Source: Secundilactobacillus odoratitofui DSM 19909 = JCM 15043
GTDB lineage: Bacteria > Bacillota > Bacilli > Lactobacillales > Lactobacillaceae
Reading direction: 5' to 3'
Length of the DNA: 64,000 nt
Assembly: GCF_001434895.1 (NCBI RefSeq)
Contig: NZ_AZEE01000027.1
Location: 1-64,000, forward strand
In this document: in pieces, positions 1 through 64,000 of the stretch
Position numbering within the stretch: the stretch's first letter is position 1
Layout of the letters: each line of letters starts with the position of its first letter
Program-made: the position numbers and the translations under genes
Notes under the pieces: model-generated
What the model was told of the DNA's origin: nothing
The model's database searches: none
What the model saw: only the letters and a program-made list of their open reading frames with translations

Positions 1-60
1 ATATACCCTGCACATTTGTGAAACGAAACTTTGTTCAGTTTTCAAAGGTCTACCTGCTAA
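1..60 (-). promoter_or_regulatory. rRNA operon leader (operon lies off the left edge)
   Basis: Read on the minus strand, this stretch contains CTTTGAAAACTGAACAAAG followed by a short AT-rich run to the window edge. This block is the conserved pre-rRNA leader/processing sequence found just ahead of 16S or 23S genes in lactobacilli and bacilli. The rRNA gene itself is not in the window, so its identity is inferred from this leader and from the two strong promoters behind it. Confidence 0.65.
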
Positions 61-85
61 TTTATTTTTTAAAATCAGCTTTTAA

Positions 86-114
86 AGTATATCTCGTCAA
101 AATCAAACTGTCAA
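86..114 (-). promoter_or_regulatory. Proximal rRNA-type promoter (P2)
   Basis: On the minus strand TTGACA (109-114) is followed after exactly 17 bases by TATACT (86-91). It reads toward the left edge and is the nearer of two tandem near-consensus promoters, as is usual for Firmicute rRNA operons. Confidence 0.75.
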
Positions 115-173
115 CCAAAACTTAATATATCAGCTTTTTGTTAAACCTTTTAATTTCTCGAAGCAACTTTCAA

Positions 174-202
174 ATCATATCATCTAAGAATTAAGATGTC
201 AA
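174..202 (-). promoter_or_regulatory. Distal rRNA-type promoter (P1)
   Basis: On the minus strand TTGACA (197-202) is followed after exactly 17 bases by TATGAT (174-179). It lies 88 bp upstream of P2 in the same direction. I see nothing else between 203 and 353 except AT-rich sequence. Confidence 0.72.
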
Positions 203-353
203 CCTCTAAATCACTGAATTTGTAATTGGTCTGGCTGACAGTTTTGATTCGCGACAACAGTTAACATTTTACCAACAATCTCCCATGTTCGTCAACTACT
301 TTTTCAACTTTTTTATTATTCTTGCAAATGATTGAAACCAACCTCCACTCTCA

Positions 354-404
354 TAAAAAAATCCGCCGCACTACTTCCGAGTGACAAAAGCAGCGTGGCG
401 GATG
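354..404 (-). terminator. Terminator of tyrS
   Basis: The hairpin arms ATCCGCCGC (361-369) and GCGTGGCGGAT (394-404) are followed on the minus strand by a run of seven T. It stands 30 bp after the tyrS stop codon. Confidence 0.85.
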
Positions 405-434
405 AATGATTAATATTTGAATGTTGTTTTTCTT

Positions 435-1694
435 CTACTGAGTTACTCGAGCTAGGAAATAGCGTTTCTTACCCCGTCGAACAATCACAAACTTACCATC
501 GAAATGGGTTGCCGGGTCAATTTCATAATCAACATCCGTCACCTTTTCCCCATTAATTCTGATAGCACCGTTATTAACGTCTTCCCTTGCTTGGCGTCGT
601 GAGGGTTCAATCTTAGTTACGTCGACTAACCATTCGACAAGATTACGCTTCTCAGCAGTGATTTCGACTGAAGGCATGTTCTTAAAGCCCTGTTCAATTT
701 CACTAGCTGATAAGTTTGAAACATCCCCAGAGAAAAGCGCCTTAGAAATGTTCTCAGCCTCTTCTACCGCAGACTGACCATGGACAAACGCAGTGACTTC
801 TTCAGCCAACCGTCGCTGCGCTTCACGCTTCTCAGGTTGAGTCTCCACCTTTTGAGCAAGTTGTTCAATCTCATCTTGATTTAAGAAGGTGAAGTACTTC
901 AGGTATTTCACAACATCTCGGTCATCTTGGTTAAGCCAGAATTGATAAAATTCGTAAGGTGTGGTCTTTTCAGCATCTAACCAGACTGCACCACCGGCAG
1001 TTTTACCAAACTTAGTACCGTCTGCTTTAAGCATCAACGGAATCGTTAGCCCATATGCCTTTGCATCGCCACCCTCAATTTTGTGGATCAAGTCAATACC
1101 AGCTGTGATATTACCCCATTGATCAGCACCACCAACCTGAAGTTGAACATCTTCAGCTTGATATAGATGAAGGAAATCAATCGATTGTAAAATTTGGTAA
1201 GTAAACTCTGTAAAGGAAATGCCGACTTCCAAACGAGAGGCAACCACTTCTTTAGCCAACATGTTATTAATGTTAAATAACTTGCCATAATCTCGTAGAA
1301 ATTCTAGTAATGAAATCTTTGACAACCAATCATAATTATTTACGATCTTAAAACTACCGTCTTGACCAAATAAACGCTCCATTTGCGCGGTGATTGCCTC
1401 TTCGTTATGGTGAACCTGTTCCATCGACTGAAGAACCCGTTCAGACTTCTTACCACTTGGATCACCAATCGAACCAGTCCCGCCGCCAATGATGATGTAC
1501 GGCCGGTGACCTGCCAGCTGGAATCGTTTTAAAATCATGAATGGAATCAGATGACCAATGTGCATTGAATCACCGGTTGGATCGATACCAACGTAAAGAC
1601 CGACTGATTTTTCCTTTACTAAGGCCGTTAAACCCTCTTCGTCGGTCTGCTGATTAATCGCGCCACGCCACTTTAATTCATCTAAAATCGTCAA
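435..1694 (-). CDS. tyrS: Tyrosyl-tRNA synthetase
   Basis: A cytosolic class I aminoacyl-tRNA synthetase that charges tRNA-Tyr with tyrosine using ATP. The 419-residue length is normal for the bacterial TyrS. The HIGH signature is visible as MHIGH near residue 45, and the KMSKS-type loop as KFGKT near residue 230. The tyrosine-pocket stretch QVGGADQWGN lies between them, and an S4-like RNA-binding domain occupies the last 80 residues. Translation starts at a TTG 7 bases after AGGAGG. The gene is monocistronic, with a T-box leader in front and its own terminator behind. It should therefore be induced by uncharged tRNA-Tyr. Confidence 0.97.
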   Translation of the reverse strand: MTILDELKWRGAINQQTDEEGLTALVKEKSVGLYVGIDPTGDSMHIGHLIPFMILKRFQLAGHRPYIIIGGGTGSIGDPSGKKSERVLQSMEQVHHNEEAITAQMERLFGQDGSFKIVNNYDWLSKISLLEFLRDYGKLFNINNMLAKEVVASRLEVGISFTEFTYQILQSIDFLHLYQAEDVQLQVGGADQWGNITAGIDLIHKIEGGDAKAYGLTIPLMLKADGTKFGKTAGGAVWLDAEKTTPYEFYQFWLNQDDRDVVKYLKYFTFLNQDEIEQLAQKVETQPEKREAQRRLAEEVTAFVHGQSAVEEAENISKALFSGDVSNLSASEIEQGFKNMPSVEITAEKRNLVEWLVDVTKIEPSRRQAREDVNNGAIRINGEKVTDVDYEIDPATHFDGKFVIVRRGKKRYFLARVTQ

Positions 1695-1715
1695 AATGTA
1701 CCCTCCTTAAATATC

Positions 1716-1965
1716 AAAAAAGTCCCTACTAGTTTTCACTAATAGGGACGAAATGAATTCCGCGTTACCACCCAAGTTATCTGATTGCTGTTAATCAAAT
1801 CGCTCGACATGTATATCGGCATGACCCGCTAGTTAAAAAAACTAAATTGCTCCACATTGTAATTCAATAACTGGGACGCTTAACTTGCAGCAACCGTTAA
1901 GTTTCTAAATTCGTGGGCCAGTCATCTACTCCCTGCTTCATCGCTTGCTTAATAGTACAAACCCC
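1716..1965 (-). promoter_or_regulatory. T-box riboswitch leader of tyrS
   Basis: The minus strand carries the T-box core GGGTGGTAACGCGGAATT (1756-1773). It is followed by a terminator stem, GTCCCTA paired with TAGGGAC (1722-1749), with a T run down to 1716. The stem I region includes an AGTA-type sequence (GGAGTAGATGAC) upstream. A TAC triplet (1859-1861) in the context GAATTACAATG is a plausible tyrosine specifier, but I did not fold stem I to prove it. Known T-boxes read through when uncharged cognate tRNA binds; tyrosine specificity follows from the gene controlled. Confidence 0.93.
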
Positions 1966-2051
1966 AGCAAAAAAAGTCAAGTTAGCAATCGGTATAGAAC
2001 AGTTTTAGTTTCATTTCTGTAAATTATCTTGTAAATTATTTACATTTTTAC

Positions 2052-2080
2052 TTGCACTTCTTCACAATCTTTTATATACT
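2052..2080 (+). promoter_or_regulatory. Promoter of gnd
   Basis: TTGCAC (2052-2057) is followed after 17 bases by TATACT (2075-2080). It is 48 bp upstream of the gnd start, and no operator-like repeat is obvious. Confidence 0.7.
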
Positions 2081-2128
2081 AAGTCCGTTGCAAGATCACA
2101 GAAAAAAACGAAACGAGGAGTTTTTCTA

Positions 2129-3028
2129 ATGAAATTAGGATTAATCGGATTAGGCAAAATGGGTATCAACTTAGCCCAAAACATGATTCGTAACAATAAT
2201 GAAGTTGTTGGCTTCGATTTAAGCACTGACTTAGTTGAAGAAGCTGCTACTTACGGCGCTTCAAAGGCAAGCAGCCTTGAAGACATGGTTAGCCAATTAC
2301 CTTCACCAAAGATTGTTTGGGTAATGGTTCCAGCCGGCAAGCCAACGGATGCCACAATTGATCAATTAGCAGACACTTTAAGTGAAGGCGATATTTTGAT
2401 TGATGGCGGTAACACTTTCTGGAAAGACTCCCTTCGTCACAACCGTCTTTTGGGTGAAAAGGGTATTCACTACTTTGACTGTGGTTCATCAGGCGGTTGG
2501 CGTGGTGCCTTGAACGGTGGTAACTTCATGATCGGTGGCGACGATGCCGCTGTCTTCGAAACCATCCGTCCACTATTTGACGATATTTCATTACCAGATG
2601 GTTACCTTTACACTGGTAAGGCCGGTTCAGGTCACTACTTGAAGATGGTTCACAATGGTATCGAATATGGGATGATGGCTGCCATGGGCGAAGGCTTTGA
2701 AGTACTTGATGCTTCTGACTTTGACTATGACTACGAAGCCGTTGCGAAGGTTTGGAACCACGGTTCAGTTATCCGTAGCTGGCTGATGGAACTTATCCAA
2801 GACGCCTTCAGCAAGGATCCTAAGTTGGATGCAATCAAGGGTCGTATGCACTCTAACGGTGAAGGTCAATGGACTGTTGAAGACGCAATGGCTCATGGTG
2901 TTCCTACGCCAGTTATCGCTGACGCTGTCATGACTCGTTTCCGTTCATTACAAGACGATACCTTTAACGGTAAAGTTGTCGCTGCCCTCCGGAACGAATT
3001 CGGTGGCCACGCAATGGACAAGAACTAA
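2129..3028 (+). CDS. gnd: 6-phosphogluconate dehydrogenase, decarboxylating (short form)
   Basis: It oxidises and decarboxylates 6-phosphogluconate to ribulose 5-phosphate in the oxidative pentose phosphate branch. In heterofermentative lactobacilli that branch is the main glucose route before phosphoketolase. At 299 residues it is the short GntZ/YqeC type, not the roughly 470-residue Gnd. A Rossmann motif GLIGLGKMG opens the protein. The substrate-binding stretch CGSSGGWRGA lies near residues 117-126, and the catalytic-type helix KMVHNGIEYGMM near 175. The start codon follows GAGGAG by eight bases. It has its own promoter and terminator. Cofactor preference (NAD or NADP) cannot be read reliably here. 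Confidence 0.93.
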   Translation: MKLGLIGLGKMGINLAQNMIRNNNEVVGFDLSTDLVEEAATYGASKASSLEDMVSQLPSPKIVWVMVPAGKPTDATIDQLADTLSEGDILIDGGNTFWKDSLRHNRLLGEKGIHYFDCGSSGGWRGALNGGNFMIGGDDAAVFETIRPLFDDISLPDGYLYTGKAGSGHYLKMVHNGIEYGMMAAMGEGFEVLDASDFDYDYEAVAKVWNHGSVIRSWLMELIQDAFSKDPKLDAIKGRMHSNGEGQWTVEDAMAHGVPTPVIADAVMTRFRSLQDDTFNGKVVAALRNEFGGHAMDKN

Positions 3029-3045
3029 ACTTAATCAATAAATGT

Positions 3046-3081
3046 AAAGACTGATGCTCAGTTGAGCGTCAGTCTTTTTTT
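3046..3081 (+). terminator. Terminator of gnd
   Basis: AAAGACTGATGCTCA pairs with TGAGCGTCAGTCTTT and is followed by a T run. It lies 18 bp after the gnd stop codon. Confidence 0.9.
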
Positions 3082-3111
3082 GTTGCTTTTGACTGCGACT
3101 GTGATATAGTC

Positions 3112-3145
3112 AAAAACCACTACCGGGTTATACCAGTAGTGGTTT
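3112..3145 (-). terminator. Terminator of the acyltransferase gene
   Basis: AAACCACTAC (3114-3123) pairs with GTAGTGGTTT (3136-3145). On the minus strand the stem runs into TTTTT. The convergent gene gnd has its own terminator just to the left. Confidence 0.8.
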
Positions 3146-3160
3146 CATTGATACCTTAAA

Positions 3161-4177
3161 TTAAGTTGTACTTGGCGTTCGATGTGTGTTGAACCAACGT
3201 TTAAAGTAACGCCAAGCAAGGGCAATCAGAATTGGTGCAATCAACCCTGCAATAATTTGAATTCCCCAGTGATCCAAAATTGCGAACTTGGCGACAACGT
3301 CAAAAATCATTTTGTGCGAGTACATAATCATGCCTGAATACCAACCCAGTGGCAATAACCACTTAAACCAGCCCCACTGCGTCATGTAATCACTTAAAAT
3401 AAAGACGCCTAAACATAACGTTAATGGAATGAATGCCCCTAAAAATGAATTCGCAATGTTATGGGCCTTCAGATAAAAGCTAAACCGTAACACGCCTTGG
3501 TACTTACGGACAATCAGTACGGCATAAACGAATAGAATTGCTAAACCGACAATTGGCTTATGTGGTAACCGGGTATAGTAGTGGAACCCATAATAGCCAC
3601 ATAACATATATAAAGAAGAAATCAGAACAATATCGGCATCCCAAGGGACGTACTTAAACTGGAAAAAGCCCATGTGCACGTATGACATCCCTGCCAGATA
3701 CATCATGAAAACAATAAAAAATTGTGCGGGTATTGAATCGACCCAAGTAATAATGGCCACTACAACGATTAAAGTTAAAATGTAGACGGTCATGTACCAA
3801 AAAATTGATAACTCATGGTTCAGCGTCTGGCCACCATACAGAAGTCGAACAAAGTACATCAACGTATATTGCCATGTTTGCGTCTTAAGAAAATGACTAA
3901 TGATAATTAAGACGCCACCAGCAAGTAGGTAAGTTCTGACGTTTGGAAAAATACGCCGTTTAATAAACGCCCAAGTCCCTGCCCAATCCCTGGACATGGG
4001 TTTTAAGAAAAAACCACTAATAATGAAAAAAAGTGGCATGTGCCACCAATAAATAGCGGAAAAGGCAGTGCTCATCATTGGGTGCTGGTCAACCAGTGGG
4101 TGAATTGCATGGCCCGTTACAACGGCAATCATCCCAATTGCCTTAGCCATATCCACCCACTCAATCCGTTTTCCCAT
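3161..4177 (-). CDS. Acyltransferase family 3 membrane protein
   Basis: An integral membrane acyltransferase (338 residues, about ten hydrophobic segments) of the Acyl_transf_3 family. Its members O-acetylate or otherwise acylate cell-wall polysaccharides and other surface glycans. The N-terminus shows the usual family start, with WVDMAKAIGM at residues 7-16, a conserved histidine in TGHAIHP and the segment WHMPLFFIISGFF. It stands alone, convergent to gnd and divergent from the yfhO-type gene, so the acceptor cannot be inferred from neighbours. Start: ATG after AAGGATGAGAGAG. The family is clear; the substrate is unknown. Confidence 0.85.
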   Translation of the reverse strand: MGKRIEWVDMAKAIGMIAVVTGHAIHPLVDQHPMMSTAFSAIYWWHMPLFFIISGFFLKPMSRDWAGTWAFIKRRIFPNVRTYLLAGGVLIIISHFLKTQTWQYTLMYFVRLLYGGQTLNHELSIFWYMTVYILTLIVVVAIITWVDSIPAQFFIVFMMYLAGMSYVHMGFFQFKYVPWDADIVLISSLYMLCGYYGFHYYTRLPHKPIVGLAILFVYAVLIVRKYQGVLRFSFYLKAHNIANSFLGAFIPLTLCLGVFILSDYMTQWGWFKWLLPLGWYSGMIMYSHKMIFDVVAKFAILDHWGIQIIAGLIAPILIALAWRYFKRWFNTHRTPSTT

Positions 4178-4457
4178 TCTCTCTCATCCTTTCAATGTTA
4201 CTCTCCGAAACCTATTTTACAGATTTTTTTTAGAAAAACACGGGTGTTACACAAACGTAACTTTTTTTATACATTCGTGATTCACTGGTTAAATCAGCAT
4301 TCTAGGAGACGGTTGACGTAACTGATATAGGCAACAAATCACATTGTTGTCGCCATCACTCACTAGTCGCGTACCCAGCTAAACTCGTCCAAACCTAATT
4401 TGCCCAATTCACAGAGTTAAGCGATAATGAAGTATCACATGCACGGGGAGAAACATA

Positions 4458-7400
4458 TTGAAAAGGGAAAACTATCGGGTGCCGGTGTGGTTTGCTTACA
4501 CACTAGCCTTCATACTCATTATTTTACTAACATTTGGTGCCCTCCACACGATGGGCCGCTCAACTATTTGGAGCTTAGACGGGATTGCACAACACTACCC
4601 GATTTTAAAGGAATTCTACCAAATTTTACACGGCACAGCTCATCAGTCGCTTTTTAGCTGGTCATGGAACTTGGGTCTCGGTGCGGACCAAATGACGACG
4701 TTTGCGTACTACGTGGTTGGTGACCCATTCAGTTACCTCATTGCCCTCTTTCCGGCTAATCAACTTGAACTCGGTTATACGTTGCTCACACTGTTGCGCC
4801 TATACGTCGTTGGCCTATCCTTCATCGCCTTAGCCAAGCAATTTCACTTCCGACGCGGTGGCACTCTAATTGGTGCCTTGATCTACACCTTTAATGGGTT
4901 TACTTTTTACGTCAGTTACCACCACCCATTCTTTTTACTACCAATGATTTTATTTCCGCTACTTTGCTTAACGATTGACCGAATTTTACACGGCCATTCT
5001 TGGCTCTGGCTGGCGCTTGTAACTGCAATCGTTTTGATTTGTAACGTCTACTTCGCCTATTTATTAGCAATTGGCGCAGCGCTCTTTCTATTCATCCGCT
5101 ACTTTGATCTTAGAATCAAACACACTCAACTACCAAAGCTCTGGCAACTGTGTCTTCGATTGGGCTTGGCAATCGTCCTTGCACTATTGATTGCGGCCGT
5201 CATCTTGCTACCAACGGCACTTGCCATGGTCACCAGTTCACGGGTGGGTGGGGCCACCTTTGCCAACGGCTTGACGTGGTATCCTGAGATTTACTACCGG
5301 ACACTGCCCGATAATTTGTTGACTTCAAATGGTACGATCTACTACTGGGCCACGATTGCCACCAGTGGTATCGTCTTAATTGCCATGGTTTGGTCAATGC
5401 GACGTTTCCGTCAGTACTTGGCCATTAACGTCACACTCATCTTAATTGCAGTCGGCCTCCTGATACCAGCAGTATCGGCTACTTTGAACGTGATGAGTAC
5501 ACCAAGCAATCGCTGGTTATTAATGGCCCAGTTGGTATTTGGATTGTTAGCCGCAACGCTGATTGATCACTTAAACTTGTTTGATCAACGTGATTTTTGG
5601 TGGCTAACTGGTGTGACGATCATTTTTATCATCTTGATTTGGATTGCCAACGGGTTTATCTTCAAGTTCCGCGATATTCAAACGTTACTTTACGTGATCT
5701 TCTTCATGTTCGTTTGGCTGATGAGTTTAATATTACTGAATCCCCACCACGTTTTACAGTTTAAACTCGGTATGCTTGGCGTTGTCATGTTAAATACCAT
5801 CGCGATTGGCCTCAGTTTTTACAGTAGCAATTACAGTGGCGCACCCGCCAATGAATTACCCACCAAAACGGCGGAAAAATGGTCCGTTGATTACTTCGAC
5901 CGGGCAGACCAATACTTGAATCGTATTGATCACAGTTTTTATCGTACCGCCACCAGTAATAACTACTACTCAATGCTCACCGTGGGAAACGATATTCCAA
6001 TGCTACTCAACACCCACACCATCAGTTCGTATTATTCCGTTCAAAATGGTGACGTCAACACCTTTAATCAGCAGCTCGCAAATAGTCAAAACAGTATGAA
6101 TAACCCGACAAGTGACGTTGACACTAGAACCAGTCTATTGTCGTTACTGAACGTTAAGTATTTATTTGCCCGTCAGGATGACGTTGCTAACCATCAAGCT
6201 ATGCCATACGGCTTTACCCAACTTAAAACTGCCAAAGGTCACGCTGCTATTTTGAAAGATCGGCCCGTTTTCGGCGTTGGCAATGGTACCGGTACGGCTA
6301 TTTTGAAAAATAAGTATGCCCTACCTCTGGCCTATACGCAATCCTCACAAATCACGCCAAAGACTTTCAACTCATTGTCCGCTATTCAAAAACAGCAAAG
6401 TTTGTTGCAGGGTACTGCTGTCACGCACAAAATTGATGGCTTAAAACAAGCAACTTTAACTTCAACCACCCATCAAGCTGCCTACAGTGTTAAATTAACC
6501 AGTGAACCTGTCCTGACAATTCCAGATGCCATCAACTATCGTTTGACGCATAACATTAAGAAGTCAATGTCAGCTTCAGTCAAAACCAATCTGAAACCGT
6601 CAGAGGCAATGAAATATGCAGCTGCCACGGGACTAGAAACGCCATCGGCCACTGTCCAAAAACTACTTGCGGATAACCAAGCAACCATTGATAACAATCG
6701 TGAAGCAAATCAGCACGGTCTTAAGGCAATGACCAGTGATGTCTTGGGCACCCCTCAAACGTATCAATTGAAACTCAAACACCCATCACGATACCAAAAA
6801 ACTGAACTATATTTGGATTTATCTGGTATTACCACCACTTTTTCAACTACCTCTGATCGTCTAACCCAATTAAGTCAGCAATCCAAGCTTGCTGGCACGC
6901 CACTTAGTCGTGGTGAAAAAACCGCCAACTGGCGTTCAATTACGAATTCACCACTGTTCGATGCTTACACGCTCAATGTCAGCACTAGTGGTGGTAAAAC
7001 CATTTTTAACCAACTTGGCATCAACAATTTATCGGATTACGAACCAAAACACCACTTGCTCATTAACCTTGGTTATTCCGATAAAGTTCGCAAAACCATC
7101 AATTTATCATTTATCGGTGCTAATCAAATCTACTTTAAGCACGTCAAAGTTGTGGCGGTTCCCTATGGCAAGACTTATCGTCAACAGACCAAGCAACTGC
7201 AATCAACCGGATTAACCCATCAACACGTTACCAACAATACCGTTGAAGGGACCTCAACTGCCACCACCCGCCGAATCTTAACCACCAGCATTCCATACAG
7301 TAAAGGCTGGCAGCTTTCCGTTGATGGTAAAAAACAAGCGACCCAAGTCGTCAACAGCGGTTTTGTTGGCGCAATTTTGCCGAAGGGCCAACACCAGATC

Positions 7401-7532
7401 ACTTTACGCTATCAAACACCTGGCCTAAGATTAGGTCTCTGGTTATCAATTCTTGGCGTGAGCTTATCACTCGTCCTGATAGCAGGCGAAATTGCGAAAT
7501 GGTACCTCACAAGAGTACAATATCGACGATAA
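4458..7532 (+). CDS. YfhO family membrane glycosyltransferase-like protein
   Basis: A 1024-residue polytopic membrane protein. Roughly a dozen hydrophobic segments fill residues 10-480, a long extracytoplasmic domain follows (about 490-990), and a final transmembrane helix ends near 1015. The family signature region IWSLDGIAQHYPIL lies near residues 36-49. In Bacillus, YfhO works with a CsbB-type lipid-linked sugar synthase to glycosylate lipoteichoic acid on the outer face. No such partner is adjacent here. Translation begins at a TTG six bases after GGGGAG; a competing ATG start in another frame at 4427 lacks support. A strong terminator follows. The family is confident; the glycan is inferred from the family only. 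Confidence 0.85.
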   Translation: MKRENYRVPVWFAYTLAFILIILLTFGALHTMGRSTIWSLDGIAQHYPILKEFYQILHGTAHQSLFSWSWNLGLGADQMTTFAYYVVGDPFSYLIALFPANQLELGYTLLTLLRLYVVGLSFIALAKQFHFRRGGTLIGALIYTFNGFTFYVSYHHPFFLLPMILFPLLCLTIDRILHGHSWLWLALVTAIVLICNVYFAYLLAIGAALFLFIRYFDLRIKHTQLPKLWQLCLRLGLAIVLALLIAAVILLPTALAMVTSSRVGGATFANGLTWYPEIYYRTLPDNLLTSNGTIYYWATIATSGIVLIAMVWSMRRFRQYLAINVTLILIAVGLLIPAVSATLNVMSTPSNRWLLMAQLVFGLLAATLIDHLNLFDQRDFWWLTGVTIIFIILIWIANGFIFKFRDIQTLLYVIFFMFVWLMSLILLNPHHVLQFKLGMLGVVMLNTIAIGLSFYSSNYSGAPANELPTKTAEKWSVDYFDRADQYLNRIDHSFYRTATSNNYYSMLTVGNDIPMLLNTHTISSYYSVQNGDVNTFNQQLANSQNSMNNPTSDVDTRTSLLSLLNVKYLFARQDDVANHQAMPYGFTQLKTAKGHAAILKDRPVFGVGNGTGTAILKNKYALPLAYTQSSQITPKTFNSLSAIQKQQSLLQGTAVTHKIDGLKQATLTSTTHQAAYSVKLTSEPVLTIPDAINYRLTHNIKKSMSASVKTNLKPSEAMKYAAATGLETPSATVQKLLADNQATIDNNREANQHGLKAMTSDVLGTPQTYQLKLKHPSRYQKTELYLDLSGITTTFSTTSDRLTQLSQQSKLAGTPLSRGEKTANWRSITNSPLFDAYTLNVSTSGGKTIFNQLGINNLSDYEPKHHLLINLGYSDKVRKTINLSFIGANQIYFKHVKVVAVPYGKTYRQQTKQLQSTGLTHQHVTNNTVEGTSTATTRRILTTSIPYSKGWQLSVDGKKQATQVVNSGFVGAILPKGQHQITLRYQTPGLRLGLWLSILGVSLSLVLIAGEIAKWYLTRVQYRR

Positions 7533-7558
7533 ATAAGTGTCAGTCAATTCAAGATTAA

Positions 7559-7586
7559 ACACGGGCAGATTGCCCGTGTTTTTTTA
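7559..7586 (+). terminator. Terminator of the yfhO-type gene
   Basis: ACACGGGCA pairs with TGCCCGTGT around a three-base loop and is followed by a run of T. Confidence 0.92.
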
Positions 7587-7642
7587 ATTGCGTGATAACG
7601 GTCTAGGTACTGATTTTAACTGAAGTGACCCATTTTTCACCG

Positions 7643-7672
7643 TTGTTACCGTTTTCAAAAATCTGTTATAAT
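7643..7672 (+). promoter_or_regulatory. Promoter of the histidine phosphatase gene
   Basis: TTGTTA (7643-7648) is followed after 18 bases by TATAAT (7667-7672), preceded by TGT, which makes an extended -10. Confidence 0.7.
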
Positions 7673-7705
7673 GGTGTAAGCAAATAATTTACAGGAGGGG
7701 TTACT

Positions 7706-8374
7706 TTGAAAACATTTACCGCCTACTTCGTTCGACATGGTCAAACGATGCTCAATCATTACAATAAAGTGCAGGGGTGGATCGATTCACCACTTACTCA
7801 ACAAGGGATTGCTGACGCCAAACGGGCTGGAGAACAGTTAAAAGCCATTGATTTTAACGCGGCTTACAGCAGTGATTCCGGTCGGGCTATCGAAACAGCA
7901 GCCAACATTTTAAAAGCCAATCCGAGCAACATCAATATTATTAGTTATCAATACCCTGAGTTTCGAGAACAGTGCCATGGTTACTTCGAGGGTAACGATT
8001 TAAACCAGATGTGGCAATTTGTCGGTGAACAAGTTAAGTTGACATCAGAATCAGCAGTGCTAGGCACTTACGGCTTGGAAAAGGCCCGCGATCTGATTCA
8101 TCAGGCCGACCTATACGGTGAAGCAGAAAGTAATGACATGTTTTGGGAACGCTTGAATCGCGGCTTTGATAAACTACGGGCTAACACCAAAGACGGTGAC
8201 ACCGTTTTGGTTGTTTCTCACGGCATGACGATTCGTTCCATCGTTGATCGGTTTGCACCAGAACTTGACGAGGGCATTGCAACCATTAATGGCAGTATCA
8301 CCAAATTAACGATTTCTGACAGCGATATCAAAGTTGACTTCTTTAATCGAACTGACTTTGTAGCTGAGGCTTAA
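7706..8374 (+). CDS. Histidine phosphatase family protein (phosphoglycerate-mutase-like)
   Basis: A soluble 222-residue member of the branch 1 histidine phosphatases. The phosphohistidine motif RHG is at residues 10-12. The second arginine/serine cluster is SSDSGRAIETA near 55-65, and the second catalytic histidine sits in VSHGMTIRS near residue 172. The protein is divergent from glycolytic GpmA and is more like the broad-specificity phosphatases of lactobacilli. Translation starts at TTG five bases after AGGAGGGG. The gene is monocistronic with its own promoter. The physiological substrate cannot be inferred. Confidence 0.88.
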   Translation: MKTFTAYFVRHGQTMLNHYNKVQGWIDSPLTQQGIADAKRAGEQLKAIDFNAAYSSDSGRAIETAANILKANPSNINIISYQYPEFREQCHGYFEGNDLNQMWQFVGEQVKLTSESAVLGTYGLEKARDLIHQADLYGEAESNDMFWERLNRGFDKLRANTKDGDTVLVVSHGMTIRSIVDRFAPELDEGIATINGSITKLTISDSDIKVDFFNRTDFVAEA

Positions 8375-8407
8375 CAATCGCGTCTTGTTTGAGCCATCAA
8401 AGTTTCT

Positions 8408-8462
8408 AAAAACGGGACCTGAACTTACTAGATTTTCATCCAGTAAGCTCAGGCCCCGTTTT
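8408..8462. terminator. Bidirectional terminator
   Basis: AAACGGGacCTGAaCTTACT is mirrored by AGTAAGcTCAGgcCCCGTTTT. The element separates convergent genes and has A and T runs on both sides, so it can serve both. Confidence 0.85.
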
Positions 8463-8476
8463 GATTTCGATATAAA

Positions 8477-8701
8477 TCACTCGTCAATGCGCACTGGCAC
8501 TGTTTCGAACTGCGGTTGCATATTTTTAAGTGCGACGATCACCCGCCCCGTTAATTCCACCACTCGCCAGTGGTCGTCTGGGTGGTAATCTGTCACTAAC
8601 ACCATGGCAGTCCGTTCATAAAGTTTTTCAACCGTTCCTTTAAACGGTTTTAATAAATTACCGTTCGGTTGACAATGCACGCAGTCATTTAATTTAATCA
8701 T
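8477..8701 (-). CDS. Small DUF2187-like protein, copy 1
   Basis: A 74-residue hypothetical protein. I place the start at the ATG of MIKLND because AAAGGTGG lies seven to eight bases upstream; a longer reading frame adds nine codons without a ribosome site. The core KPFKGTVEKLYERTAMVLVTDYHPDDHWRV resembles the small KOW-like beta-barrel of DUF2187 proteins. It is visibly related to the next upstream gene, with KPFxGxV, a Val-rich strand, DYH or NYH, and a final VIVALK- or LVVDQ-type strand in common. It forms a two-gene unit with that gene, 14 bp apart. No function is known. Confidence 0.6.
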   Translation of the reverse strand: MIKLNDCVHCQPNGNLLKPFKGTVEKLYERTAMVLVTDYHPDDHWRVVELTGRVIVALKNMQPQFETVPVRIDE

Positions 8702-8715
8702 GATATTACCACCTT

Positions 8716-8946
8716 TCATCCCTGACAATCAATGATCGTCATTGCTTTGGCATTTGCTTGATCAACGACTAACTTGTACCCATTTGTTTCTACGGCTCGG
8801 CGATCTCTGAAGTGATAGTTCATGACTTCCACCACAAGCCGACACCCAATTACTTGCAAGACTCGGCCCAAAAATGGTTTCTTCATTTCACCATGCTGGC
8901 ACCTCACTAACCAGCCGCTTTCAAATTGCAGTGCTTCACTCATCAT
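8716..8946 (-). CDS. Small DUF2187-like protein, copy 2
   Basis: A 76-residue hypothetical protein starting at one of two adjacent ATG codons after AGGCGG. It shares the layout of the following gene (KPFLGRV, then a valine-rich strand, then NYHFRDRRAVETNGYKLVV). The two look like an old tandem duplication. A TATAAT box lies about 27 bp upstream, but no clear -35 partner was found. The KOW-like assignment is by eye and only moderate. Two cysteines (CRL and CQH) are not arranged as a zinc site. Confidence 0.55.
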   Translation of the reverse strand: MMSEALQFESGWLVRCQHGEMKKPFLGRVLQVIGCRLVVEVMNYHFRDRRAVETNGYKLVVDQANAKAMTIIDCQG

Positions 8947-9109
8947 CGCCGCCTCCTTTTCTTCGTCTGATTATAAGTTATCAGAACAATAAGAATTGAT
9001 TAAGAAAGATAAGTGATTATTTTGTGAATTTATGATTAAAGCGTGTGTACCGTTGCAATTCACTTTCAATGTGGTTGAATACCCAGGTTCCTGTTCGCTT
9101 GCAGTCAAT

Positions 9110-9144
9110 AAAAAAACCGACTGGTGTATCTCCACACCAGTCGG
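9110..9144 (-). terminator. Terminator of the SGNH hydrolase gene
   Basis: CCGACTGGTGT (9117-9127) pairs perfectly with ACACCAGTCGG (9134-9144) and runs into TTTTTTT on the minus strand. Confidence 0.93.
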
Positions 9145-9157
9145 CTTAGTCAAAAAA

Positions 9158-10156
9158 TCATTTTAGGTTATCTGCTAAGAAATTACTCAAAATACCACTC
9201 ATCGCGGTATATGTCTTTTGTGTTGGGTGAAGACGCTCATCACCAAACACGGTTTTCCGTGAATCAGTAGTCGGAATCAATTGTCCTTCATAGTCCCGCC
9301 AGTCCAAAGTTTTGATTGAATAACTCTTGTAAACACTAGCTTCTATGTCTCGTAAATCGTCCAAAGTATAAGCATGGGTTGAATATGGCGTGATGGCTGC
9401 TGAAACATATAAGCCACTGTTAGCATCCTTCACATAGCAATTTAACGGTAATACTCCCACAATCTGCAAGTGTGGATACTTCGACTTCAGGTTTGATATT
9501 TCAGTACTTAACGTTTGCTTCACATCCGAAAGGTCTTGATCATGGAAATAATCATTCACACCGTAGGCAATCGTGACAACATCGTCATTTTTAAAACTAT
9601 GATTGTCAATATTGTACGTTAAATCCAGTGAGCTATCACCAACAACCTTGCCATTGTTTTGGCCAAGATTAGTTGATGTCATCCCTAGTGTGTCGCCGAC
9701 TTGAGCTGGATATGGATTCGTTGCATAACTCACACCAGTCCACCCCTTGGTGATGGAGTCCCCTAATGCAACGTATGACATTTGACGCAAGTTGCCACTA
9801 TAGATCCACCCCTTAACACTCGGCTTACTTGCAACTTTGACGTAGTAATATTTTAGGCCACTTTTAAGGGTTGCTTCCTTCGTTGCAATTAAAGACTTGT
9901 ATGTGTAGTTCTTAAGCCAATGGGTCTTCTTAGCCGCTGCATTAGAACCATATGGATAACTCCAAAATGCAGCTGTTTTAGCTGAACTTGCACTTGTTTT
10001 AACAGTTAAACGTTCTGATACCGACACAGTTTTTTTAATCTTCGAATTTGCTGATACTTTGGCTGCGTGTGCCTGAGGCGCCAAGCTCAGTGCAGCAACA
10101 CTAAAAAAAGCCCCCGCTAGCAATACCTTCATTAATAATTTCCCAGATTTTTTCAA
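9158..10156 (-). CDS. Secreted SGNH/GDSL hydrolase with N-terminal SH3-like region
   Basis: A 332-residue exported esterase-like protein. Residues 1-31 form a signal peptide (MKKSGKLLMK, a hydrophobic core, cleavage after AHA). Residues 40-125 carry aromatic and glycine-rich repeats typical of bacterial SH3-like wall-binding domains. Residues 128-332 form the SGNH fold, with the catalytic serine in GDSIT (Ser134), the GxND motif as GVND near 200, and the DxxH block as DERLHP near 308. Likely substrates are acetyl or acyl groups on wall glycans, by analogy. Translation begins at a TTG after AGGAGG. It is monocistronic, with a strong terminator. Confidence 0.88.
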   Translation of the reverse strand: MKKSGKLLMKVLLAGAFFSVAALSLAPQAHAAKVSANSKIKKTVSVSERLTVKTSASSAKTAAFWSYPYGSNAAAKKTHWLKNYTYKSLIATKEATLKSGLKYYYVKVASKPSVKGWIYSGNLRQMSYVALGDSITKGWTGVSYATNPYPAQVGDTLGMTSTNLGQNNGKVVGDSSLDLTYNIDNHSFKNDDVVTIAYGVNDYFHDQDLSDVKQTLSTEISNLKSKYPHLQIVGVLPLNCYVKDANSGLYVSAAITPYSTHAYTLDDLRDIEASVYKSYSIKTLDWRDYEGQLIPTTDSRKTVFGDERLHPTQKTYTAMSGILSNFLADNLK

Positions 10157-10255
10157 CGCTTTATTTCCTCCTCTTAACTCATGCCCTTAATTATAACTTA
10201 GGTTGTGAAATAAGAACGAGGCGTAACTAAACTGTAGCTTGAATTTAACATTATG

Positions 10256-11428
10256 CTATATTTTTCTCATTTTGTGATCAAACGACCCCAGACGCGAAAG
10301 TGCATCCTTTAAAATCGATCGGTCAACCGCGAAATTGAGTCGCATAAACCCACTGCCACTTTGACCGTATTCGATTCCGGGATTCAGCATTAAACGACCA
10401 TCCTGTTGCAAGTGCTCATCTAGTGCTTGATCGGTCAAATCGTAAGCCATGAAGTCCAACCACATTAAGTAGGTCGCTTGAGGCAACATTGGTCGAATCA
10501 GTGGTATATTTTCACGAATATACTCATAAGCATAATCGCGATTATCCTGAAGATATTGGTTCACTTCGTTCAGCCAGCGTTCCCCATGTTCATATGCCGT
10601 TTGTGTCGCAACGACGCCTAACGTATTCACCTCTTGAATCGCTTCAGCATCGGCTGCCTGTTGCAACTTCGCCAATAGTTCCGGATTTTTCACCGCCAAA
10701 TAAGCCAGCTTTGTACCCGCGATGTTAAAGGCTTTTGAGGCCGATTTGAGTAACACCGTTTGTTCAACAGCACTTTCACCCATCCGATTAGCCAACAGCG
10801 AAACGGGCTCATTATCTGAAAAAGTTGTGTCATCATGAATTTCATCCGCAATAACCAATACCTGGTGCTGACTAGCAAGGTCTTGAAGCCGTAACATCTC
10901 TGCTGTTGTCCAAACCCGGCCACCCGGATTATGAGGGTTACAAACCAGAATGGCCCTTGCGTGAGAGGTCGACATCACTTGATCTAAACGTTCAAAATCA
11001 ATGACGTACTGCCCCTCCCGTTGTACCAATGGAAAATCAATCATTTGGCGTTGATTACCTTCCACTAACCTTCGATACGGTGGATAGTAAGGCGACATCA
11101 CAATAATCGAATCATTGGTCTGTGTTAAATGCCGAATGACAAAGGCCAGTCCAGTAACCACGCTTGGTAATAAAATGAGCTGATCGCGTAGCAGGCTAAC
11201 ATTGTGGCGTTGCCATTCCCACTGAATGATTGCATCATAAAAACTGGCCATTGGCATACTATAACCTAAAACCCTTTGATCCAATTCGTGTTGCAACGCT
11301 TCACGAATAAACACTGGTGTTGCAATATCCATATCAGCAATCGTCATTGGTAAAACACCTGGATCCTTTTTGACTGGTGACCATTTGATGTTATTACTAT
11401 TACGTCGATTCACATTGGTATCAAGCAT
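10256..11428 (-). CDS. malY: MalY/PatB family aminotransferase, probable cystathionine beta-lyase
   Basis: A PLP enzyme of fold type I that cleaves C-S bonds (cystathionine to homocysteine, pyruvate and ammonia) in sulfur amino-acid metabolism. MalY homologues can also moonlight as regulators. The family start MTIADMDIATP is present. The PLP aspartate lies in VIADEIHDD and the Schiff-base lysine in SASKAFNIAG; arginine RLNFA near the end binds the carboxylate. About 390 residues is usual for the family. I prefer the ATG at 11428 over a TTG two codons earlier because GGGG lies at a better distance. No methionine genes adjoin it. Confidence 0.88.
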   Translation of the reverse strand: MLDTNVNRRNSNNIKWSPVKKDPGVLPMTIADMDIATPVFIREALQHELDQRVLGYSMPMASFYDAIIQWEWQRHNVSLLRDQLILLPSVVTGLAFVIRHLTQTNDSIIVMSPYYPPYRRLVEGNQRQMIDFPLVQREGQYVIDFERLDQVMSTSHARAILVCNPHNPGGRVWTTAEMLRLQDLASQHQVLVIADEIHDDTTFSDNEPVSLLANRMGESAVEQTVLLKSASKAFNIAGTKLAYLAVKNPELLAKLQQAADAEAIQEVNTLGVVATQTAYEHGERWLNEVNQYLQDNRDYAYEYIRENIPLIRPMLPQATYLMWLDFMAYDLTDQALDEHLQQDGRLMLNPGIEYGQSGSGFMRLNFAVDRSILKDALSRLGSFDHKMRKI

Positions 11429-11512
11429 TCTCAAGACCCCATTTCTACGACTAGTTTTAGTTTAGTTTGCGCTAAAGTACAGCACGAATCAAGCAACTCG
11501 CTGTTAAAAAGC

Positions 11513-11542
11513 AAAAACGCCTTCAGTCAATTCTGAAGACGC
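11513..11542 (-). terminator. Terminator of the pdxK unit
   Basis: GCGTCTTCAG pairs with CTGAAGGCG on the minus strand and is followed by TTTTT. It closes the two-gene pyridoxal unit. Confidence 0.85.
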
Positions 11543-11569
11543 AGTTGAATCCAATAAAATTTAAAAGTC

Positions 11570-12448
11570 TTAAATAAAAGTCGTGTTGACGCCCTGTTGA
11601 TGTGACAGCCATGCCAGTAACTGACTAAGTTGCATTCCAAATCGACGTTGACCATCAAAACTGGCAGTTTGTCGTAATGCCACTGAACTGCCACTTACCG
11701 CTAAGCTAACCGCCTCAGATAGTGAGCATTGTTTGCTCAATGCGCCACTTAGTATCGCCGCAAAGACATCACCGCTCCCATAGAAATGACCCGAAAGCTT
11801 CTTCGTAAGAATCGTTTGAATAACTGGATCAGCTTGACTTTGATAGGCTGTTAGTATCCCAGTTTGAGTCGGAATTCCCGTCACCACAAGTTGGGCCTCT
11901 GGTTTTACCAAAAGTCGAAATTGTTCAAAAACTTGGTTAAGGTCGTCTTCACTGGGAAGTTCGTCAAACTGTACTTCTAACAGTAATTGAGCCTCAGTCC
12001 AGTTCGGCGTAATCACATCCGCCAGTTTAACTAACTGTCGCATATGCGACACGTAATCCGAAGTCAGACCTGGGTACAACGCACCATCGTCACCCATCAC
12101 AGGATCCACAATTAGCAGTGGTACTGACTGCTGGCTCAAGAATTGTATCAAGTCAGTCATAATTACGTCGACACCAACATATCCAATCAGCGCCCCAGAA
12201 AAGTCTAGCTGCTGGGATTGCCAATGTCTGAGTGTATCACGCAGCCAGGTTGTCGATGACATTGCCGCAGGTGTGTTAAAACCCTCAGTTTGCGTTGAAA
12301 AAATTTGGGTAGGTAAATTAGCAGTAACCACGCCAAAGGCCGCCAAAATTGGGATTGCAACACCTAGTGACATTGTCCCAATTGCCGATAGATCTTCAGC
12401 CAACAGAAATGGCATCGGGTTAAGCCCCATTTGTTGTTCAGAACCCAT
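11570..12448 (-). CDS. pdxK: Pyridoxal/pyridoxine kinase
   Basis: A PfkB/ribokinase-superfamily kinase of the PdxK/PdxY group. It phosphorylates the B6 vitamers so that they are trapped as pyridoxal phosphate in the cytosol. Diagnostic stretches are the DPVMGDDG block near residue 117, the PNWTEAQLL block near 143 and the anion-hole GSGDVFAA motif near 230. The 292-residue length is normal. Its ATG overlaps the stop codon of the upstream ECF S-component gene (TAATG), so the two are translationally coupled. This couples uptake and trapping and makes B6 the likely ligand of the transporter. No PLP-responsive leader was recognised. Confidence 0.9.
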   Translation of the reverse strand: MGSEQQMGLNPMPFLLAEDLSAIGTMSLGVAIPILAAFGVVTANLPTQIFSTQTEGFNTPAAMSSTTWLRDTLRHWQSQQLDFSGALIGYVGVDVIMTDLIQFLSQQSVPLLIVDPVMGDDGALYPGLTSDYVSHMRQLVKLADVITPNWTEAQLLLEVQFDELPSEDDLNQVFEQFRLLVKPEAQLVVTGIPTQTGILTAYQSQADPVIQTILTKKLSGHFYGSGDVFAAILSGALSKQCSLSEAVSLAVSGSSVALRQTASFDGQRRFGMQLSQLLAWLSHQQGVNTTFI

Positions 12449-12963
12449 TATTCACCCAACAGCCGTGGTAAGCGACTTTCTAGTGGCACCGAAACAAAGT
12501 AGGCCACAATGCCACCCACGATACCTTGGATGAAGTTTGTTGGCACGCCAATCAGACCAACCTTAAAGCCGTAAAGCAATGTATCGGTTAACCAGTAGCC
12601 GGCAACCATTACAACGACACCAACTGCCATTGCGACAACTTTGGTGGTGTTCTTTTTGTTACCGCCAATCCAGCCCGCCACAAACCCTTCAAGGCCGTGA
12701 ACGATAAATGAAAAGAACATGTACTGTGTGTAACCGGAAATTAAATCCAATAATAGGCCACTAAAGGCACCAACGATTGCACCTTGTTTGCGGCCGAGTA
12801 AAATAGCAGCAATAAAAATACCCGCATCACACAAATTAATGTTGCCATGAGTCATCGGAACCGGAATCAAAAAGAACCGGGAAATAACAACCGTAACTGC
12901 AATTAACATCGCCAAATAAACAATCTCGCGGGTTGAAGTATGCCGCTTGTTTTCCATCATCAA
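12448..12963 (-). CDS. ECF transporter S component, probably for pyridoxine (PdxU2-like)
   Basis: A 171-residue membrane protein with five to six hydrophobic segments. It fits the substrate-binding S subunits that share one energising EcfAA'T module (not in this window). Visible family features are the amphipathic start TSTREIVYLAMLIAVTVVISRF, the GNINLCDAGIFIAAILLGRK block and the glycine-rich repeat GAIVGAFSGLLLDLISG. Specificity for B6 vitamers is inferred from the overlapping pyridoxal kinase gene; the S-component fold alone would not reveal it. It is the first gene of the unit. Confidence 0.85.
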   Translation of the reverse strand: MMMENKRHTSTREIVYLAMLIAVTVVISRFFLIPVPMTHGNINLCDAGIFIAAILLGRKQGAIVGAFSGLLLDLISGYTQYMFFSFIVHGLEGFVAGWIGGNKKNTTKVVAMAVGVVVMVAGYWLTDTLLYGFKVGLIGVPTNFIQGIVGGIVAYFVSVPLESRLPRLLGE

Positions 12964-13290
12964 TCACTCTCTTTGCCATATTTTTTTAATCTTCTAATCA
13001 TATTACAACACTGGCGCCTTTAAATTACAAGTCCAGTGTGGCATTAACTCACTTAGTATAGCAAGATTTAGGCGCTTATCCTAGGCAGTTCACCTGAAGT
13101 TTGAGCGTTTTTTTCAGATTAACTTGGTTAATCGTTTTACTTTTATACGCCGGTTAATTCATCTTTACACTTTTAAAGTGAGCGGTAACTTAACGGCCAT
13201 TAATTATTCTAACGAACCGGGACAATTAGTTGTTGCTTGAATAATGCTTGATTAGAGAAATCTACTAAACCCGTTATCGCTCAGCCTCCG
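12964..13290. other. Intergenic region upstream of the ECF gene
   Basis: No gene is seen. The dyad AACACTGG (13003-13010) and CCAGTGT (13029-13035) brackets 18 bases in the probable 5' leader of the pdx unit. It could be a hairpin or a regulator site. A TATACT box on the minus strand (near 13058-13063) is a possible -10 without a convincing -35. The rest is AT-rich and unassigned. Confidence 0.4.
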
Positions 13291-13459
13291 GCCAGCGGTC
13301 GTTTGGAACCTGAAGTGGGGACCGGGACGAGCCAAAAAGCGGTCTCGTCCCTCGCATTTGAGCCTCACCAAGAATCGTTGTGAGTCTCAAACGTCGTCCC
13401 GTGATATCAGGAGAACCACCTGACATCACCGCCACCACAGGTTCCAAACGACCGCTGGC
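13291..13459. repeat. Cloverleaf-like structured repeat, copy A
   Basis: A perfect 22-bp inverted repeat (13291-13312 and 13438-13459) encloses three hairpins. These are GGGACGAG/CTCGTCCC (13324-13351), TTTGAGcCTCA/TGAGtCTCAAA (13358-13391) and GTGATaTCAGG/CCTGAcATCAC (13401-13429). It is homologous to copy B (13707-13870, inverted orientation) and more distantly to copy C (45474-45650). The C opposite T mismatch in the second hairpin is kept in all three. No coding frame of note lies inside. Function is unknown. Confidence 0.75.
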
Positions 13460-13706
13460 ACTACGGCTTTATACTGGTTGAAAATGATATTTTACGTTAC
13501 TCACTTTCATCATATTGAAACCCGGTTAGTTAAATCTCACACCAAATACATAAAGCCAAACATAGTAATAGCTCCCAATACAGAGAAAAATATCTGTGTG
13601 TTGCCGTTGCATTTCATAGGCAACTGGTTGTTAAAAAAGTGATGTTCGCAGTTGTTGTCCAATTCTGATACAAGTCAGTAAGCCTTCACTAGTAAACGTA
13701 GTCGGA
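13460..13706. other. Spacer between two structured repeats
   Basis: AT-rich, with no supported gene, promoter or terminator. It separates two oppositely oriented members of one repeat family. Confidence 0.5.
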
Positions 13707-13870
13707 AGTTACCAGAAATCGGGGGCTTGCCGTGAAATGACTGGTGGAAAATCCACCAGTCAGGGTCGAATTAAAGACCCGCGCGATTTTTGGCGGGGCT
13801 AGAATTCGAGGTCCGAGACCGCTCTTCGGCTCGGACCGACCCCACGGCAAGCCCCCGATTTCTGGTAACT
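13707..13870. repeat. Cloverleaf-like structured repeat, copy B
   Basis: A perfect 28-bp inverted repeat (13707-13734 and 13843-13870) encloses a hairpin TGACTGGTGG/CCACCAGTCA (13738-13762), a middle stem-loop (13763-13795) and GGTCCGAG/CTCGGACC (13810-13837). Read on the minus strand, it aligns with copy A through GTGGGG, a stem, the loop CC(A/G)AA(A/G)AGCGGT and the opposite stem. The stem GGGACGAG/CTCGTCCC of copy A is GGTCCGAG/CTCGGACC here, so the changed bases are compensated. A 70-codon open frame across this element is an accident of the repeat. Confidence 0.78.
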
Positions 13871-13913
13871 GGAGACGAAAGTCTCAGCACACAATTCCAA
13901 TCTTAATAAAAAC

Positions 13914-13950
13914 AAAAAAACAGTCATCATGCACCCTCTCCGTGGTAACA
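13914..13950 (-). terminator. Terminator of the GPH permease gene
   Basis: On the minus strand CAGTTATCGTG pairs imperfectly with CATGATGACTG and is followed by seven T. Confidence 0.75.
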
Positions 13951-13977
13951 CGATAACTGCTTCATGCTTAAATACAA

Positions 13978-15405
13978 TTATTTTTCAGATTGCTCTGCTT
14001 CAAGCTTCTTTTCAAGATCAGTCACAATTTCTTTGTGCTTATCTTCAGTCAACTTAACCTTGAAGAAGTAAACGCATGCAGCCAAGAGAATTAATACAAC
14101 TGGGCCGTAGAACATGTACATCTTGAAGTTAGTGAGTTCTGCTGACGTAATACTGCTTGGAGCGGCGTTACCAATCATGCCTGAGTGAACAGCGGCAAGA
14201 CCAACAACACCGTTAGCAACGGCACCGGCCAACTTATCGATCAATGGACGAACTGACAACGTAACGGATTCGTTACGAGTCCCGTTCTTCCATTGCCCAT
14301 ACTCAACAGAATCGGTAATGGTCATCAAAGCGGCCAAGAAAATCATTGGGTATGGGAAGAAGAAGATAGCAACGGCAACTAAGACGGCTAATAAGCTGTG
14401 GCCTGCAAACAAGAACAGGATATAACCAACAACCATCATCAAAATCCCACCGGTGTAAATGGCTTTACGTTGAATCTTAGCCACGATGGTTGGGAACAAT
14501 GAAACGGAGATCACACCCAAAATAGCCATGATCCAACCGGCAAAGGTGAACTTACCTGATTGACCTAAAACGTAGGTGAAATAGTAAGCTAACAGTGAGT
14601 TAGTGACAACATAACCTAAAGCAAATAGGAAGTATGATAAAGCCAACCACATCAATTGGTCATTTTTACCAAGAGCTTTAAAGACGTCAATCACCCCAAC
14701 TTTTTCGGTGTTTTGACGAATCAAGCTCTTCTTTTCCTTCGTCCCTAACGTGGTTGCTAAGGCACCTAAGAACGATACTAAACCAATCACGATGGCAAAG
14801 CCCATCCAACCAGCATGGGTCTTAGTTTGACCACTAGTACCAGAGAAGGTTTGTGAGAAGAAGACGATCAATGGGTAAATGACAATTGGCACAGCCTGTG
14901 CACCAATCGTTGAACCTAAACGACCAACCGTCCCAAACCGGGCACGAACTTTTTCGTCGACACTCAAAGCTGGTAACATTGACCAGAAGGAAATATCTTT
15001 GAATGAATAGAAAATATCCAAAATGACGTAAGCAATCCCGAAGGCAACTAAGTACATTGTTGGGTTAGAAGTTGTCAAGCCACCAAAGTCGGTGAAGATG
15101 ATAACCAGCATAACAGAACTGATCGTAGCACCCGTCATCAACCACGGCTTGAACTTACCCCATCTCGTATCGGTGTTATCAACGAAACCACCAATGATTG
15201 GGTCAAACACAATTTCAACGATCCGGATAATCATCATCATATTGGTGATCATCAAAATCATGTGTGAATCAAATGCCTTGTCAGACGTATTAAACAACTG
15301 ACTGGTAATAAACAGCATTAGGTAAGTACTCAACGTTGCATAGAACGCATCATGACCGAAAGCCCCTAACGCGTATGAAGTATACTGTTTAGTATGATTA
15401 CTCAT
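13978..15405 (-). CDS. GPH family sugar:cation symporter (MelB/LacS fold, no IIA domain)
   Basis: A 475-residue, twelve-helix permease of the glycoside-pentoside-hexuronide family. The start YTSYALGAFGHDAFYATLSTYLMLF is very like the LacS-type permease at 50723-52633. The family motif DPIIGGFVDNTDTRWGKFKPW is at residues 68-88. It ends after the membrane domain with a charged tail (KEIVTDLEKKLEAEQSEK), so it lacks the C-terminal IIA regulatory domain of its paralogue. It follows a small ORF directly (TAA then ATG) and shares the cre-controlled promoter. The sugar is not evident because no glycosidase is adjacent; an oligosaccharide or pentoside is a guess. Confidence 0.88.
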   Translation of the reverse strand: MSNHTKQYTSYALGAFGHDAFYATLSTYLMLFITSQLFNTSDKAFDSHMILMITNMMMIIRIVEIVFDPIIGGFVDNTDTRWGKFKPWLMTGATISSVMLVIIFTDFGGLTTSNPTMYLVAFGIAYVILDIFYSFKDISFWSMLPALSVDEKVRARFGTVGRLGSTIGAQAVPIVIYPLIVFFSQTFSGTSGQTKTHAGWMGFAIVIGLVSFLGALATTLGTKEKKSLIRQNTEKVGVIDVFKALGKNDQLMWLALSYFLFALGYVVTNSLLAYYFTYVLGQSGKFTFAGWIMAILGVISVSLFPTIVAKIQRKAIYTGGILMMVVGYILFLFAGHSLLAVLVAVAIFFFPYPMIFLAALMTITDSVEYGQWKNGTRNESVTLSVRPLIDKLAGAVANGVVGLAAVHSGMIGNAAPSSITSAELTNFKMYMFYGPVVLILLAACVYFFKVKLTEDKHKEIVTDLEKKLEAEQSEK

Positions 15406-15672
15406 TTACTTGTCATTCCTTCCCGAACCTTCGTAACGGTGTTCAATAATCTTAGTGAGGATATTGTTACGTTGTTCGGCCTTTGCAACATCGAACTGAG
15501 TTTCCTCTAACCCGTTAAAATCTTGTGCCAATAAAAGCGCTTCGAGGTACAAGGTCAACTGACGCTTAATGTAGACCTTGTCTTCCTCATCATCACGCTT
15601 GGGATTACCACCTAAAACCGCTTCAGCGAAAGCCTTGGGATCCAGGGTAATCTTGTCGTTCTTACTAGCCAT
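15406..15672 (-). CDS. Small conserved hypothetical protein upstream of the permease
   Basis: An 88-residue, highly charged, helical and soluble protein with no recognised motif. Its stop codon abuts the permease ATG and its own start follows GGGAGG by eight bases, so it is a real, co-expressed gene. Residues 35-60 (YIKRQLTLYLEALLLAQDF) look like an amphipathic helix suited to binding a partner. A role as permease regulator or accessory subunit is only an inference from the operon. Confidence 0.7.
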   Translation of the reverse strand: MASKNDKITLDPKAFAEAVLGGNPKRDDEEDKVYIKRQLTLYLEALLLAQDFNGLEETQFDVAKAEQRNNILTKIIEHRYEGSGRNDK

Positions 15673-16020
15673 GTGTCATACCTCCCGTTTGGATAATGAA
15701 TGGACCGTTCAGTTAAGCAGTAGGGTGAAATGTTTACTAAAATAATGTCTAATTCGTAAATGTATGCCCTTACAATTCTTAACATTACGATCTTTCAATT
15801 CGGCTAACCAACCTAATTGATAAGCTCATGACTCATTCTAGCACAACTTACCAAAAAATGTAAACGCTTACTAAAATTTCAATAAAATTTTACTCAGTTT
15901 TTTAGTTAAACTTACTAAAACCCTATTCTTACCACCTCTTGAATTCAGATATTCCTGATTAATTCTTCCTGTCCTGAAAACAGCCTGCAAATTCAGAACT
16001 AATTTACCGATAAGTAATAA
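15673..16020. other. Regulatory region of the GPH permease unit
   Basis: No gene is seen. It holds the promoter and cre described separately, and a leader of about 155 bases between the predicted start of transcription (near 15828) and the small ORF. The part from 15873 to 16020 is AT-rich with nothing recognised. Confidence 0.6.
15835..15872 (-). promoter_or_regulatory. Promoter with overlapping cre site
   Basis: On the minus strand TTTACA (15859-15864) is followed after 18 bases by TAGAAT (15835-15840), with TGC in front as an extended -10. The sequence TGTAAACGCTTACT (15859-15872) matches the catabolite-responsive element consensus at 13 of 14 positions and covers the -35 box. Repression by CcpA in the presence of preferred sugar is expected. 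Confidence 0.78.
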
Positions 16021-16055
16021 TCAAAAACACCCGTAATCTGAGTGATTACGGGTGT
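16021..16055 (-). terminator. Terminator of the epimerase gene
   Basis: ACACCCGTAATC (16027-16038) pairs with GATTACGGGTGT (16044-16055) and is followed on the minus strand by TTTTTGA. Confidence 0.92.
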
Positions 16056-16086
16056 CAATTTCAACACGTTATGATTTAATTAAAAC

Positions 16087-17424
16087 TTACCAACCAATTT
16101 CATCGGCGTTGTCTGGTAATGATAACTTACCAGCAGCGTATTCGGTGAAGGCTTGATCTAAGATATCAAACGCCTGTTGCAACTGTTCATCGGTAATGAC
16201 CAACGGTGGCTGAAATCTAAGGACATTGGTCTTCAGACTGATGATGATGGCACCAAGTTCAAAAACACGATAAATAATCTTGGTTGTGGCATCAGCATCC
16301 GGTTTGCCCGTTTCTGGATCAACAATATCGATTCCACCGTCTAACCCATACATCCGGACGTCACCAATAAAGTCAAATTTTTGCTTTTCAGCGACAAAGA
16401 ATTGCGCAGCCCGCTCACCTAATTTGGCACTACGGTCGAGCAAATGTTCGTCTTCAATGACATCAATCGTTGCCATAGCGGCCGCGGTCGTCACTGGGTT
16501 TCCAGCCGTCGTGTACACGTTAGCTGGTGAGCCGAGTGCATTCATGATCTCCTGGCGCCCAATGACGGCACTCAGCGGTAGTCCAGAAGCAAGCGATTTG
16601 CCGACTGACATTAAATCGGGTTCCAAGCCAAAGTGCTCGATTGACCACCATTTGCCAGTCCGTCCCATCCCTTGGTTCACTTCATCGACCGCAAACAAGA
16701 TGCCGTGATCATGGGCGTAGTCATAGACCTTATGCATGAAAGCGTCAGGTGCTTTTACAATACCGCCATCACCTTGAATCGGTTCAATTAAAACGGCGGC
16801 TACTTCTTCAGCTGGTAGGTATGTCTCAAAGGGCAATTTGAAGGCGTCAAACATCCGGTCAACAAACTCAGTTTCAGACTCACCTTGGCGTTTTTTCCAC
16901 GGATCTGGGTATGGCACCTTCACGATCCCTGGTAATAGCGGCCCAATCTTCCGACTCATATTCAAGCTCACGGAAGACACACTGATCGACCCATACGTTG
17001 AACCGTGGTAGGCCCCCGTAAAACTCACAATGTACTGTCTGCCGGTGTATGCGCGGGCAAACTTAATGATGGCGTCATTGGCATCAGACCCAGAATTTCC
17101 CCATGCCAGTGCGGTTGGTCCACTGATGGGTGCCAAGGCTGCCAATCGTGGTGCCAACTTAGCAGCATTTTCGTTAGCAAAATACGCCGGTGTGTACTGC
17201 AGTAACTTGGCTGCCTGGTCCTGAACCGCTTTGACAACGTGCGGATGTGAATGACCAGTATTAGTGGCGCTAGCACTGGCCAATAAATCAATGTACGATT
17301 TACCATCAGCATCCGTAATAACGGCACCCTTACCAGACTCAATCACAATGTTGTAGTACTTAACGCGTGCAGCTTTGGAGAAAGCCGCCGATTCGTTAGC
17401 TAATAAACGTTGATTTTCACTCAT
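16087..17424 (-). CDS. Class III aminotransferase-fold PLP enzyme, probable isoleucine 2-epimerase
   Basis: A 445-residue PLP protein. The Schiff-base lysine is K276 in SVGKSLASG and the PLP-binding aspartate is D247 in AVDEVNQG. The phosphate-binding loop is GNSGSDANDAIIKFARAYTG (about 109-128). General annotation would be 4-aminobutyrate aminotransferase. However, the stretches DLLASASA, YTPAYF, SLASGLPLSAVIG, TTAGNPV and LRFQPPLVI, and the GW end, match what I recall of isoleucine 2-epimerase (EC 5.1.1.21) of Lentilactobacillus buchneri. That enzyme interconverts L-isoleucine and D-allo-isoleucine and racemises related non-polar amino acids. ATG follows GGGAGG. An amino-acid permease gene lies directly upstream on the same strand. 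A true transaminase remains possible. Confidence 0.82.
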   Translation of the reverse strand: MSENQRLLANESAAFSKAARVKYYNIVIESGKGAVITDADGKSYIDLLASASATNTGHSHPHVVKAVQDQAAKLLQYTPAYFANENAAKLAPRLAALAPISGPTALAWGNSGSDANDAIIKFARAYTGRQYIVSFTGAYHGSTYGSISVSSVSLNMSRKIGPLLPGIVKVPYPDPWKKRQGESETEFVDRMFDAFKLPFETYLPAEEVAAVLIEPIQGDGGIVKAPDAFMHKVYDYAHDHGILFAVDEVNQGMGRTGKWWSIEHFGLEPDLMSVGKSLASGLPLSAVIGRQEIMNALGSPANVYTTAGNPVTTAAAMATIDVIEDEHLLDRSAKLGERAAQFFVAEKQKFDFIGDVRMYGLDGGIDIVDPETGKPDADATTKIIYRVFELGAIIISLKTNVLRFQPPLVITDEQLQQAFDILDQAFTEYAAGKLSLPDNADEIGW

Positions 17425-17557
17425 GAAATTCCCTCCCTATTTGAAAACTACCCTTTAACTATCTATAGTTTACATCTTCTAATGCTTGCATAATATAGTA
17501 ATAATTAAATAATGATTGATCTGACTCAAAAAAGTGACAGCTATGTCTGTAAAGACA

Positions 17558-17595
17558 ACAATATCCCGTACGACTAAAGTCATACGGGATATTGT
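17558..17595. terminator. Long hairpin between the epimerase and permease genes
   Basis: ACAATATCCCGTACGACT (17558-17575) pairs with 17578-17595 at all but one position, which is a G-T wobble on one strand. No strong T run follows. It lies 24 bp beyond the permease coding end and probably terminates or attenuates read-through from the permease gene into the epimerase gene. Confidence 0.7.
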
Positions 17596-17619
17596 AAATA
17601 TTATTCGCCAAAATATTGG

Positions 17620-19047
17620 TTAATCTTTATTATTCAAATACGAATGGCGAGCACCGTATAACAGGTAGACAATGATCCCAACGACGAACCAGACCAATGC
17701 ATAAATCTTGGCATCTTTATCCAATCCCCAAAAGACGGCCAATGCACCTAAGAAGGCCACGAATGGCAAAACTGGGTACCACGGCATCTTAAACGATGGA
17801 TCAGGGATATCCTTGCCTTCACGTGGACGCAAGCGATAAATACCAAGCGACACAAACATGAACGCAATTAAAGTCCCTGCAGAAATCAGTTGAGATAAGA
17901 ATGCGAATGGGAAAAGTGAGCCAATCACAACGCCGACCACGGTAATCGTGGTTAACGCGTGATTAGGTAAATTATCCTTGTTTAACTGGCCCAACCACTT
18001 TGGTAATAAACCATCGCGGCCAAATGAATAAACCAAACGAGAGCCAGCTAGCATCATACCGATCAAGGCAGTAAACATCCCGACCACGGCAATGGCTTGA
18101 ACAACGGTAGCAATAACCGCGTGGCCACTCTTACGGAGTGCCCAGCCAACGGGTTCAGCGTTGTTTGCGTAAGCACTGTAGTGGAACATACCGACCAATA
18201 CCAAGGCCACAGCCACGAACAAAACAACCGCGATCACTAATGAACCTAAAATACCACGTGGCATGGTTTTTTGAGGATTCTTGGCTTCGGCAGAGTTAGC
18301 AGCAATCGAATCAAACCCAATATAGGAAAGAAAAATCATCGATACACCAGCGTAAATACCTTGCCAACCACCAAATTGATTCCCATTCACAACTTTATGA
18401 GCGGGAATAAATGGCACGTAGTTTTGCGCGTGAATTGCTGTTGCGCCAACCACGATAAAGAGTAAAACAGCCAAAACCTTGAGAACCACTAAGATGTTTT
18501 GTACTCGGGCTGCCGTTGATACCCCTCTTGATAATAGAAAGGCAACTAACAACACCACAACAACAGAAGTGATATCAATGATACCGCCATCCGTACCAAA
18601 CGGATTAGCGAGTGCTTTGGGATATGTAATGCCCAATGGTTGAATCAATCCTCGGAAGTTAGCAGAAAGTCCCGAGCCGACAAAGGCCACCGCAATAAAA
18701 TATTCAGCTAACAGCGCCCAGCCGGCAATCCAGCCAAAGCCTTCACCAAACACAACGTTGATCCATGAATAAGCAGAACCAGCAAATGGCATTGCTGACG
18801 CCATTTCAGCGTACGCAAACGCGACTAAACCAGCAACCACTGCGGCTGCTAAAAATGAAAGGGCCACGGCTGGACCGGCATGTTGTGCGGCCACAACCCC
18901 TGGTAACGTAAAAATAGAAGTGGAAACGATGGTCCCAACCCCTAGCGCAAGGAAGTCCTTAACTTCCAACACACGCGCAAGGTGAGAATCTTTATCCTGA
19001 TACACCGCAGGATCTTCCTTACGCAAAAAAGTACTTTTAAAACCCAT
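17620..19047 (-). CDS. APC family amino-acid permease (YfnA/CAT type)
   Basis: A 475-residue permease with about twelve transmembrane segments. The APC signature GVGTIVSTSIFTLPGVVAA is near residues 36-54, where most relatives have GxGIGTGIF. The middle motif YIGFDSIAANSAEAKNPQKTMPRGI near 235-260 is typical of the cationic amino-acid transporter branch. It lies upstream of the epimerase gene on the same strand with a hairpin between. A supply of branched-chain or aromatic amino acids for the epimerase is therefore an inference from position, not from sequence. ATG follows AGGAGG by six bases. Confidence 0.88.
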   Translation of the reverse strand: MGFKSTFLRKEDPAVYQDKDSHLARVLEVKDFLALGVGTIVSTSIFTLPGVVAAQHAGPAVALSFLAAAVVAGLVAFAYAEMASAMPFAGSAYSWINVVFGEGFGWIAGWALLAEYFIAVAFVGSGLSANFRGLIQPLGITYPKALANPFGTDGGIIDITSVVVVLLVAFLLSRGVSTAARVQNILVVLKVLAVLLFIVVGATAIHAQNYVPFIPAHKVVNGNQFGGWQGIYAGVSMIFLSYIGFDSIAANSAEAKNPQKTMPRGILGSLVIAVVLFVAVALVLVGMFHYSAYANNAEPVGWALRKSGHAVIATVVQAIAVVGMFTALIGMMLAGSRLVYSFGRDGLLPKWLGQLNKDNLPNHALTTITVVGVVIGSLFPFAFLSQLISAGTLIAFMFVSLGIYRLRPREGKDIPDPSFKMPWYPVLPFVAFLGALAVFWGLDKDAKIYALVWFVVGIIVYLLYGARHSYLNNKD

Positions 19048-19319
19048 ACAATTCCTCCTGTGACGGATACAGTCCGCCTATGTATTCCAACTTTAAACCT
19101 AACATGCTCATGTACATTAGAAATAAATGAGTATATTTTAACAAGAATTTTAAATCTGTGCAAGTCACAGTATATAACACGCCCTTAACAAACTTGTGAT
19201 ACCGCTTTTTTTCAACATTTAACAACGCTAAATTTATACTAAATCCTCTCATTTTAATGACGTCTGTCATTCTAAATCAAATGGCGTACAATAAAAGGAA
19301 AACTATCGGAGTGACCATT

Positions 19320-19766
19320 ATGAGTTACATCTTAAACTTACGACAAAAAGTTGGCCATGATCCATTAATTTCAACCGGTGCTGCCACGCTGGTCTATAAT
19401 GCATCCGCCCAGCTACTATTCGTCTATCGGAGTGATACCCATCTCTGGGGGCTGCCATCCGGTTCTAAAGAAATTGGGGAACAACTAGAAGACACCGCTA
19501 TCCGGGAAGTTCTGGAAGAAACCGGCGTTCACGCCTCTCGGTTACGGTTTGAAACTATCTTGAGTGGCCCGGATATGCAGTTTGTCTATCCAAACGGTGA
19601 TGAAATCGACGCGGTGATCGCAGTCTATCAGGGATTCACCCAAGATACCGCGCTTCAGCCACAGCCCGGTGAAACTGAAAAAGTCGCTTTTTTTAACCTC
19701 GAACAGTTACCAGACGCTATGACGGCCTTCACACACCAAATTTTAGAGGCTTGCCATTTGGTTTAA
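19320..19766 (+). CDS. Nudix hydrolase
   Basis: A 148-residue soluble phosphohydrolase. The Nudix box G-x5-E-x7-REVLEETGV is complete at about residues 47-69, with the metal-binding glutamates in REVLEE. The start is the ATG at 19320, seven bases after GGAG; an upstream ATG adds 21 codons without a ribosome site. It is divergent from the permease gene and followed by an aldo/keto reductase gene 43 bp downstream. The substrate (a nucleoside diphosphate derivative) cannot be specified. Confidence 0.9.
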   Translation: MSYILNLRQKVGHDPLISTGAATLVYNASAQLLFVYRSDTHLWGLPSGSKEIGEQLEDTAIREVLEETGVHASRLRFETILSGPDMQFVYPNGDEIDAVIAVYQGFTQDTALQPQPGETEKVAFFNLEQLPDAMTAFTHQILEACHLV

Positions 19767-19809
19767 GACACATTTGGACTTATGCTTTAAATAGAAGGAA
19801 GGGTTTAAC

Positions 19810-20658
19810 ATGCAAACTGTTACACTAACTGGTCGACAGGTACCTGCCATTGGCATCGGTACGTGGCATATGGGCGACGACCCGCTTAAACAAGAAGCCG
19901 AGATTGCTGCGATTCAAGCTGGGCTTGACGCCGGTGCTCAGGTGATTGATACCGCAGAAATGTACGGCTCCGGCCGCTCAGAAACCTTGGTTGGCAAGGC
20001 AATTAAGAATATTCCTCGTGACCAGCTCTATTTAATTTCAAAGGTCCTACCTAATAATGCCTCGAAAGCAAAGATGTCACAAAGTCTCGATGCAAGTCTC
20101 AAACGACTGGGCGTTGACGCTTTGGATCTCTATCTCTATCATTGGCGTGGTGGTGTGCCACTTGTTGAGACCGTTGATGAACTGGAACGACTTAAAACAA
20201 CCGGTAAAATCAAGGCCTGGGGCATCTCTAATTTTGACACTGATGACTTGAAGGAGCTTTGGCAATTACCATCCGGACCGATGGCTGCAGCCAACGAGGA
20301 TCTTTACAACCTTGGGAGCCGTGGTGTGGAATATGACTTGCTTGCTTGGCAAACTACTCATAATCTACCATTTATTGCTTATAGTCCGGTTTCTAATGGT
20401 GATCAACTCGGTGCCAATTTGACCACAAATGCTAATGTGTTGACCGTGGCCAACCGTCACCATGCGACCCCGTATCAGATTATGTTGGCGTGGGTCATTT
20501 CTCGGCCACAGATTTTAGCGATTCCACAAACCAGCGATGCGACCCATATGGTTGATAATGTGACAGCTGGCAACCTGAAGTTAACAGCCGACGACCTGAA
20601 GTTACTCGACCAAGCGTACCCTGCGCCAACAGAAAAGCAGCCACTCGATGTTTTATAG
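19810..20658 (+). CDS. Aldo/keto reductase
   Basis: A 282-residue NADPH-dependent oxidoreductase with the AKR (beta/alpha)8 barrel. The catalytic tetrad is visible as D in QVIDTAEMYGSG (with Tyr in MYG), K in LISKVLPNN and H in YLYHWRG. The cofactor-binding end is IPQTSDATHMVDN. It reduces aldehydes or ketones; the natural substrate is not evident. It follows the Nudix gene and may share its transcript. It is one of three aldo/keto reductases in the window, each from a different subfamily. Confidence 0.9.
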   Translation: MQTVTLTGRQVPAIGIGTWHMGDDPLKQEAEIAAIQAGLDAGAQVIDTAEMYGSGRSETLVGKAIKNIPRDQLYLISKVLPNNASKAKMSQSLDASLKRLGVDALDLYLYHWRGGVPLVETVDELERLKTTGKIKAWGISNFDTDDLKELWQLPSGPMAAANEDLYNLGSRGVEYDLLAWQTTHNLPFIAYSPVSNGDQLGANLTTNANVLTVANRHHATPYQIMLAWVISRPQILAIPQTSDATHMVDNVTAGNLKLTADDLKLLDQAYPAPTEKQPLDVL

Positions 20659-20706
20659 CCTGACAATTAGCAACCGTTAGAGAACCGCACAGTGCAGTTG
20701 ATTTTA

Positions 20707-20749
20707 AATGGCCCAAAATTTCCGATTAGTCAGGAAATTTTGGGCCATT
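20707..20749. terminator. Bidirectional hairpin between convergent genes
   Basis: AATGGCCCAAAATTTCC is mirrored exactly by GGAAATTTTGGGCCATT. It separates the reductase gene from the SPFH gene. T runs are short, so terminator strength is uncertain. Confidence 0.7.
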
Positions 20750-20792
20750 GGTGTCCCTATTCAGATTATTTGTACACAGTGAAACTAATCAT

Positions 20793-21647
20793 CTATTCTG
20801 TCTGGTTGGTGTTGATTACCGGTTGAGTACCACGTTCAGAAATAATCGTCACCATGACGTTATTGATCAGCTGAAGTTTACGGTCATCTGATAGTTTTAA
20901 ATCCGTGTCCTTTTCCAATTTAGCAATCGCGTCTTCAGTAATTGAAACCGCACCCTCAACAATAATTTTTCGAGCGGAAAGGATGGCCGCCGATTGCTGA
21001 CGCTGTAACATGGCACTGGCAATTTCAGTGGCGTACGCCAAGTGCGTTAATCGAGTCTCCATCACTTCTACGCCAGCGATTTCAAGACGAGACTGAAGTT
21101 CTTCCGTTAATTTATCAGAAACCTCAGTCGGGTTACTCCGCAGAGTCAACGTATCTTTTTCATCAAAAGAATCATACGGAAATTCAGAGGCGACATGACG
21201 GATTGCCGACTCACTTTGAATTTCAACAAATTGCTCATAGTCGTCTACGTCAAACAGCGCCTTACTGGTATCCACAACCTTAAACACGATTACGGCAGCA
21301 ATTTCAACCGGGTTACCCCGCAAATCATTGACTTTGAGTAAACTACTATTAAAGTTACGAACCCGTAATGACACCGTTGCCTTATTGGTCAACGGCACCG
21401 TCATGAAAAGGCCAGCTGACCGGATCGTGCCAATATATTGACCAAAGAAGGTCAACGCTTTCGCTTCATTTGGTGCAATAATCGTTAAAGAGCTTGAAGC
21501 AATCAAGGCGACGATGATTACGATCGTGCCAAAAATAATACTGGAAACTGACCGCAACCAAAGTAACCACGCACCACCTAACAACATTAAAATTGCAATA
21601 ATTAGACCCAAATAGCCATTAACATGGAAAACAGATTTCTCTTTCAT
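20793..21647 (-). CDS. SPFH/Band 7 domain membrane protein
   Basis: A 284-residue stomatin/prohibitin-like protein. I place the start at the ATG of MKEKSVFHVNG because GGGAGG lies nine bases upstream; the longer frame begins 13 codons earlier without a site. Two adjacent hydrophobic segments occupy residues 10-55, followed by the SPFH domain (PNEAKALTFFGQYIGTIRSAGLFMTVP onward). The tail is helical and charged (QRQQSAAILSARKIIVEGAVSITEDAIAKLEKD). Such proteins form oligomeric membrane scaffolds. Their role in lactobacilli is not established, and the neighbours give no clue. Confidence 0.88.
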   Translation of the reverse strand: MKEKSVFHVNGYLGLIIAILMLLGGAWLLWLRSVSSIIFGTIVIIVALIASSSLTIIAPNEAKALTFFGQYIGTIRSAGLFMTVPLTNKATVSLRVRNFNSSLLKVNDLRGNPVEIAAVIVFKVVDTSKALFDVDDYEQFVEIQSESAIRHVASEFPYDSFDEKDTLTLRSNPTEVSDKLTEELQSRLEIAGVEVMETRLTHLAYATEIASAMLQRQQSAAILSARKIIVEGAVSITEDAIAKLEKDTDLKLSDDRKLQLINNVMVTIISERGTQPVINTNQTE

Positions 21648-21753
21648 CACGCTTGCCTCCCTTTTAATACTTCTATTATACGCCACAAAAATTTAGCAAC
21701 TATAAATTTGTACTAATCTGAGTCGCTTTTCTTTGATTTTGTCAAAAAAAAGC

Positions 21754-21759
21754 TATAAT
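21754..21759 (+). promoter_or_regulatory. -10 box of the orphan small RNA
   Basis: TATAAT at 21754-21759 is preceded by TTTGAT (21732-21737) at a 16-base spacing as a weak -35. It points away from the SPFH gene into a gene-free stretch that ends in a terminator. Confidence 0.6.
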
Positions 21760-21765
21760 TTGATT

Positions 21766-21920
21766 AGAGCGTTTGTGTGGGGTACTGCTCCCCCTACCCT
21801 TCAACTTTATAGTTGCGCAGTGACTCCCTCCTCACATAAACGCGCTAACTACCCGCATCGGGCAGTCTAGTTACTCATCTGGCGAAATCTCTCCATTTCG
21901 CTGGATTTTTATTTTTTAAA
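21766..21920 (+). ncRNA. Candidate structured small RNA with a C-rich loop
   Basis: A transcription unit without an open frame runs from the TATAAT box to a terminator (GCGAAAT paired with ATTTCGC at 21882-21902, then a T-rich tail). AGCGTTTGTGTGGGG (21768-21782) pairs with CTCCTCACATAAACGCGCT (21827-21845) with small bulges. Inside it, ACTGC pairs with GCAGT and CAACT with AGTTG, leaving a single-stranded TCCCCCTACCCTT (21789-21801). A second hairpin TAACTA/TAGTTA (21846-21872) follows. It lacks the signature bases of SRP RNA, RNase P RNA and tmRNA. A 6S-like identity is possible but unproven. Confidence 0.55.
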
Positions 21921-21988
21921 AATTAAAAGTAAATTAAAGCGCACTATTTTAGTCGCACCAAAAAAACAACTATCCGTGTCGATTCGGT

Positions 21989-22034
21989 CAAAAATGGCCC
22001 CTGAATTCTCAATTATGAGAACCAGGGGCCATTT
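21989..22034 (-). terminator. Terminator of the ABC exporter unit
   Basis: AAATGGCCCCTG and CAGGGGCCATTT form the outer stem with an inner TTCTCA/TGAGAA. On the minus strand the stem ends in TTTTT. Confidence 0.88.
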
Positions 22035-22058
22035 GCTTGATTTATCATTGGCCAAAAC

Positions 22059-22751
22059 TTATGATTCTGATTTTGAAATCTGATTAGCCGATAGGACACC
22101 ATCTTGCAATTGATAAACGTTATCAGCCACAGCCATTAGTCGCGTATCATGTGTCACGATTACTACGGCTTTGTTACGTTCAACTGCAAGTTGTCGAAAT
22201 AGTCGGCCCACCGTGGCTACCCGTTCACCATCTAACGCCGCCGTTGGTTCATCTGCCAAGATGACGGCAGGATCTGGATAAAGGGCTCGCGCAATCGCAA
22301 CTCGTTGTTGCTGTCCACCAGATAGTTCACCTGGATACTTATTAATTAAATCACTGATGCCAAGGGTGCCCAATAACGATGCCAACTCGGCCGACGTTAA
22401 ATGCGTCTTCGGTTTAATGTGGTCCACTAATTTGAACTGGTCTGCAACGGTCAGATAGGGTAATAGATGATAGGCCTGCAACACAAAGCCAATTTCATTG
22501 AGCCGCAAGCGATCCCGTTCTTGCCTGGCTCGCTCACTGTATGGTTCACCTGCCAAACTGACCGAACCACTGGTTGGTGTCAATAAACCACCGGCAATCG
22601 TAAGTAAGGTACTTTTACCCGAACCAGACGGCCCCATGATCAAGCTTAAAGTGCCGGGTTCTGCTTCAAAGGAAATGTCGTGCAACACTTGTACCCGTGC
22701 CGTGCCAGTTCCAAATACTTGATTGACATGCTTAATTGATAAAACTGCCAT
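22059..22751 (-). CDS. ABC transporter ATP-binding protein (HrtA/MacB type)
   Basis: A 230-residue ABC ATPase. Walker A is GPSGSGKST (about 40-48), the Q-loop is in GFVLQAYHL, the signature is [15 protein letters not shown] near 138, Walker B is VILADEPTAALD and the switch histidine is in VTHDTRL. The start is the ATG at 22751, seven bases after GGAGG; the frame opens five codons earlier inside the preceding gene. It follows the permease gene by four bases. Together they resemble the two-gene HrtBA efflux systems used for haem, but haem specificity is inferred only from overall resemblance. Confidence 0.9.
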   Translation of the reverse strand: MAVLSIKHVNQVFGTGTARVQVLHDISFEAEPGTLSLIMGPSGSGKSTLLTIAGGLLTPTSGSVSLAGEPYSERARQERDRLRLNEIGFVLQAYHLLPYLTVADQFKLVDHIKPKTHLTSAELASLLGTLGISDLINKYPGELSGGQQQRVAIARALYPDPAVILADEPTAALDGERVATVGRLFRQLAVERNKAVVIVTHDTRLMAVADNVYQLQDGVLSANQISKSES

Positions 22752-22755
22752 GACT

Positions 22756-23811
22756 TTATCCTCCAATCACACTCACCGGGTCAACCTTCAGCACACTTCT
22801 AACGGGAACGAGGCCACCCAATAACGACATCAACAGTAATCCGAATCCGACACTACCGAGAATTGGTAGATCAAAGGCCATTGGTACGGCAGCAGGCATT
22901 GCAAGCGCGGTCGCAATCGTCAAAACTGTTGCAATCAATAAGCCACCAACCGCCAGCAAGAGTGATTGACTGATCGTAGCCCCAACCAGGATACGACTCG
23001 GAACGCCTTGCACTCGTAGCACAGCGTAGTTTGGTAACTTTTGCAACGTCAGGATGTACAAAAAGACGGCAATCACAATAAGTGAAATCAACATTAAAAA
23101 GCCAATCATGAGTTCAAAAGTCATGGTTTGGGCGGTATAGCCCGGTAATTTGTTAATGAACGTCTGCTTCGAATAAGTCTTCACCCCTGATTGGTGATTA
23201 CGATAATTTGCATTCTTTGAAACAACAGCACTGGCATAAATGCCGCGCATCGAAGACTTAAGGCCGTGCCACGTCGACAACTGGCCGTACAGTACCGGCG
23301 CCACGTTCATCTTGGCGTTTTTGGTAAAGCCAACAATGGTGTACCGATGCTGTCCGTCGTTTAACTTGATTTGATCACCCAATTCATAGCCCGCTTGCTT
23401 AAAAGCTTCGTCTGCCACAACTTGATATTGGTTTTTCGATCGGTGGCCACTGGTCAGCTGAATTGATTTGGCTACAAATTGATTTGCCTTTGTGCCTACC
23501 AGAACTGCTACCGAGTTGGCATGCCCCTTTGCTTTGGCAACCACCGAGGTTTGACCAACAACCGCTTCTTGTTTGCTCAAATGACCGACCTGTTGCTTGG
23601 TCATGAATGACTGACGCATATCGACATTCGCACTATCACTCAGACTAACATTTTGAAACCCCCATGAATTATAGGCATCCGTGTTCTGTTGGGCCAAGCC
23701 AAGCGCGAGTCCCGTCAAAATAAAAATCAGGTAACCAATCAATGCAATCATGGCAACAATTAGACCTGAGCGAACTTTTTCTTTCTTAATTTCCCTTAAC
23801 GCTAAAAACAT
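22756..23811 (-). CDS. ABC transporter permease, FtsX type (HrtB-like)
   Basis: A 351-residue permease. Transmembrane helix 1 occupies residues 15-40, a long extracytoplasmic domain about 45-220, and three helices the C-terminal third (about 230-340). This is the four-helix FtsX/HrtB layout. The start MFLALREIKKEKVRSGLI is close to the HrtB N-terminus as I recall it. ATG follows GGGAG. It heads a two-gene unit with the ATPase and sits behind a near-consensus promoter with a perfect palindrome. Substrate: haem or another toxic hydrophobic compound is likely. No regulator gene is adjacent. Confidence 0.85.
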   Translation of the reverse strand: MFLALREIKKEKVRSGLIVAMIALIGYLIFILTGLALGLAQQNTDAYNSWGFQNVSLSDSANVDMRQSFMTKQQVGHLSKQEAVVGQTSVVAKAKGHANSVAVLVGTKANQFVAKSIQLTSGHRSKNQYQVVADEAFKQAGYELGDQIKLNDGQHRYTIVGFTKNAKMNVAPVLYGQLSTWHGLKSSMRGIYASAVVSKNANYRNHQSGVKTYSKQTFINKLPGYTAQTMTFELMIGFLMLISLIVIAVFLYILTLQKLPNYAVLRVQGVPSRILVGATISQSLLLAVGGLLIATVLTIATALAMPAAVPMAFDLPILGSVGFGLLLMSLLGGLVPVRSVLKVDPVSVIGG

Positions 23812-23841
23812 TGTTGGCTCCCTTCAGTCACTCGTTATTTC

Positions 23842-23884
23842 ATTTATCACTTGATAAATATAGCACGAAATAAAAAACTGTCAA
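23842..23884 (-). promoter_or_regulatory. Promoter and palindromic operator of the ABC exporter
   Basis: On the minus strand TTGACA (23879-23884) is followed after 16 bases by TATATT (23857-23862). The perfect 18-bp palindrome ATTTATCACTTGATAAAT (23842-23859) overlaps the end of the -10 box and the start of transcription. A TetR-type repressor is the expected reader, as for HrtR. Confidence 0.8.
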
Positions 23885-23915
23885 CTTAAGATTTATGACC
23901 AAATCTCATTGACAG
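23872..23915 (-). terminator. Terminator of fabI, sharing bases with the next promoter
   Basis: On the minus strand CTGTCAA (from 23915) pairs with TTGACAG (to 23878), with an inner GAGATTT/AAATCTT, and is followed by TTTTTT. The 3' arm contains the TTGACA of the downstream exporter promoter. Confidence 0.8.
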
Positions 23916-23958
23916 CTTTATAATTCGGTACCTTTTACAGGTTAGTTAAATGCAATCA

Positions 23959-24717
23959 TTACATCAAATGTGTCCCTTTATCGACATAAATGGTATCCCC
24001 GACGATTCCGGTCGATAATGAACTTAGCAGGAAGGCAGCCGTGTTACCAACTTCTCTCGCGGTAATTCCTTCACCATCAACGGAACGTTCATTGGAAATT
24101 TCGATTAGCTTGTTGTAGTCTTTCACACCCGTGACCGCCAATGTCTTAATGGCACCGGCAGAAATCGCGTTCACGCGGATTTTTTGACTGGCCAGATCAC
24201 GTGCTAAATAACGAACCGAAGCTTCCAAACCAGCTTTGGCGATCCCCATGATGTTGTAATTTGGTACGGCTCGTTCCGAACCCATGTAGGTCAAGGTAAC
24301 AATTGATCCACCTTCATTCATGATTTCACGCCCATACTTAGCAACTGAAATCAATGAGTAAACACTGATTCCCTGGGCCTTGGTGAAGCTGTCTAAACTT
24401 GCATCCGTGGTTTCGCCCTGTAAATCTTCAGGATCAGCATAAGCAATCGCGTGGATAATGCCATCAATGTTACCAATACTCTCGTGAATGGTTTTAAAGG
24501 TAGCTTGAACGTTTTCTGGATCACTCACATCACATTCCACTTTAGTGACTGACTCATCAATAAACTTGTTCAAACTGCGTAACATCCGCTCGTTTTGGTA
24601 AGTCAACACGATCTGTGCGCCTTGTGCCTCAAGTGCCTGAAAACATCCGTAGGCCAGACTACGCTTATTAGCCACACCCATGATTACAATTTTTTTACCG
24701 TCTAAAATGCCGCTCAT
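23959..24717 (-). CDS. fabI: Enoyl-ACP reductase (NADH), FabI
   Basis: It catalyses the last reduction of each fatty-acid elongation round. The protein has 252 residues from the preferred start MSGILDGKK (24717), eight bases after GAGG; an ATG one codon earlier is also possible. The SDR-like glycine motif of FabI is GVANKRSLAYG. The catalytic pair appears as a Tyr-x6-Lys in YNIMGIAK near residue 155. The tail GIVGDTIYVDKGTHLM is typical. The gene stands alone, away from any fab cluster, which is unusual. I found no clear FabT or FapR site. Confidence 0.93.
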   Translation of the reverse strand: MSGILDGKKIVIMGVANKRSLAYGCFQALEAQGAQIVLTYQNERMLRSLNKFIDESVTKVECDVSDPENVQATFKTIHESIGNIDGIIHAIAYADPEDLQGETTDASLDSFTKAQGISVYSLISVAKYGREIMNEGGSIVTLTYMGSERAVPNYNIMGIAKAGLEASVRYLARDLASQKIRVNAISAGAIKTLAVTGVKDYNKLIEISNERSVDGEGITAREVGNTAAFLLSSLSTGIVGDTIYVDKGTHLM

Positions 24718-24911
24718 CATAATACCTCTTTTAATCAAAATTTAAATAATAGATTATGCCATTAACTAAATTGGCTTATTCCTTATTCTACCTTATTCAC
24801 CTTGTCAAACACAAGTAACGGACACGAGCTGCTATCTGTCCGTTACACATCACGATCTGCTGACTATAATATAATTTGTAAAGTAGTTGAACCCATAAGG
24901 AGGAACTCAAT

Positions 24912-25553
24912 ATGACTAATGTTTTAATTTTAGGTGCAAATGGTAAAATCGCCAAATTAGCTGAAACCCAATTATTGGCAGAAACTGACCACCATTTAAC
25001 CCTCTTCTTACGCCGTGCGTCACGCCTAACTGTGGCTGACTCAACCCGTGAAACCGTGATTGAAGGCGACGTAACTGATCAACCCCAACTTGAAAACGCC
25101 ATGAAGGGTCAAGATATCGTCTACGCCAACCTTGGCAATCAAGCCATCGAAAACCAAGCCAAGTCCGTTGTGGCTGCTATGAAAGCAACTGGTCTCAAGC
25201 GACTGATTTGGATCTCAACCTTAGGTATCTACGATGAAGTCCCTGGCAAATACGGTCAGTGGAACCATCAAATGCTTGACGGTGGCTACCTTGAAACTTA
25301 CGCTGCCGCTGCTAAGGTAATTGAGGCCTCAGACTTAGACTACACCATTATTCGTCCTGCCTGGTTATCCAACAAGGATATCGTGAGCTACGAAACCACG
25401 CAAAAGAGCGAACCCTTCAAAGGCACGGAAGTATCACGCAAGAGTATTGCCGACTTAGTGGTATCACTCATCAATAAGCCAGCCAATTCAATCGGTCAGT
25501 CGCTGGGTGTTAACCAACCCGATACTGATGGCGATAAGCCCTCATTTTATTAA
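24912..25553 (+). CDS. NAD(P)-binding atypical SDR protein
   Basis: A 213-residue Rossmann protein with the dinucleotide motif GANGKIAKL (residues 8-16), a DIVYANLGNQ segment and YTIIRPAWLSN near residue 150. This layout fits the NmrA-like/atypical-5 SDR group (YhfK-like). Such proteins act as NAD(P)H-dependent reductases or redox sensors; no substrate can be given. ATG follows AAGGAGG. A TATAAT box lies about 40 bp upstream with TTACAC at a 16-base spacing. It is divergent from fabI. Confidence 0.85.
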   Translation: MTNVLILGANGKIAKLAETQLLAETDHHLTLFLRRASRLTVADSTRETVIEGDVTDQPQLENAMKGQDIVYANLGNQAIENQAKSVVAAMKATGLKRLIWISTLGIYDEVPGKYGQWNHQMLDGGYLETYAAAAKVIEASDLDYTIIRPAWLSNKDIVSYETTQKSEPFKGTEVSRKSIADLVVSLINKPANSIGQSLGVNQPDTDGDKPSFY

Positions 25554-25606
25554 TGATCATTACTGACTAACGCGCCCCTCCAGCGAACTAGTCTTTCAAC
25601 CTAGAT

Positions 25607-25675
25607 AAAACCAAGCAATCAATGACCTCCCCATCCGTCTCCCCAACGGATCAGTCATTGATTGCTTGGTTTTTT
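25607..25675 (+). terminator. Terminator of the SDR gene
   Basis: CCAAGCAATCAATGAC pairs with GTCATTGATTGCTTGG around an inner ATCCGT/ACGGAT hairpin and is followed by seven T. The stem is perfect. Confidence 0.92.
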
Positions 25676-25752
25676 GTGTCATTTTAACTTGATATGTAAA
25701 CCGACTCACCAAATATCAGTGAGCCGCTCGATTGATTCTAATGATGCTTAAC

Positions 25753-26271
25753 TTAATTCCACCAACTCATAAGCTTCATCAGCTGTGCATTGATGGCTTG
25801 TTCATCGTACTGCGTCCCGGCAACTTGCTCATCGGCAGTACGTGAATCCTCTGCAGGTGCCGCACCAGAACCATTGATGACGACGGGTAACTGTTGATAG
25901 CCCGCAGCCACAACTTTGTCATAACTCAGGGTATCAGTCAGTTCAATCTCATGTTGCCAATCATCACCAAAATCGTAAACATAGGTTACAGGACCCTGCT
26001 TTAAATCTGGTAGTGCTGTAAACTCACCTTCTGGCTTAGTTTCAACCAGCCCAAAATCATCATCGGCCATGACGATCCCATATTCGACTTTGGTGTCATT
26101 ACTTGGCCGAAACGCGTGTAAATGGGCATTTTGCCAGTTAAATAAAATTTGAATAATTGCGTGTAGTTGATCATAGCGCACTGTGTCTGGCACCAAAATC
26201 TCGCGTGAAACTGGTTGGTCGTTGACATCCTGCAATGTAATTTTAAGTTGTAGTACCTTTCCTTGGGCCAC
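25753..26271 (-). CDS. pRiA4b ORF-3-like protein
   Basis: A 172-residue soluble protein of the Plasmid_pRiA4b ORF-3 family. The core is HAIIQILFNWQNAHLHAF at residues 32-49, followed by VTYVYDFGDDWQHEIELT near residue 80-97, the family hallmark. Homologues are found both on mobile elements and scattered on chromosomes; their function is unknown. Translation starts at GTG after TAGGAGG. Nothing mobile is visible around it here. Confidence 0.88.
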   Translation of the reverse strand: MAQGKVLQLKITLQDVNDQPVSREILVPDTVRYDQLHAIIQILFNWQNAHLHAFRPSNDTKVEYGIVMADDDFGLVETKPEGEFTALPDLKQGPVTYVYDFGDDWQHEIELTDTLSYDKVVAAGYQQLPVVINGSGAAPAEDSRTADEQVAGTQYDEQAINAQLMKLMSWWN

Positions 26272-26484
26272 GTTAACGTCCTCCTAGACAGTTGGTTTTA
26301 TTTGTAAGTAATCGATTACGTTGTGAACAGTCAAATGACTCAACAACGTCTGCCGTTTTTATTTTACCATGACTTGAACTGATTTAATGACGTGACTTTC
26401 AAATTCCTATTTAGACGTTCACATCAAAAACTTGGTATAATGATGGGATGAACAATTTTGAACGAGATTAACGGAGGCTTTCAT

Positions 26485-29400
26485 TTGAACGAGCGTGACA
26501 TTCCTAATAAAATTTTAGCCCGTGGCCGGACAATTGCCCGCGAACAGCGATTGTCAATCGATTATATCGATAATGATCAACGAGAAGTCAATGCAACCGT
26601 CAATGGCACATACGACTACGGTGTGACGGTGAGTGCAAGTGGTGAAAACGACTACTGTGAGTGTCCCTACTTTCCAGAACACGGTTACTGCAAACACATC
26701 GCAGCCGTACTATCACTACTAAAGAATCAGCATCGTCCACTAGCAACGCTCTTTAGTAGCGTCGATCGTGATGATCATTTTGAAGAGGAATTTCCGGATG
26801 ACTTTCTTACTCGTAGTGCAAACTTTGAATCAACGCTGCGTCGTCACCCGTCCGCTGCCGCACGGATCTACCCCAATAAGGCTCAGTACAATTTGTTACG
26901 CTCTGATAGCAAGCAACTGACTGATTTTCTCGCCAATCATCCTGAGCCAACACCAGATTCAACCAGCGTCTTGCCGAATCTGTCTCAACTTGACCCAGAC
27001 ATTGAGCGCTACTTTGCTCGGTATCAACCACAAAACCGGACCTCAAGCGGTGCTAATTTTTTGGCCCAGCTCAACCTGCCTGATCAGCAGTACTTTACAC
27101 CTATCACTGAAAATGAAGTGACTTCCCAACCCCTTGATCTTGCGGTTACGCTAACTATTTTGCCATACAGTACGGACTGGAGCTCAATTGATTTACGGGC
27201 GTTTATTTCCCTCCACATTGCTGACCAAGTTCAGCATCGTTTCTATAAAGTCGCCAATATCAATCAATTCTTAACGATTTACCAGCAAGAAGGTAATTAC
27301 CAAACGGGTGGTAAAGGCTTGTTTCACTTGTCCTCATCTGTATTTTCAGAAGCTCAGGTACAGTTGCTGACGCTTTTAATTAACGGTTCTCAACCAGAAC
27401 CTAACCGCTTTCAAGGGTCCAATAATGATCGCAACGCCAGCCGCTTATTAGCGAGTGGCGACCTCGCTCGTCTTGCACCACTGACTGAGCACTTAAATAA
27501 CTTCGATTATGAATCCACCAATTTGCGCAATTATGATCGCCTAAAATTAACTGACTATCACGCTGAGGATGGTCTATTAACCGCTCATGTATCACCATCG
27601 ACTACTGGGTATGACTTTATTTTAACCAGTCAAATTGATGATACGCTGACAAAGGATCACCTGGTTACCAGCGGTGAGCAACTCTTTCAGCTGACTGGTC
27701 CACAGTTCGAGAGGGTCAGCGATTTTCTAGATAACTATGAAGAAACTGCTACTTTTGATACCCAAGCCGATGCGGGTAAGCTTCAATTCAAAACGAGTGA
27801 AATTGACAGTCTAATGCGGTTAACTGATTACTTTAAACAAATCGGAACACTGGACGAACTTCCAGCTAGTATCGTTCAACCCCACACGACACCCCACTTT
27901 GATCTCAGTACTGATTCAACTTGGTTACTGCTCAAGCTGACCTTTGATTATCAGGGTAAGTTATATGCTAAATCTGAGTTGGATCAAGTACCAGCTGAAC
28001 AACGCCAATTTGAAAAGGAACGACAAACTGAGATTTATCTGAGTTCACTTGGCTTTACCAATCAAAATGGCACTTGGCAAAAAGCTTTCAATACACCAGA
28101 AAAGCTCTATCAATTCTTCATTCGTGAGTTACCCAACCTACAAATTAATGGTGTAACGACGGTGAGCGCTGACCTCCAAAGCCGGCTGCAATCTGGCAGT
28201 CAGGTCCAGTCAACCATAGACGTGAGCGAGGATAACGGCTTGTTGTCCGTTAACTTTTCACTAAGCGGCATTGACGAGCAAGATGTTGATCAGGTCCTAC
28301 AACAGCTAGACGTTAACCGACCATACATTGCCCGTGCGGACGGCAGTATCATGCTGGTTGATCACGATTTAAAACAACTTAATCAGGCGTTGATCAAATT
28401 GCGTCATCAAGGTCAGTTACTTCACGGCCGCATGCAAGTGAACGCAGCTCAAGCACTAGCGGTTCAAGCCGCAGTTGGTGACACTGCGCAATTTGACGCC
28501 AGTTTCAAACAGCTTGCCGACGACCTTGCTCACCCCGAACATTTCGACATCACCGATGAGTCCGCGGTTCAAGCAACCCTGCGTCCATACCAAATTACCG
28601 GAGTAAAATGGTTTGAAATGCTGAATAGTCACGGCTTTGGCGGTATTTTGGCTGATGAAATGGGACTTGGTAAAACACTCCAAATGATTACCTTCTTAAA
28701 CAATCATTTGGATGCTGACCATCCTGATCTCGTTGTATCACCCGCTTCGCTCATCTATAACTGGTTAGCGGAATTTCACAAGTTTGCACCCAACGTGGCT
28801 GTCGCTGTCGTAGATGGCAATAAGGCGCAACGTCGGCAAATTATCAATGATACGACCAACACAGTTCTGATCACCAGTTACAATAGTGCCCGTCGCGATG
28901 TTGAACTCTACAATCAGCGCGGCTTAAACTACCTAGTGTTGGACGAGGCACAATTCGTCAAGAACAGTACGACCAAGACTCACCAACAATTGCGTCAACT
29001 CAATCGTCGCAACACCTTTGCGCTATCCGGTACGCCAATCGAGAACCGGACTGAAGAATTATGGGCCATTTTCGCACTGGTCATGCCAGGACTCTTACCT
29101 AATAAAACGGCGTTCCGGAAACTGACACCAGACGACATTACCGTTCGAGTCAAACCGTTTATCTTGCGTCGAGAAAAGGAAGCCGTTTTAACGGACCTGC
29201 CACCAAAAATTGAAACTAATTTGACTAATGACATGACGCCGGAGCAAAAAACAGTTTACTTGGCACAACTCCAGCAGATGCAAGTTAAAGTTCGCGGAAT
29301 GTCTGCCACTAAATTCGTTAAAAATCGAGTTGAAATTCTGGCTGGCTTAACCCGTTTACGCCAAATCTGTGACACACCAGCGCTCTACATGGATGATTTC

Positions 29401-29922
29401 ACAGGTACCTCTGGCAAGTTAGAACAATTAATTGAGCTACTCAATCAAGCAGCTGAAAATAATCGCCACGTCCTGATTTTTTCACAGTTTACTAGTATGC
29501 TGAGTATCATCGAAGAACACTTGGCGCAGGCTGATTTACCAGCCTATGTGTTGAAGGGTGACACCAAGCCAAAAGACCGGCTGGCCATGGTTGACGCCTT
29601 CAATGCTGGTGAAAAAGCCATCTTTTTGATCTCGCTAAAGGCCGGTGGTACTGGTCTCAACCTAACCGGGGCCGACATGGTTATTCTAGTCGATTTATGG
29701 TGGAATCCTGCCGTTGAAGACCAAGCAACAGCCCGGGCACACCGAATCGGACAGCACCATCAAGTCGATGTGTACCGTTTGATTACGCAGGGTACAATTG
29801 AAGAACAAATCTATAAATTACAAGAACAAAAGCGTGACCTTGTGGACCAAATTCTCAGTGGTACCGAGAATAAAGGTGCACTGACTGAAGAAGAAATTCG
29901 CAGCATCCTTGGGATTTCATAG
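26485..29922 (+). CDS. SWIM zinc-finger SNF2 family DNA helicase
   Basis: A large (1145-residue) nucleic-acid-dependent ATPase. The SWIM motif CxCx..CxH is seen as CECPYFPEHGYCKH near residues 60-73. A long poorly conserved middle follows. SNF2 helicase motif I is DEMGLGKT near 722, motif II DEAQ near 819, and the C-terminal motif VI is QATARAHRIGQ. The preferred start is a TTG seven bases after GGAGG; another TTG nine codons upstream has no site. A TATAAT extended -10 (TGG in front) lies about 50 bp upstream. The gene stands alone; a role in DNA repair or remodelling is inferred from the family. Confidence 0.92.
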   Translation: MNERDIPNKILARGRTIAREQRLSIDYIDNDQREVNATVNGTYDYGVTVSASGENDYCECPYFPEHGYCKHIAAVLSLLKNQHRPLATLFSSVDRDDHFEEEFPDDFLTRSANFESTLRRHPSAAARIYPNKAQYNLLRSDSKQLTDFLANHPEPTPDSTSVLPNLSQLDPDIERYFARYQPQNRTSSGANFLAQLNLPDQQYFTPITENEVTSQPLDLAVTLTILPYSTDWSSIDLRAFISLHIADQVQHRFYKVANINQFLTIYQQEGNYQTGGKGLFHLSSSVFSEAQVQLLTLLINGSQPEPNRFQGSNNDRNASRLLASGDLARLAPLTEHLNNFDYESTNLRNYDRLKLTDYHAEDGLLTAHVSPSTTGYDFILTSQIDDTLTKDHLVTSGEQLFQLTGPQFERVSDFLDNYEETATFDTQADAGKLQFKTSEIDSLMRLTDYFKQIGTLDELPASIVQPHTTPHFDLSTDSTWLLLKLTFDYQGKLYAKSELDQVPAEQRQFEKERQTEIYLSSLGFTNQNGTWQKAFNTPEKLYQFFIRELPNLQINGVTTVSADLQSRLQSGSQVQSTIDVSEDNGLLSVNFSLSGIDEQDVDQVLQQLDVNRPYIARADGSIMLVDHDLKQLNQALIKLRHQGQLLHGRMQVNAAQALAVQAAVGDTAQFDASFKQLADDLAHPEHFDITDESAVQATLRPYQITGVKWFEMLNSHGFGGILADEMGLGKTLQMITFLNNHLDADHPDLVVSPASLIYNWLAEFHKFAPNVAVAVVDGNKAQRRQIINDTTNTVLITSYNSARRDVELYNQRGLNYLVLDEAQFVKNSTTKTHQQLRQLNRRNTFALSGTPIENRTEELWAIFALVMPGLLPNKTAFRKLTPDDITVRVKPFILRREKEAVLTDLPPKIETNLTNDMTPEQKTVYLAQLQQMQVKVRGMSATKFVKNRVEILAGLTRLRQICDTPALYMDDFTGTSGKLEQLIELLNQAAENNRHVLIFSQFTSMLSIIEEHLAQADLPAYVLKGDTKPKDRLAMVDAFNAGEKAIFLISLKAGGTGLNLTGADMVILVDLWWNPAVEDQATARAHRIGQHHQVDVYRLITQGTIEEQIYKLQEQKRDLVDQILSGTENKGALTEEEIRSILGIS

Positions 29923-29945
29923 TGCCAAAACTTTAAACTAAAACA

Positions 29946-29997
29946 AACGCGGTTTCATCAAAATCCAATCTGGGATTCTCGATGAAATCGCGTTTTT
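29946..29997. terminator. Terminator between helicase and VanZ-RDD genes
   Basis: AACGCGGTTTCATC pairs with GATGAAATCGCGTT and is followed by TTT on the plus strand. It is flanked by A and T runs, so it can serve both convergent genes. Confidence 0.85.
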
Positions 29998-30021
29998 GGT
30001 TAATAATTAATGGTGATTCTA

Positions 30022-31143
30022 CTATGCATAGGAAGACTGTAACCGAGTCTTGCTCCATCGTTCAAACAGGAGCGCATGACTAGGCCGGAATAGATCAATC
30101 ATTAAGTCTAAGCCAAACACAATAATCACAATCGCAACATAGATAAACATCACAGCACCTAAAATCGAGTACAAAATACTGGTGTGATCGATCACCGCTG
30201 CGATACTCCCAATCACAGCCGGTAAAATAAACATACTGTATCCAATCAGCCATCGCGTAATGATTGCCTTTGTAGGTGCTAATTCACCACCGACCGTTGT
30301 CACTTTCAAATGAACTAGTCGCATCCCAAGGGTCTGATGCCACGCAAGTTGCGGCAGCAAAATGACGAGGATCAGTGCGAAAAGGGCAATGGGCTGAGCA
30401 ACGGATTCAACTGTCAAACGTGCTAAGCTCGCAAAAATCAGTAGGCCGCTGTTAACCATCGCGAGGCTGATCAGGTCAACCACCAGTGCAGTCGCATGAC
30501 GGAAAGTCGACACTTGTCTGGACTGAATCTGCAGCCGTTCAGTAATGTGCTCGCTGGTTGGTAGCAACGGCAAAACCCAACCTGTCAGCCAAAAACCGAC
30601 TATGCCACCGGTGGTATTTAAGAGTAAGTCATCCACATCGAATAACCGGTAAGGTCGTGGATAGAACCCGTAATCTCCCGATAGCTGGGTCAATTCGAAA
30701 AATAATGACAGGCAAAACGCCATCAACAACGTTTGTCGCCAAGATTTACGAAAATAGGCTCTGAGGTAAAATCCAAACGGAATCGTCAAAAACACGTTGA
30801 ATAATGGCTGTATCACTGTCGGGCTCTTGATGGTTGCAATCCAAGTATGAATATTTGTGACTTGCAACGGACTGTACTTGATAAATTGCCGGACAAACAT
30901 CAACGGCTGTAAATTATACTTTGGTGTCGTCAACTTGGCCACTTCAGCGACGGATGGTAACGGCAATATAATCAAAAAGTACGCACACATCAGGTAGAAA
31001 ATAAAACTGTATAACATGAGTATCGACCATCGTGAAACTGCTCCAAAACGATGGTAATGCCACAACAATACTGGAAAAGTGATCAATAATGCCACGAAGG
31101 GAAATATGATCATCGCCATTTTAATATCGAATAAGTAAACCAT
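30022..31143 (-). CDS. VanZ-RDD fusion membrane protein
   Basis: A 373-residue protein with two membrane domains. Residues 1-195 are VanZ-like, with NLQPL, NVFLTIPFGFYL and FDVDDLLLNTTGGIVGFW, the last being the VanZ signature. Residues 215-365 are an RDD domain (DLISLAMVNSGLL, then HQTLGMRLVHLKV and GYSMFILP). VanZ relatives are linked to glycopeptide tolerance, but most chromosomal ones have no proven role. ATG follows GGAGG. It stands alone upstream of a terminator shared with the helicase gene. Confidence 0.88.
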   Translation of the reverse strand: MVYLFDIKMAMIIFPFVALLITFPVLLWHYHRFGAVSRWSILMLYSFIFYLMCAYFLIILPLPSVAEVAKLTTPKYNLQPLMFVRQFIKYSPLQVTNIHTWIATIKSPTVIQPLFNVFLTIPFGFYLRAYFRKSWRQTLLMAFCLSLFFELTQLSGDYGFYPRPYRLFDVDDLLLNTTGGIVGFWLTGWVLPLLPTSEHITERLQIQSRQVSTFRHATALVVDLISLAMVNSGLLIFASLARLTVESVAQPIALFALILVILLPQLAWHQTLGMRLVHLKVTTVGGELAPTKAIITRWLIGYSMFILPAVIGSIAAVIDHTSILYSILGAVMFIYVAIVIIVFGLDLMIDLFRPSHALLFERWSKTRLQSSYA

Positions 31144-31258
31144 GACTGTCCTCCCAAACTAAGCTCATCTTAATGTACCCTTGGAGAGGTTATTCTGTCA
31201 ATTATTCGAATACTGATTGCTGCAAGTGTCATTGTCGTTGTTTATGCCACTACAGACT

Positions 31259-31292
31259 GACGCCCCAGTTTCCGATTTCGAAACTGAGGCGT
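31259..31292 (-). terminator. Hairpin after pdp
   Basis: AACGCCTCAGTTTC and GAAACTGGGGCGT pair on the minus strand with one wobble. The T run is missing, so it may be a weak terminator or a 3'-end protector. Confidence 0.65.
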
Positions 31293-31311
31293 TAATGGTT
31301 ATTCTACGTAG

Positions 31312-32610
31312 TTATTTAATAATCTCGTGAATCAACGTCAACGGCTTGGCGCTGGCTTCGATCTTAATGTTGTCATACAACAACTGTTTGATGTCTTCAA
31401 CATCTTCACGGTCGGCATAAATCGTTAGCAACGATTCGCCTTCGGCTACCGCGTCGCCCACCTTTTTGTGTAGCTCCAGACCAACGGCATAATCGAGTTG
31501 ATCATCTTTGGTTTGCCGGCCACCGCCTAATAGCATGCTGGCAATGCCCATTTCATCAGCTGTCATTTCGCCAACGACACCACTAGCTTTGGCAGGTAAC
31601 TCAATCTTAAACTTCGCTTGTGGCATGATAGTTGGATCATCCACAACGCGACCGTCGCCACCCTGAGCAATGACCATTTGACGGAAGGCTTCTAGGGCTT
31701 TACCACTCTTAACACCTGCTTCAAGCATTTGACGGGCTTCTTCAAGGGTATCCGCTTTTTTAGCTAACACGACCATCTGGCTACCAAGGGTCAGGACTAA
31801 GTCAGTGATATCTTCAGGGCCTTCACCCTTCAAAATATCAATGGTTTCTTTGATTTCGAGCGCATTGCCAATCATGTTCCCCAATGGCTGATTCATGTCG
31901 GAAATAACTGCCATGCAGTCCATCCCAACACTTTTACCAATTGAAACCAGCGCCTTGGCCAAGTCACGGGCTTGTTCTTCACTCTTCATAAAGGCCCCGG
32001 AACCAGTCTTAACATCCAGCACTAAAGCATCCGTTCCAGATGCAATTTTCTTACTCATGATGGAACCGGCAATTAACGGAATTGAATCAACAGTGTCGGT
32101 AACATCCCGCAGTGCGTAAATTTTCTTATCAGCTGGCGCGATGTTACCCGTTGCACCCACAATGGCTAGGTGAATGTCTTTGACCTGTTGTTTAAATTGC
32201 GCTTCAGTTAGCTCAACGTTAAATCCTGGGATGGCTTCAAGCTTGTCTAAGGTACCGCCGGTATGGCCCAACCCACGACCAGAAATCATTGGGATTGGAA
32301 TCCCTAACGCCGCAATCATTGGTGCAAGCGGCAAACTGGTTTTATCGCCGACACCACCAGTCGAATGCTTATCAACCTTGATGCCAGGAATGTCAGATAA
32401 GTCGAGCTGATCACCAGATTTCAACATCTGCATGGCTAGTTCTGCCTGTTCATCATCTTGCATGCCGTTAAAATAAATTGCCATTAACAGGGCACTGGTT
32501 TGATAATCTGGTATCGATCCGTCCGTTACACCATCAACAAAAAACTTAATTTCTTCTTTCGATAAAGCGCTTCCATTTCTTTTGTGATCAATCACGTCGA
32601 CCATTCGCAT
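31312..32610 (-). CDS. pdp: Pyrimidine-nucleoside phosphorylase
   Basis: It splits uridine, thymidine or deoxyuridine with phosphate to the base and (deoxy)ribose 1-phosphate. The 432-residue length is standard. The thymidine/pyrimidine phosphorylase signature [17 protein letters not shown] is near residues 80-96. [20 protein letters not shown] follows near 110, and the C-terminal alpha/beta domain carries [15 protein letters not shown] follows GGAGG. It is the last gene of the deo region, directly behind its regulator gene (49 bp). The deoxyribose 1-phosphate produced is the substrate of DeoB. Confidence 0.95.
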
Positions 32611-32659
32611 CGTAATTTCCTCCGTTCGTTAATTGCTGTGATTATCATGGCGCTTAAAC

Positions 32660-33631
32660 CTAACCTTCATCTTCAAGTAAGCGGTGAGCGGTATCGATAT
32701 CAGTTATCAAACAGTTCGTATACCCACCGGTCAAAGCACCTTTAATGGCGTCAAATTTTCGTTCGCCGCCCGCAACTAAAATTGATTTTTGTTTATGTTT
32801 GAGGTCAGCTAACTGTACACCAACCGTCCGTGCGTTAATTTTAGGGCACGCCACTTGCCCGTCACGATTGTAAAAGCGTGAACAGATGTCACCAATCGCG
32901 TTTTCTTGAATGCCAGCCTGTTCGGCTTTTGAAAAATAGCCGGTTTGAAATAACAGGGCATCGTCATGAACCGTTCCCACCGTATAAAGGGCAATATTAG
33001 CCTGTTGACCAAGCGCAATCAGCTTTTTAATGTGTCGATCTTGCATCACGATGTCATGCGTCGTTTGAGTCTCAAAAATGACCGGTAGCGGCATAATACT
33101 TGGTGACGTATGAAAGGCCCGACCAAATTTCATTAAAATATCTTCGGCAAACACTGGCGTTGGCGTGTAAGTCATACTCCCCTTCAGTTCAACCACCGTT
33201 ACATTCTGAGCGGCTTGTTCTTCAAGGTGGTCAGCGACTTGGTTCATCGTTTTCCCCCAGCTGACCCCGATAATATCATGGTCCTTAACGGTTTCAGTTA
33301 GATAATTCGCCGTATACTTACCCAACGCTTCAATCAATTGTTCGTAATTCGGCGTACTGGTATACACAACGTGCGCTTCCTTTAACGAAAACCGATCGCG
33401 TAGTGCCCGTTCCAGATTCGACACACTGGCAAATGGGTCAATCACCTTAATTTGGACGTAGCCCTCATCCAAGGCAAACTGTAAGAGTCGCGAGACAGTT
33501 GGTCGTGAAATTGACAGTTTTTTGGCAATTTCCGCCTGTCCTAGTTTTGACTCGTAGTACAGTCTTGCAACTTGAATACTGTCGCTAATTCTTTTTTCGC
33601 TGACGCTTTTGTCCATGAGTGATCGATCCAT
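32660..33631 (-). CDS. deoR: SorC/DeoR-type transcriptional regulator of nucleoside catabolism
   Basis: A sugar-binding transcriptional regulator of the SorC family, as is Bacillus DeoR. A helix-turn-helix lies near residues 30-55 (GQAEIAKKLSISRPTVSRLLQFA). A sugar-phosphate-binding domain fills the rest, with GVSWGKTM and the end VAGGERKFDAIKGALTGGY. The effector is probably deoxyribose 5-phosphate or 1-phosphate, from the context. The start is uncertain: ATG at 33631 is chosen, with alternatives at 33658 and 33616, and none has a strong ribosome site. Half-sites ATTGAACA at the deoC promoter are likely targets. Confidence 0.88.
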   Translation of the reverse strand: MDRSLMDKSVSEKRISDSIQVARLYYESKLGQAEIAKKLSISRPTVSRLLQFALDEGYVQIKVIDPFASVSNLERALRDRFSLKEAHVVYTSTPNYEQLIEALGKYTANYLTETVKDHDIIGVSWGKTMNQVADHLEEQAAQNVTVVELKGSMTYTPTPVFAEDILMKFGRAFHTSPSIMPLPVIFETQTTHDIVMQDRHIKKLIALGQQANIALYTVGTVHDDALLFQTGYFSKAEQAGIQENAIGDICSRFYNRDGQVACPKINARTVGVQLADLKHKQKSILVAGGERKFDAIKGALTGGYTNCLITDIDTAHRLLEDEG

Positions 33632-33660
33632 TTCTTTATTATTTTGTGAGCAGCTCATAT

Positions 33661-33862
33661 TTGCCTAATCGGGCTTCAACAAGCAGAGACTTGCATGTAA
33701 GGGACGACCCACACCAACCCAAGTTCGGGGTTGGCGTTGGCGTTGACACGCTACTGTTTTATTGCCTAATCGGGCTCCTACAAGCAGAGACTTGCATGTA
33801 AGCGACGACCCACACCAACCCAAGTTCGGGGTTGGTGTGGGTCGTCCCTTACACTCCAGTCT
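33661..33862. repeat. Tandem 101-bp duplication carrying a large hairpin
   Basis: Two units begin with TTGCCTAATCGGGCT at 33661 and 33762. Their first 75 or so bases differ at three positions. Unit 2 contains the hairpin GACGACCCACACCAACCC/GGGTTGGTGTGGGTCGTC, whose loop is AAGTTCG. Unit 1 keeps the left arm (33701-33720) but its right arm has decayed. The left arm of unit 1 pairs perfectly with the right arm at 33828-33847. The element lies between deoD and the regulator gene inside the deo cluster. It may end the deoCBD transcript. Confidence 0.75.
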
Positions 33863-33887
33863 CTAAACACTTGTTTGTGCACCTTAT

Positions 33888-34595
33888 TTATAACTTAATC
33901 GCTGTTTCCAATGCGACTGTCATCATATCAGCGAATGAACTTTGACGTTCTTGCGCTGATAAGGCTTCACCAGTCGTAAGGTTATCACTTACGGTATTGA
34001 TTGACAATGCCTGTACGCCGTATTTGGCAGCTAACATATAGAGCGCTGCAGTTTCCATTTCCGTGCCTAAAACACCGTAATCAATCAATTGTTGATAATC
34101 GATCTCATCGTTGTAGAAGCGGTCAGCACTAAAAATGTTGCCCACCTTAACCGGAACATCCGCCGCTTTAGCCGCTTCGTAAGCCTTTAACAGCATATCA
34201 AAGTCAGCCGTTGGGGCGTAGATAACGCCTGCCTTAAAGGTGTTTTGGATAATTGCTGAATCCGTACTTGCCGATTGCGCGATTAAAATATCTCGAATCT
34301 TAACGGCTTCACCAAACCCACCAATGCTACCAATCCGCATCAAGTGTTTAACCCCAAAGAACTTGATCAGCTCGTTGGTATAGATTGAAATAGAAGGAAT
34401 CCCCATCCCGGTGCCTTGAACTGAAACCTTGTGACCCTTGTAAGTTCCAGTATAACCAAAGGCATTTCGAACTGAATTGTACTGAACAACGTTCTCCAAG
34501 AAATTATCCGCAACATACTTTGCTCGTAATGGATCACCCGGCATCAAAACCGTTTCTGCAATATCGCCCATTTCGGCGCCAATGTGTGTACTCAT
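33888..34595 (-). CDS. deoD: Purine-nucleoside phosphorylase DeoD
   Basis: It phosphorolyses purine (deoxy)nucleosides to base and (deoxy)ribose 1-phosphate. At 235 residues it is the hexameric bacterial type. Visible features are HIGAEMGDIAETVLMPGDPLRAKYVA at the start, the phosphate loop TGMGIPSISIY near residue 62, and the purine-site ETAALYMLAAKYG block near 180. ATG follows AGGAGG by eight bases. It is the third gene of the deoCBD run; 15 bases separate it from deoB. Confidence 0.96.
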   Translation of the reverse strand: MSTHIGAEMGDIAETVLMPGDPLRAKYVADNFLENVVQYNSVRNAFGYTGTYKGHKVSVQGTGMGIPSISIYTNELIKFFGVKHLMRIGSIGGFGEAVKIRDILIAQSASTDSAIIQNTFKAGVIYAPTADFDMLLKAYEAAKAADVPVKVGNIFSADRFYNDEIDYQQLIDYGVLGTEMETAALYMLAAKYGVQALSINTVSDNLTTGEALSAQERQSSFADMMTVALETAIKL

Positions 34596-34610
34596 GGTGT
34601 TGTCCTCCTA

Positions 34611-35810
34611 TTAGTCGTTTGTGGTTAATTCACTCAAAAAGCTTGTGCCGACTTGGTTGCCACTTACGCCAAAGTTCTCAAGCACCGTTGCGCCAAAGTC
34701 AGCGTAGGTTCGACGAATGCCAAGTGACTTGCCGTGCTTAAAACTTGGTGAGTAAGCAATCAATGGAACGTATTCACGAGTGTGATCCGTTCCCTTGAAA
34801 CCTGGATCGTTACCGTGATCGGCCGTGATGATCACCAAATCGTCGGCGGTTAAGTTGGTCAAAAAATCACCCAACTGTTGATCAAAAGCCATCAAAGCTT
34901 GACCGTAACCTTCAGGGTTGCGTCGGTGCCCATACATCGCGTCAAAATCAACCAAGTTTGTAAAACTAAAGCCGTTAAATGACTTCTTAGCGTTTTCAAT
35001 CGTCTTGTTCATGCCGTCTTCATTGCTTTCAGTATGGACGCCTTCAGTAATGCCGTGACCTGAGAAGATATCATTGATTTTTCCAACGGCTAACACGTCT
35101 AACCCAGCAGCCTTTAATCGATCCATATCAGTTTCGCCAGTTGGTTCTAGCGCAAAATCATGTCGATTGGCGGTTCTGGTGAAATGATCTTTATCAGGCC
35201 CCACGTATGGTCGTGCAATAATCCGACCAATTCGATATGGTTGGTCAATCGTGATTGAACGGGCATACTCACAGATTCGATACAGTTCTTCAAGCGGAAT
35301 CACATCTTCATGTGCGGCAATCTGCAGAACTGAATCACCAGAAGTATAGACGATCAAGTCCCCGGTAGCCATCTGATGCTCACCATAATCATGAATCACA
35401 TCCGTGCCAGAGTATGGTTTGTTGACGATAACGTGTCGACCACTAAAGTCTTCTAGTTGTTTAATCAGTTCAGCTGGAAAACCCTCTGGGAAAAAGCCAA
35501 GTGGCTCTGTGACGGGTAAGCCCATCATCTCCCAATGGCCATCCATACTGTCCTTACCAACTGACGTTTCGTGCATCTTGCCAAAGTAAGCGATGGGGTC
35601 ATCAACCACAGCGACACCTTCGATTGGGTTATCTGGTCGAATATTTGAAAGGCCCATTTTCTCAAGGTTTGGTAGTTTCAACTTTCCTTGGAAATGTTCA
35701 CCAATGTGGCCTAAGGTATCTGCACCAACATCACCGAATTGATTGGCGTCACTGGCTTCACCGATACCGACGGAGTCAATAACGATTCCAAATACACGCT
35801 TAAAAGTCAT
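34611..35810 (-). CDS. deoB: Phosphopentomutase
   Basis: It converts (deoxy)ribose 1-phosphate to 5-phosphate, linking DeoD and Pdp to DeoC. The protein has 399 residues of the alkaline-phosphatase-fold type. The metal-site motifs are DSVGIGE near residue 12, [13 protein letters not shown] near 90, and [11 protein letters not shown] with DHTREYVPL near 330-350. ATG follows GGAGG by eight bases. It sits between deoC and deoD with 13- and 15-bp gaps, so the three are one operon. Confidence 0.97.
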
Positions 35811-35823
35811 TTAAGTTGCCTCC

Positions 35824-36474
35824 TTAGTCTTCCGTTACGATCTTAACGCTGGCACTGGCACCAATCCGTGAAGCGCCAGCAGCAATCATTGCTTCGGCTT
35901 CAGCCTTTGAATGAACACCACCAGAAGCTTTGACACCTAAACGATCACCAACGGTTTCACGCATCAATTTAACGTCTTCGACCTTTGCGCCTGCTGTACT
36001 AAAGCCAGTTGAAGTCTTAACGTAGTCTGAACCGGCCTTTTCGGATAATTGGCAGGCACGGACTTTTTCTTCTTCGTTTAGCAAGCTAGTTTCGATAATC
36101 ACTTTGAGCAACTTACCCTCAGCATGAACCGCTTCAGCAACGGCTTTAATATCAGCTAATACGGCATCGTCATGGTGTTCTTTTAATTCACCAATGTTGA
36201 TCACCATATCAAGTTCGTCGGCGCCATCAACAATCGCCTGCTTGGCTTCGAGGACTTTACTTTGTGTGGAAGTAGCCCCCAGAGGGAAACCAATAACAGT
36301 ACAAGTATTAACATCACTAGCCTTTAGGGCTTCGGCAGTGTGTTTTACCCAATATGGGTTAATGCAAACAGAAGCAAAATCATATTCGATGGCTTCGTTA
36401 ATAACCTTATCAACGTCGGTTTGTGTGGCATCGGCGTTTAAAATGGTGTGATCAATATACTTTGCTAGTTTCAT
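35824..36474 (-). CDS. deoC: Deoxyribose-phosphate aldolase
   Basis: It cleaves deoxyribose 5-phosphate to acetaldehyde and glyceraldehyde 3-phosphate. The 216-residue class I aldolase carries the Schiff-base lysine in YVKTSTGF near residue 150, a second lysine in VKASGGV near 179, and the substrate stretch INIGELKEH. It is the first gene of the operon, starting about 45 bases after a promoter loaded with cre and DeoR-like sites. Expression should be induced by nucleosides and repressed by glucose. Confidence 0.96.
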
Positions 36475-36517
36475 GGTTGGACTCCTTTGTTAAATCAACT
36501 TTTTAGTGTATGTGTTT

Positions 36518-36593
36518 TGTAACCGTTTACATCATATCATCTGATTGAACATATGTAAACACTTACACTGAAATTATGCAAAGATTGTTCAAT
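36518..36593 (-). promoter_or_regulatory. deo promoter with cre and DeoR-like half-sites
   Basis: On the minus strand TTTACA (36554-36559) is followed after 17 bases by TATGAT (36531-36536). TGTAACCGTTTACA (36518-36531) is a perfect cre abutting the -10. A second cre-like site with one change, TGTAAACACTTACA (36554-36567), covers the -35. On the plus strand ATTGAACA (36544-36551, in the spacer) and TGTTCAAT (36586-36593, upstream) form an inverted pair like the DeoR half-sites described in Bacillus. Confidence 0.82.
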
Positions 36594-36616
36594 TCGTAAT
36601 TAGTGTTCGGGTTAAT

Positions 36617-36652
36617 CAAAAAGGCGCTTACCGAATTTGGTAAGTGCCTTTA
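36617..36652 (-). terminator. Terminator of the tetR gene
   Basis: AAAGGCACTTACC pairs with GGTAAGCGCCTTT on the minus strand and continues in TTTGA. The loop is AAATTC. Confidence 0.88.
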
Positions 36653-36658
36653 AATCAC

Positions 36659-37219
36659 CTATTTAGCTGGTTTGATCGTCTTGATCTTAAACATCTTCAC
36701 TAACTCATTAACTGTGGTTTCTAACTGTCGTTTATTGACCTTCTCAGTACCTTCTGCCACGTAACGTTCAAGAATGCCCATCAGCATGCCAGCTACTGCA
36801 CTGTTCATAATCGTGGGATACTTAGACGATCTGATTTTATCAATGACCGGATCATCAATGGTACTCTCCTGGACGCGCTGATAGATCAACTCCCACAAGA
36901 TATTGTTTAAAATCTCGTGGACGTCCGCGCGACTTTGGCGGGTTGGCGCCAAGTGGCGTAGAACTGGCCAATAAACTTCAACATAACGTACAAACTGGAC
37001 CATCAACGGTTGATCTGGAATGGTCTTATCAACCGTCTCTTCGATCTCAGCCTTCAAAAGCGACTTCTTATCTGGAAAATAACGGTAAAACGTACTGCGA
37101 GTGACGAAACTCGCCTCGGCAACGGCGGAAATACTGATCATATCATAGGGCTTGTTCATCAGTAAATCCAAAAAGGCTGTCAAGATTTGACGCCGGGTTC
37201 TCTCTTGTGCTTTCCCCAT
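36659..37219 (-). CDS. TetR family transcriptional regulator
   Basis: A 186-residue repressor-type protein. The N-terminal helix-turn-helix is at residues 8-52 (RTRRQILTAFLDLL, then ISISAVAEASFVTRSTFYRYFPDKKSLL). The remaining helices form the ligand and dimer domain without recognisable specificity. ATG follows GGAGAA. It lies 97 bp downstream of the MFS exporter gene on the same strand and probably controls it, but no palindrome was found in the sequence between them. Confidence 0.9.
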   Translation of the reverse strand: MGKAQERTRRQILTAFLDLLMNKPYDMISISAVAEASFVTRSTFYRYFPDKKSLLKAEIEETVDKTIPDQPLMVQFVRYVEVYWPVLRHLAPTRQSRADVHEILNNILWELIYQRVQESTIDDPVIDKIRSSKYPTIMNSAVAGMLMGILERYVAEGTEKVNKRQLETTVNELVKMFKIKTIKPAK

Positions 37220-37316
37220 ATCAATTCTCCAATTCTCTTAATCAATTACTCGAATCATCCCAATTCACATTAGAATTGTACTAACTCCACTTGCGATATT
37301 CAAGTAAATCAACTTG

Positions 37317-38537
37317 CTAATTGGATTCCTTAATCGTTTTATAATCGGCTTTGTAAGCCCATTCAACGATAACGAGGTTAATCAGGACTAGACCAGTCGT
37401 CATTAGAAATACATAACGATAGTCTAAGACCCCAGCGACACCAGAAGCTAACATTGGTCCGACAACTGAACCAATTGCTTGAGCTGACTGATTATAACTA
37501 AAAATTCGACTAATGGACTCTTGAGGAGTTGCTAAGGTCATGACTGTCTGAGTAATCGGCAATAAGGCCGCATCTGAGATGCCGACTAAGAAACGGAACA
37601 CACCCAGGGCAACCACGCTGGTAACAAAAAACATTGGTACAAACATGGCTGCACAGAAAATCAAACCAGCAACTAACACTTTTCTGGGCCCGATATGATC
37701 ACCAAGTGCACCCAGTCTCGGTGCCGCCAACAAAGTGGCAATCCCTGGTAAGGCAGCAATCACTCCGCTGGCCATGGCAATGTTGCCCCGGTTATGCATC
37801 AGTTCCTTAACAAACAAACTAATGATTGGGTTGATTGAAGTAGTCGCTGCTTGAATCAGCATTGAAGAAATAATCATTGCCCAAACCACCCGCACTCGTT
37901 TTATGCCGACAAAAGCGCTTTGTTTCGCATATTTAGGATTGTCAATCGGCGTAAAGTTTTCCTTGACGAAGAAGTAAGTCGTAATTGAGGCGATGAACAT
38001 CAGTCCCCCGAACATAAAAAACGGAATCCGGTAACCAAATATACCAGCAATGTAACCACCAATAATCGGCCCAATCAACTGACCACTCACGTTACCAGTC
38101 GTCAACGTTCCCATGGTCTGACCGCTCTTTTCATTCGGCACCTCACTGGCAATCAGGGCATAGGCGTTATTAATGTAGCCCGAAAACGCCCCTTGGATCA
38201 CCCGTAAACTGATCAGAATCCAAACGTTGGGTGAAAAACCAGTCAGTGTTGCCGTAACGGTCATTCCCAGCGCAGCACGCATCAGCATTGGTTTCCGACC
38301 CGTTTTGTCCGCTAATTTACCCCAAAACGGCGAAACGATTGCCTGACTTAAAAAAGTGCCAGAAAAGGCTAGTCCTGCATAAAGCGTCAGTTCCCACTTT
38401 GGAAACTGCCCCATTTCACTAATAAAGAGCGGTAGGAACGGCAAACTCATGCTGGCCCCTGCTCCTGTAATAAAGTTACCGACCCACAACGCGTAGAGGT
38501 TGCGCTGCCATTGTGGGCGTTTTGTTGTCGCTGCCAT
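37317..38537 (-). CDS. MFS drug-type exporter
   Basis: A 406-residue, twelve-helix major facilitator of the DHA1 type. Motif A is GKLADKTGRKPMLMRAALG near residues 75-93. Motif C-like glycine/proline stretches GQLIGPIIGGYIAGIFGYRIPF lie in helix 5, which marks antiporters. The end IFSYNQSAQAIGSVVGPMLASGVAG is typical of PmrA/NorA-like pumps. The start is ATG with a weak site (GGATGA). The substrate is unknown. The TetR gene downstream suggests inducible efflux. Confidence 0.9.
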   Translation of the reverse strand: MAATTKRPQWQRNLYALWVGNFITGAGASMSLPFLPLFISEMGQFPKWELTLYAGLAFSGTFLSQAIVSPFWGKLADKTGRKPMLMRAALGMTVTATLTGFSPNVWILISLRVIQGAFSGYINNAYALIASEVPNEKSGQTMGTLTTGNVSGQLIGPIIGGYIAGIFGYRIPFFMFGGLMFIASITTYFFVKENFTPIDNPKYAKQSAFVGIKRVRVVWAMIISSMLIQAATTSINPIISLFVKELMHNRGNIAMASGVIAALPGIATLLAAPRLGALGDHIGPRKVLVAGLIFCAAMFVPMFFVTSVVALGVFRFLVGISDAALLPITQTVMTLATPQESISRIFSYNQSAQAIGSVVGPMLASGVAGVLDYRYVFLMTTGLVLINLVIVEWAYKADYKTIKESN

Positions 38538-38647
38538 CTAATCATCCATTCTATGTATGTATTTACAACAATTTTAGCACTTGCAAACCCAGCCGGTTAC
38601 ACAATTTCGTATGAAAGCGCCACCGATTAGAAAAGTCAACGTAACTT

Positions 38648-38682
38648 AAAAAAGTGCACCGACGCCATCGCATCCAGTGCAC
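38648..38682 (-). terminator. Terminator of the DUF975 gene
   Basis: GTGCAC at both ends encloses GATGC/GCGTC on the minus strand, followed by six T. Confidence 0.85.
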
Positions 38683-38693
38683 CCTATATCACT

Positions 38694-39473
38694 TTATTCA
38701 GTTTTATCGTCGTTATCAGCTGTTTTTTCGTCACCATCTGCTGGCGTCTCTGGCTTTGATTCAGTCGTTGATTGATCAGCATCGTCAACTGGCGACACTA
38801 CCGTTGGTTCTTCATCTGACTCGTCTTCTTGAGCAGCCAAGTTAACGTAAAAGTTAGCCATGGTCTGATTCATGTATGGTACGACCCAGATAATTGGAAT
38901 AATCAATACGCAGGCGATGCCCCAACCAATGAAGCTTAGCTGCATCACAAAGTATTCCCATTTATGACCGTCCATCATCTTTCGACTCAACGTGATGGCC
39001 TCTAAAAAGCCAATCTTGTGACCCTGATCCAAATAATCACGATAAATGTAGATGGCCTGTGAATAAGCTAACCCCTTAATGATCCCAGGAACTAACAACA
39101 AAACGGACCACAAAATGGTAAAAACTGATGTAATAATCTCAAGGGCAAATGCACCCCATAAGTAAGCGCCACGGTTAAAAATCGTGAACGACTTGCTAAC
39201 GGGTTCTGTGAGTTCAGCCACGCCGCGTTGTAAGTCGATCAGCACAAAACTAACCCCGACTGTGAGCAATCCGCTGATAATGCTCAATAAGCTCAAAAGG
39301 TTATAGCCAGGATTATCAACCCCAGCCCCGTTCATCCACTGCGGTACTGCAGTGACGATCATAATAATGAAAATCGGTAAGAATAATAGCAAATAAAACC
39401 GGAAGTTACGGTCTAAAAGCTGGCGCGCATCCGCCTTAAATTGGCGACGGCGTGTTGACATGGTTTCTTCCAT
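38694..39473 (-). CDS. DUF975 family membrane protein
   Basis: A 259-residue polytopic protein of unknown function. I choose the start MEETMSTRRRQF (39473), seven bases after GAGAGGAGA; the frame opens six codons earlier. The family-typical start is LKADARQLL-like (FKADARQLLDRNFRFYLLLF). Four to five transmembrane segments follow, then an acidic tail of about 50 residues rich in Asp, Glu and Thr after residue 205. The tail is cytosolic or disordered and may bind cations or partners. It stands alone with a strong promoter. Confidence 0.85.
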   Translation of the reverse strand: MEETMSTRRRQFKADARQLLDRNFRFYLLLFLPIFIIMIVTAVPQWMNGAGVDNPGYNLLSLLSIISGLLTVGVSFVLIDLQRGVAELTEPVSKSFTIFNRGAYLWGAFALEIITSVFTILWSVLLLVPGIIKGLAYSQAIYIYRDYLDQGHKIGFLEAITLSRKMMDGHKWEYFVMQLSFIGWGIACVLIIPIIWVVPYMNQTMANFYVNLAAQEDESDEEPTVVSPVDDADQSTTESKPETPADGDEKTADNDDKTE

Positions 39474-39547
39474 CGATGTTTCTCCTCTCAATTAGAGCCT
39501 GACCTCCAGTGACCAACGTCCCCTGACACGGTGTCTCTCTGCTAAAA

Positions 39548-39576
39548 AGTATACTGATATTACAAAAAGATGTCAA
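39548..39576 (-). promoter_or_regulatory. Promoter of the DUF975 gene
   Basis: On the minus strand TTGACA (39571-39576) is followed after 17 bases by TATACT (39548-39553). This is a full consensus -35 with a near-consensus -10. Confidence 0.85.
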
Positions 39577-39630
39577 TATTACACATTTTGAAACAAAGTT
39601 TACCCCTGTTGGTCGTAACGCCAGATGTAC

Positions 39631-39673
39631 AAAATAACGCAATCTCTCTATCCAGAAAGATTGCGTTATTTGG
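39631..39673 (-). terminator. Terminator of the liv operon
   Basis: AAATAACGCAATCTTT and AGATTGCGTTATTTT form the stem read on the minus strand. It stands 38 bp after the CBS-ACT gene. Confidence 0.85.
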
Positions 39674-39710
39674 ATTGGCCATTTTAAATTGAATAATTGA
39701 TCCAAACCCG

Positions 39711-40361
39711 TTACTTTTCAACGCGCTGATTAACTACGAGACGAACTTCGTATCCCGCAGCTTCAAGTGCGCGTTTCACCGCGTCACCATCCGTTTTATC
39801 AACGTGCATTTCGATCATAATGGTCCCTAAATTGCGCGTGACAATCAGCGTCTGAATGTTAAACCCGTTGTCGGCCATAATCTTACTCATCTCGTAAATC
39901 ACACCGGTACGGTCATGTTCGACCATCACCTGAACAACCGTCGCGTCAACGAAATAATCGGTAATATCCAAAAAACCGTCTAAAATATCATTGGTGGTAA
40001 TGATGCCCACCACTTCAGTGCCATCCATAACCGGTAAAACGCCAATATGGTTGTGCCGCATCGTTGAAATGGCATCTTCCAGCTGTGCGCTATGTTCAAT
40101 CGTTTTGACGTCTTTTTCCATCACATCTTTGACCGTCATTTTATTGAAGAGATAATTCACTTCATAAATCGACAGACTAGTTGCCTTGGATGGTGACGCT
40201 TCTTGAATGATGCCCTCGGTCACAATGCCGACAAGTTTGGCACCATCAATGACCGGTAAACGATGAATCTGGTTATCCTTCATCACGTTAATGGCCACGT
40301 TAATTTTAGTATCCGGCGAAATGGTAATCACCTTTTTAGTCATGTAATCTGCAACGCTCAT
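39711..40361 (-). CDS. CBS-pair and ACT domain protein (AcuB-like)
   Basis: A 216-residue soluble protein. Two CBS repeats fill residues 5-135 (SVADYMTKKVITISPDTKI, NQIHRLPVID; VKDVMEKDVKTIE, NHIGVLPVMDG). An ACT domain occupies about 145-215 (VQVMVEHDRTGVIYEMSKIMADNGFNI). CBS pairs bind adenine nucleotides and ACT domains bind amino acids, so it could gate the neighbouring branched-chain amino-acid importer or sense its product; this is inference from operon position. It is the last gene of the liv operon and starts three bases after livF, whose 3' end supplies GGAGG. Confidence 0.9.
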   Translation of the reverse strand: MSVADYMTKKVITISPDTKINVAINVMKDNQIHRLPVIDGAKLVGIVTEGIIQEASPSKATSLSIYEVNYLFNKMTVKDVMEKDVKTIEHSAQLEDAISTMRHNHIGVLPVMDGTEVVGIITTNDILDGFLDITDYFVDATVVQVMVEHDRTGVIYEMSKIMADNGFNIQTLIVTRNLGTIMIEMHVDKTDGDAVKRALEAAGYEVRLVVNQRVEK

Positions 40362-40364
40362 CTT

Positions 40365-41075
40365 TTAGCCTCCTAGGTATGCTTTTTGAACATCTTGATT
40401 GGCTAGCAGTTCTGCTCCGGTGCCAGACATCTTGACTTCACCACTTGCCAGCACGTAGCCGCGGTCCGCAATTGCCAACGCTTTTTTGGCGTTTTGTTCA
40501 ATCAGAAGAACGGTCGTCCCCTGTTCTTTAATCGCTTCAACGATATCAAATATTTCATTGATGAAAATTGGTGCCAATCCCATTGACGGTTCATCCAGTA
40601 ACAACAACTTGGGTTTGGACATCAGTGCTCGACCCATAGCCAGCATTTGCTGTTCACCGCCTGAAAGAGTGGCTGCATCTTGATCGAGTCGTTCCTTTAA
40701 AACGGGAAACCGCTGATAGACCGCTTCAAAGCTGTCAGTCATCGATTGACGATTACTTTGCAAAAAAGCGCCCATTTGAAGATTTTCCTTTACGGACATA
40801 CCCGGGAAGATATGGCGTCCTTCAGGCACTTGTGAAATGCCAGCAGCCACGATTTTGGGCGCCTTTTGTTTTTGAATTGGCTGTCCTTCGTATGTAATCG
40901 TGCCACTTGCCGGTTTTAAGAGGCCGGAAATCGTTTTTAGGATTGTAGTTTTCCCCGCCCCATTGGCACCAATTAAAGATACGATCTCACCCTGATTGAT
41001 TTCAAAGCTGACACCTTTAACGGCGTTGATCACGCCGTAGTTGACTGCCAAATCCTTCACTTCTAACATCGCCAT
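40365..41075 (-). CDS. livF: Branched-chain amino-acid ABC transporter ATPase LivF
   Basis: One of two ATPases driving the Liv importer. The 236 residues include Walker A GANGAGKTT near residues 36-44, the LivF stretch VPEGRHIFPGMSVKENL, the signature LSGGEQQMLAMGRALM and Walker B LLLLDEPSMGLAP, which is characteristic of LivF rather than LivG. The switch histidine position is LLIEQN, i.e. Gln, normal for this subfamily. ATG follows GGAGG; livG ends two bases before it. Confidence 0.95.
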   Translation of the reverse strand: MAMLEVKDLAVNYGVINAVKGVSFEINQGEIVSLIGANGAGKTTILKTISGLLKPASGTITYEGQPIQKQKAPKIVAAGISQVPEGRHIFPGMSVKENLQMGAFLQSNRQSMTDSFEAVYQRFPVLKERLDQDAATLSGGEQQMLAMGRALMSKPKLLLLDEPSMGLAPIFINEIFDIVEAIKEQGTTVLLIEQNAKKALAIADRGYVLASGEVKMSGTGAELLANQDVQKAYLGG

Positions 41076-41077
41076 GA

Positions 41078-41857
41078 TTACGCCTCCTCGCCTAAGTATG
41101 CTTTAATAACCGCTGGATTTTGTTGAATTTGCGCCGGCGTACCTTCTGCTAACAGTGAGCCGTGATCCAACACGTAAATTCGTTCGGCCAGGTTCATGAC
41201 CAGCGACATGTCATGCTCAATCAACAAAACGGTAATGTGAAACTCACGCTGAATCTGACGAATCAGTCTTGTTAGATCAGCAGTTTCTTCAGGATTCATC
41301 CCGGCTGCCGGTTCGTCTAAAAATAGGACCTTGGGTTTCATTGCCAAACCACGGACAATCTCCAGTCGGCGCTGAATCCCGTATGGCAAATTTTTAGCCA
41401 ATTTATCCACGTCGTCTTGCAGATCAAAAATCTTAAGAAGTTCAATGGCTTCCTGGCGAATCTGGGCTTCCGTTCGATAAAACTTAGGTAGTCGAAAGAC
41501 TGATTGCACAAAACCTTCCTTATAATGAGCCGTCATGGCAATCAAGACGTTATCCAACACAGACAGTTCTTTAAAGAGTCGAATATTTTGAAAAGTCCGA
41601 GCCATCCCCAAATTAGCAATTTTATAGGCCTTTTTCCCATTAAGTGGAATCGTGCCATTTGGTCCCCGAAACGTGATTGAGCCTGAACTTGGTACGATCA
41701 CGCCAGTTAATAAGTTGAACAAAGTGGTTTTACCCGCCCCATTCGGCCCAATCAAGGCAACTAATTCATCGTCGTTAAGTTGCATGGTGACATCCGAAAC
41801 GGCCGTCAAGCCGCCGAAATTTTTAACTAAGTCTTCTACTTTAAGTAGTGTGCTCAT
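41078..41857 (-). CDS. livG: Branched-chain amino-acid ABC transporter ATPase LivG
   Basis: The second Liv ATPase, 259 residues. Walker A is GPNGAGKTTLFNLLTG near residues 35-50. The LivG-specific ARTFQNIRLFKELSVLDNVLIAM block follows, with RLEIVRGLAMKPKVLFLDEPAAGMNPEET for Walker B and LLIEHDMSLVMNL for the switch histidine. The last residues of livM overlap its ATG by four bases. It pairs with LivF on the inner face of the membrane. Confidence 0.95.
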   Translation of the reverse strand: MSTLLKVEDLVKNFGGLTAVSDVTMQLNDDELVALIGPNGAGKTTLFNLLTGVIVPSSGSITFRGPNGTIPLNGKKAYKIANLGMARTFQNIRLFKELSVLDNVLIAMTAHYKEGFVQSVFRLPKFYRTEAQIRQEAIELLKIFDLQDDVDKLAKNLPYGIQRRLEIVRGLAMKPKVLFLDEPAAGMNPEETADLTRLIRQIQREFHITVLLIEHDMSLVMNLAERIYVLDHGSLLAEGTPAQIQQNPAVIKAYLGEEA

Positions 41858-42816
41858 GACTTGACCTCCGTCTTCGTTTTTTTAGTAAACAGGCGTTTGA
41901 ATGAGAGTTCCCAAGTACCCATGATGCCAGATGGCTTGAAAATCATAATCAAAATCAAAACCACCGCGTAAATCACCATCCGCAATGCGCCAAAATTTTG
42001 AAGCGCTGTATCGACAATCCCCAATATAATAGCAGCGACAAAACTTCCAGTGACACTGCCAACACCACCAAGTACAACAATAATCAAAATGGCAATTGAT
42101 TCCATGATGTTAAAGTTACTTGGTGCAATGGTTTGCAAGTATGAGGCTTGCATCGAACCAGCAACGGCTGCAGTTGCAGCACCAAGCACAAAGGCAGCCA
42201 GTTTCCACTTGAAAACATTGATTCCCATTGACTCAGCAGCAATTTCGTCTTCCCGAACGGCCATTGCGGCACGACCACCACGACTGTGAATAAAGTTAAC
42301 GATGATAATCGTAGTGACACAGATCATAATATAAACCACTGGCCAAGTTGCGAATTGGGGGATGTTGAACATTCCGGAAGGTCCGTTCGTAATTTTCAAA
42401 TTATTGATCACAATCCGAATAATTTCTGCAGCCCCCATCGTTGCGATAGCGAGGTAGTCCCCGCGAAGACGCAGTGTCGGAATGCCGACAACTAGCGCAG
42501 CAACAATCGCAATCACGACCCCCACGATAATTGAGACGTAAAAGGCACCTGCAGTAGGCGTTTTGCTAATGATAATGGCGGTGGCATACGCACCAACTGC
42601 CATGAACCCAGCGTGGCCCAATGAGAACTGACCAGCAAAACCAATCACAAGGTTCAAGCCAACGGCCAAAATAATATTGATGCCGATCGTGACCAACATG
42701 TTTTCAAGAAACGAATCGATCACGCCGACTAAAATCAGTGTGTTCATCAGGTAAAAGCCAGCGACCATCAGAATGAGCCAGCAAATATTGTATTTCAAGT
42801 TTGCTTTCAAAATCAT
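41854..42816 (-). CDS. livM: Branched-chain amino-acid ABC permease LivM
   Basis: An integral membrane subunit, about 320 residues with eight to ten helices. Family features are NIILAVGLNLVIGFAGQFSLGHAGFMAVGAYATAI near residues 46-80 and the ATPase-coupling EDEIAAESMGINVFKWKLAAFVLG region near 205. GGVGSVTGSFVAAIILG follows in the last third. The ATG at 42816 is preferred over a GTG one codon earlier. It forms the channel with LivH. Confidence 0.94.
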   Translation of the reverse strand: MILKANLKYNICWLILMVAGFYLMNTLILVGVIDSFLENMLVTIGINIILAVGLNLVIGFAGQFSLGHAGFMAVGAYATAIIISKTPTAGAFYVSIIVGVVIAIVAALVVGIPTLRLRGDYLAIATMGAAEIIRIVINNLKITNGPSGMFNIPQFATWPVVYIMICVTTIIIVNFIHSRGGRAAMAVREDEIAAESMGINVFKWKLAAFVLGAATAAVAGSMQASYLQTIAPSNFNIMESIAILIIVVLGGVGSVTGSFVAAIILGIVDTALQNFGALRMVIYAVVLILIMIFKPSGIMGTWELSFKRLFTKKTKTEVKS

Positions 42817-42819
42817 CAC

Positions 42820-43698
42820 CTAGACCTTTTCTTTGACGTTCTTACCGAAGATTCCGGCTGGCAATACCAATAGAATAATAATCAACACGAGATAGACAGC
42901 CGCATCCTTGTACGCAGACAGGCCGACCGATTGTACTGCGGTTTCCAATAGACCAATCAAGAAGCCCCCGAGTGAAGCCCCTGGTACGGATCCGATACCA
43001 CCAACAACAGCAGCAACGAAGGCTTTGATACCGGGTGTCATGCCCATGAGTGGATCAATCGAGTTATAGTACAACCCAATCAAGACACCGGCTGCACCGG
43101 CCATTGATGAACCCAAGGCAAAGGTAAATGAAATGGTGCGGTTAATGTTGATGCCAACCAGTTCAGCTGCATCCGCATCAACAGACACGGCACGCATTGC
43201 CCGGCCCATCTTGGTTTTTTTGATGATCAGTTGCAGCAGGATCATCAAAAAACAAGCAGTAGCCAAAATCAAAATTTGAATGTTGGAAATTCGAACGCCG
43301 AAAATCGTGTAATTCACTTGTTTGATGACTTGGGGAAAGTTTCGTGTGTCGGCACCGTACAGATACGACATGATATTTTCCAAGAAGTATGAAACCCCAA
43401 TGGCGGTAATCAACGCCGTGATTCGTGGCGCGTGTCGAAGTGGTCGGTATGCTAAATACTCAATTACAACGCCAGCCACGGCGCAGACAAACATGGCGGA
43501 TACCAACGCGAAAATAAAGTTAAAATGCCAAAAGTTGATCGTGTAGTAACCCCAAAAGGCACCTAACATGTAGATATCACCATGCGCAAAGTTAATCAAT
43601 TTGATAATACCGTAGACCATGGTGTAGCCCAGTGCCAAAAGCGCGTAGATGCTTCCCAATGACAGGCCATTTATGAGTTGTTGCAAGAGTGTAGTCAA
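42820..43698 (-). CDS. livH: Branched-chain amino-acid ABC permease LivH
   Basis: The partner permease, 292 residues. The start LINGLSLGSIYALLALGYTMVYGIIKLINFAHGDIYMLGAF is the LivH hallmark. The coupling helix region VSVDADAAELVGININRTISFTFALGSS lies near 175, and AAVVGGIGSVPGASLGGFLIGLLET near 230. It follows livJ after 123 bp that hold a large intercistronic hairpin, and it starts the livHMGF-CBS run with no gaps of note. Confidence 0.95.
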   Translation of the reverse strand: MTTLLQQLINGLSLGSIYALLALGYTMVYGIIKLINFAHGDIYMLGAFWGYYTINFWHFNFIFALVSAMFVCAVAGVVIEYLAYRPLRHAPRITALITAIGVSYFLENIMSYLYGADTRNFPQVIKQVNYTIFGVRISNIQILILATACFLMILLQLIIKKTKMGRAMRAVSVDADAAELVGININRTISFTFALGSSMAGAAGVLIGLYYNSIDPLMGMTPGIKAFVAAVVGGIGSVPGASLGGFLIGLLETAVQSVGLSAYKDAAVYLVLIIILLVLPAGIFGKNVKEKV

Positions 43699-43704
43699 GG
43701 TGTC

Positions 43705-43815
43705 ACCCTCCTTATGTAGTTAGAGTCCGTCTAAGCAGCTCTCGTCAGCCGTGGCTGATTGGTATGACTTCCAACCACTCCCAGTTGACGAGAGCCCCCT
43801 AGCAGGGAACTCTAC
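43705..43815 (-). other. Intercistronic hairpin between livJ and livH
   Basis: Read on the minus strand, GAGTTCC...GGACTC forms the base and GCTCTCGTCA...TGACGAGAGC the main stem (43742-43751 with 43785-43794 on the plus strand), with further pairing inside. No T run follows, so it is not a classical terminator. It is placed to protect the livJ message or to lower expression of the downstream genes. Confidence 0.65.
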
Positions 43816-43821
43816 AATCAG

Positions 43822-45018
43822 TTACTTGATTTGTGTTGAACCAACAACCTTACCGTTATTCAAGTGTTCAACAGCGATTGGCTTGTTAGCATCGTGCTTT
43901 GAGTCGATGGTGATCTTACCAGTAACGCCATCGAAGTTCTTAATTTTAGCCAAGCCGTCACGAATTTTAACTGAGTTAGCTGACTTTTCGTTTTCAATTG
44001 CTGTCTTGATCATGTAGGTTGAGTCGTAAGCCAAAGCTGAGAAGGTTGGTGCATCAGTGTGGTAACGTGCCTTATAAGCCTTCAGGAACTTAGCTGCGAC
44101 TGGGTTGCTCTTGGCAACTGTTTGCGAGAATGGTGTGGTGTAGTAGATGTTTGAAGCATTCTTAGCACCAGCGATTTGAACCAATTTAGCATCGGCCATC
44201 CCATCTGAACCAACGATTGGAACGTTTAGGCCCATTTGACGTGCTTGCTTGATGATCAAACCAATTTCTGAGTAATAACCTGGTGCGTAAATTGCATCGA
44301 TTTTCTTATTCTTAAATGACGTCAAGATGGCGTTGAAATCCTTGTCACCTGAAGCGAAGTACTGCGTATCAACAACCTTACCCGTGAACTGTTTCTTAAA
44401 TGCCTTAGCAAGGCCTGTCCCGTAATCAGTTGAGTTATCACCCAGAACTGCAACCCGCTTGGCCTTCAAGTTATTGGTCATAAACTTAGCAGCGGTGCCA
44501 CCTTGGAAGTTGTTTTGGTAACATGCACGGAAGACGTATGGTTGGGCCTTGCCGTTCTTTTGCAACGTGAAGTTTGGATCAGTCGCCGATGGACTCAGTG
44601 CAGCAACCTTTGCCTTGGTTTCGTTAGGAATGGCTGCGGTCCCAGCGTTGGTTGTGGCCGTCCCAATGATGGCGTTGACCTTATCGTTGTTTGACAACTG
44701 GGCTGCAATTGAAGCACTGGTACTCGTTGAAGTCTTGTTATCTTTGATGATCAACTTGATCTTCTTCTTTTTACCGTTAACGTTGACGCCACCCTTATTG
44801 TTAATTTCTTTGGTGGCCATCTCGATACCTTGTTTCATTTGGTTCCCATAACCACCAGCGGCACCGGAGAGTTCCAAGTTAACCCCGATCTTAACGGTGC
44901 TACCTGTTTGATCATTGCCTTGACTCGTTGTCTTGGCTGTTGAACACCCTGCAAAAATCGCTGCAGACATCATAATTGCTGCAATCCCAGTAACTTTCTT
45001 AATCATGCTTTTTTTCAT
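43822..45018 (-). CDS. livJ: Branched-chain amino-acid binding lipoprotein LivJ
   Basis: The extracytoplasmic substrate receptor, 398 residues. The signal peptide (MKKSMIKKVTGIAAIMMSAA) ends in the lipobox IFAGC with lipidated Cys25. The mature part has the type I periplasmic-binding fold (Peripla_BP_6), with KIGVNLELSGAAGGYGNQMKQGIEMA, IIGTATTNAGTAAIP, LSPSATDPNF and APTFSALAYDSTYMI. ATG follows GGGAG. It is the first structural gene, about 77 bp after an attenuator-type leader. Specificity for Leu/Ile/Val is inferred from the operon and from the leader peptide codons. Confidence 0.93.
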   Translation of the reverse strand: MKKSMIKKVTGIAAIMMSAAIFAGCSTAKTTSQGNDQTGSTVKIGVNLELSGAAGGYGNQMKQGIEMATKEINNKGGVNVNGKKKKIKLIIKDNKTSTSTSASIAAQLSNNDKVNAIIGTATTNAGTAAIPNETKAKVAALSPSATDPNFTLQKNGKAQPYVFRACYQNNFQGGTAAKFMTNNLKAKRVAVLGDNSTDYGTGLAKAFKKQFTGKVVDTQYFASGDKDFNAILTSFKNKKIDAIYAPGYYSEIGLIIKQARQMGLNVPIVGSDGMADAKLVQIAGAKNASNIYYTTPFSQTVAKSNPVAAKFLKAYKARYHTDAPTFSALAYDSTYMIKTAIENEKSANSVKIRDGLAKIKNFDGVTGKITIDSKHDANKPIAVEHLNNGKVVGSTQIK

Positions 45019-45094
45019 AAGTTTCTCCCACTTTCTGATCGTTTGTATGTAGTCTTGGCTGTCCTGGTCTTCTTCCCTCCCTCACCAGGGCAAT

Positions 45095-45124
45095 AAAAAA
45101 ACCTCATCCAATAATGAATGAGGT
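45095..45124 (-). terminator. Attenuator terminator in the liv leader
   Basis: On the minus strand ACCTCAT (45118-45124) pairs with ATGAGGT (45101-45107), followed by seven T. It stands between the leader peptide and livJ. Its 5' arm (45113-45123) can instead pair with 45149-45158. Confidence 0.88.
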
Positions 45125-45145
45125 CTAAAGTCAGATTTATCATCA

Positions 45146-45177
45146 AGCCCTCATCATTAAAAACATAAATAAGGGCT
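45146..45177 (-). promoter_or_regulatory. Anti-antiterminator hairpin in the liv leader
   Basis: AGCCCTTAT (45169-45177) pairs with ATGAGGGCT (45146-45154) on the minus strand. Its 3' arm AATGATGAGG (45149-45158) can alternatively pair with CCTCATTCATT (45113-45123) of the terminator with one bulged base. The two states exclude each other. Confidence 0.65.
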
Positions 45178-45204
45178 CAACTTGTTTAATTTGTAGTATA
45201 ACTA

Positions 45205-45297
45205 CTAAATTAAAGTTGCGTCCTTGGTTTTTAATAATAAGACTAAATTCTGACGAGCAGAGGTTACGTTAAATTGTTGAGTTGTTGGTGTTTTCAT
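45205..45297 (-). CDS. Leader peptide of the liv operon
   Basis: A 30-codon open frame with ATG seven bases after AAGGAGG (45305-45311) and stop TAG at 45205-45207. The peptide contains NLVLLLK at residues 17-23, with four TTA leucine codons and one GTC valine codon in a row, and ends in LI. Eight of 30 residues are branched-chain. A hairpin AATTTAGTAG/CTACAAATT (45188-45211) overlaps its stop codon. The layout of promoter, leader frame, alternative hairpins, terminator and livJ is that of ribosome-mediated attenuation. No T-box sequence is present. The function is inferred. Confidence 0.82.
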   Translation of the reverse strand: MKTPTTQQFNVTSARQNLVLLLKTKDATLI

Positions 45298-45345
45298 GGT
45301 GTAACCTCCTTGTCAGAATTTATTTTTTCTTGATTGAATGATGTT

Positions 45346-45374
45346 AGTATAATCGTAATCTCATTTAGCGTCAA
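45346..45374 (-). promoter_or_regulatory. Promoter of the liv operon
   Basis: On the minus strand TTGACG (45369-45374) is followed after 17 bases by TATACT (45346-45351). Transcription should begin near 45339, giving a leader of about 320 bases before livJ. Confidence 0.85.
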
Positions 45375-45473
45375 CAGTTTTTTAATATTTTTTTCATGTC
45401 CGTAAAAACAACCTGACGTGTAACCTTCAGTTTTTCGGAGTCCCTTTTGGCATATTACACCAGTCCGCCTCTG

Positions 45474-45650
45474 GCAGACAGCGAGACCGGTTGGTAGCTG
45501 TGGGACCAGTTTCAGCCACGCAAAAAACGCGTGTCTTCCGCTTCGATTCTGAGCCTCGTATAACCCACGAGTCTCAGAATCGTCCAGTCCCACTAAGCGC
45601 TTCGCGCAAAGTGGGACTTATCACTGCTACCAACCGGTCTCGCTGACTGC
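45474..45650. repeat. Cloverleaf-like structured repeat, copy C
   Basis: A 25-bp inverted repeat with one mismatch (45474-45498 and 45626-45650) encloses three hairpins. These are CACGC/GCGTG (45517-45533), GATTCTGAGcCTCGT/ACGAGtCTCAGAATC (45545-45581) and GTCCCACT..AGTGGGAC (45587-45616). The second hairpin keeps the C opposite T mismatch seen in copies A and B at 13.3 and 13.7 kb. A 99-codon frame on the minus strand across it has no ribosome site and is not a gene. Confidence 0.72.
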
Positions 45651-45825
45651 ACGCCGGCTTACATCGTGCATTATTTAACAGGCTGGATTCGATAAATATG
45701 ACATTTTACCAAGCGGTTTTATTGTCTCCAATAAACAAATTAAACACCTTTCAAATCTAAATCAAGTTGCCAAAACTACCCTGTAAGTCCACCAGAGGTA
45801 ACAGCATTTACTTGACCGTTACGAC

Positions 45826-46842
45826 TTACTTTCTCGACCAATCAATCTCGCTTTGATCAGCTAAAATCGCATCAATCTGAGCCAATTCATCATCACTGAA
45901 ATCTAAGTGGTTCAACGCTTTGACATTGTCCACCAGTTGTCCAGGTCGACTAGCACCCACCAAGACACAAGCTAACTCTGGTTCACGTAAGTTCCAAGCT
46001 AATGCCATTTCGGCTAACGTTTGGTTTCGTGAAGCAGCAACGTCATTTAAAGCACGCACCGTCTTAAGCGTTTGTTTCACTTGCTTAGGTTGCAAAAAAG
46101 GACTGGTTGATTTGGCTGCCCGCGAATTTTCGGGAATCCCATTCAGGTATTTATCCGTCAACAGACCTTGGCACAGTGAGCTAAAGCCCACCGCCGCTTT
46201 ATGATGGGCTTTTAGAACTGGGAACAAGTCCTGTTCAATGCCACGATTAAACATGTTATAGCGTGGTTGGTGAATCACAAACGGCGTGTGCATGTCTTCA
46301 AAGCACTTAATGATGGCTTCTGTCTGCGCGCCACTATAATTGGAAATCCCAACGTACAGCGCCTTGCCTTGACGAACTAAGCTGTCCAAGGCCTGGGCAG
46401 TCTCATACACGTTTGTGTCAGGATCTGGTCGATGACTATAGAAAATATCAACGTAATCTAACCCTAAACGTGCCAAACTCTGATTGGCGCTGGCGATGAT
46501 ACTCTTGCGTGATCCCCAGTTACCGTATGGGCCATCCCACATCTCATAACCAGCTTTGCTAGCCACAACAATTTCATCACGGTAGGGTTTTAAATCAGTT
46601 GCTAAAATACGACCAAAGTTTTCCTCGGCACTACCTGGAATTGGACCATAATTATTCGCCAAATCAAAGTAGGTAATGCCCAAATCAAAGGCTTGCTGAA
46701 CAATTGCCCGTTGGTTTTCATAAGCATCAACACTACCAAAGTTGTGCCATAGTCCCAAACCAATTGCAGATAGTTGTAGACCACTATCGCCAAGGTGGTT
46801 GTACACCATGTTGTCATATCGTTTTGAATCTGCTTGATACAT
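45826..46842 (-). CDS. Aldo/keto reductase, YghZ/Gpr-like
   Basis: A 338-residue NADPH-dependent reductase of the AKR14 (YghZ) group. Diagnostic stretches are YNHLGDSGLQLSAIGLGLWHNFG at the start, FDLANNYGPIPGSAEENFGRIL with the catalytic Asp and Tyr, SKAGYEMWDGPYGNWGSRK with the catalytic Lys, and IFYSHRPDPDTN with the His. E. coli YghZ reduces glyceraldehyde 3-phosphate and methylglyoxal. The ATG at 46842 is preferred over a TTG one codon earlier. It is divergent from azlCD. Confidence 0.92.
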   Translation of the reverse strand: MYQADSKRYDNMVYNHLGDSGLQLSAIGLGLWHNFGSVDAYENQRAIVQQAFDLGITYFDLANNYGPIPGSAEENFGRILATDLKPYRDEIVVASKAGYEMWDGPYGNWGSRKSIIASANQSLARLGLDYVDIFYSHRPDPDTNVYETAQALDSLVRQGKALYVGISNYSGAQTEAIIKCFEDMHTPFVIHQPRYNMFNRGIEQDLFPVLKAHHKAAVGFSSLCQGLLTDKYLNGIPENSRAAKSTSPFLQPKQVKQTLKTVRALNDVAASRNQTLAEMALAWNLREPELACVLVGASRPGQLVDNVKALNHLDFSDDELAQIDAILADQSEIDWSRK

Positions 46843-46935
46843 CAAAAAGCCCCCAATATTAGTCTAGTAATCGGTTACATTATACCTTTTACAACGTGAT
46901 AAACCAATCTAACAATGTTGATCAATCGTCTCATA

Positions 46936-46964
46936 TTGACACAATAACGCCGGGCACGTATAGT
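46936..46964 (+). promoter_or_regulatory. Promoter of azlCD
   Basis: TTGACA (46936-46941) is followed after 17 bases by TATAGT (46959-46964). The predicted 5' untranslated part is only about 17 bases, so no leader regulation is expected. Confidence 0.82.
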
Positions 46965-46987
46965 GAATAAAGCCCTCTGATGAAAGG

Positions 46988-47704
46988 ATGATGACTTTGA
47001 CGGGTGAACTTAGTTTTAAAGCCGGGTTGCGTGACACGCTGCCAACTGTCTTTGGTTATATTAGCATCGGCCTCGCATTTGGTATCACAGCCAAAGCGAA
47101 TGGTTTAAGTGTTTTAGAAATTATCTTAATGTCTTTAATTACATATGCAGGCTCCGCCGAATTTATCATCGTGAGTCTGTTAGCTGTCCACGCTGGTTTT
47201 TGGGCCATGATTCTCTCAGTCTTTTTAGTGAACGCTCGCATGATTCTCATGAGCACTGTAGTTGCACCCTATACTTCCCACGAGAGTTTGCTTAAAAACA
47301 TCTGGGCTGGCACGCTACTCACTGATGAAACTTTTGCGTTAACCATGAACAAGCTGAACTACACGGACCACAAGCTGAACTTTACTTGGCTAAATTCCGC
47401 TAATTTATTTGCTTACCTGACTTGGGCGGCGGCTTCAGGCGTCGGCGGCATCTTAGGTAATCTGATAGACGATCCACAAAAGTACGGGTTCGATTTCGCG
47501 TTAGTGGCCATGTTCATTGGCTTACTATATTTGCAAATCATCGCCGACCGTTCGATTAAGTTCAACGTTCAGTTAACCGTGATTCTCTTTGTTGCCGTAC
47601 TCATGTACTTTGGCATGGCCTTTATCACGGCCAACGCCCTGTTATTGATTGTAACCCTACTTGGCTGTGGATTTGGGATGGTGTTGAAGCATGTCGTTAA
47701 ATAG
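46988..47704 (+). CDS. azlC: Branched-chain amino-acid exporter large subunit AzlC
   Basis: A 238-residue membrane protein of the AzlC/YgaZ family, which with AzlD/YgaH exports valine, leucine, isoleucine and analogues. Family features are FGYISIGLAFGITAKANGLS at about residues 22-41, YAGSAEFIIVSLLA near 55, NARMILMSTVVAPY near 83 and LLTDETFAL near 110. Two ATG codons follow GAAAGG; either could be used. The azlD start overlaps the azlC end by 14 bases. Having export beside a Liv importer suggests control of the branched-chain pool. Confidence 0.94.
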   Translation: MMTLTGELSFKAGLRDTLPTVFGYISIGLAFGITAKANGLSVLEIILMSLITYAGSAEFIIVSLLAVHAGFWAMILSVFLVNARMILMSTVVAPYTSHESLLKNIWAGTLLTDETFALTMNKLNYTDHKLNFTWLNSANLFAYLTWAAASGVGGILGNLIDDPQKYGFDFALVAMFIGLLYLQIIADRSIKFNVQLTVILFVAVLMYFGMAFITANALLLIVTLLGCGFGMVLKHVVK

Positions 47705-48017
47705 TTATGTCCTATTAGTTATCTTAGGTACTGGCCTAGTCACTTGGCTATCACGTATCACACCGTTCGTGCTACTCAAGCGGTTTAAATTGTCACCCAT
47801 CGTTGTGAATTTTTTAGGCTTTGTACCAATCAGCATTATGACCGCGCTTTGGATTCAAAGCTTGTTGGTCCAACATCTGGGACAACTCCCTAGCCTAAAC
47901 GTGCCAAACGTCTTGGCAAGCGTACCAACTTTGATCAGCGCTGTGATCTCCAAAAATTTGATGGTCATTGTGCTTGTTGGCGTGATTTCCCTTGGTGTTA
48001 TTAATTTGTTAATGTAG
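47691..48017 (+). CDS. azlD: Branched-chain amino-acid exporter small subunit AzlD
   Basis: A 108-residue membrane protein with four hydrophobic segments. The family motif GTGLVTWLSRITPFVLL lies at residues 13-29 and NFLGFVPISIMTALW near 40. It overlaps azlC by 14 bases, and the ribosome site (GAAG) lies inside azlC. It forms the two-subunit exporter with AzlC. Confidence 0.92.
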   Translation: MSLNSYVLLVILGTGLVTWLSRITPFVLLKRFKLSPIVVNFLGFVPISIMTALWIQSLLVQHLGQLPSLNVPNVLASVPTLISAVISKNLMVIVLVGVISLGVINLLM

Positions 48018-48031
48018 TCTCAAAAAGTGAG

Positions 48032-48279
48032 AGTGGGCAAAAACTCGTTTAGGTCCCAGAATATATGAGAACCGGCCCGTGGATTCCTGGTTTTGGAATC
48101 TGCGGACCGGTTCTCATATATGGCCGGGACCTGAGTTTTGGCGCACGACCCAGCGAAGCTTGGAAGCCTATCTGGCGTTTAGACTAGATAACAGTCTTGA
48201 GATAAAGTGAAATTTTTTACTCACCTCGAATTAAGAAATTAATTCGATGCTTACCAATATGGACTTTTTTCCCAGCCTC
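48032..48279 (+). repeat. Dispersed stem-loop repeat, copy 1
   Basis: It begins AGTGGGCAAAAACTCG and ends near CCCAGCCTC. The main stem is AGGTCCC/GGGACCT outside and ATATATGAGAACCGG (48061-48075)/CCGGTTCTCATATAT (48107-48121) inside. Shorter hairpins CGAATTA/TTAATTCG follow. Copy 2 lies in inverted orientation at 59653-59870. Copy 1 has about 30 extra bases after GGCGCA (48138-48170). It fills the gap between the convergent genes azlD and aga. Confidence 0.85.
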
Positions 48280-48310
48280 CCTATTTGATTTGCATTAATA
48301 CCTGCTATTT

Positions 48311-50539
48311 TTATTCAACAACATCAATCAACAGACGCCGAGAACTGTAATCTGCCAAAGCCTTGACTTCCGCAGCCTCATCAAAAATTTTATCCATGAA
48401 CAACCCAGCGTTCATGAGTTCATCACCGTAATAAGTTGCCTCACCGCCATTAATCCGGTACTGCTTATTCGGATCTAATCCGCGAAGGTAGAAGCGAATA
48501 TAGGGGGCGTTAATGTGATTCAAAATTTGGTAGCGAGTCGCAATCGCGTGATTTTGTTGGTCGTCAACGACAATCCAGCTCATGACGTTGCCATCCCCCT
48601 CAAACGGACTGTCAATTCGGTAAAGTTTCCCAAATTGGTAAAGAGCACGGTGTTGCTTATAAAAGGCCACTTGTTCCTTGACTTCAGCGGCTTCATCATC
48701 TGGCATCTGCGAGATATCCAGCTCATAACCAAACGCACCGTAAAACGCTACGTTCGCACGCGTTTCGAGCGACGTCATCCGACCATTTTGTTCATTTGGT
48801 ACGGCAGAAACATGCGCACCCATCATCGCTTGTGGGTAGCCGTATGAAGTCCCAAATTGAATCTTCATTCGCTCAACGGCATCCGTATCATCACTGGTCC
48901 ACGCTTGCGGTGCATAATACATCATGCCCAGATCAAATCGGCCACCACCAGAAGCACACGATTCAAATAAGACGTCTGGATAGGCCTTAGTTAGACGATC
49001 ATAGAGCTGATAAACACCCAGAATGTATCGATGGGCCATCTCTAATTGGCGGTTAGCAGCTAAATTCGTGCTGTACATTTCGGTAATGTAGCGGTTCATA
49101 TCCCACTTAATATAGTCTAACTTAGTATCGTCAATCACAGTGCTCATCAGATCATAAATGTAATCAACTACTTCTTGGCGAGTGTAGTCGAGCACGTACT
49201 GATTGCGACCAGGTGTTGCCCGCCGCTCTGGCACGTGAATCAGCCACTCTGGATGCGTTTCGTAAAGTTTGCTATCGATTGAAATCATCTCAGGTTCAAA
49301 CCAGAGCCCAAATTTAAGGTCTAAATCATGAACTTGATCAGCAAAGGCACCAATGCCGTTCGGTAACTTCGTTGGGTCCACGAACCAGTCACCAAGTGAA
49401 GTATGGTCGTCATCACGATGACCAAACCAGCCATCGTCCAAGACAAACATTTCAATTCCAAGTGACTTGGCCTTCTTGGCAATCTTCAGTAATTTTTCAT
49501 CATCGAAATCAAAGTAGGTTGCTTCCCAGTTATTCACAAGGATTGGCCGCTCCTGCTTAACGTACTTGGAATTAACTAAGTGGGCCGCATAGAAGTCAGC
49601 CATTTGCTGACTCAATTGGTTAAAACCAGCGTCAGTATAACTCAAAACGGCTTCAGGTGTCTGGAAACTCTCATCCGGATCCAAATGCCAAGCAAAATCG
49701 GTTGGATTAATCCCGACTAAGATCCGACTAGTAGACCATTGATCAACTTCAATTTGATCTAAGAAATTACCAGAGTAGATTAAGTTAAAGCCAAAAACTT
49801 CACCAGCATCGTCTGTCGTCGTAGGTCGTGCCAACATCATAAATGGGTTTTGTTGTGGACTTGAAGTTGCCCGAACTGAGTCGATGGCTTGTAAGCCTGA
49901 CCGCAGCGGGGTTCGGATCAGATGACGTTCTTGTGACCAAGTGCCAGAAAACTGGACCATGTCATATCGACTATCAGGTAAGTCTAACTGTGCACTCAAA
50001 GCGGCATCTAAAGTAACTCCTGCAACACCGTGGTTCTTAAAGTTAGCGCTCCGTACGATAACGTCTTGGTGTGGGAAAACCGTGTATTGCAACTCCAAGT
50101 CCAATTGAATGGCAGCATCCGTGAGGTGGATGATCAAAGTTTCAACGTCATCTTGGGCATCGTCATCAAAACTCGACGGTAAGTCAGCCAATCGTTGCTT
50201 GCCCTGAACCACTTCATAATGATCGTACTTTAAATCGGTGATTCGACTGCCATTTTCTTGGGTCACCTGGTAAGCTGGTCGACGAAAATCACCAGTCCCG
50301 GTCGCAGCATATTCCTGTTTAATTGCGTCTAACTGAAAGCCAGGATCTTCTAGTGAGTATGACGGTGTGGTGTTCTTCCATTCCCGCTTTAGTAAGTTAG
50401 CATAGTCAGCGCGCACGTGAATCTGCTTGCCATAATACACCTGGCCTAAAACGCCATGTTCGAGTACTTTAAAAACGTAACTGGTATGGTCAGTTTGGAT
50501 GTGAAATACTTGGTTGGTTTCATCAATATGAATTGGCAA
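48311..50539 (-). CDS. aga: Alpha-galactosidase (GH36)
   Basis: It releases terminal alpha-galactose from melibiose, raffinose and stachyose in the cytosol. The 742 residues are typical of GH36 family enzymes. The N-terminal beta-supersandwich is followed by a (beta/alpha)8 barrel with the nucleophile aspartate in KWDMNRYITE near residue 480 and the acid/base aspartate in WTSDDTDAVERMK near 545. Translation starts at a TTG after GGAAGGG. The permease gene immediately upstream supplies its substrate, and the pair is a raffinose-family oligosaccharide unit. Confidence 0.95.
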   Translation of the reverse strand: MPIHIDETNQVFHIQTDHTSYVFKVLEHGVLGQVYYGKQIHVRADYANLLKREWKNTTPSYSLEDPGFQLDAIKQEYAATGTGDFRRPAYQVTQENGSRITDLKYDHYEVVQGKQRLADLPSSFDDDAQDDVETLIIHLTDAAIQLDLELQYTVFPHQDVIVRSANFKNHGVAGVTLDAALSAQLDLPDSRYDMVQFSGTWSQERHLIRTPLRSGLQAIDSVRATSSPQQNPFMMLARPTTTDDAGEVFGFNLIYSGNFLDQIEVDQWSTSRILVGINPTDFAWHLDPDESFQTPEAVLSYTDAGFNQLSQQMADFYAAHLVNSKYVKQERPILVNNWEATYFDFDDEKLLKIAKKAKSLGIEMFVLDDGWFGHRDDDHTSLGDWFVDPTKLPNGIGAFADQVHDLDLKFGLWFEPEMISIDSKLYETHPEWLIHVPERRATPGRNQYVLDYTRQEVVDYIYDLMSTVIDDTKLDYIKWDMNRYITEMYSTNLAANRQLEMAHRYILGVYQLYDRLTKAYPDVLFESCASGGGRFDLGMMYYAPQAWTSDDTDAVERMKIQFGTSYGYPQAMMGAHVSAVPNEQNGRMTSLETRANVAFYGAFGYELDISQMPDDEAAEVKEQVAFYKQHRALYQFGKLYRIDSPFEGDGNVMSWIVVDDQQNHAIATRYQILNHINAPYIRFYLRGLDPNKQYRINGGEATYYGDELMNAGLFMDKIFDEAAEVKALADYSSRRLLIDVVE

Positions 50540-50607
50540 TGTCTGTCTTCCCTTCCTGTAACCTAATTGGTATTTTGTTCACTTTAACACAACATCAATA
50601 TCACAAC

Positions 50608-50676
50608 AGCCCTGCAGCCAACAGTCCCACGGATTGCGGTTGCAGGGCTTATTGTGGGAAAACCTCACCGGGTTTT
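50608..50676 (-). other. Hairpins between the LacS-type permease and aga
   Basis: AGCCCTGCA/TGCAGGGCT (50608-50649) and GAAAACC/GGTTTTC-type stems (50657-50676) stand between the two genes. There is no T run. They may lower aga expression relative to the permease or protect the upstream message. Confidence 0.55.
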
Positions 50677-50722
50677 CGTTTCAGTAAAGCTCATGAGTTT
50701 ATTTGTCGCAGTATAACCGTAA

Positions 50723-52633
50723 CTATTGTTGATACGACATCACTGAATCGCCGTGGTTAACCATGCCTGAATCTCGCAACATGTTTGTGGCTGACACGTG
50801 ATCAGTCATGACCATCATAACGGTATCATCGTACCCAGCCGCTTTAATCTCGGCAGATGAGAATTCAAGCAACAAGTCGCCCTTCTTCACTTTTTGGTCC
50901 TTTTCAACGTGGGTGACAAACGATTCACCGCGCATATTAACGGTCCCAATCCCAATGTGAATTAGAGTTCCAACGCCTTGGTCAGAAACTAAGCCCACGG
51001 CGTGCATGGTTGGGAAGGTCACTTTAACCGTACCATCAAATGGCGCATAAATTTTACCATCCGTTGGTTTGATTGCAAACCCGGCACCCATTTTACCTGA
51101 AGCAAAGTTCTCATCGTTAACGGTGTTCAATGGCCGAATCTCACCATCCACTGGTGCTTCGTAATCGTAGCTCACACCACCGTTAGCGTCAATGTAGTCC
51201 ACGTCTTCGCCCAAGGTTTTACCCCAGGTTTTTTCAAGTTCTTCAACAATTTGAGCATGTTGCTTTTCGTCCAACGTCACTTTCTTGAAGAAGATGAAGG
51301 TCCCAATCAACATCAAGGCAGCTGGAATCCCAAACATCATTAACTTGAAGACCATGTGACCGTGTGTCGTAATGTCAGTGGCAGAGGCACCGGCAGTCAT
51401 CCCAGCCCAAACGGCGGTTAAACCAACCACCCCGTTTGAAATGGCACCACCCATTTTATCCAACAATGGTCGAACAGAAAGGGTCAGTGATTCATCACGG
51501 TGACCGAACTTCAATTGACCATATTCAACGGAGTCGGTGATGATCATCAAAACAACTAAGAACACAAGTGGTTGTGGAATGTAGAAGATCACAGCGGCAG
51601 CCAAAATCATCGGTAATGAATTACCGGCAAATAAGAATAAGATCAACCCGATAATCATGACACTAATGGATAAGAAGAACACGTTCTTACGACTGAACTT
51701 CTTAGCTAGTGGTGGGAACGCGATAACCGCAAACACACCGATGATGGCGTTGATAGATGCCAAGATACTAAATTGTGAGGCATCACCCAAGATGTAAGTA
51801 AAGTAGTAGAGTTCCAAAGCGTTGGTGATTTGAGCACCCGCCGTATAAAGTGCATAGGTGAGTGATAACCACATGAGTTGATCGTTACGAGTCAACACTT
51901 TTAGCACTGCACGGAACGTCGTTTTTTCTTTGTTCTTACGAAGTTCTGAATTCTTTTCCTTCGTCCCCAATCCCACAACTGCGGCCGAGATAAACGAAGT
52001 CAAAGCAACGACCATTGCGAAGGCGAACCACCCACGGTTATCACCTTGGCCGTGATTTGAGACTTGTGAGAACATCAAAACGATTGGCATGACCATCACA
52101 CCAACAATGTTGGCACCAATGTTTGACCCAACACGAGCGAAGGTCGCCGTTTTTTCACGTTCCCGTGAATCAAATGATAGGGCCGGAATCATTGACCAGA
52201 AGCCAACGTCCTTGAATGAATAGAAAATATCCATTGTGATGTACAAGATAGCGAATAAGATCAAGTACAGATATGGGTTGGAGGTGTTTAACCCGCCCAT
52301 GTTCGTAAATAGGATGGCAATGGTGATTGAACTAATTAACCCACCACCAACGATCCAAGGCTTGAAGTTCCCCCAACGGGTCGAAGTATTATCGATCGTA
52401 TTCCCAATGAACGGATCAATGGCTAATTCGACAAACCGTAAAATCATGATGATCAACGTAATGTAGCCAATCATCTTAGAACCAGTGGCGCCACTGCTCT
52501 TATCAAACAAGTGAGACGTGACGAACATAATGAAGTATGTTGACAATGTTGCGTAAAACATATCGTGGCCAAACGCCCCAAAAGCATATGATAGTCTTGA
52601 GGTTAAGACCTGACCCTGTTTTTCTTCTTCCAT
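50723..52633 (-). CDS. lacS: LacS-type GPH permease with C-terminal IIA domain (raffinose/melibiose/lactose)
   Basis: A 636-residue galactoside symporter or exchanger. Residues 1-460 form the GPH permease (YAFGAFGHDMFYATLSTYF at the start, DPFIGNTIDNTSTRWGNFKPW near 73). After a linker, residues about 495-636 are an enzyme-IIA-like domain of the glucose PTS type, with the phosphorylatable histidine in GVGTLIHIGIGTV near residue 559. HPr-dependent phosphorylation of this domain controls transport in streptococcal LacS. ATG follows AGGGG. It is the first gene of the unit with aga, so raffinose-family sugars are the likely substrates. It is a paralogue of the shorter permease at 13978-15405. Confidence 0.92.
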   Translation of the reverse strand: MEEEKQGQVLTSRLSYAFGAFGHDMFYATLSTYFIMFVTSHLFDKSSGATGSKMIGYITLIIMILRFVELAIDPFIGNTIDNTSTRWGNFKPWIVGGGLISSITIAILFTNMGGLNTSNPYLYLILFAILYITMDIFYSFKDVGFWSMIPALSFDSREREKTATFARVGSNIGANIVGVMVMPIVLMFSQVSNHGQGDNRGWFAFAMVVALTSFISAAVVGLGTKEKNSELRKNKEKTTFRAVLKVLTRNDQLMWLSLTYALYTAGAQITNALELYYFTYILGDASQFSILASINAIIGVFAVIAFPPLAKKFSRKNVFFLSISVMIIGLILFLFAGNSLPMILAAAVIFYIPQPLVFLVVLMIITDSVEYGQLKFGHRDESLTLSVRPLLDKMGGAISNGVVGLTAVWAGMTAGASATDITTHGHMVFKLMMFGIPAALMLIGTFIFFKKVTLDEKQHAQIVEELEKTWGKTLGEDVDYIDANGGVSYDYEAPVDGEIRPLNTVNDENFASGKMGAGFAIKPTDGKIYAPFDGTVKVTFPTMHAVGLVSDQGVGTLIHIGIGTVNMRGESFVTHVEKDQKVKKGDLLLEFSSAEIKAAGYDDTVMMVMTDHVSATNMLRDSGMVNHGDSVMSYQQ

Positions 52634-52688
52634 GAGACAAACCCCTCTGCATTAGTAGAATTGTAAAACTTGTTTCAACGACTCAAAT

Positions 52689-52702
52689 CGTAAGCGGTTT
52701 CA
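52689..52702 (-). promoter_or_regulatory. cre site of the lacS-aga unit
   Basis: CGTAAGCGGTTTCA fits the cre consensus at 13 of 14 positions. It lies about 55 bp upstream of the permease start, where a weak promoter (TACAAT with an indistinct -35) is seen. Catabolite repression is expected. Confidence 0.72.
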
Positions 52703-52753
52703 AATAACTGAAAACAAATAATGGCATCTGGTGTTGCCACCAGAATGAACGGC

Positions 52754-55369
52754 TTAGTTTTGAGTCAGTGTCGCCTGTGCAGCTGCCAAGCGGGCAACTG
52801 GTACCCGGTAAGGTGAGCACGAGACGTACGTGATGCCAATTTGATTAAAGAATTCGATGGAAGCCGGATCGCCACCAACCTCACCACAGACACCAATCGG
52901 TAACTCTGGGTTAGTCTGACGGCCCTTGGTAATCGCAATTTCCATCAGCGCGCCAACCCCTTGCGTATCAATCGTTTGGAATGGGTCGGCAGGCAAGATG
53001 CCTTGCTTGATGTACTCTGGCATAAACGAGCCTACATCGTCACGCGAATAACCAAAGGTTAACTGCGTCAAATCGTTGGTACCGAAACTGAAGAAGTCTG
53101 AGACCTCCGCAATTTGGTCGGCCGTGACACAGGCTCGTGGCATCTCCATCATCGTGCCAACCGTGTAGTCGACGCGAATGCCACTGTTGTTGACCATCTG
53201 TTGAATCTGATCAGTGACCAAGTCTCTGACCCACGACATTTCGTCGCGAGAGTCGGTGAGCGGAATCATAATGTGTGGGTGCACTTCAAGCCCCTCATCA
53301 TTCAACCGGATCACGGCACTCATAATGGCCTTAACCTGCATTTGATAAATGTCTGGGAACGTCACGGCTAGTCGATCACCACGGTGACCAAGCATTGGGT
53401 TAAGTTCCTTTAGACTGGTAATTCGTTCACGTAATCGTTCGGGTGTTTCTTGAATTTGGTTCGCCACAATTTGAATTTCGGCTTCATCATGTGGTAAGAA
53501 CTCGTGAAGCGGTGGATCAAGTAGCCGAATGGTGACTTCTTTATCACCAGCTAATTTGTATAACTGGTAAAAGTCCTCTTGTTGCATCTGTAGCAGTTGA
53601 CTGAGCGGATCTCGACGTCCCTTGGCGTCCGTCGCCAGAATTAACCGCCGCATTTGTAACAACCGTTCTGGTTTAAAGAACATGTGCTCAGTCCGCGTTA
53701 AGCCAATCCCGTCAGCGTCAAAGTCCAAGGCTTTTTGAAAATCCTGTGGCGTATCCGCGTTGGTATAAACCCCCATTTTGGCAACGTCTTTCGCCCAGTC
53801 AAGCAGGGTTGATAATTCCCCCTTCACCCCAGCTGGCGTGGTATTGATTTGGCCTAAATACAAGTTACCGGTTGTCCCATCAACCGATACCCAGTCACCT
53901 TCATGAATCACTTGATCGCCGACTTTGGCAACCTTCCCAGCGTAATCAACCGTGATCTCGTGGGCACCAACGACACCCGTTGCCCCCATCCCACGAGCAA
54001 CCACAGCGGCGTGTGATGTCATGCCACCACGTGAGGTGACGATGGCTTGACTCACAATCATACCTTCAATGTCTTCTGGTGACGTATCTTGACGAATCAA
54101 GATGACTTGCTCGCCACCATCACTGGCACGCTTTGCATCTTCAGCAGTGAAGTAAGCCCGGCCAGTGGCAGCCCCTGGTGAGGCTGGTAAACCAGTCGTT
54201 AACTTGGTGTGTTGGCCTAAATCAGTTTCATCGAACTCAGGATGTAGCATCGCTGAAACTGATTCGGGACTCACACGTTTGAGTGCTTGCTCCTTGGTAA
54301 TTAACCCTTCGCCGACTTGATCAACCGCAATTTTGACGGCCGCATATGGCGTTCGTTTACCATCACGGGCTTGCAGTAAGAAGAGCTTGCCATTTTCGAT
54401 CGTAAACTCTAAGTCCTGCATATCTTGATAGTGGTTTTCAAGCTTCTCAGCAATCCCCATCAGTTGATCATAAATAACTGGCATCGCGTCCTTTAATACT
54501 TCGATGGTCTCAGGAGTTCGAATACCCGCAACCACGTCTTCACCCTGAGCATTCAAGAGGTATTCACCGAAGACTTTTTTCTCACCAGAAGCTGGATTAC
54601 GTGTAAACGCAACCCCAGTACCAGATTGTTCACCGGCGTTGCCAAAGACCATTTCCTGAACGTTAACGGCTGTTCCCAGTGATTCAGAAATGTGATTTTG
54701 CTGACGATAGACTTGAGCCCGGTGGTTATTCCAGGACTCAAATACCGCATTCACGGCGGCTAGCAACTGATCTTTAGGGGACTGAGGAAATTCACCCTTA
54801 CCAGCAGCCTGATAGATTGCCTTGAAATCAGCAACAATCTGTTTCAAGTCATCGGCAGTTAATTCCAAATCACTGTCGTAACCCTTCTGTTGCTTCAAAT
54901 CGGTCAGCACGTGGTCGAAAGTTTCTTCTTCGATGTTATAAACCACGTTACCAAACATCGCTAACAACCGCCGATAGCTATCGTAGGCAAATCGTTCATT
55001 GTTAGTCAGCGTCGCAAGTGCAACCACGGTTTGATCATTCAAACCAATATTTAAAATTGTATCCATCATCCCAGGCATCGAAATCGCTGCGCCAGAACGT
55101 ACAGAAACAAGTAGTGGCTGAGTATCGCCATTAAACTGCTTACCCGTCGTCTGACTGAGCGTTGCCAAGGCTTCGTCAAGCTCGGTTAGTAACTCTGAAC
55201 TCAGTGAACCAGTTTCTTGATAACGGTGACAGGCTTCAGTTGTTAATGTAAACCCGTGTGGAACCGGCAAACCGAGGTTGGTCATCTCGGCCAAGTTAGC
55301 ACCCTTTCCGCCAAGTAAATCACGCATCGACATGTTACCTTCGGAAAAAGCATAGATTTGTTTTGTCAT
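52754..55369 (-). CDS. ppdK: Pyruvate, phosphate dikinase
   Basis: It interconverts pyruvate, ATP and phosphate with phosphoenolpyruvate, AMP and diphosphate. The 871-residue protein has the three expected parts. These are the ATP-grasp domain (SEGNMSMRDLLGGKGANLAEMTNLG at the start), the swivelling domain with the phosphohistidine in GGMTSHAAVVARGMG near residue 455, and the PEP/pyruvate barrel (GLTRTEHMFF, then GVCGEVGGDP with the catalytic Cys near 830). It probably makes PEP for gluconeogenesis or amino-acid use. Upstream is a CcpN-like regulator gene. The PPDK regulatory protein gene (YqfL family) that often accompanies ppdK is not in the window. Confidence 0.96.
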   Translation of the reverse strand: MTKQIYAFSEGNMSMRDLLGGKGANLAEMTNLGLPVPHGFTLTTEACHRYQETGSLSSELLTELDEALATLSQTTGKQFNGDTQPLLVSVRSGAAISMPGMMDTILNIGLNDQTVVALATLTNNERFAYDSYRRLLAMFGNVVYNIEEETFDHVLTDLKQQKGYDSDLELTADDLKQIVADFKAIYQAAGKGEFPQSPKDQLLAAVNAVFESWNNHRAQVYRQQNHISESLGTAVNVQEMVFGNAGEQSGTGVAFTRNPASGEKKVFGEYLLNAQGEDVVAGIRTPETIEVLKDAMPVIYDQLMGIAEKLENHYQDMQDLEFTIENGKLFLLQARDGKRTPYAAVKIAVDQVGEGLITKEQALKRVSPESVSAMLHPEFDETDLGQHTKLTTGLPASPGAATGRAYFTAEDAKRASDGGEQVILIRQDTSPEDIEGMIVSQAIVTSRGGMTSHAAVVARGMGATGVVGAHEITVDYAGKVAKVGDQVIHEGDWVSVDGTTGNLYLGQINTTPAGVKGELSTLLDWAKDVAKMGVYTNADTPQDFQKALDFDADGIGLTRTEHMFFKPERLLQMRRLILATDAKGRRDPLSQLLQMQQEDFYQLYKLAGDKEVTIRLLDPPLHEFLPHDEAEIQIVANQIQETPERLRERITSLKELNPMLGHRGDRLAVTFPDIYQMQVKAIMSAVIRLNDEGLEVHPHIMIPLTDSRDEMSWVRDLVTDQIQQMVNNSGIRVDYTVGTMMEMPRACVTADQIAEVSDFFSFGTNDLTQLTFGYSRDDVGSFMPEYIKQGILPADPFQTIDTQGVGALMEIAITKGRQTNPELPIGVCGEVGGDPASIEFFNQIGITYVSCSPYRVPVARLAAAQATLTQN

Positions 55370-55661
55370 ATAACCACTCTTTCTGTAAATACAACGTCAC
55401 ATTTGCTTGGTTTATAATTTATATGACTTTAAATGTGATTGCAAGTGGTTTTAATGAAATAGTCTTACAATCCCCGTCAGAACGCGGTTTGAAAATTTAG
55501 GGGACTGTTTTATCACTTTTAGTTGGTTGTGAAAGGCAACTTCAATAACGTCATATTTGAAGTTGATTTGAAAATATTCAAGCCTTTTTTCGTGACTTTT
55601 CAAGCTTTTGGGACAAAAAAGCCATCACCGATAATCGGTAATGGCGAATGCTGAATCTGGA
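55370..55661. other. Control region of ppdK
   Basis: No gene is seen. Bases 55419-55445 hold the motif TTATATGACTTTAAATGTGA followed by TTGCAAG, also found twice before the regulator gene. On the minus strand it contains TTGCAA as a possible -35, with AT-rich -10 candidates. A hairpin at 55613-55645 (GCCATCACCGAT/ATCGGTAATGGC) with an A run on its left is the terminator of the regulator gene. Confidence 0.65.
55612..55646 (-). terminator. Terminator of the HTH-CBS regulator gene
   Basis: GCCATTACCGATTA pairs with ATCGGTGATGGC on the minus strand and is followed by TTTTTTG. It stands 16 bp after the stop codon. Confidence 0.85.
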
Positions 55662-56282
55662 TCATTCTTCTTTTGCGTAAGTCATAAAGTGCTGGAATAG
55701 TCGGTTTTTGGTGATCTTACCAATCACCGTTTGTGGCGAATCTTTATCCACCACTGGCAGGGAATCCACTTTGTGTTTTAACAATAACTGGCCCACTTCG
55801 TTGACTTTCATATCTGCCGTTACCGTCACAATATTGGGCATGCGCGTCATGATCACGCTGGCTAAAATCGAGCTAGGATTCGCGTTGTTAAAGCTGGCTC
55901 GAAGCAGATCCTTACGGGAGATCACCCCTACTAAGCGCTCACTAGCATCCACGACGTACAAGCTCCCCACGTCCTGCAAAAATAGTTTACTGATGGCGTC
56001 TTGTAGCGTCGCGTTATCCTTGATAACTGCTGCCGGCTGCATAATGGTTGAAATTGGGTGGTCATAAAGTGTCTTATAGTCAACCCCGGCTTGGTTTTCA
56101 CCACGATACACGTAGCCGACTTTTGGTCTGGCAGCCAGTACTTCCACTGCCGTCAGCAGCCGCAGATCGCCACGAATCGTTGGCACACTTAACCCAAGTT
56201 GACCAGCAATCTCTTCACCAGTCAATGGACTCTTTGCCTTCAGCATCTCAATGATCGTCCGCTGCCGTTTTGTGAATTCCAT
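55662..56282 (-). CDS. CcpN-like HTH and CBS-pair transcriptional regulator
   Basis: A 206-residue repressor-type protein. A DeoR-like winged helix-turn-helix fills residues 1-60 (KRQRTIIEMLKAKSPLTGEEIAGQLGLSVPTIRGDLRLL). Two CBS repeats fill residues 70-200 (ISTIMQPAAVIKDNATLQDAI, LYVVDASERLVGVISRKDLL; IMTRMPNIVTVTADMKVNEVG, DSLPVVDK). Bacillus CcpN has this layout, responds to ATP/ADP and represses gluconeogenic genes. Its position beside ppdK and a shared motif before both genes argue that it controls ppdK and itself. ATG follows GGTGGG. Confidence 0.88.
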   Translation of the reverse strand: MEFTKRQRTIIEMLKAKSPLTGEEIAGQLGLSVPTIRGDLRLLTAVEVLAARPKVGYVYRGENQAGVDYKTLYDHPISTIMQPAAVIKDNATLQDAISKLFLQDVGSLYVVDASERLVGVISRKDLLRASFNNANPSSILASVIMTRMPNIVTVTADMKVNEVGQLLLKHKVDSLPVVDKDSPQTVIGKITKNRLFQHFMTYAKEE

Positions 56283-56340
56283 ATGAACAACCCCACCCTC
56301 AACTTTAATTCATGCTATCTTTTAGAGATGATTATATCAC

Positions 56341-56396
56341 TTATATAACGTTATATTGCAAGGATTAATTTAATTATATGATTTTAATATTGCATG
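56341..56396. promoter_or_regulatory. Operator-like repeats before the CcpN-like gene
   Basis: TTATATAACGTTATATTGCA (56341-56360) and TTATATGATTTTAATATTGC (56374-56393) share their ends with the ppdK-side copy at 55419-55445. The first contains the perfect palindrome TATAACGTTATA. They lie 60-115 bp upstream of the regulator start and probably cover its promoter. From 56397 to 56600 I see nothing. Confidence 0.6.
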
Positions 56397-56600
56397 TATC
56401 GTTTATAACGCTTGATTTATTGGGCATTTTTACTTTTTGAAATATGATATCGGATTGAAGCAACAATATCCAATATCGCCTTGAATAGATAATGACACAA
56501 TAATACTCAAAAACCTCATCGACAACCAACATCCCATTTTTATCACTCCAAAAGTCAATCGTCGAATTTGAATTTAAACTGTTCAGTTTCCAATGTAAAC

Positions 56601-56646
56601 AAAAAGTTCTAGAATTAACCGAATTGCTTCGATTAATCCTAGAACT
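56601..56646 (-). terminator. Terminator of the aldo/keto reductase gene
   Basis: AGTTCTAGGATTAA pairs with TTAATTCTAGAACT around CGAAGCAATTCG on the minus strand, then TTTT follows. Confidence 0.9.
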
Positions 56647-56666
56647 CGTCTTAGATTATTTTGCGA

Positions 56667-57644
56667 TTACCACAAATAATCCACTGGATTTTTAATATAC
56701 TGGTCATACACATCTGAAACAATCTGCATCTGTTCAGCCGTCAATGGTGGTAAGGCTGACGCAGCCGTATTACGTTCAATCTGTTGCGGTGAACTTGCAC
56801 CAGGGATAACCGCTGAAACAGCGTCATACATCAAGATGTAACGCAATGCCGTTGCGGCGAGGTTATTAGTCCCCAGCCGCTGCTTTAGAGTATCAGCGGC
56901 TTTCACCCCGGTTAAGTAATCGACGCCAGAGAACGTCTCACCCTTATCAAACAATTCACCATTCCGGTTAGTCGTCCGGTGATCTTCCTTACCGAACTTG
57001 GTGTCAGCCGTATACTTACCGGTCAGCAAACCACTGGCCAAAGGCACTCGTGCTAAGACGCCGACGTTGTGCTGTTTAGCCAGATCAAAAAATAGTTTAG
57101 CTGGACGCAAGCGGAACATATTGAAGATAATCTCGACAGCCGAAATATCATAATCAAGCGCCTTGATGCCCTCTTCAACGCGTTCGACGCTGACCCCGTA
57201 ATTTTGAATCTTGCCAGCTTGCTTGAGCTTATCCATCTCAAAGAAGGTCTCTGGAGTGTAATAAATGCTCATTGGTGGGCAGTGTAGGAGCACCATATCC
57301 AAGGATTCTACACCCATATTCGTCAAAGAATCTTCAACGTAACGGGTCAAATTACCTGGTGCGAAGTGATCAACACTGAGTGGTTCTTCTTTACGACCAA
57401 TCTTGGTTGTAAAGTGAACATCTGGGTGCGTTTTAAGAAAAGCCCCGACAGCCTTCTCGCTATCGCCACCCTGATAACCGTCGGCAGTATCAAAGAAGTT
57501 GACGCCTTGTTCATAAGCCTCAGCTAACGTTGCGTCAGCATCTTCGATATCAAAAGGTGCCCCCCATTTGCCACCCAATTGCCATGTTCCTAATGAAACT
57601 TCACTAATATTAAAACCAGTTTTACCTAACGTCCGATAATTCAT
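56667..57644 (-). CDS. Aldo/keto reductase, IolS/YajO-like
   Basis: A 325-residue NADPH-dependent oxidoreductase. The start MNYRTLGKTGFNISEVSLGTWQLGG is typical of the AKR11-type group. The catalytic residues appear in FFDTADGYQGGDSEKAVG (Asp, Tyr), FTTKIGRKEE (Lys) and VLLHCPPM (His). Cofactor binding is at IPGASSPQQIERN. ATG follows GGAGGGG. It stands alone; the substrate is unknown. Confidence 0.92.
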   Translation of the reverse strand: MNYRTLGKTGFNISEVSLGTWQLGGKWGAPFDIEDADATLAEAYEQGVNFFDTADGYQGGDSEKAVGAFLKTHPDVHFTTKIGRKEEPLSVDHFAPGNLTRYVEDSLTNMGVESLDMVLLHCPPMSIYYTPETFFEMDKLKQAGKIQNYGVSVERVEEGIKALDYDISAVEIIFNMFRLRPAKLFFDLAKQHNVGVLARVPLASGLLTGKYTADTKFGKEDHRTTNRNGELFDKGETFSGVDYLTGVKAADTLKQRLGTNNLAATALRYILMYDAVSAVIPGASSPQQIERNTAASALPPLTAEQMQIVSDVYDQYIKNPVDYLW

Positions 57645-57749
57645 ATAATTCCCCTCCGAACTTCAATTTAATGCCATTATAGAAGTTATAGGGTACTCTA
57701 GGTCAAGCCTCGGACCAAAATAAATTTTTGAGTCGCCAAAATACCAGGC

Positions 57750-58238
57750 TTATACGCTGCCATCAGACTGGCGACTAATACCCAAGTACTGTTCCTCTGC
57801 TTGATGACGCGCCTCAATTGCCTCATCAATTGTTTTAAAACTCTTAAGGAGTACGTACTTATGATCCACCATGAGCCGTGCGAACCACTTGTTAGTTTGC
57901 TGGTCAAAGGACACACCAATCACACCGCTCTTATTACGGGCGGATTCATAAATTGAACTGAGCGAAACCCCGTCCTTATTACGTAACTGGTCAGAACGAC
58001 CCATGTAGTCGACGAACTTTGGGTTGTTATAAACGCGCTTACTTGATAAATCTTTTCTCAAGCAACCACAACTCTTCGTGATGCCGGAACGGAGCCGAAC
58101 CCCATCGACAACCGTTTTGTTCCCGCAATCACACTGGCAAAGCCACATTGCGTTTGAATTGGCCGGGTTATTCCCGTGGTATGCCAAGACGACTAGCCGG
58201 CCGAATCGTTGGTCAGTCAGGTCAATCCGTTTACTCAT
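57750..58238 (-). CDS. Zinc-finger/AP2 domain protein, homing-endonuclease-like but without HNH
   Basis: A 162-residue protein. Residues 7-60 show the treble-clef-like unit of phage HNH homing endonucleases (LTDQRFGRLVVLAYHG, WLCQCDCGN, LRSGITKSCGC), with four cysteines in CxC and CxC pairs. Residues 104-150 form an AP2 DNA-binding domain (GVIGVSFDQQTNKWFARL, LKSFKTIDEAIEARHQAE). The nuclease core that would sit between is absent: the linker has no HNH histidines. It is therefore a DNA-binding relic or a regulator. ATG follows AAGGATG. It is flanked by about 570 bp of AT-rich sequence and has no phage neighbours. Confidence 0.8.
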   Translation of the reverse strand: MSKRIDLTDQRFGRLVVLAYHGNNPANSNAMWLCQCDCGNKTVVDGVRLRSGITKSCGCLRKDLSSKRVYNNPKFVDYMGRSDQLRNKDGVSLSSIYESARNKSGVIGVSFDQQTNKWFARLMVDHKYVLLKSFKTIDEAIEARHQAEEQYLGISRQSDGSV

Positions 58239-58774
58239 ATTCTACACGCCATCCTTTAATCACTTTTGATAATGTTTATATTTTTTGAGCGGTTTTTAAA
58301 CGTCTCTGTTAATTTTTTCAGTTTGAATTTATAACAATTTTCCAGTTTCTATATTCTACCATTCATCACATTTAATGTTAAATATGATTAAATTCTCATA
58401 TTAATTTGGTTTAATCAACCATCTCTATGAATGTGATGCCTAATCATTCACCGCCGCGCAGCTAAATACAACGTCACAGTCTAAAACTCGATACATTTGG
58501 AACTTCTACATTGTATCATTGTCCAGAATTAATTTGCACACTATTTGCTGGGTTTAATGGAATTTTAGGGATACTCACAGTTTATAGGTTTTGTTAGCCA
58601 ATTAAACGATGATGAGTAAGTGCCATTAATTGTTGTATCTTTGCTGGTAACGGATGAATATTACGATTACGAATTACTCGACTATGTTAATCAATTTACC
58701 TGCGACGTTCATTAAAATGTTAATGTATTAGCGTGCAAATGATTAATAACGAATGTAAGTATAAGCTAATATGC
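58239..58774. other. Gene-free AT-rich region
   Basis: I see no supported gene, RNA or terminator. The sequence is markedly AT-rich compared with the neighbours. It lies beside the AP2-domain protein, which may point to an old insertion or a deletion scar. Confidence 0.5.
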
Positions 58775-58780
58775 TATACT
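58775..58780 (+). promoter_or_regulatory. Extended -10 of the CPBP protease gene
   Basis: TATACT is preceded by ATGC, i.e. TGC immediately before the hexamer. No good -35 is seen, as is common for extended -10 promoters. Confidence 0.6.
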
Positions 58781-58813
58781 TAAAACATCGTGTCTAAGAG
58801 GGAGTCTAGTAAA

Positions 58814-59587
58814 TTGATAAATCTACAGGATAAATCGTATTATTTTCGCTTGTTTCTTTTTTTCATAATTGAATTTTTAATTAGTCAGATATTGGGAAAT
58901 CTGATTACCATTAAAATTGGTCACTTTGCACCTTGGGCATTGATTGTCTGCAAAACCACAGAACTATTGGTTATCCTTGGCTTGAACGCATGGTTGCTCC
59001 ACCAACGTTTATACTTTCACCATTTAAAACGTGATACCATCATCATTCTAGTCGGCATTTTTGCCATTTTGATTTGGATCGTTTTCCAAAACGAAATGAT
59101 TTATCGAATACCAGCCGCAATTACAATCGGATTACTAGGTGCGCTTCCGGAAGAGGTAATGGTTCGTGGTGTTGCACTTGGCAGCCTGCTAGCGCACATG
59201 TCGGGTAAGTGGCTTCGAACTAGGGCCGTTATTCTTTCATCTTTAGTATTTGCGTTACTTCACTTGGGAAACCTGACCATGCAGAGTTTTCCTGCAACCA
59301 TCACGCAAGCGGTAAATGCTTTTGCCAGCGGTTGCTTATTCGCTGCTTTGTACTTACGTGCAGGTAATCTATTAGCGCCAATCATTGCTCATTTTGGTTT
59401 GGATTTTGTGGCTACCCTTGGGAGCAGCAATGCAAATCCATTCTCGATTGTTAGCAATTATCAACGTGGTGAATGGGTGTCTGATTTAATTCAATTCATT
59501 CTCCAGATTCTGATTGCCATCCTTTTGATGACGCTCGGATCAAAACAACGACGCGATCGTTTAAGTTCGCAACTTGCTGGTCATTAA
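58814..59587 (+). CDS. CPBP family intramembrane metalloprotease
   Basis: A 257-residue membrane protein with about seven helices. The Abi/CAAX-protease signature EExxxR is PEEVMVRG (glutamates near 112-113). The second and third motifs are FALLHLGN near 158 and IIAHFGLDF near 200, so the metal-binding histidines are intact. In lactobacilli such proteins are often found with bacteriocin immunity; no bacteriocin gene is seen here. I choose a TTG start nine bases after AGAGGGAG; the frame opens eight codons earlier at a GTG. Confidence 0.87.
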   Translation: MINLQDKSYYFRLFLFFIIEFLISQILGNLITIKIGHFAPWALIVCKTTELLVILGLNAWLLHQRLYFHHLKRDTIIILVGIFAILIWIVFQNEMIYRIPAAITIGLLGALPEEVMVRGVALGSLLAHMSGKWLRTRAVILSSLVFALLHLGNLTMQSFPATITQAVNAFASGCLFAALYLRAGNLLAPIIAHFGLDFVATLGSSNANPFSIVSNYQRGEWVSDLIQFILQILIAILLMTLGSKQRRDRLSSQLAGH

Positions 59588-59652
59588 CGTGGATCAATTT
59601 TTCTAAATCATCAAATTATTCATACTCAGTTCTGCTTGAGTAGTTCAAAAAA

Positions 59653-59870
59653 GAGGTTGGGAAAAGAATCCATATTGGTAATCATCGAATTAATTTCTTA
59701 ACTCGAACTGAGTTAAACATTTCACTTTATCACAAGACTTTTATCTAGTCTAAACGTGCGCCAAAACTCAGGTCCCGGCCATAAAAGAAAACCGGCCCGT
59801 AGATTCCAAAACCAGGAATCCACGGGCCGGTTTTCTTTTATTCTGGGACCTAGACGAGTTTTTGCCCACT
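59653..59870 (-). repeat. Dispersed stem-loop repeat, copy 2
   Basis: The inverted copy of the element at 48032-48279, 218 bp long. It has the same outer stem GGTCCC/GGGACC and an inner stem ATAAAAGAAAACCGG (59781-59795)/CCGGTTTTCTTTTAT (59827-59841). Relative to copy 1, three stem positions differ and each is compensated on the other arm. It fills the gap between the convergent CPBP and FtsX-type genes, ten bases from the latter's stop codon. Confidence 0.85.
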
Positions 59871-59879
59871 CCCTTTATT

Positions 59880-62471
59880 TTACTCATTCGACTTCAACGC
59901 TTCAATCATATCCACACGCTGCAAACGGCGATGGGTAACTAGCATCACAATCAGTGTGAACACCAGCATTAAGGCCGTTGCAGTCAGATAACCTGGCCAG
60001 TGGATCGTGGTTGGAAAAATCACTTCTGCGGTGGCAGCCTGCATCATAATATATGCTGTCAGCAGCTTTCCGACACCGTAACCCACAACGATACCAACCA
60101 ACGTTAAAATGATGTTTTCACGCACGATGTACATCGTGACCTCACCGTCGTAAAAACCGAGCACTTTAATCGTGGAAAGCTCTCGAATCCGTTCAGAGAC
60201 GTTGATATTAGTTAAGTTGTATAGCACCACAAAGGAAAGTATCCCGGATAATCCAATAAAAATCAGTACAACAGCGCTCAGCGACTTAGACATACTGCTG
60301 ACCGTGGTCCGTTGGTCATCTGTATAACTCGTACCAACAACCCCGCCCTGATTCAATAATTGATGTGCTAGATGCTCGCGTTGTGTGCTAGATTGATGAT
60401 CTAATCGAACCAGCAACGTATTTAATGCTGGTTTTTCACCAAATAAAGTGCGGTAAGCATGACCACTCAAGTAGACAAAATGGCCCATATAGTTCTTAGT
60501 GATCGCCGTCACCTTCGCCGTGCCCTTCAAGTGGTCAGTCGTAGTGAGCTTGACTCGGTCACCCACTTTAACGTGTAACAGGTTCGCCATCTTTTCAGTG
60601 AGCACCACACCAGTTTGCTTGAGGTGGATATTATGATTATCAGTCGTATCCTTCAAACTAACGTACCGGGTAAATTGCTGAGGGTTCTCAGGCGCATAGA
60701 TGTTGGCGTCTTCGACCTGATGTCCCTTCACTGAAACGGTGGCAACACTGCCCGCAACCGTGGTATGACTGTAGTACTGCTTTGTGTGATTCAATATCAT
60801 ATCCGCTTTACTCTGTTGACCTGCTTGGGCTAAGCGGACCGTGGCTTGGTAGTGCACAATATCTTGGTACTGCTTAGTGGCCGTACTACCAATGGAATCT
60901 TGAATACCAAACCCTGTCAGAATCAGCGCTGTCCCACCGGCAATGCCGATGATGGTCATCCACATCCGTGATTTGAAGCGAAACAGGTTACGATAACTCA
61001 CTTTGCGATTAAAGCTCAGCCGTGACCACAGTGGCGTAATGCGTTCCAGCAAGATCCGTTTGGCCGACTTCGGTGCTTTCGGTCGCATCAAGGCAGCCGG
61101 CCCTTCACGTAGCTCTTGGGTCACAACAATGATGGCGGCACCAAGGGTTGCCATCAACGCAAACAATAACGCTAAACTGATAGCGGCCCACTGCGGGTGA
61201 ACGACCCAAGTGAGTGGAATATAGTTTTTATAGAGCGCCAAGACGATCCGTGGAATGCTGGCATTACCAATTGAAGCACCCAAAACGGTCCCCAAAACGC
61301 CAGCGGTCAGTGCATAGGCCAGATAATTACGAGCGATTTCCCACTTTGTGTAACCCAGTGCTTTGAACGTGCCAATTTGGCCACGGGCCTCTTCAACCAT
61401 CCGTGTGACCGTTGTAAAGGTAATCAACGCTGCAATCAAGAAAAAGAAGACTGGGAACACGTTCGCAATGGCTGCAATTCGTGCTGAGCTATCACCGTAC
61501 GCTTGGAAACCGGGTAAATCATTCCGATTTTGCCAAGTGTAAACAGTGGTTGTAGCTGTTTCAAATTGATTTTTGGCATTCGCTAATTGCCGTTCCTGTT
61601 TCGCCAGTGCCCGCAGTTTTTGGGTAACCGCTTCTGGACCAATTTGATTCACAGACGCTTTCAACTGCGCCTTAGCCTGTGTTAACTTGGCCTGAGCTGC
61701 CGCAAATTTGGCGGGTTGAGCGCCTTGCAGTTTCGCTGTTCGCTGACTTGCTCGGGTGTTAAATAATCGCTTTAAAGTTGTTATTTTTTGATTCACACGA
61801 TGCTCATACGTGTTCGAAAAAGTGTCCAGTCCTTGTAACTGACTAAACCAAATCGACAGCATCGTCGCGACCTTCAAGTTCATCTGTGAAGCCGGTATGT
61901 AGGCAAAATACTGGACCGTTCCATCGCCAACGTTCGCGGATCCTCGACTTGCGTTTTCAATATAGCGTGGTGAATCCACGAAGCCAACGATACGGTACTG
62001 TCGTTGTGATAGCTTAGCGGATTTGGCAAAGGTGTAGGTCTGTCCTAATCGGTAACCGTACTTGGTCTTTGCACGTTCATCAAGGACGATTTGGTTCTTG
62101 GCCCGTGGTAAATGACCGCTTCGCACCGTAAGTCGATTTTGCTTTTGGTTCGCCTCATACCCGTACAATGAAACGGCCGAAGATTCATGACCGCCAACCA
62201 CCGCCCGGTACTTCACGGCTTCAACTTGTGCGTCTTTGACCTGACGTGCTACTTTGACATCCGCCTGCGTAAAGCCAGTCGTCGAGATTGCCTGGATATC
62301 ACTTAACTTGGCATCAGTCACCGTTTTTTGTGCCGACTGATTCAGAGATGGGCCAGCCGCCTTGACACCCACAAAGATCAACACACCCAACATAATAATG
62401 AGGATGATGGCAATAAACCGGCCTTTGGCTCTGGCGGTTTCCCGCCACATATTTTTCGTTAATGGTTTCAT
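59880..62471 (-). CDS. Large FtsX-type ABC transporter permease
   Basis: An 863-residue permease. One N-terminal helix (residues 16-38) is followed by a large extracytoplasmic part with a coiled-coil-like stretch at about 255-305 (AAQAKLTQAKAQLKASV onward). A first FtsX domain lies near 335-460 and a second extracytoplasmic part near 530-740. A second FtsX domain near 745-855 contains LYNLTNINVSERIRELSTIKVLGFYDGEV. This ten-helix layout fits exporters or substrate extractors of the MacB/LolCE/BceB superfamily. It follows its ATPase by ten bases. The substrate is unknown. No two-component system is in view. Confidence 0.9.
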   Translation of the reverse strand: MKPLTKNMWRETARAKGRFIAIILIIMLGVLIFVGVKAAGPSLNQSAQKTVTDAKLSDIQAISTTGFTQADVKVARQVKDAQVEAVKYRAVVGGHESSAVSLYGYEANQKQNRLTVRSGHLPRAKNQIVLDERAKTKYGYRLGQTYTFAKSAKLSQRQYRIVGFVDSPRYIENASRGSANVGDGTVQYFAYIPASQMNLKVATMLSIWFSQLQGLDTFSNTYEHRVNQKITTLKRLFNTRASQRTAKLQGAQPAKFAAAQAKLTQAKAQLKASVNQIGPEAVTQKLRALAKQERQLANAKNQFETATTTVYTWQNRNDLPGFQAYGDSSARIAAIANVFPVFFFLIAALITFTTVTRMVEEARGQIGTFKALGYTKWEIARNYLAYALTAGVLGTVLGASIGNASIPRIVLALYKNYIPLTWVVHPQWAAISLALLFALMATLGAAIIVVTQELREGPAALMRPKAPKSAKRILLERITPLWSRLSFNRKVSYRNLFRFKSRMWMTIIGIAGGTALILTGFGIQDSIGSTATKQYQDIVHYQATVRLAQAGQQSKADMILNHTKQYYSHTTVAGSVATVSVKGHQVEDANIYAPENPQQFTRYVSLKDTTDNHNIHLKQTGVVLTEKMANLLHVKVGDRVKLTTTDHLKGTAKVTAITKNYMGHFVYLSGHAYRTLFGEKPALNTLLVRLDHQSSTQREHLAHQLLNQGGVVGTSYTDDQRTTVSSMSKSLSAVVLIFIGLSGILSFVVLYNLTNINVSERIRELSTIKVLGFYDGEVTMYIVRENIILTLVGIVVGYGVGKLLTAYIMMQAATAEVIFPTTIHWPGYLTATALMLVFTLIVMLVTHRRLQRVDMIEALKSNE

Positions 62472-62481
62472 CTCACGTCAC

Positions 62482-63183
62482 CTACCATTCAATCTTATCG
62501 ATCGACGTCGGTGTCTCATTATCTACCACTTGGCGAACTTTCGCGTCATTGATGTAAATGACCCGATCGGCCATCTTAGCCAATGCAGCGTTATGGGTAA
62601 TAATTATAACCGTCTTATGTTCTTGCCGACTAGCCACTTCCAGTAATTTCAACACCTGCTTACCCGTTTGATAATCCAGTGCACCCGTTGGTTCATCACA
62701 CAACAGTAGCTTAGGATTTTTCGCTAACGCCCGCGCAATCGCAACTCGTTGCTGTTCGCCGCCAGATAACTGAGACGGAAAGTTGTCTAACCGGTCTTGC
62801 AAGCCGACCTGGTTGAGTACTTCGGTTGCATCCAGTGCGTCACTGACAATGGATGAGGCCAGCTCCACGTTTTCCTTCGTGGTTAAATTGGGGATCAAAT
62901 TATAAAACTGAAAGACAAAGCCAACGTCATTTCGTCGGTATGTGGTCAACTGTTTAGCCGAAAAAGTCGCAATATCAACGCCGTCAATCACCACTTCGCC
63001 AGCCGTTGGTGAATCCATACCACCTAAAATGTTTAAGACCGTTGACTTGCCCGCACCACTTGGGCCGAGAATCACAGTTAGCTGTCCTTGTTCCGCCTCA
63101 AAACTAATGTCGTGGTTAGCGATAATCTCAGTTTCACCCATCTGATAACGTTTATCTTCATGTTTAACTTCTATGTAGGCCAC
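62482..63183 (-). CDS. ABC transporter ATP-binding protein (MacB/LolD type)
   Basis: A 233-residue ATPase. Walker A is GPSGAGKST near residues 38-46, followed by [23 protein letters not shown]. The signature is [32 protein letters not shown], and the switch histidine is in ITHNAAL. Translation starts at GTG nine bases after GGAGG. It precedes the large permease and is divergent from a MerR-type regulator gene 234 bp away. Confidence 0.93.
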
Positions 63184-63355
63184 GTCGCGTCCTCCGTTCT
63201 TTAGTCACGTGATTAATACCATTAATGATAACACCTTTATGAGCAAATTGAGATTAAAGTCGGGTAACACCCGAACACCGACGCCCGTTTTACTCAGCAA
63301 TCATTCGGTTTGAGAGTGCTGAACTTGCTTAAAATGACTAAATCGAAAAAATGTT

Positions 63356-63386
63356 TGAGTTAGAGTATACTCTAAGTATTATCATA
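63356..63386 (+). promoter_or_regulatory. MerR-type promoter with palindromic operator
   Basis: TTGAGT (63356-63361) is followed after 19 bases by TATCAT (63381-63386). The perfect palindrome TTAGAGTATACTCTAA (63361-63376) lies in the spacer. The long spacer with a central dyad is the hallmark of MerR-family activation and points to autoregulation. Confidence 0.85.
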
Positions 63387-63417
63387 ATTTTATTCATACC
63401 GTAAAGGAGCTAAAATA

Positions 63418-63879
63418 ATGCCATATTCTATTGGTCAAGTTGCCGAGAAAACGGGGCTGAGCACTTACACGCTTCGCTATTACGATCGTGAGGGCTTGAT
63501 GCCTTTCGTTGGTCGTAACGCGGCAGGTCGGCGTGAGTTCACCGACGACAACCTTGATTTTATCGACCTCATCACCTGTCTAAAAGCAACTGGTATGCAA
63601 CTCTCTGAGATTCGTAAATTTGTGGACCTCGCCATGCAGGGTGACGCCACTTTAGAAACACGATTAAATATTTTCAAGCAACAACGTCAAGCCGTTCAAA
63701 AACAGATTGAGCAGTCCCAGAAGTATCTTGCTAAACTTGATTATAAAGTACGGTTCTTTGAGGCTGCCTGTGACGCGGGTTGTGAAGCCGCTGTTTCCGG
63801 CGACTGTGATATTCCGGATGCACCAATCGTCATTGATGACAGTTTGCGGGTTAACCGGGCTAAAGTTAGTGGTCGGTAA
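63418..63879 (+). CDS. MerR family transcriptional regulator
   Basis: A 153-residue regulator. The winged helix-turn-helix fills residues 3-72 (YSIGQVAEKTGLSTYTLRYYDREGLMPFVGRNAAGRREF). A long dimerisation helix follows (about 78-122). The C-terminal tail has three cysteines (CDAGCEAAVSGDC near 126-138), which could sense thiol or electrophile stress as in the AdhR/NmlR group. ATG follows AAAGGAG. Its own promoter carries the family operator. A divergent ABC exporter or genes beyond the right edge may be targets. Confidence 0.9.
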   Translation: MPYSIGQVAEKTGLSTYTLRYYDREGLMPFVGRNAAGRREFTDDNLDFIDLITCLKATGMQLSEIRKFVDLAMQGDATLETRLNIFKQQRQAVQKQIEQSQKYLAKLDYKVRFFEAACDAGCEAAVSGDCDIPDAPIVIDDSLRVNRAKVSGR

Positions 63880-63910
63880 CCTAATGTGTAGTTGTCCTAG
63901 GACAGTAAAA

Positions 63911-63951
63911 AGCCATTGAATGCTAATTTATCGCATCCAATGACTTTTTTT
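63911..63951 (+). terminator. Terminator of the merR gene
   Basis: AGCCATTGAATGC pairs with GCATCCAATGACT with small mismatches, followed by seven T. Confidence 0.85.
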
Positions 63952-64000
63952 ACGTTCAAACATTATCGTTGATCGTATTGACATCCGCTGTGTTTTTATC

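Follow-up and report, generated by a model that had tools for sequence, protein, structure and literature searches.

Upstream of livJ in Secundilactobacillus odoratitofui DSM 19909 lies a short leader that raises the question of how a bacterium might match its uptake of branched-chain amino acids (BCAAs) to their supply. A preliminary description of the window (the whole stretch of DNA analysed, 64,000 nucleotides of contig NZ_AZEE01000027.1) had proposed a leader-peptide attenuator through which expression of a BCAA importer follows the charging of Leu and Val tRNAs. Here we ask whether the leader is real, which amino acid it would sense, and how its RNA could switch. The locus is very probably a ribosome-mediated transcription attenuator through which charged leucine tRNA governs the importer. 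New relative to the preliminary description are a three-way contest for one RNA segment (C3'), a P5:P3 helix, a sensor for Leu and not Val, and the wide recurrence of the architecture.

The leader and its genomic setting

The features of the locus are as follows.

45346..45374, minus strand: promoter-like site TTGACG-17-TATACT, matching 10/12 consensus positions
45305..45310, minus strand: ribosome binding site AGGAGG, 7 nt ahead of the leader ATG
45205..45297, minus strand: leader peptide ORF of 30 codons, MKTPTTQQFNVTSARQNLVLLLKTKDATLI, conserved in 41/46 readable livJ upstream regions
45227..45243, minus strand: segment A, the Leu-codon run, which can pair with C3' (protector helix)
45213..45225, minus strand: segment P5 (AAGGACGCAACTT), beginning 6 nt past the last Leu codon of the triplet; partner P3
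45171..45183, minus strand: segment P3 (AAGTTGAGCCCTT), partner of P5 and overlapping the 5' arm of hairpin C
45168..45180, minus strand: segment C5', the 5' arm of hairpin C
45143..45164, minus strand: segment C3', with the alternative partners A (45164-45147), C5' (45158-45143) and D5' (45159-45149)
45110..45124, minus strand: segment D5', the terminator 5' arm and loop side, of which 45123-45112 is the antiterminator partner of C3'
45095..45109, minus strand: segment D3' and T-run, the 3' arm and tail of the intrinsic terminator
43822..45018, minus strand: livJ, substrate-binding protein of a BCAA-type ABC importer (Pfam PF13458, E 1.8e-56)
39711..43698, minus strand: livH, livM, livG, livF and a CBS/ACT-type protein (names read from translations), co-directional and the putative rest of the livJ operon

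The near-consensus promoter of the preliminary description is present, as is, at the positions it had given, the 30-codon frame with its strong ribosome site and the run TTA GTC TTA TTA TTA (codons 18-22, at 45246-45232). The hairpin over the stop codon was likewise recovered and reaches further than described; the second hairpin, placed earlier at 45146-45177, is refined to 45180-45143, and the T-tailed terminator before livJ lies on the minus strand between leader and operon, with a stem at 45124-45101 and a T-run reaching 45095. By a simple scan, promoter-like sites are not rare (3 seen versus 2.4 expected), which leaves this site alone within chance, and the terminator hairpin alone is not beyond chance because 1 was seen versus 1.2 expected. 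The leader as a whole does fold beyond chance: positions 45090-45339 reach -71.9 kcal/mol versus -38.7 ± 4.3 kcal/mol for shuffles (z -7.64), and 45090-45225 gives z -6.01, with 0/200 shuffles as good in either case. Conservation is the decisive check.

Directly upstream of the promoter lies a further strongly folding stretch (45425-45610; minus strand, -77.7 kcal/mol, z -5.25). Part of it is repeated at 71-86% identity in at least 39 other places of the genome (40 of 96 candidates scored), and a 29-base inverted piece adjoins the repeated part; because of these copies and the adjoining inverted piece, the stretch looks like a dispersed palindromic repeat. Elsewhere in the window, the only T-box match (RF00230; 1741-1950, minus strand, 93.9 bits) stands ahead of an ORF (435-1694) whose translation reads as a tyrosyl-tRNA synthetase.

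The top NCBIfam match of livJ is a LIV-type binding protein at 173.5 bits, under the cut-off of 477. In the window's genome, PF00682 (LeuA, HMGL-like) is without a match and PF07991 (IlvC, KARI) has two matches of ~21 bits, barely at the cut-off of 20.6; the host therefore probably cannot make leucine and relies on import.

Conservation of the leader and of four helices

A LivJ protein scan of genome contigs gave 47 loci, of which 46 were readable; L016, with 36 bases upstream, was left out. A short ORF preceded by a Shine-Dalgarno (SD) sequence and containing a Leu triplet was found in 41 of the 46, ending ~150-280 nt before the livJ match. According to the preliminary description, its reading would fall if homologous leaders kept the hairpins and lost the frame or the Leu/Val codons; these 41 keep frame, Leu triplet and hairpins. 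The element is also present in L031, a record labelled L. plantarum. By motif search the leader is absent from L044-L048, where LivJ is 54-56% identical. Upstream of livJ in one of these, L047, search model R3 (below) gives a 32-bit match (4758-4888) with a leader ending NVIARLQIIG; the record is labelled Faecalicatena absiana (Clostridia), and transfer, mislabelling or wider spread may each account for it.

The 41 homologous leaders and the window's own were aligned (alignment A1, 42 leaders). All 42 carry the LLL triplet, which the search required in the 41. The 12 rows of the Secundilactobacillus group have Val ahead of the triplet, and the remaining 30 have Ala (28) or Thr (2); valine is therefore not a conserved sensor, and of the Leu/Val sensing proposed earlier only the Leu part stands. 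The RNA motif AGGAC begins 6-7 nt past the first Leu triplet in 42/42 leaders (L034, L035 and L037, with four Leu, being counted from the first three, and L017 having AGGGAC). Lactobacillus keeps AGGAC in a shifted frame, where KD becomes RT (LLLERRT), and the Lactobacillaceae leaders observed before leuA and leuB stop directly after LLL, so that P5 lies outside the ORF at about the same spacing. Because the distance to the Leu run is kept despite another frame or a position outside the ORF, P5 is RNA-structural. Many of the genera conserve the peptide well around QNLxLLLKxKDxT, in its C-terminal region; no such conservation is seen in the N-terminal part.

C3' is complementary to A, C5' and D5', and P5 to P3. 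As judged from the aligned sequences, A:C3', C5':C3' and C3':D5' exclude one another, and four helices are conserved. The exclusive pairing of 45149-45158 with 45113-45123 noted in the preliminary description thus exists, but the two folds proposed there fall short of a switch with two more conserved helices. Duplex energies of own versus cross-genus pairings were compared with 20,000 permutations, using one livJ element from each of 13 genera and taking genera as independent, ignoring relatedness. Own pairing was stronger for A:C3' (-17.0 versus -12.4 kcal/mol), C5':C3' (-17.1 versus -13.0), C3':D5' (-16.0 versus -12.4) and P5:P3 (-12.7 versus -8.0), each at p = 5e-5, the permutation floor. 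Again ignoring relatedness, the same p was obtained for each helix with one element from each of 34 genera in all, for 26 ilv, peptide and other elements compared own versus cross-element save A:C3' (2e-4), and for 16 livJ representatives save C5':C3' (0.007); 50 mixed representatives gave p 1e-4 for each helix and 17 leu-type elements p 1e-4 to 0.0055. Control pairings were null for A:D5 (p 0.46 in livJ, 0.93 in all genera) and A:P3 (0.93 and 0.98). The control P5:D5 was not clean (0.007 and 0.019, and 0.012 in a separate livJ set).

Within the 42 leaders, cells were paired in 87.0% for P5:P3 (at most 47.0% when slid), 86.1% for A:C3' (at most 59.2%) and 93.5% for C3':D5' (at most 50.3%). For these three helices, none of 500 shuffles reached the covariation score or the count of cells with changes on both sides; counted by pair, both-sided changes were not above shuffles (P5:P3 5 versus 5.1, A:C3' 7 versus 6.3, C3':D5' 3 versus 2.2), nor was the number of pair types for P5:P3 and A:C3'. 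In a more diverse alignment (A2), 10 pairs of helices C and D together changed on both sides versus 5.8 in shuffles, and 97.7% of cells in terminator helix D were paired; the covariation of both stems called for earlier was thus found, with matched changes in each. A2 was used to build R2 and kept out of P5 counts because P5 is misaligned by one base in some leuA rows. Pair types also exceeded shuffles on A2 (C and D) and on 70 elements aligned to the model (A4); in A4, 30/35 pairs changed on both sides versus a shuffled mean of 20.2, counts that lean towards the structure to which this alignment was fitted.

Relatives across Bacilli and their sensor codons

The comparison was widened with search models R1, R2 and R3, all of which have the window in their training sets; at the thresholds used, each finds one element in the window's genome. 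R1, a sequence-only model, matched 119/397 Lactobacillaceae genomes at E 0.01. From the matches listed, 80 places (strong, weak and repeated) were chosen, of which 61 were judged real and 19 chance; the latter, all among the 40 weak places, were terminator-only matches rejected by eye. R2 matched 131/395 Lactobacillales genomes at E 0.001 in 48/80 genera, mostly unchecked; 20/20 places inspected, at E 1e-6 or better save L245 (3.5e-6), looked real. R3 matched 32/398 Bacilli genomes at 1e-5 in 9/146 genera, and 12/12 inspected places looked real; two of its genera lie outside Lactobacillales, g108 (24 genomes) and g171 (one). Judgement by eye was unblinded and considered the leader ORF, P5/P3, C3' and the terminator. 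No ilvD elements went into building R2, which nevertheless finds them (E down to 5.8e-11); likewise, R3 detects the ilvD elements of g108, a genus left out of its construction, at 2.4e-14. The window's element has the architecture of R1-R3, namely P5:P3, C5':C3', C3':D5', the terminator and the shared motifs.

A total of 135 elements was collected, with at least two loci reached twice (L036/L144 and L040/L145). At L120, L147, L229, L246 and L261 the script found no SD-preceded leader ORF, and at L119 it found a wrong one. One candidate, L117, was dropped for having no T-run.

No family in Rfam 15, leu_leader and T-box included, exceeds its gathering score at the locus or at 13 related loci, apart from an sRNA match at L125; the best of the matches below threshold is PyrR (31.7 bits versus 54). 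This match (L125:125-230; Rfam Ref68, Lacto-3 RNA) lies upstream of a livJ attenuator. We appear to be dealing with an RNA family that Rfam 15 does not recognise and that recurs in many Lactobacillales genera before several BCAA-related kinds of gene.

The enzyme genes behind the elements are leuA, leuB, ilvD, ilvB, ilvE and an iron-containing dehydrogenase; transport and other targets are livJ, a peptide-binding protein, a peptide permease, CstA, SBP_bac_3, a sodium symporter type and an MFS protein. One or two representatives of each were named by family search and the rest from their first residues. The earlier proposal was of an attenuator acting on transport; the same architecture also precedes leu, ilv and peptide-uptake genes. 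One genome (G098) has two strong copies, L129 and L130, before a livJ-type gene and a peptide-binding protein gene.

Leu/Ile/Val codons were counted in the seven codons before P5 for 131 elements with a leader call. The means were 4.00/0/0 for leuA (24 elements), 3.57/0/0.57 for leuB (7), 3.81/0.24/0.34 for livJ (67), 2.38/2.19/1.06 for ilvD (16) and 0/4.0/1.0 for ilvE (2); they include rows with an ORF whose automatically picked frame is wrong or doubtful (at least L126, L127, L162 and L229), whereas no ORF was picked for L138 and L140 and no P5/P3 for L231 and L247. Sensor codons thus mostly track the target pathway. Exceptions are L230 and L235, which carry Ile and not Leu runs before livJ-type genes, and L134, which has LVAVLII.

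Several targets are unusual in themselves. An attenuator-like leader precedes the iron-containing dehydrogenase gene, an odd target for a leucine switch, in L126-L128 (L128 ..YQALLMLSIKDPIIIQY), and in L116 (G237) an MFS transporter gene, instead of leuA, stands behind a leuA-type leader whose last residues are LLALLL. The attenuated leuA product at L109:2006-3178 (391 aa) matches about the first 380 positions of LeuA models of ~514 residues, and family search did not find the C-terminal regulatory domain in it; by length alone, other leuA ORFs behind the element are mostly 384-392 aa, L245 having 518. In L114 and L117 the leuA-like ORF behind the element ends after 115 and 112 residues, and leuA may therefore be broken in these genomes.

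A proposed switch, its rivals and known attenuators

We propose the following sequence of events. With no ribosome on the leader, A would hold C3' and P5 would hold P3, so that the terminator forms and the operon is off. When leucine is plentiful, the ribosome would run to the stop codon and open P5:P3; the freed C5' would take C3', and the terminator would again form. When leucine is scarce, the ribosome would stall at the Leu triplet, covering A with its leading edge just short of P5. During the stall P5:P3 could form and hide C5', leaving C3' to take the terminator 5' arm, and livJ would be transcribed. The geometry predicts that the switch flips while the ribosome crosses the Leu triplet.

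Ribosome positions were simulated by partition-function folds of RNA ending before the terminator 3' arm, with -14 to +15 of the P site masked. Of the 42 leaders, the number with at least 5 expected antiterminator pairs fell from 33 for a ribosome at the first Leu of the triplet to 26 and 18 at the second and third; it was 11 at the stop codon and likewise 11 when no ribosome was placed. The 42 livJ leaders showed the same direction when the leading edge was set at +12 or +18. In the window's own element the switch is weak in simulation, and only its direction fits: 3.1 antiterminator pairs at the first Leu, where C5':C3' still has 8.2, versus 0.0 without a ribosome or at the stop. A wider counting region gave 8.8 pairs at the first Leu; we rely on the narrower count. 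The ribosome was also slid over 58 elements (20 livJ, 13 leu, 15 ilv and 10 peptide/other; at most 2 per genus and gene), and the antiterminator drops while the P site crosses the Leu triplet (-18 to -12 relative to P5). In the ilv and peptide/other sets, RNA free of ribosomes already has 6.2 and 7.1 pairs, versus 8-9 when stalled, and in the leu and peptide/other sets the antiterminator rises again, up to 6.7, with the ribosome beyond P5.

Attenuation could be real and A:C3' nevertheless have no role, being a by-product of sequence shared by A, C5' and D5'; we consider this unlikely. These segments do resemble each other, and therefore, if one is complementary to C3', the others tend to be so as well. 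The helix is weaker in ilv, peptide and other elements (-8.9 versus -7.1 kcal/mol, p 2e-4), its both-sided changes per pair are no commoner than in shuffles of the 42 leaders, and the native Leu codons do not pair best among the synonymous choices (a median of 16% of synonymous Leu codings pair better with C3', which is only modest support for A:C3'). Against a by-product stand the advantage of own over cross-genus pairing in livJ (p = 5e-5) and the variation of Leu codons among TTA, CTA and TTG with matching changes in C3'. The helix would moreover give an untranslated off state, as in start-codon and ribosome-binding-site mutants of Listeria Rli60 under low BCAA in the part of PMC5864092 covered.

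Two other explanations dispense with leucine-dependent translation. Ribosome arrest might be caused by the sequence of the leader peptide itself, or by the peptide together with an antibiotic, the switch answering that event and not leucine. The conserved C-terminal region favours such arrest, but the N-terminal part is not conserved, the residues after LLL shift with the frame or give way to a stop (leuA) while the AGGAC RNA stays, and the choice among Leu, Ile and Val codons changes with the target pathway; together these make arrest very improbable. We give almost no credence to a T-box or other tRNA- or metabolite-binding leader: T-boxes are common in the host genome (42 matches at E 0.001, 9 above cut-off), but at the locus and the 13 related loci no Rfam family reaches its cut-off, save the L125 sRNA match, and the conserved leader ORF would be left unexplained. 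Attenuation by a ribosome that reads Leu codons thus stays the preferred reading, and its logic appears to govern nutrient import in a bacterium that is probably unable to make leucine.

Textbook accounts mostly present ribosome-mediated attenuation as a device of enteric bacteria for biosynthesis, and the multi-hairpin layout of his-type attenuators resembles the P5:P3 helix that frees C3'. The present element shares with enteric trp/his/leu-type attenuators the sensor codons in the first segment, the terminator and the antiterminator (PMC6123439, in the parts covered). It differs in having no Rfam match, a C3' with three rival partners and Bacilli hosts, and in standing also before transporters. 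In the portion of a cis-RNA regulon study used here, amino acid attenuators, as represented by the four motifs that Rfam then contained, mostly control biosynthetic enzymes, and their origin may be in gamma-proteobacteria (PMC3766115). The review PMC6123439 lists BCAA attenuators for biosynthesis and, in the parts covered, names none before a transporter; among the open-licence papers listed, none shows by title or start of abstract such an attenuator in lactobacilli or before an importer, which is weak evidence of absence, subscription journals being outside the scope of that search.

Closer counterparts occur in Bacilli. The Lactococcus lactis leu/ilv leader, as named in the covered parts of PMC5794164 and PMC6123439, is alike in its predicted BCAA-rich leader peptide and terminator, a likeness by description and not by RNA, and different in serving a biosynthetic operon. 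Rli60 of L. monocytogenes is a ribosome-mediated attenuator before ilvD, and mutations that keep its leader from being translated reduce ilvD transcription when BCAAs are low and not in another medium, as the untranslated off state predicts; it differs in controlling biosynthesis and in its 13-residue peptide (PMC5864092, same part).

The ilvD (ilv-leu) system of S. aureus shows leucine-dependent attenuation with reporter and mutant support, and is alike in its leader peptide with BCAA codons and its terminator; it controls biosynthesis, versus an importer here (PMC5794164, in the part covered). In R3, the g108 elements sit before ilvD-type genes with leaders such as MTNKYSFPNQQLNVIILLLRPGLEL; from peptide and target we infer that g108 is Staphylococcus, and one R3 genus outside the order fits this. 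That portion of PMC5794164 pairs 5'-GAAUGG-3' with the poly-U tail, and the same motif lies inside C3' (TTGAATGGGACTT) of the g108 ilvD elements, where pairing of C3' with the terminator 5' arm also forms and is supported by the ilv-type set. The S. aureus ilv attenuator may thus use an antiterminator other than the one described. The chances seem to us about even that a single ancestral attenuator RNA, its switch (P5:P3, C3' and terminator) fixed and its sensor codons exchangeable, spread over Bacilli to importers, leu/ilv enzymes and peptide transporters, forming a translation-sensing BCAA regulon beside the T-boxes that would include the S. aureus ilv attenuator, with C3' and the terminator 5' arm as its antiterminator.
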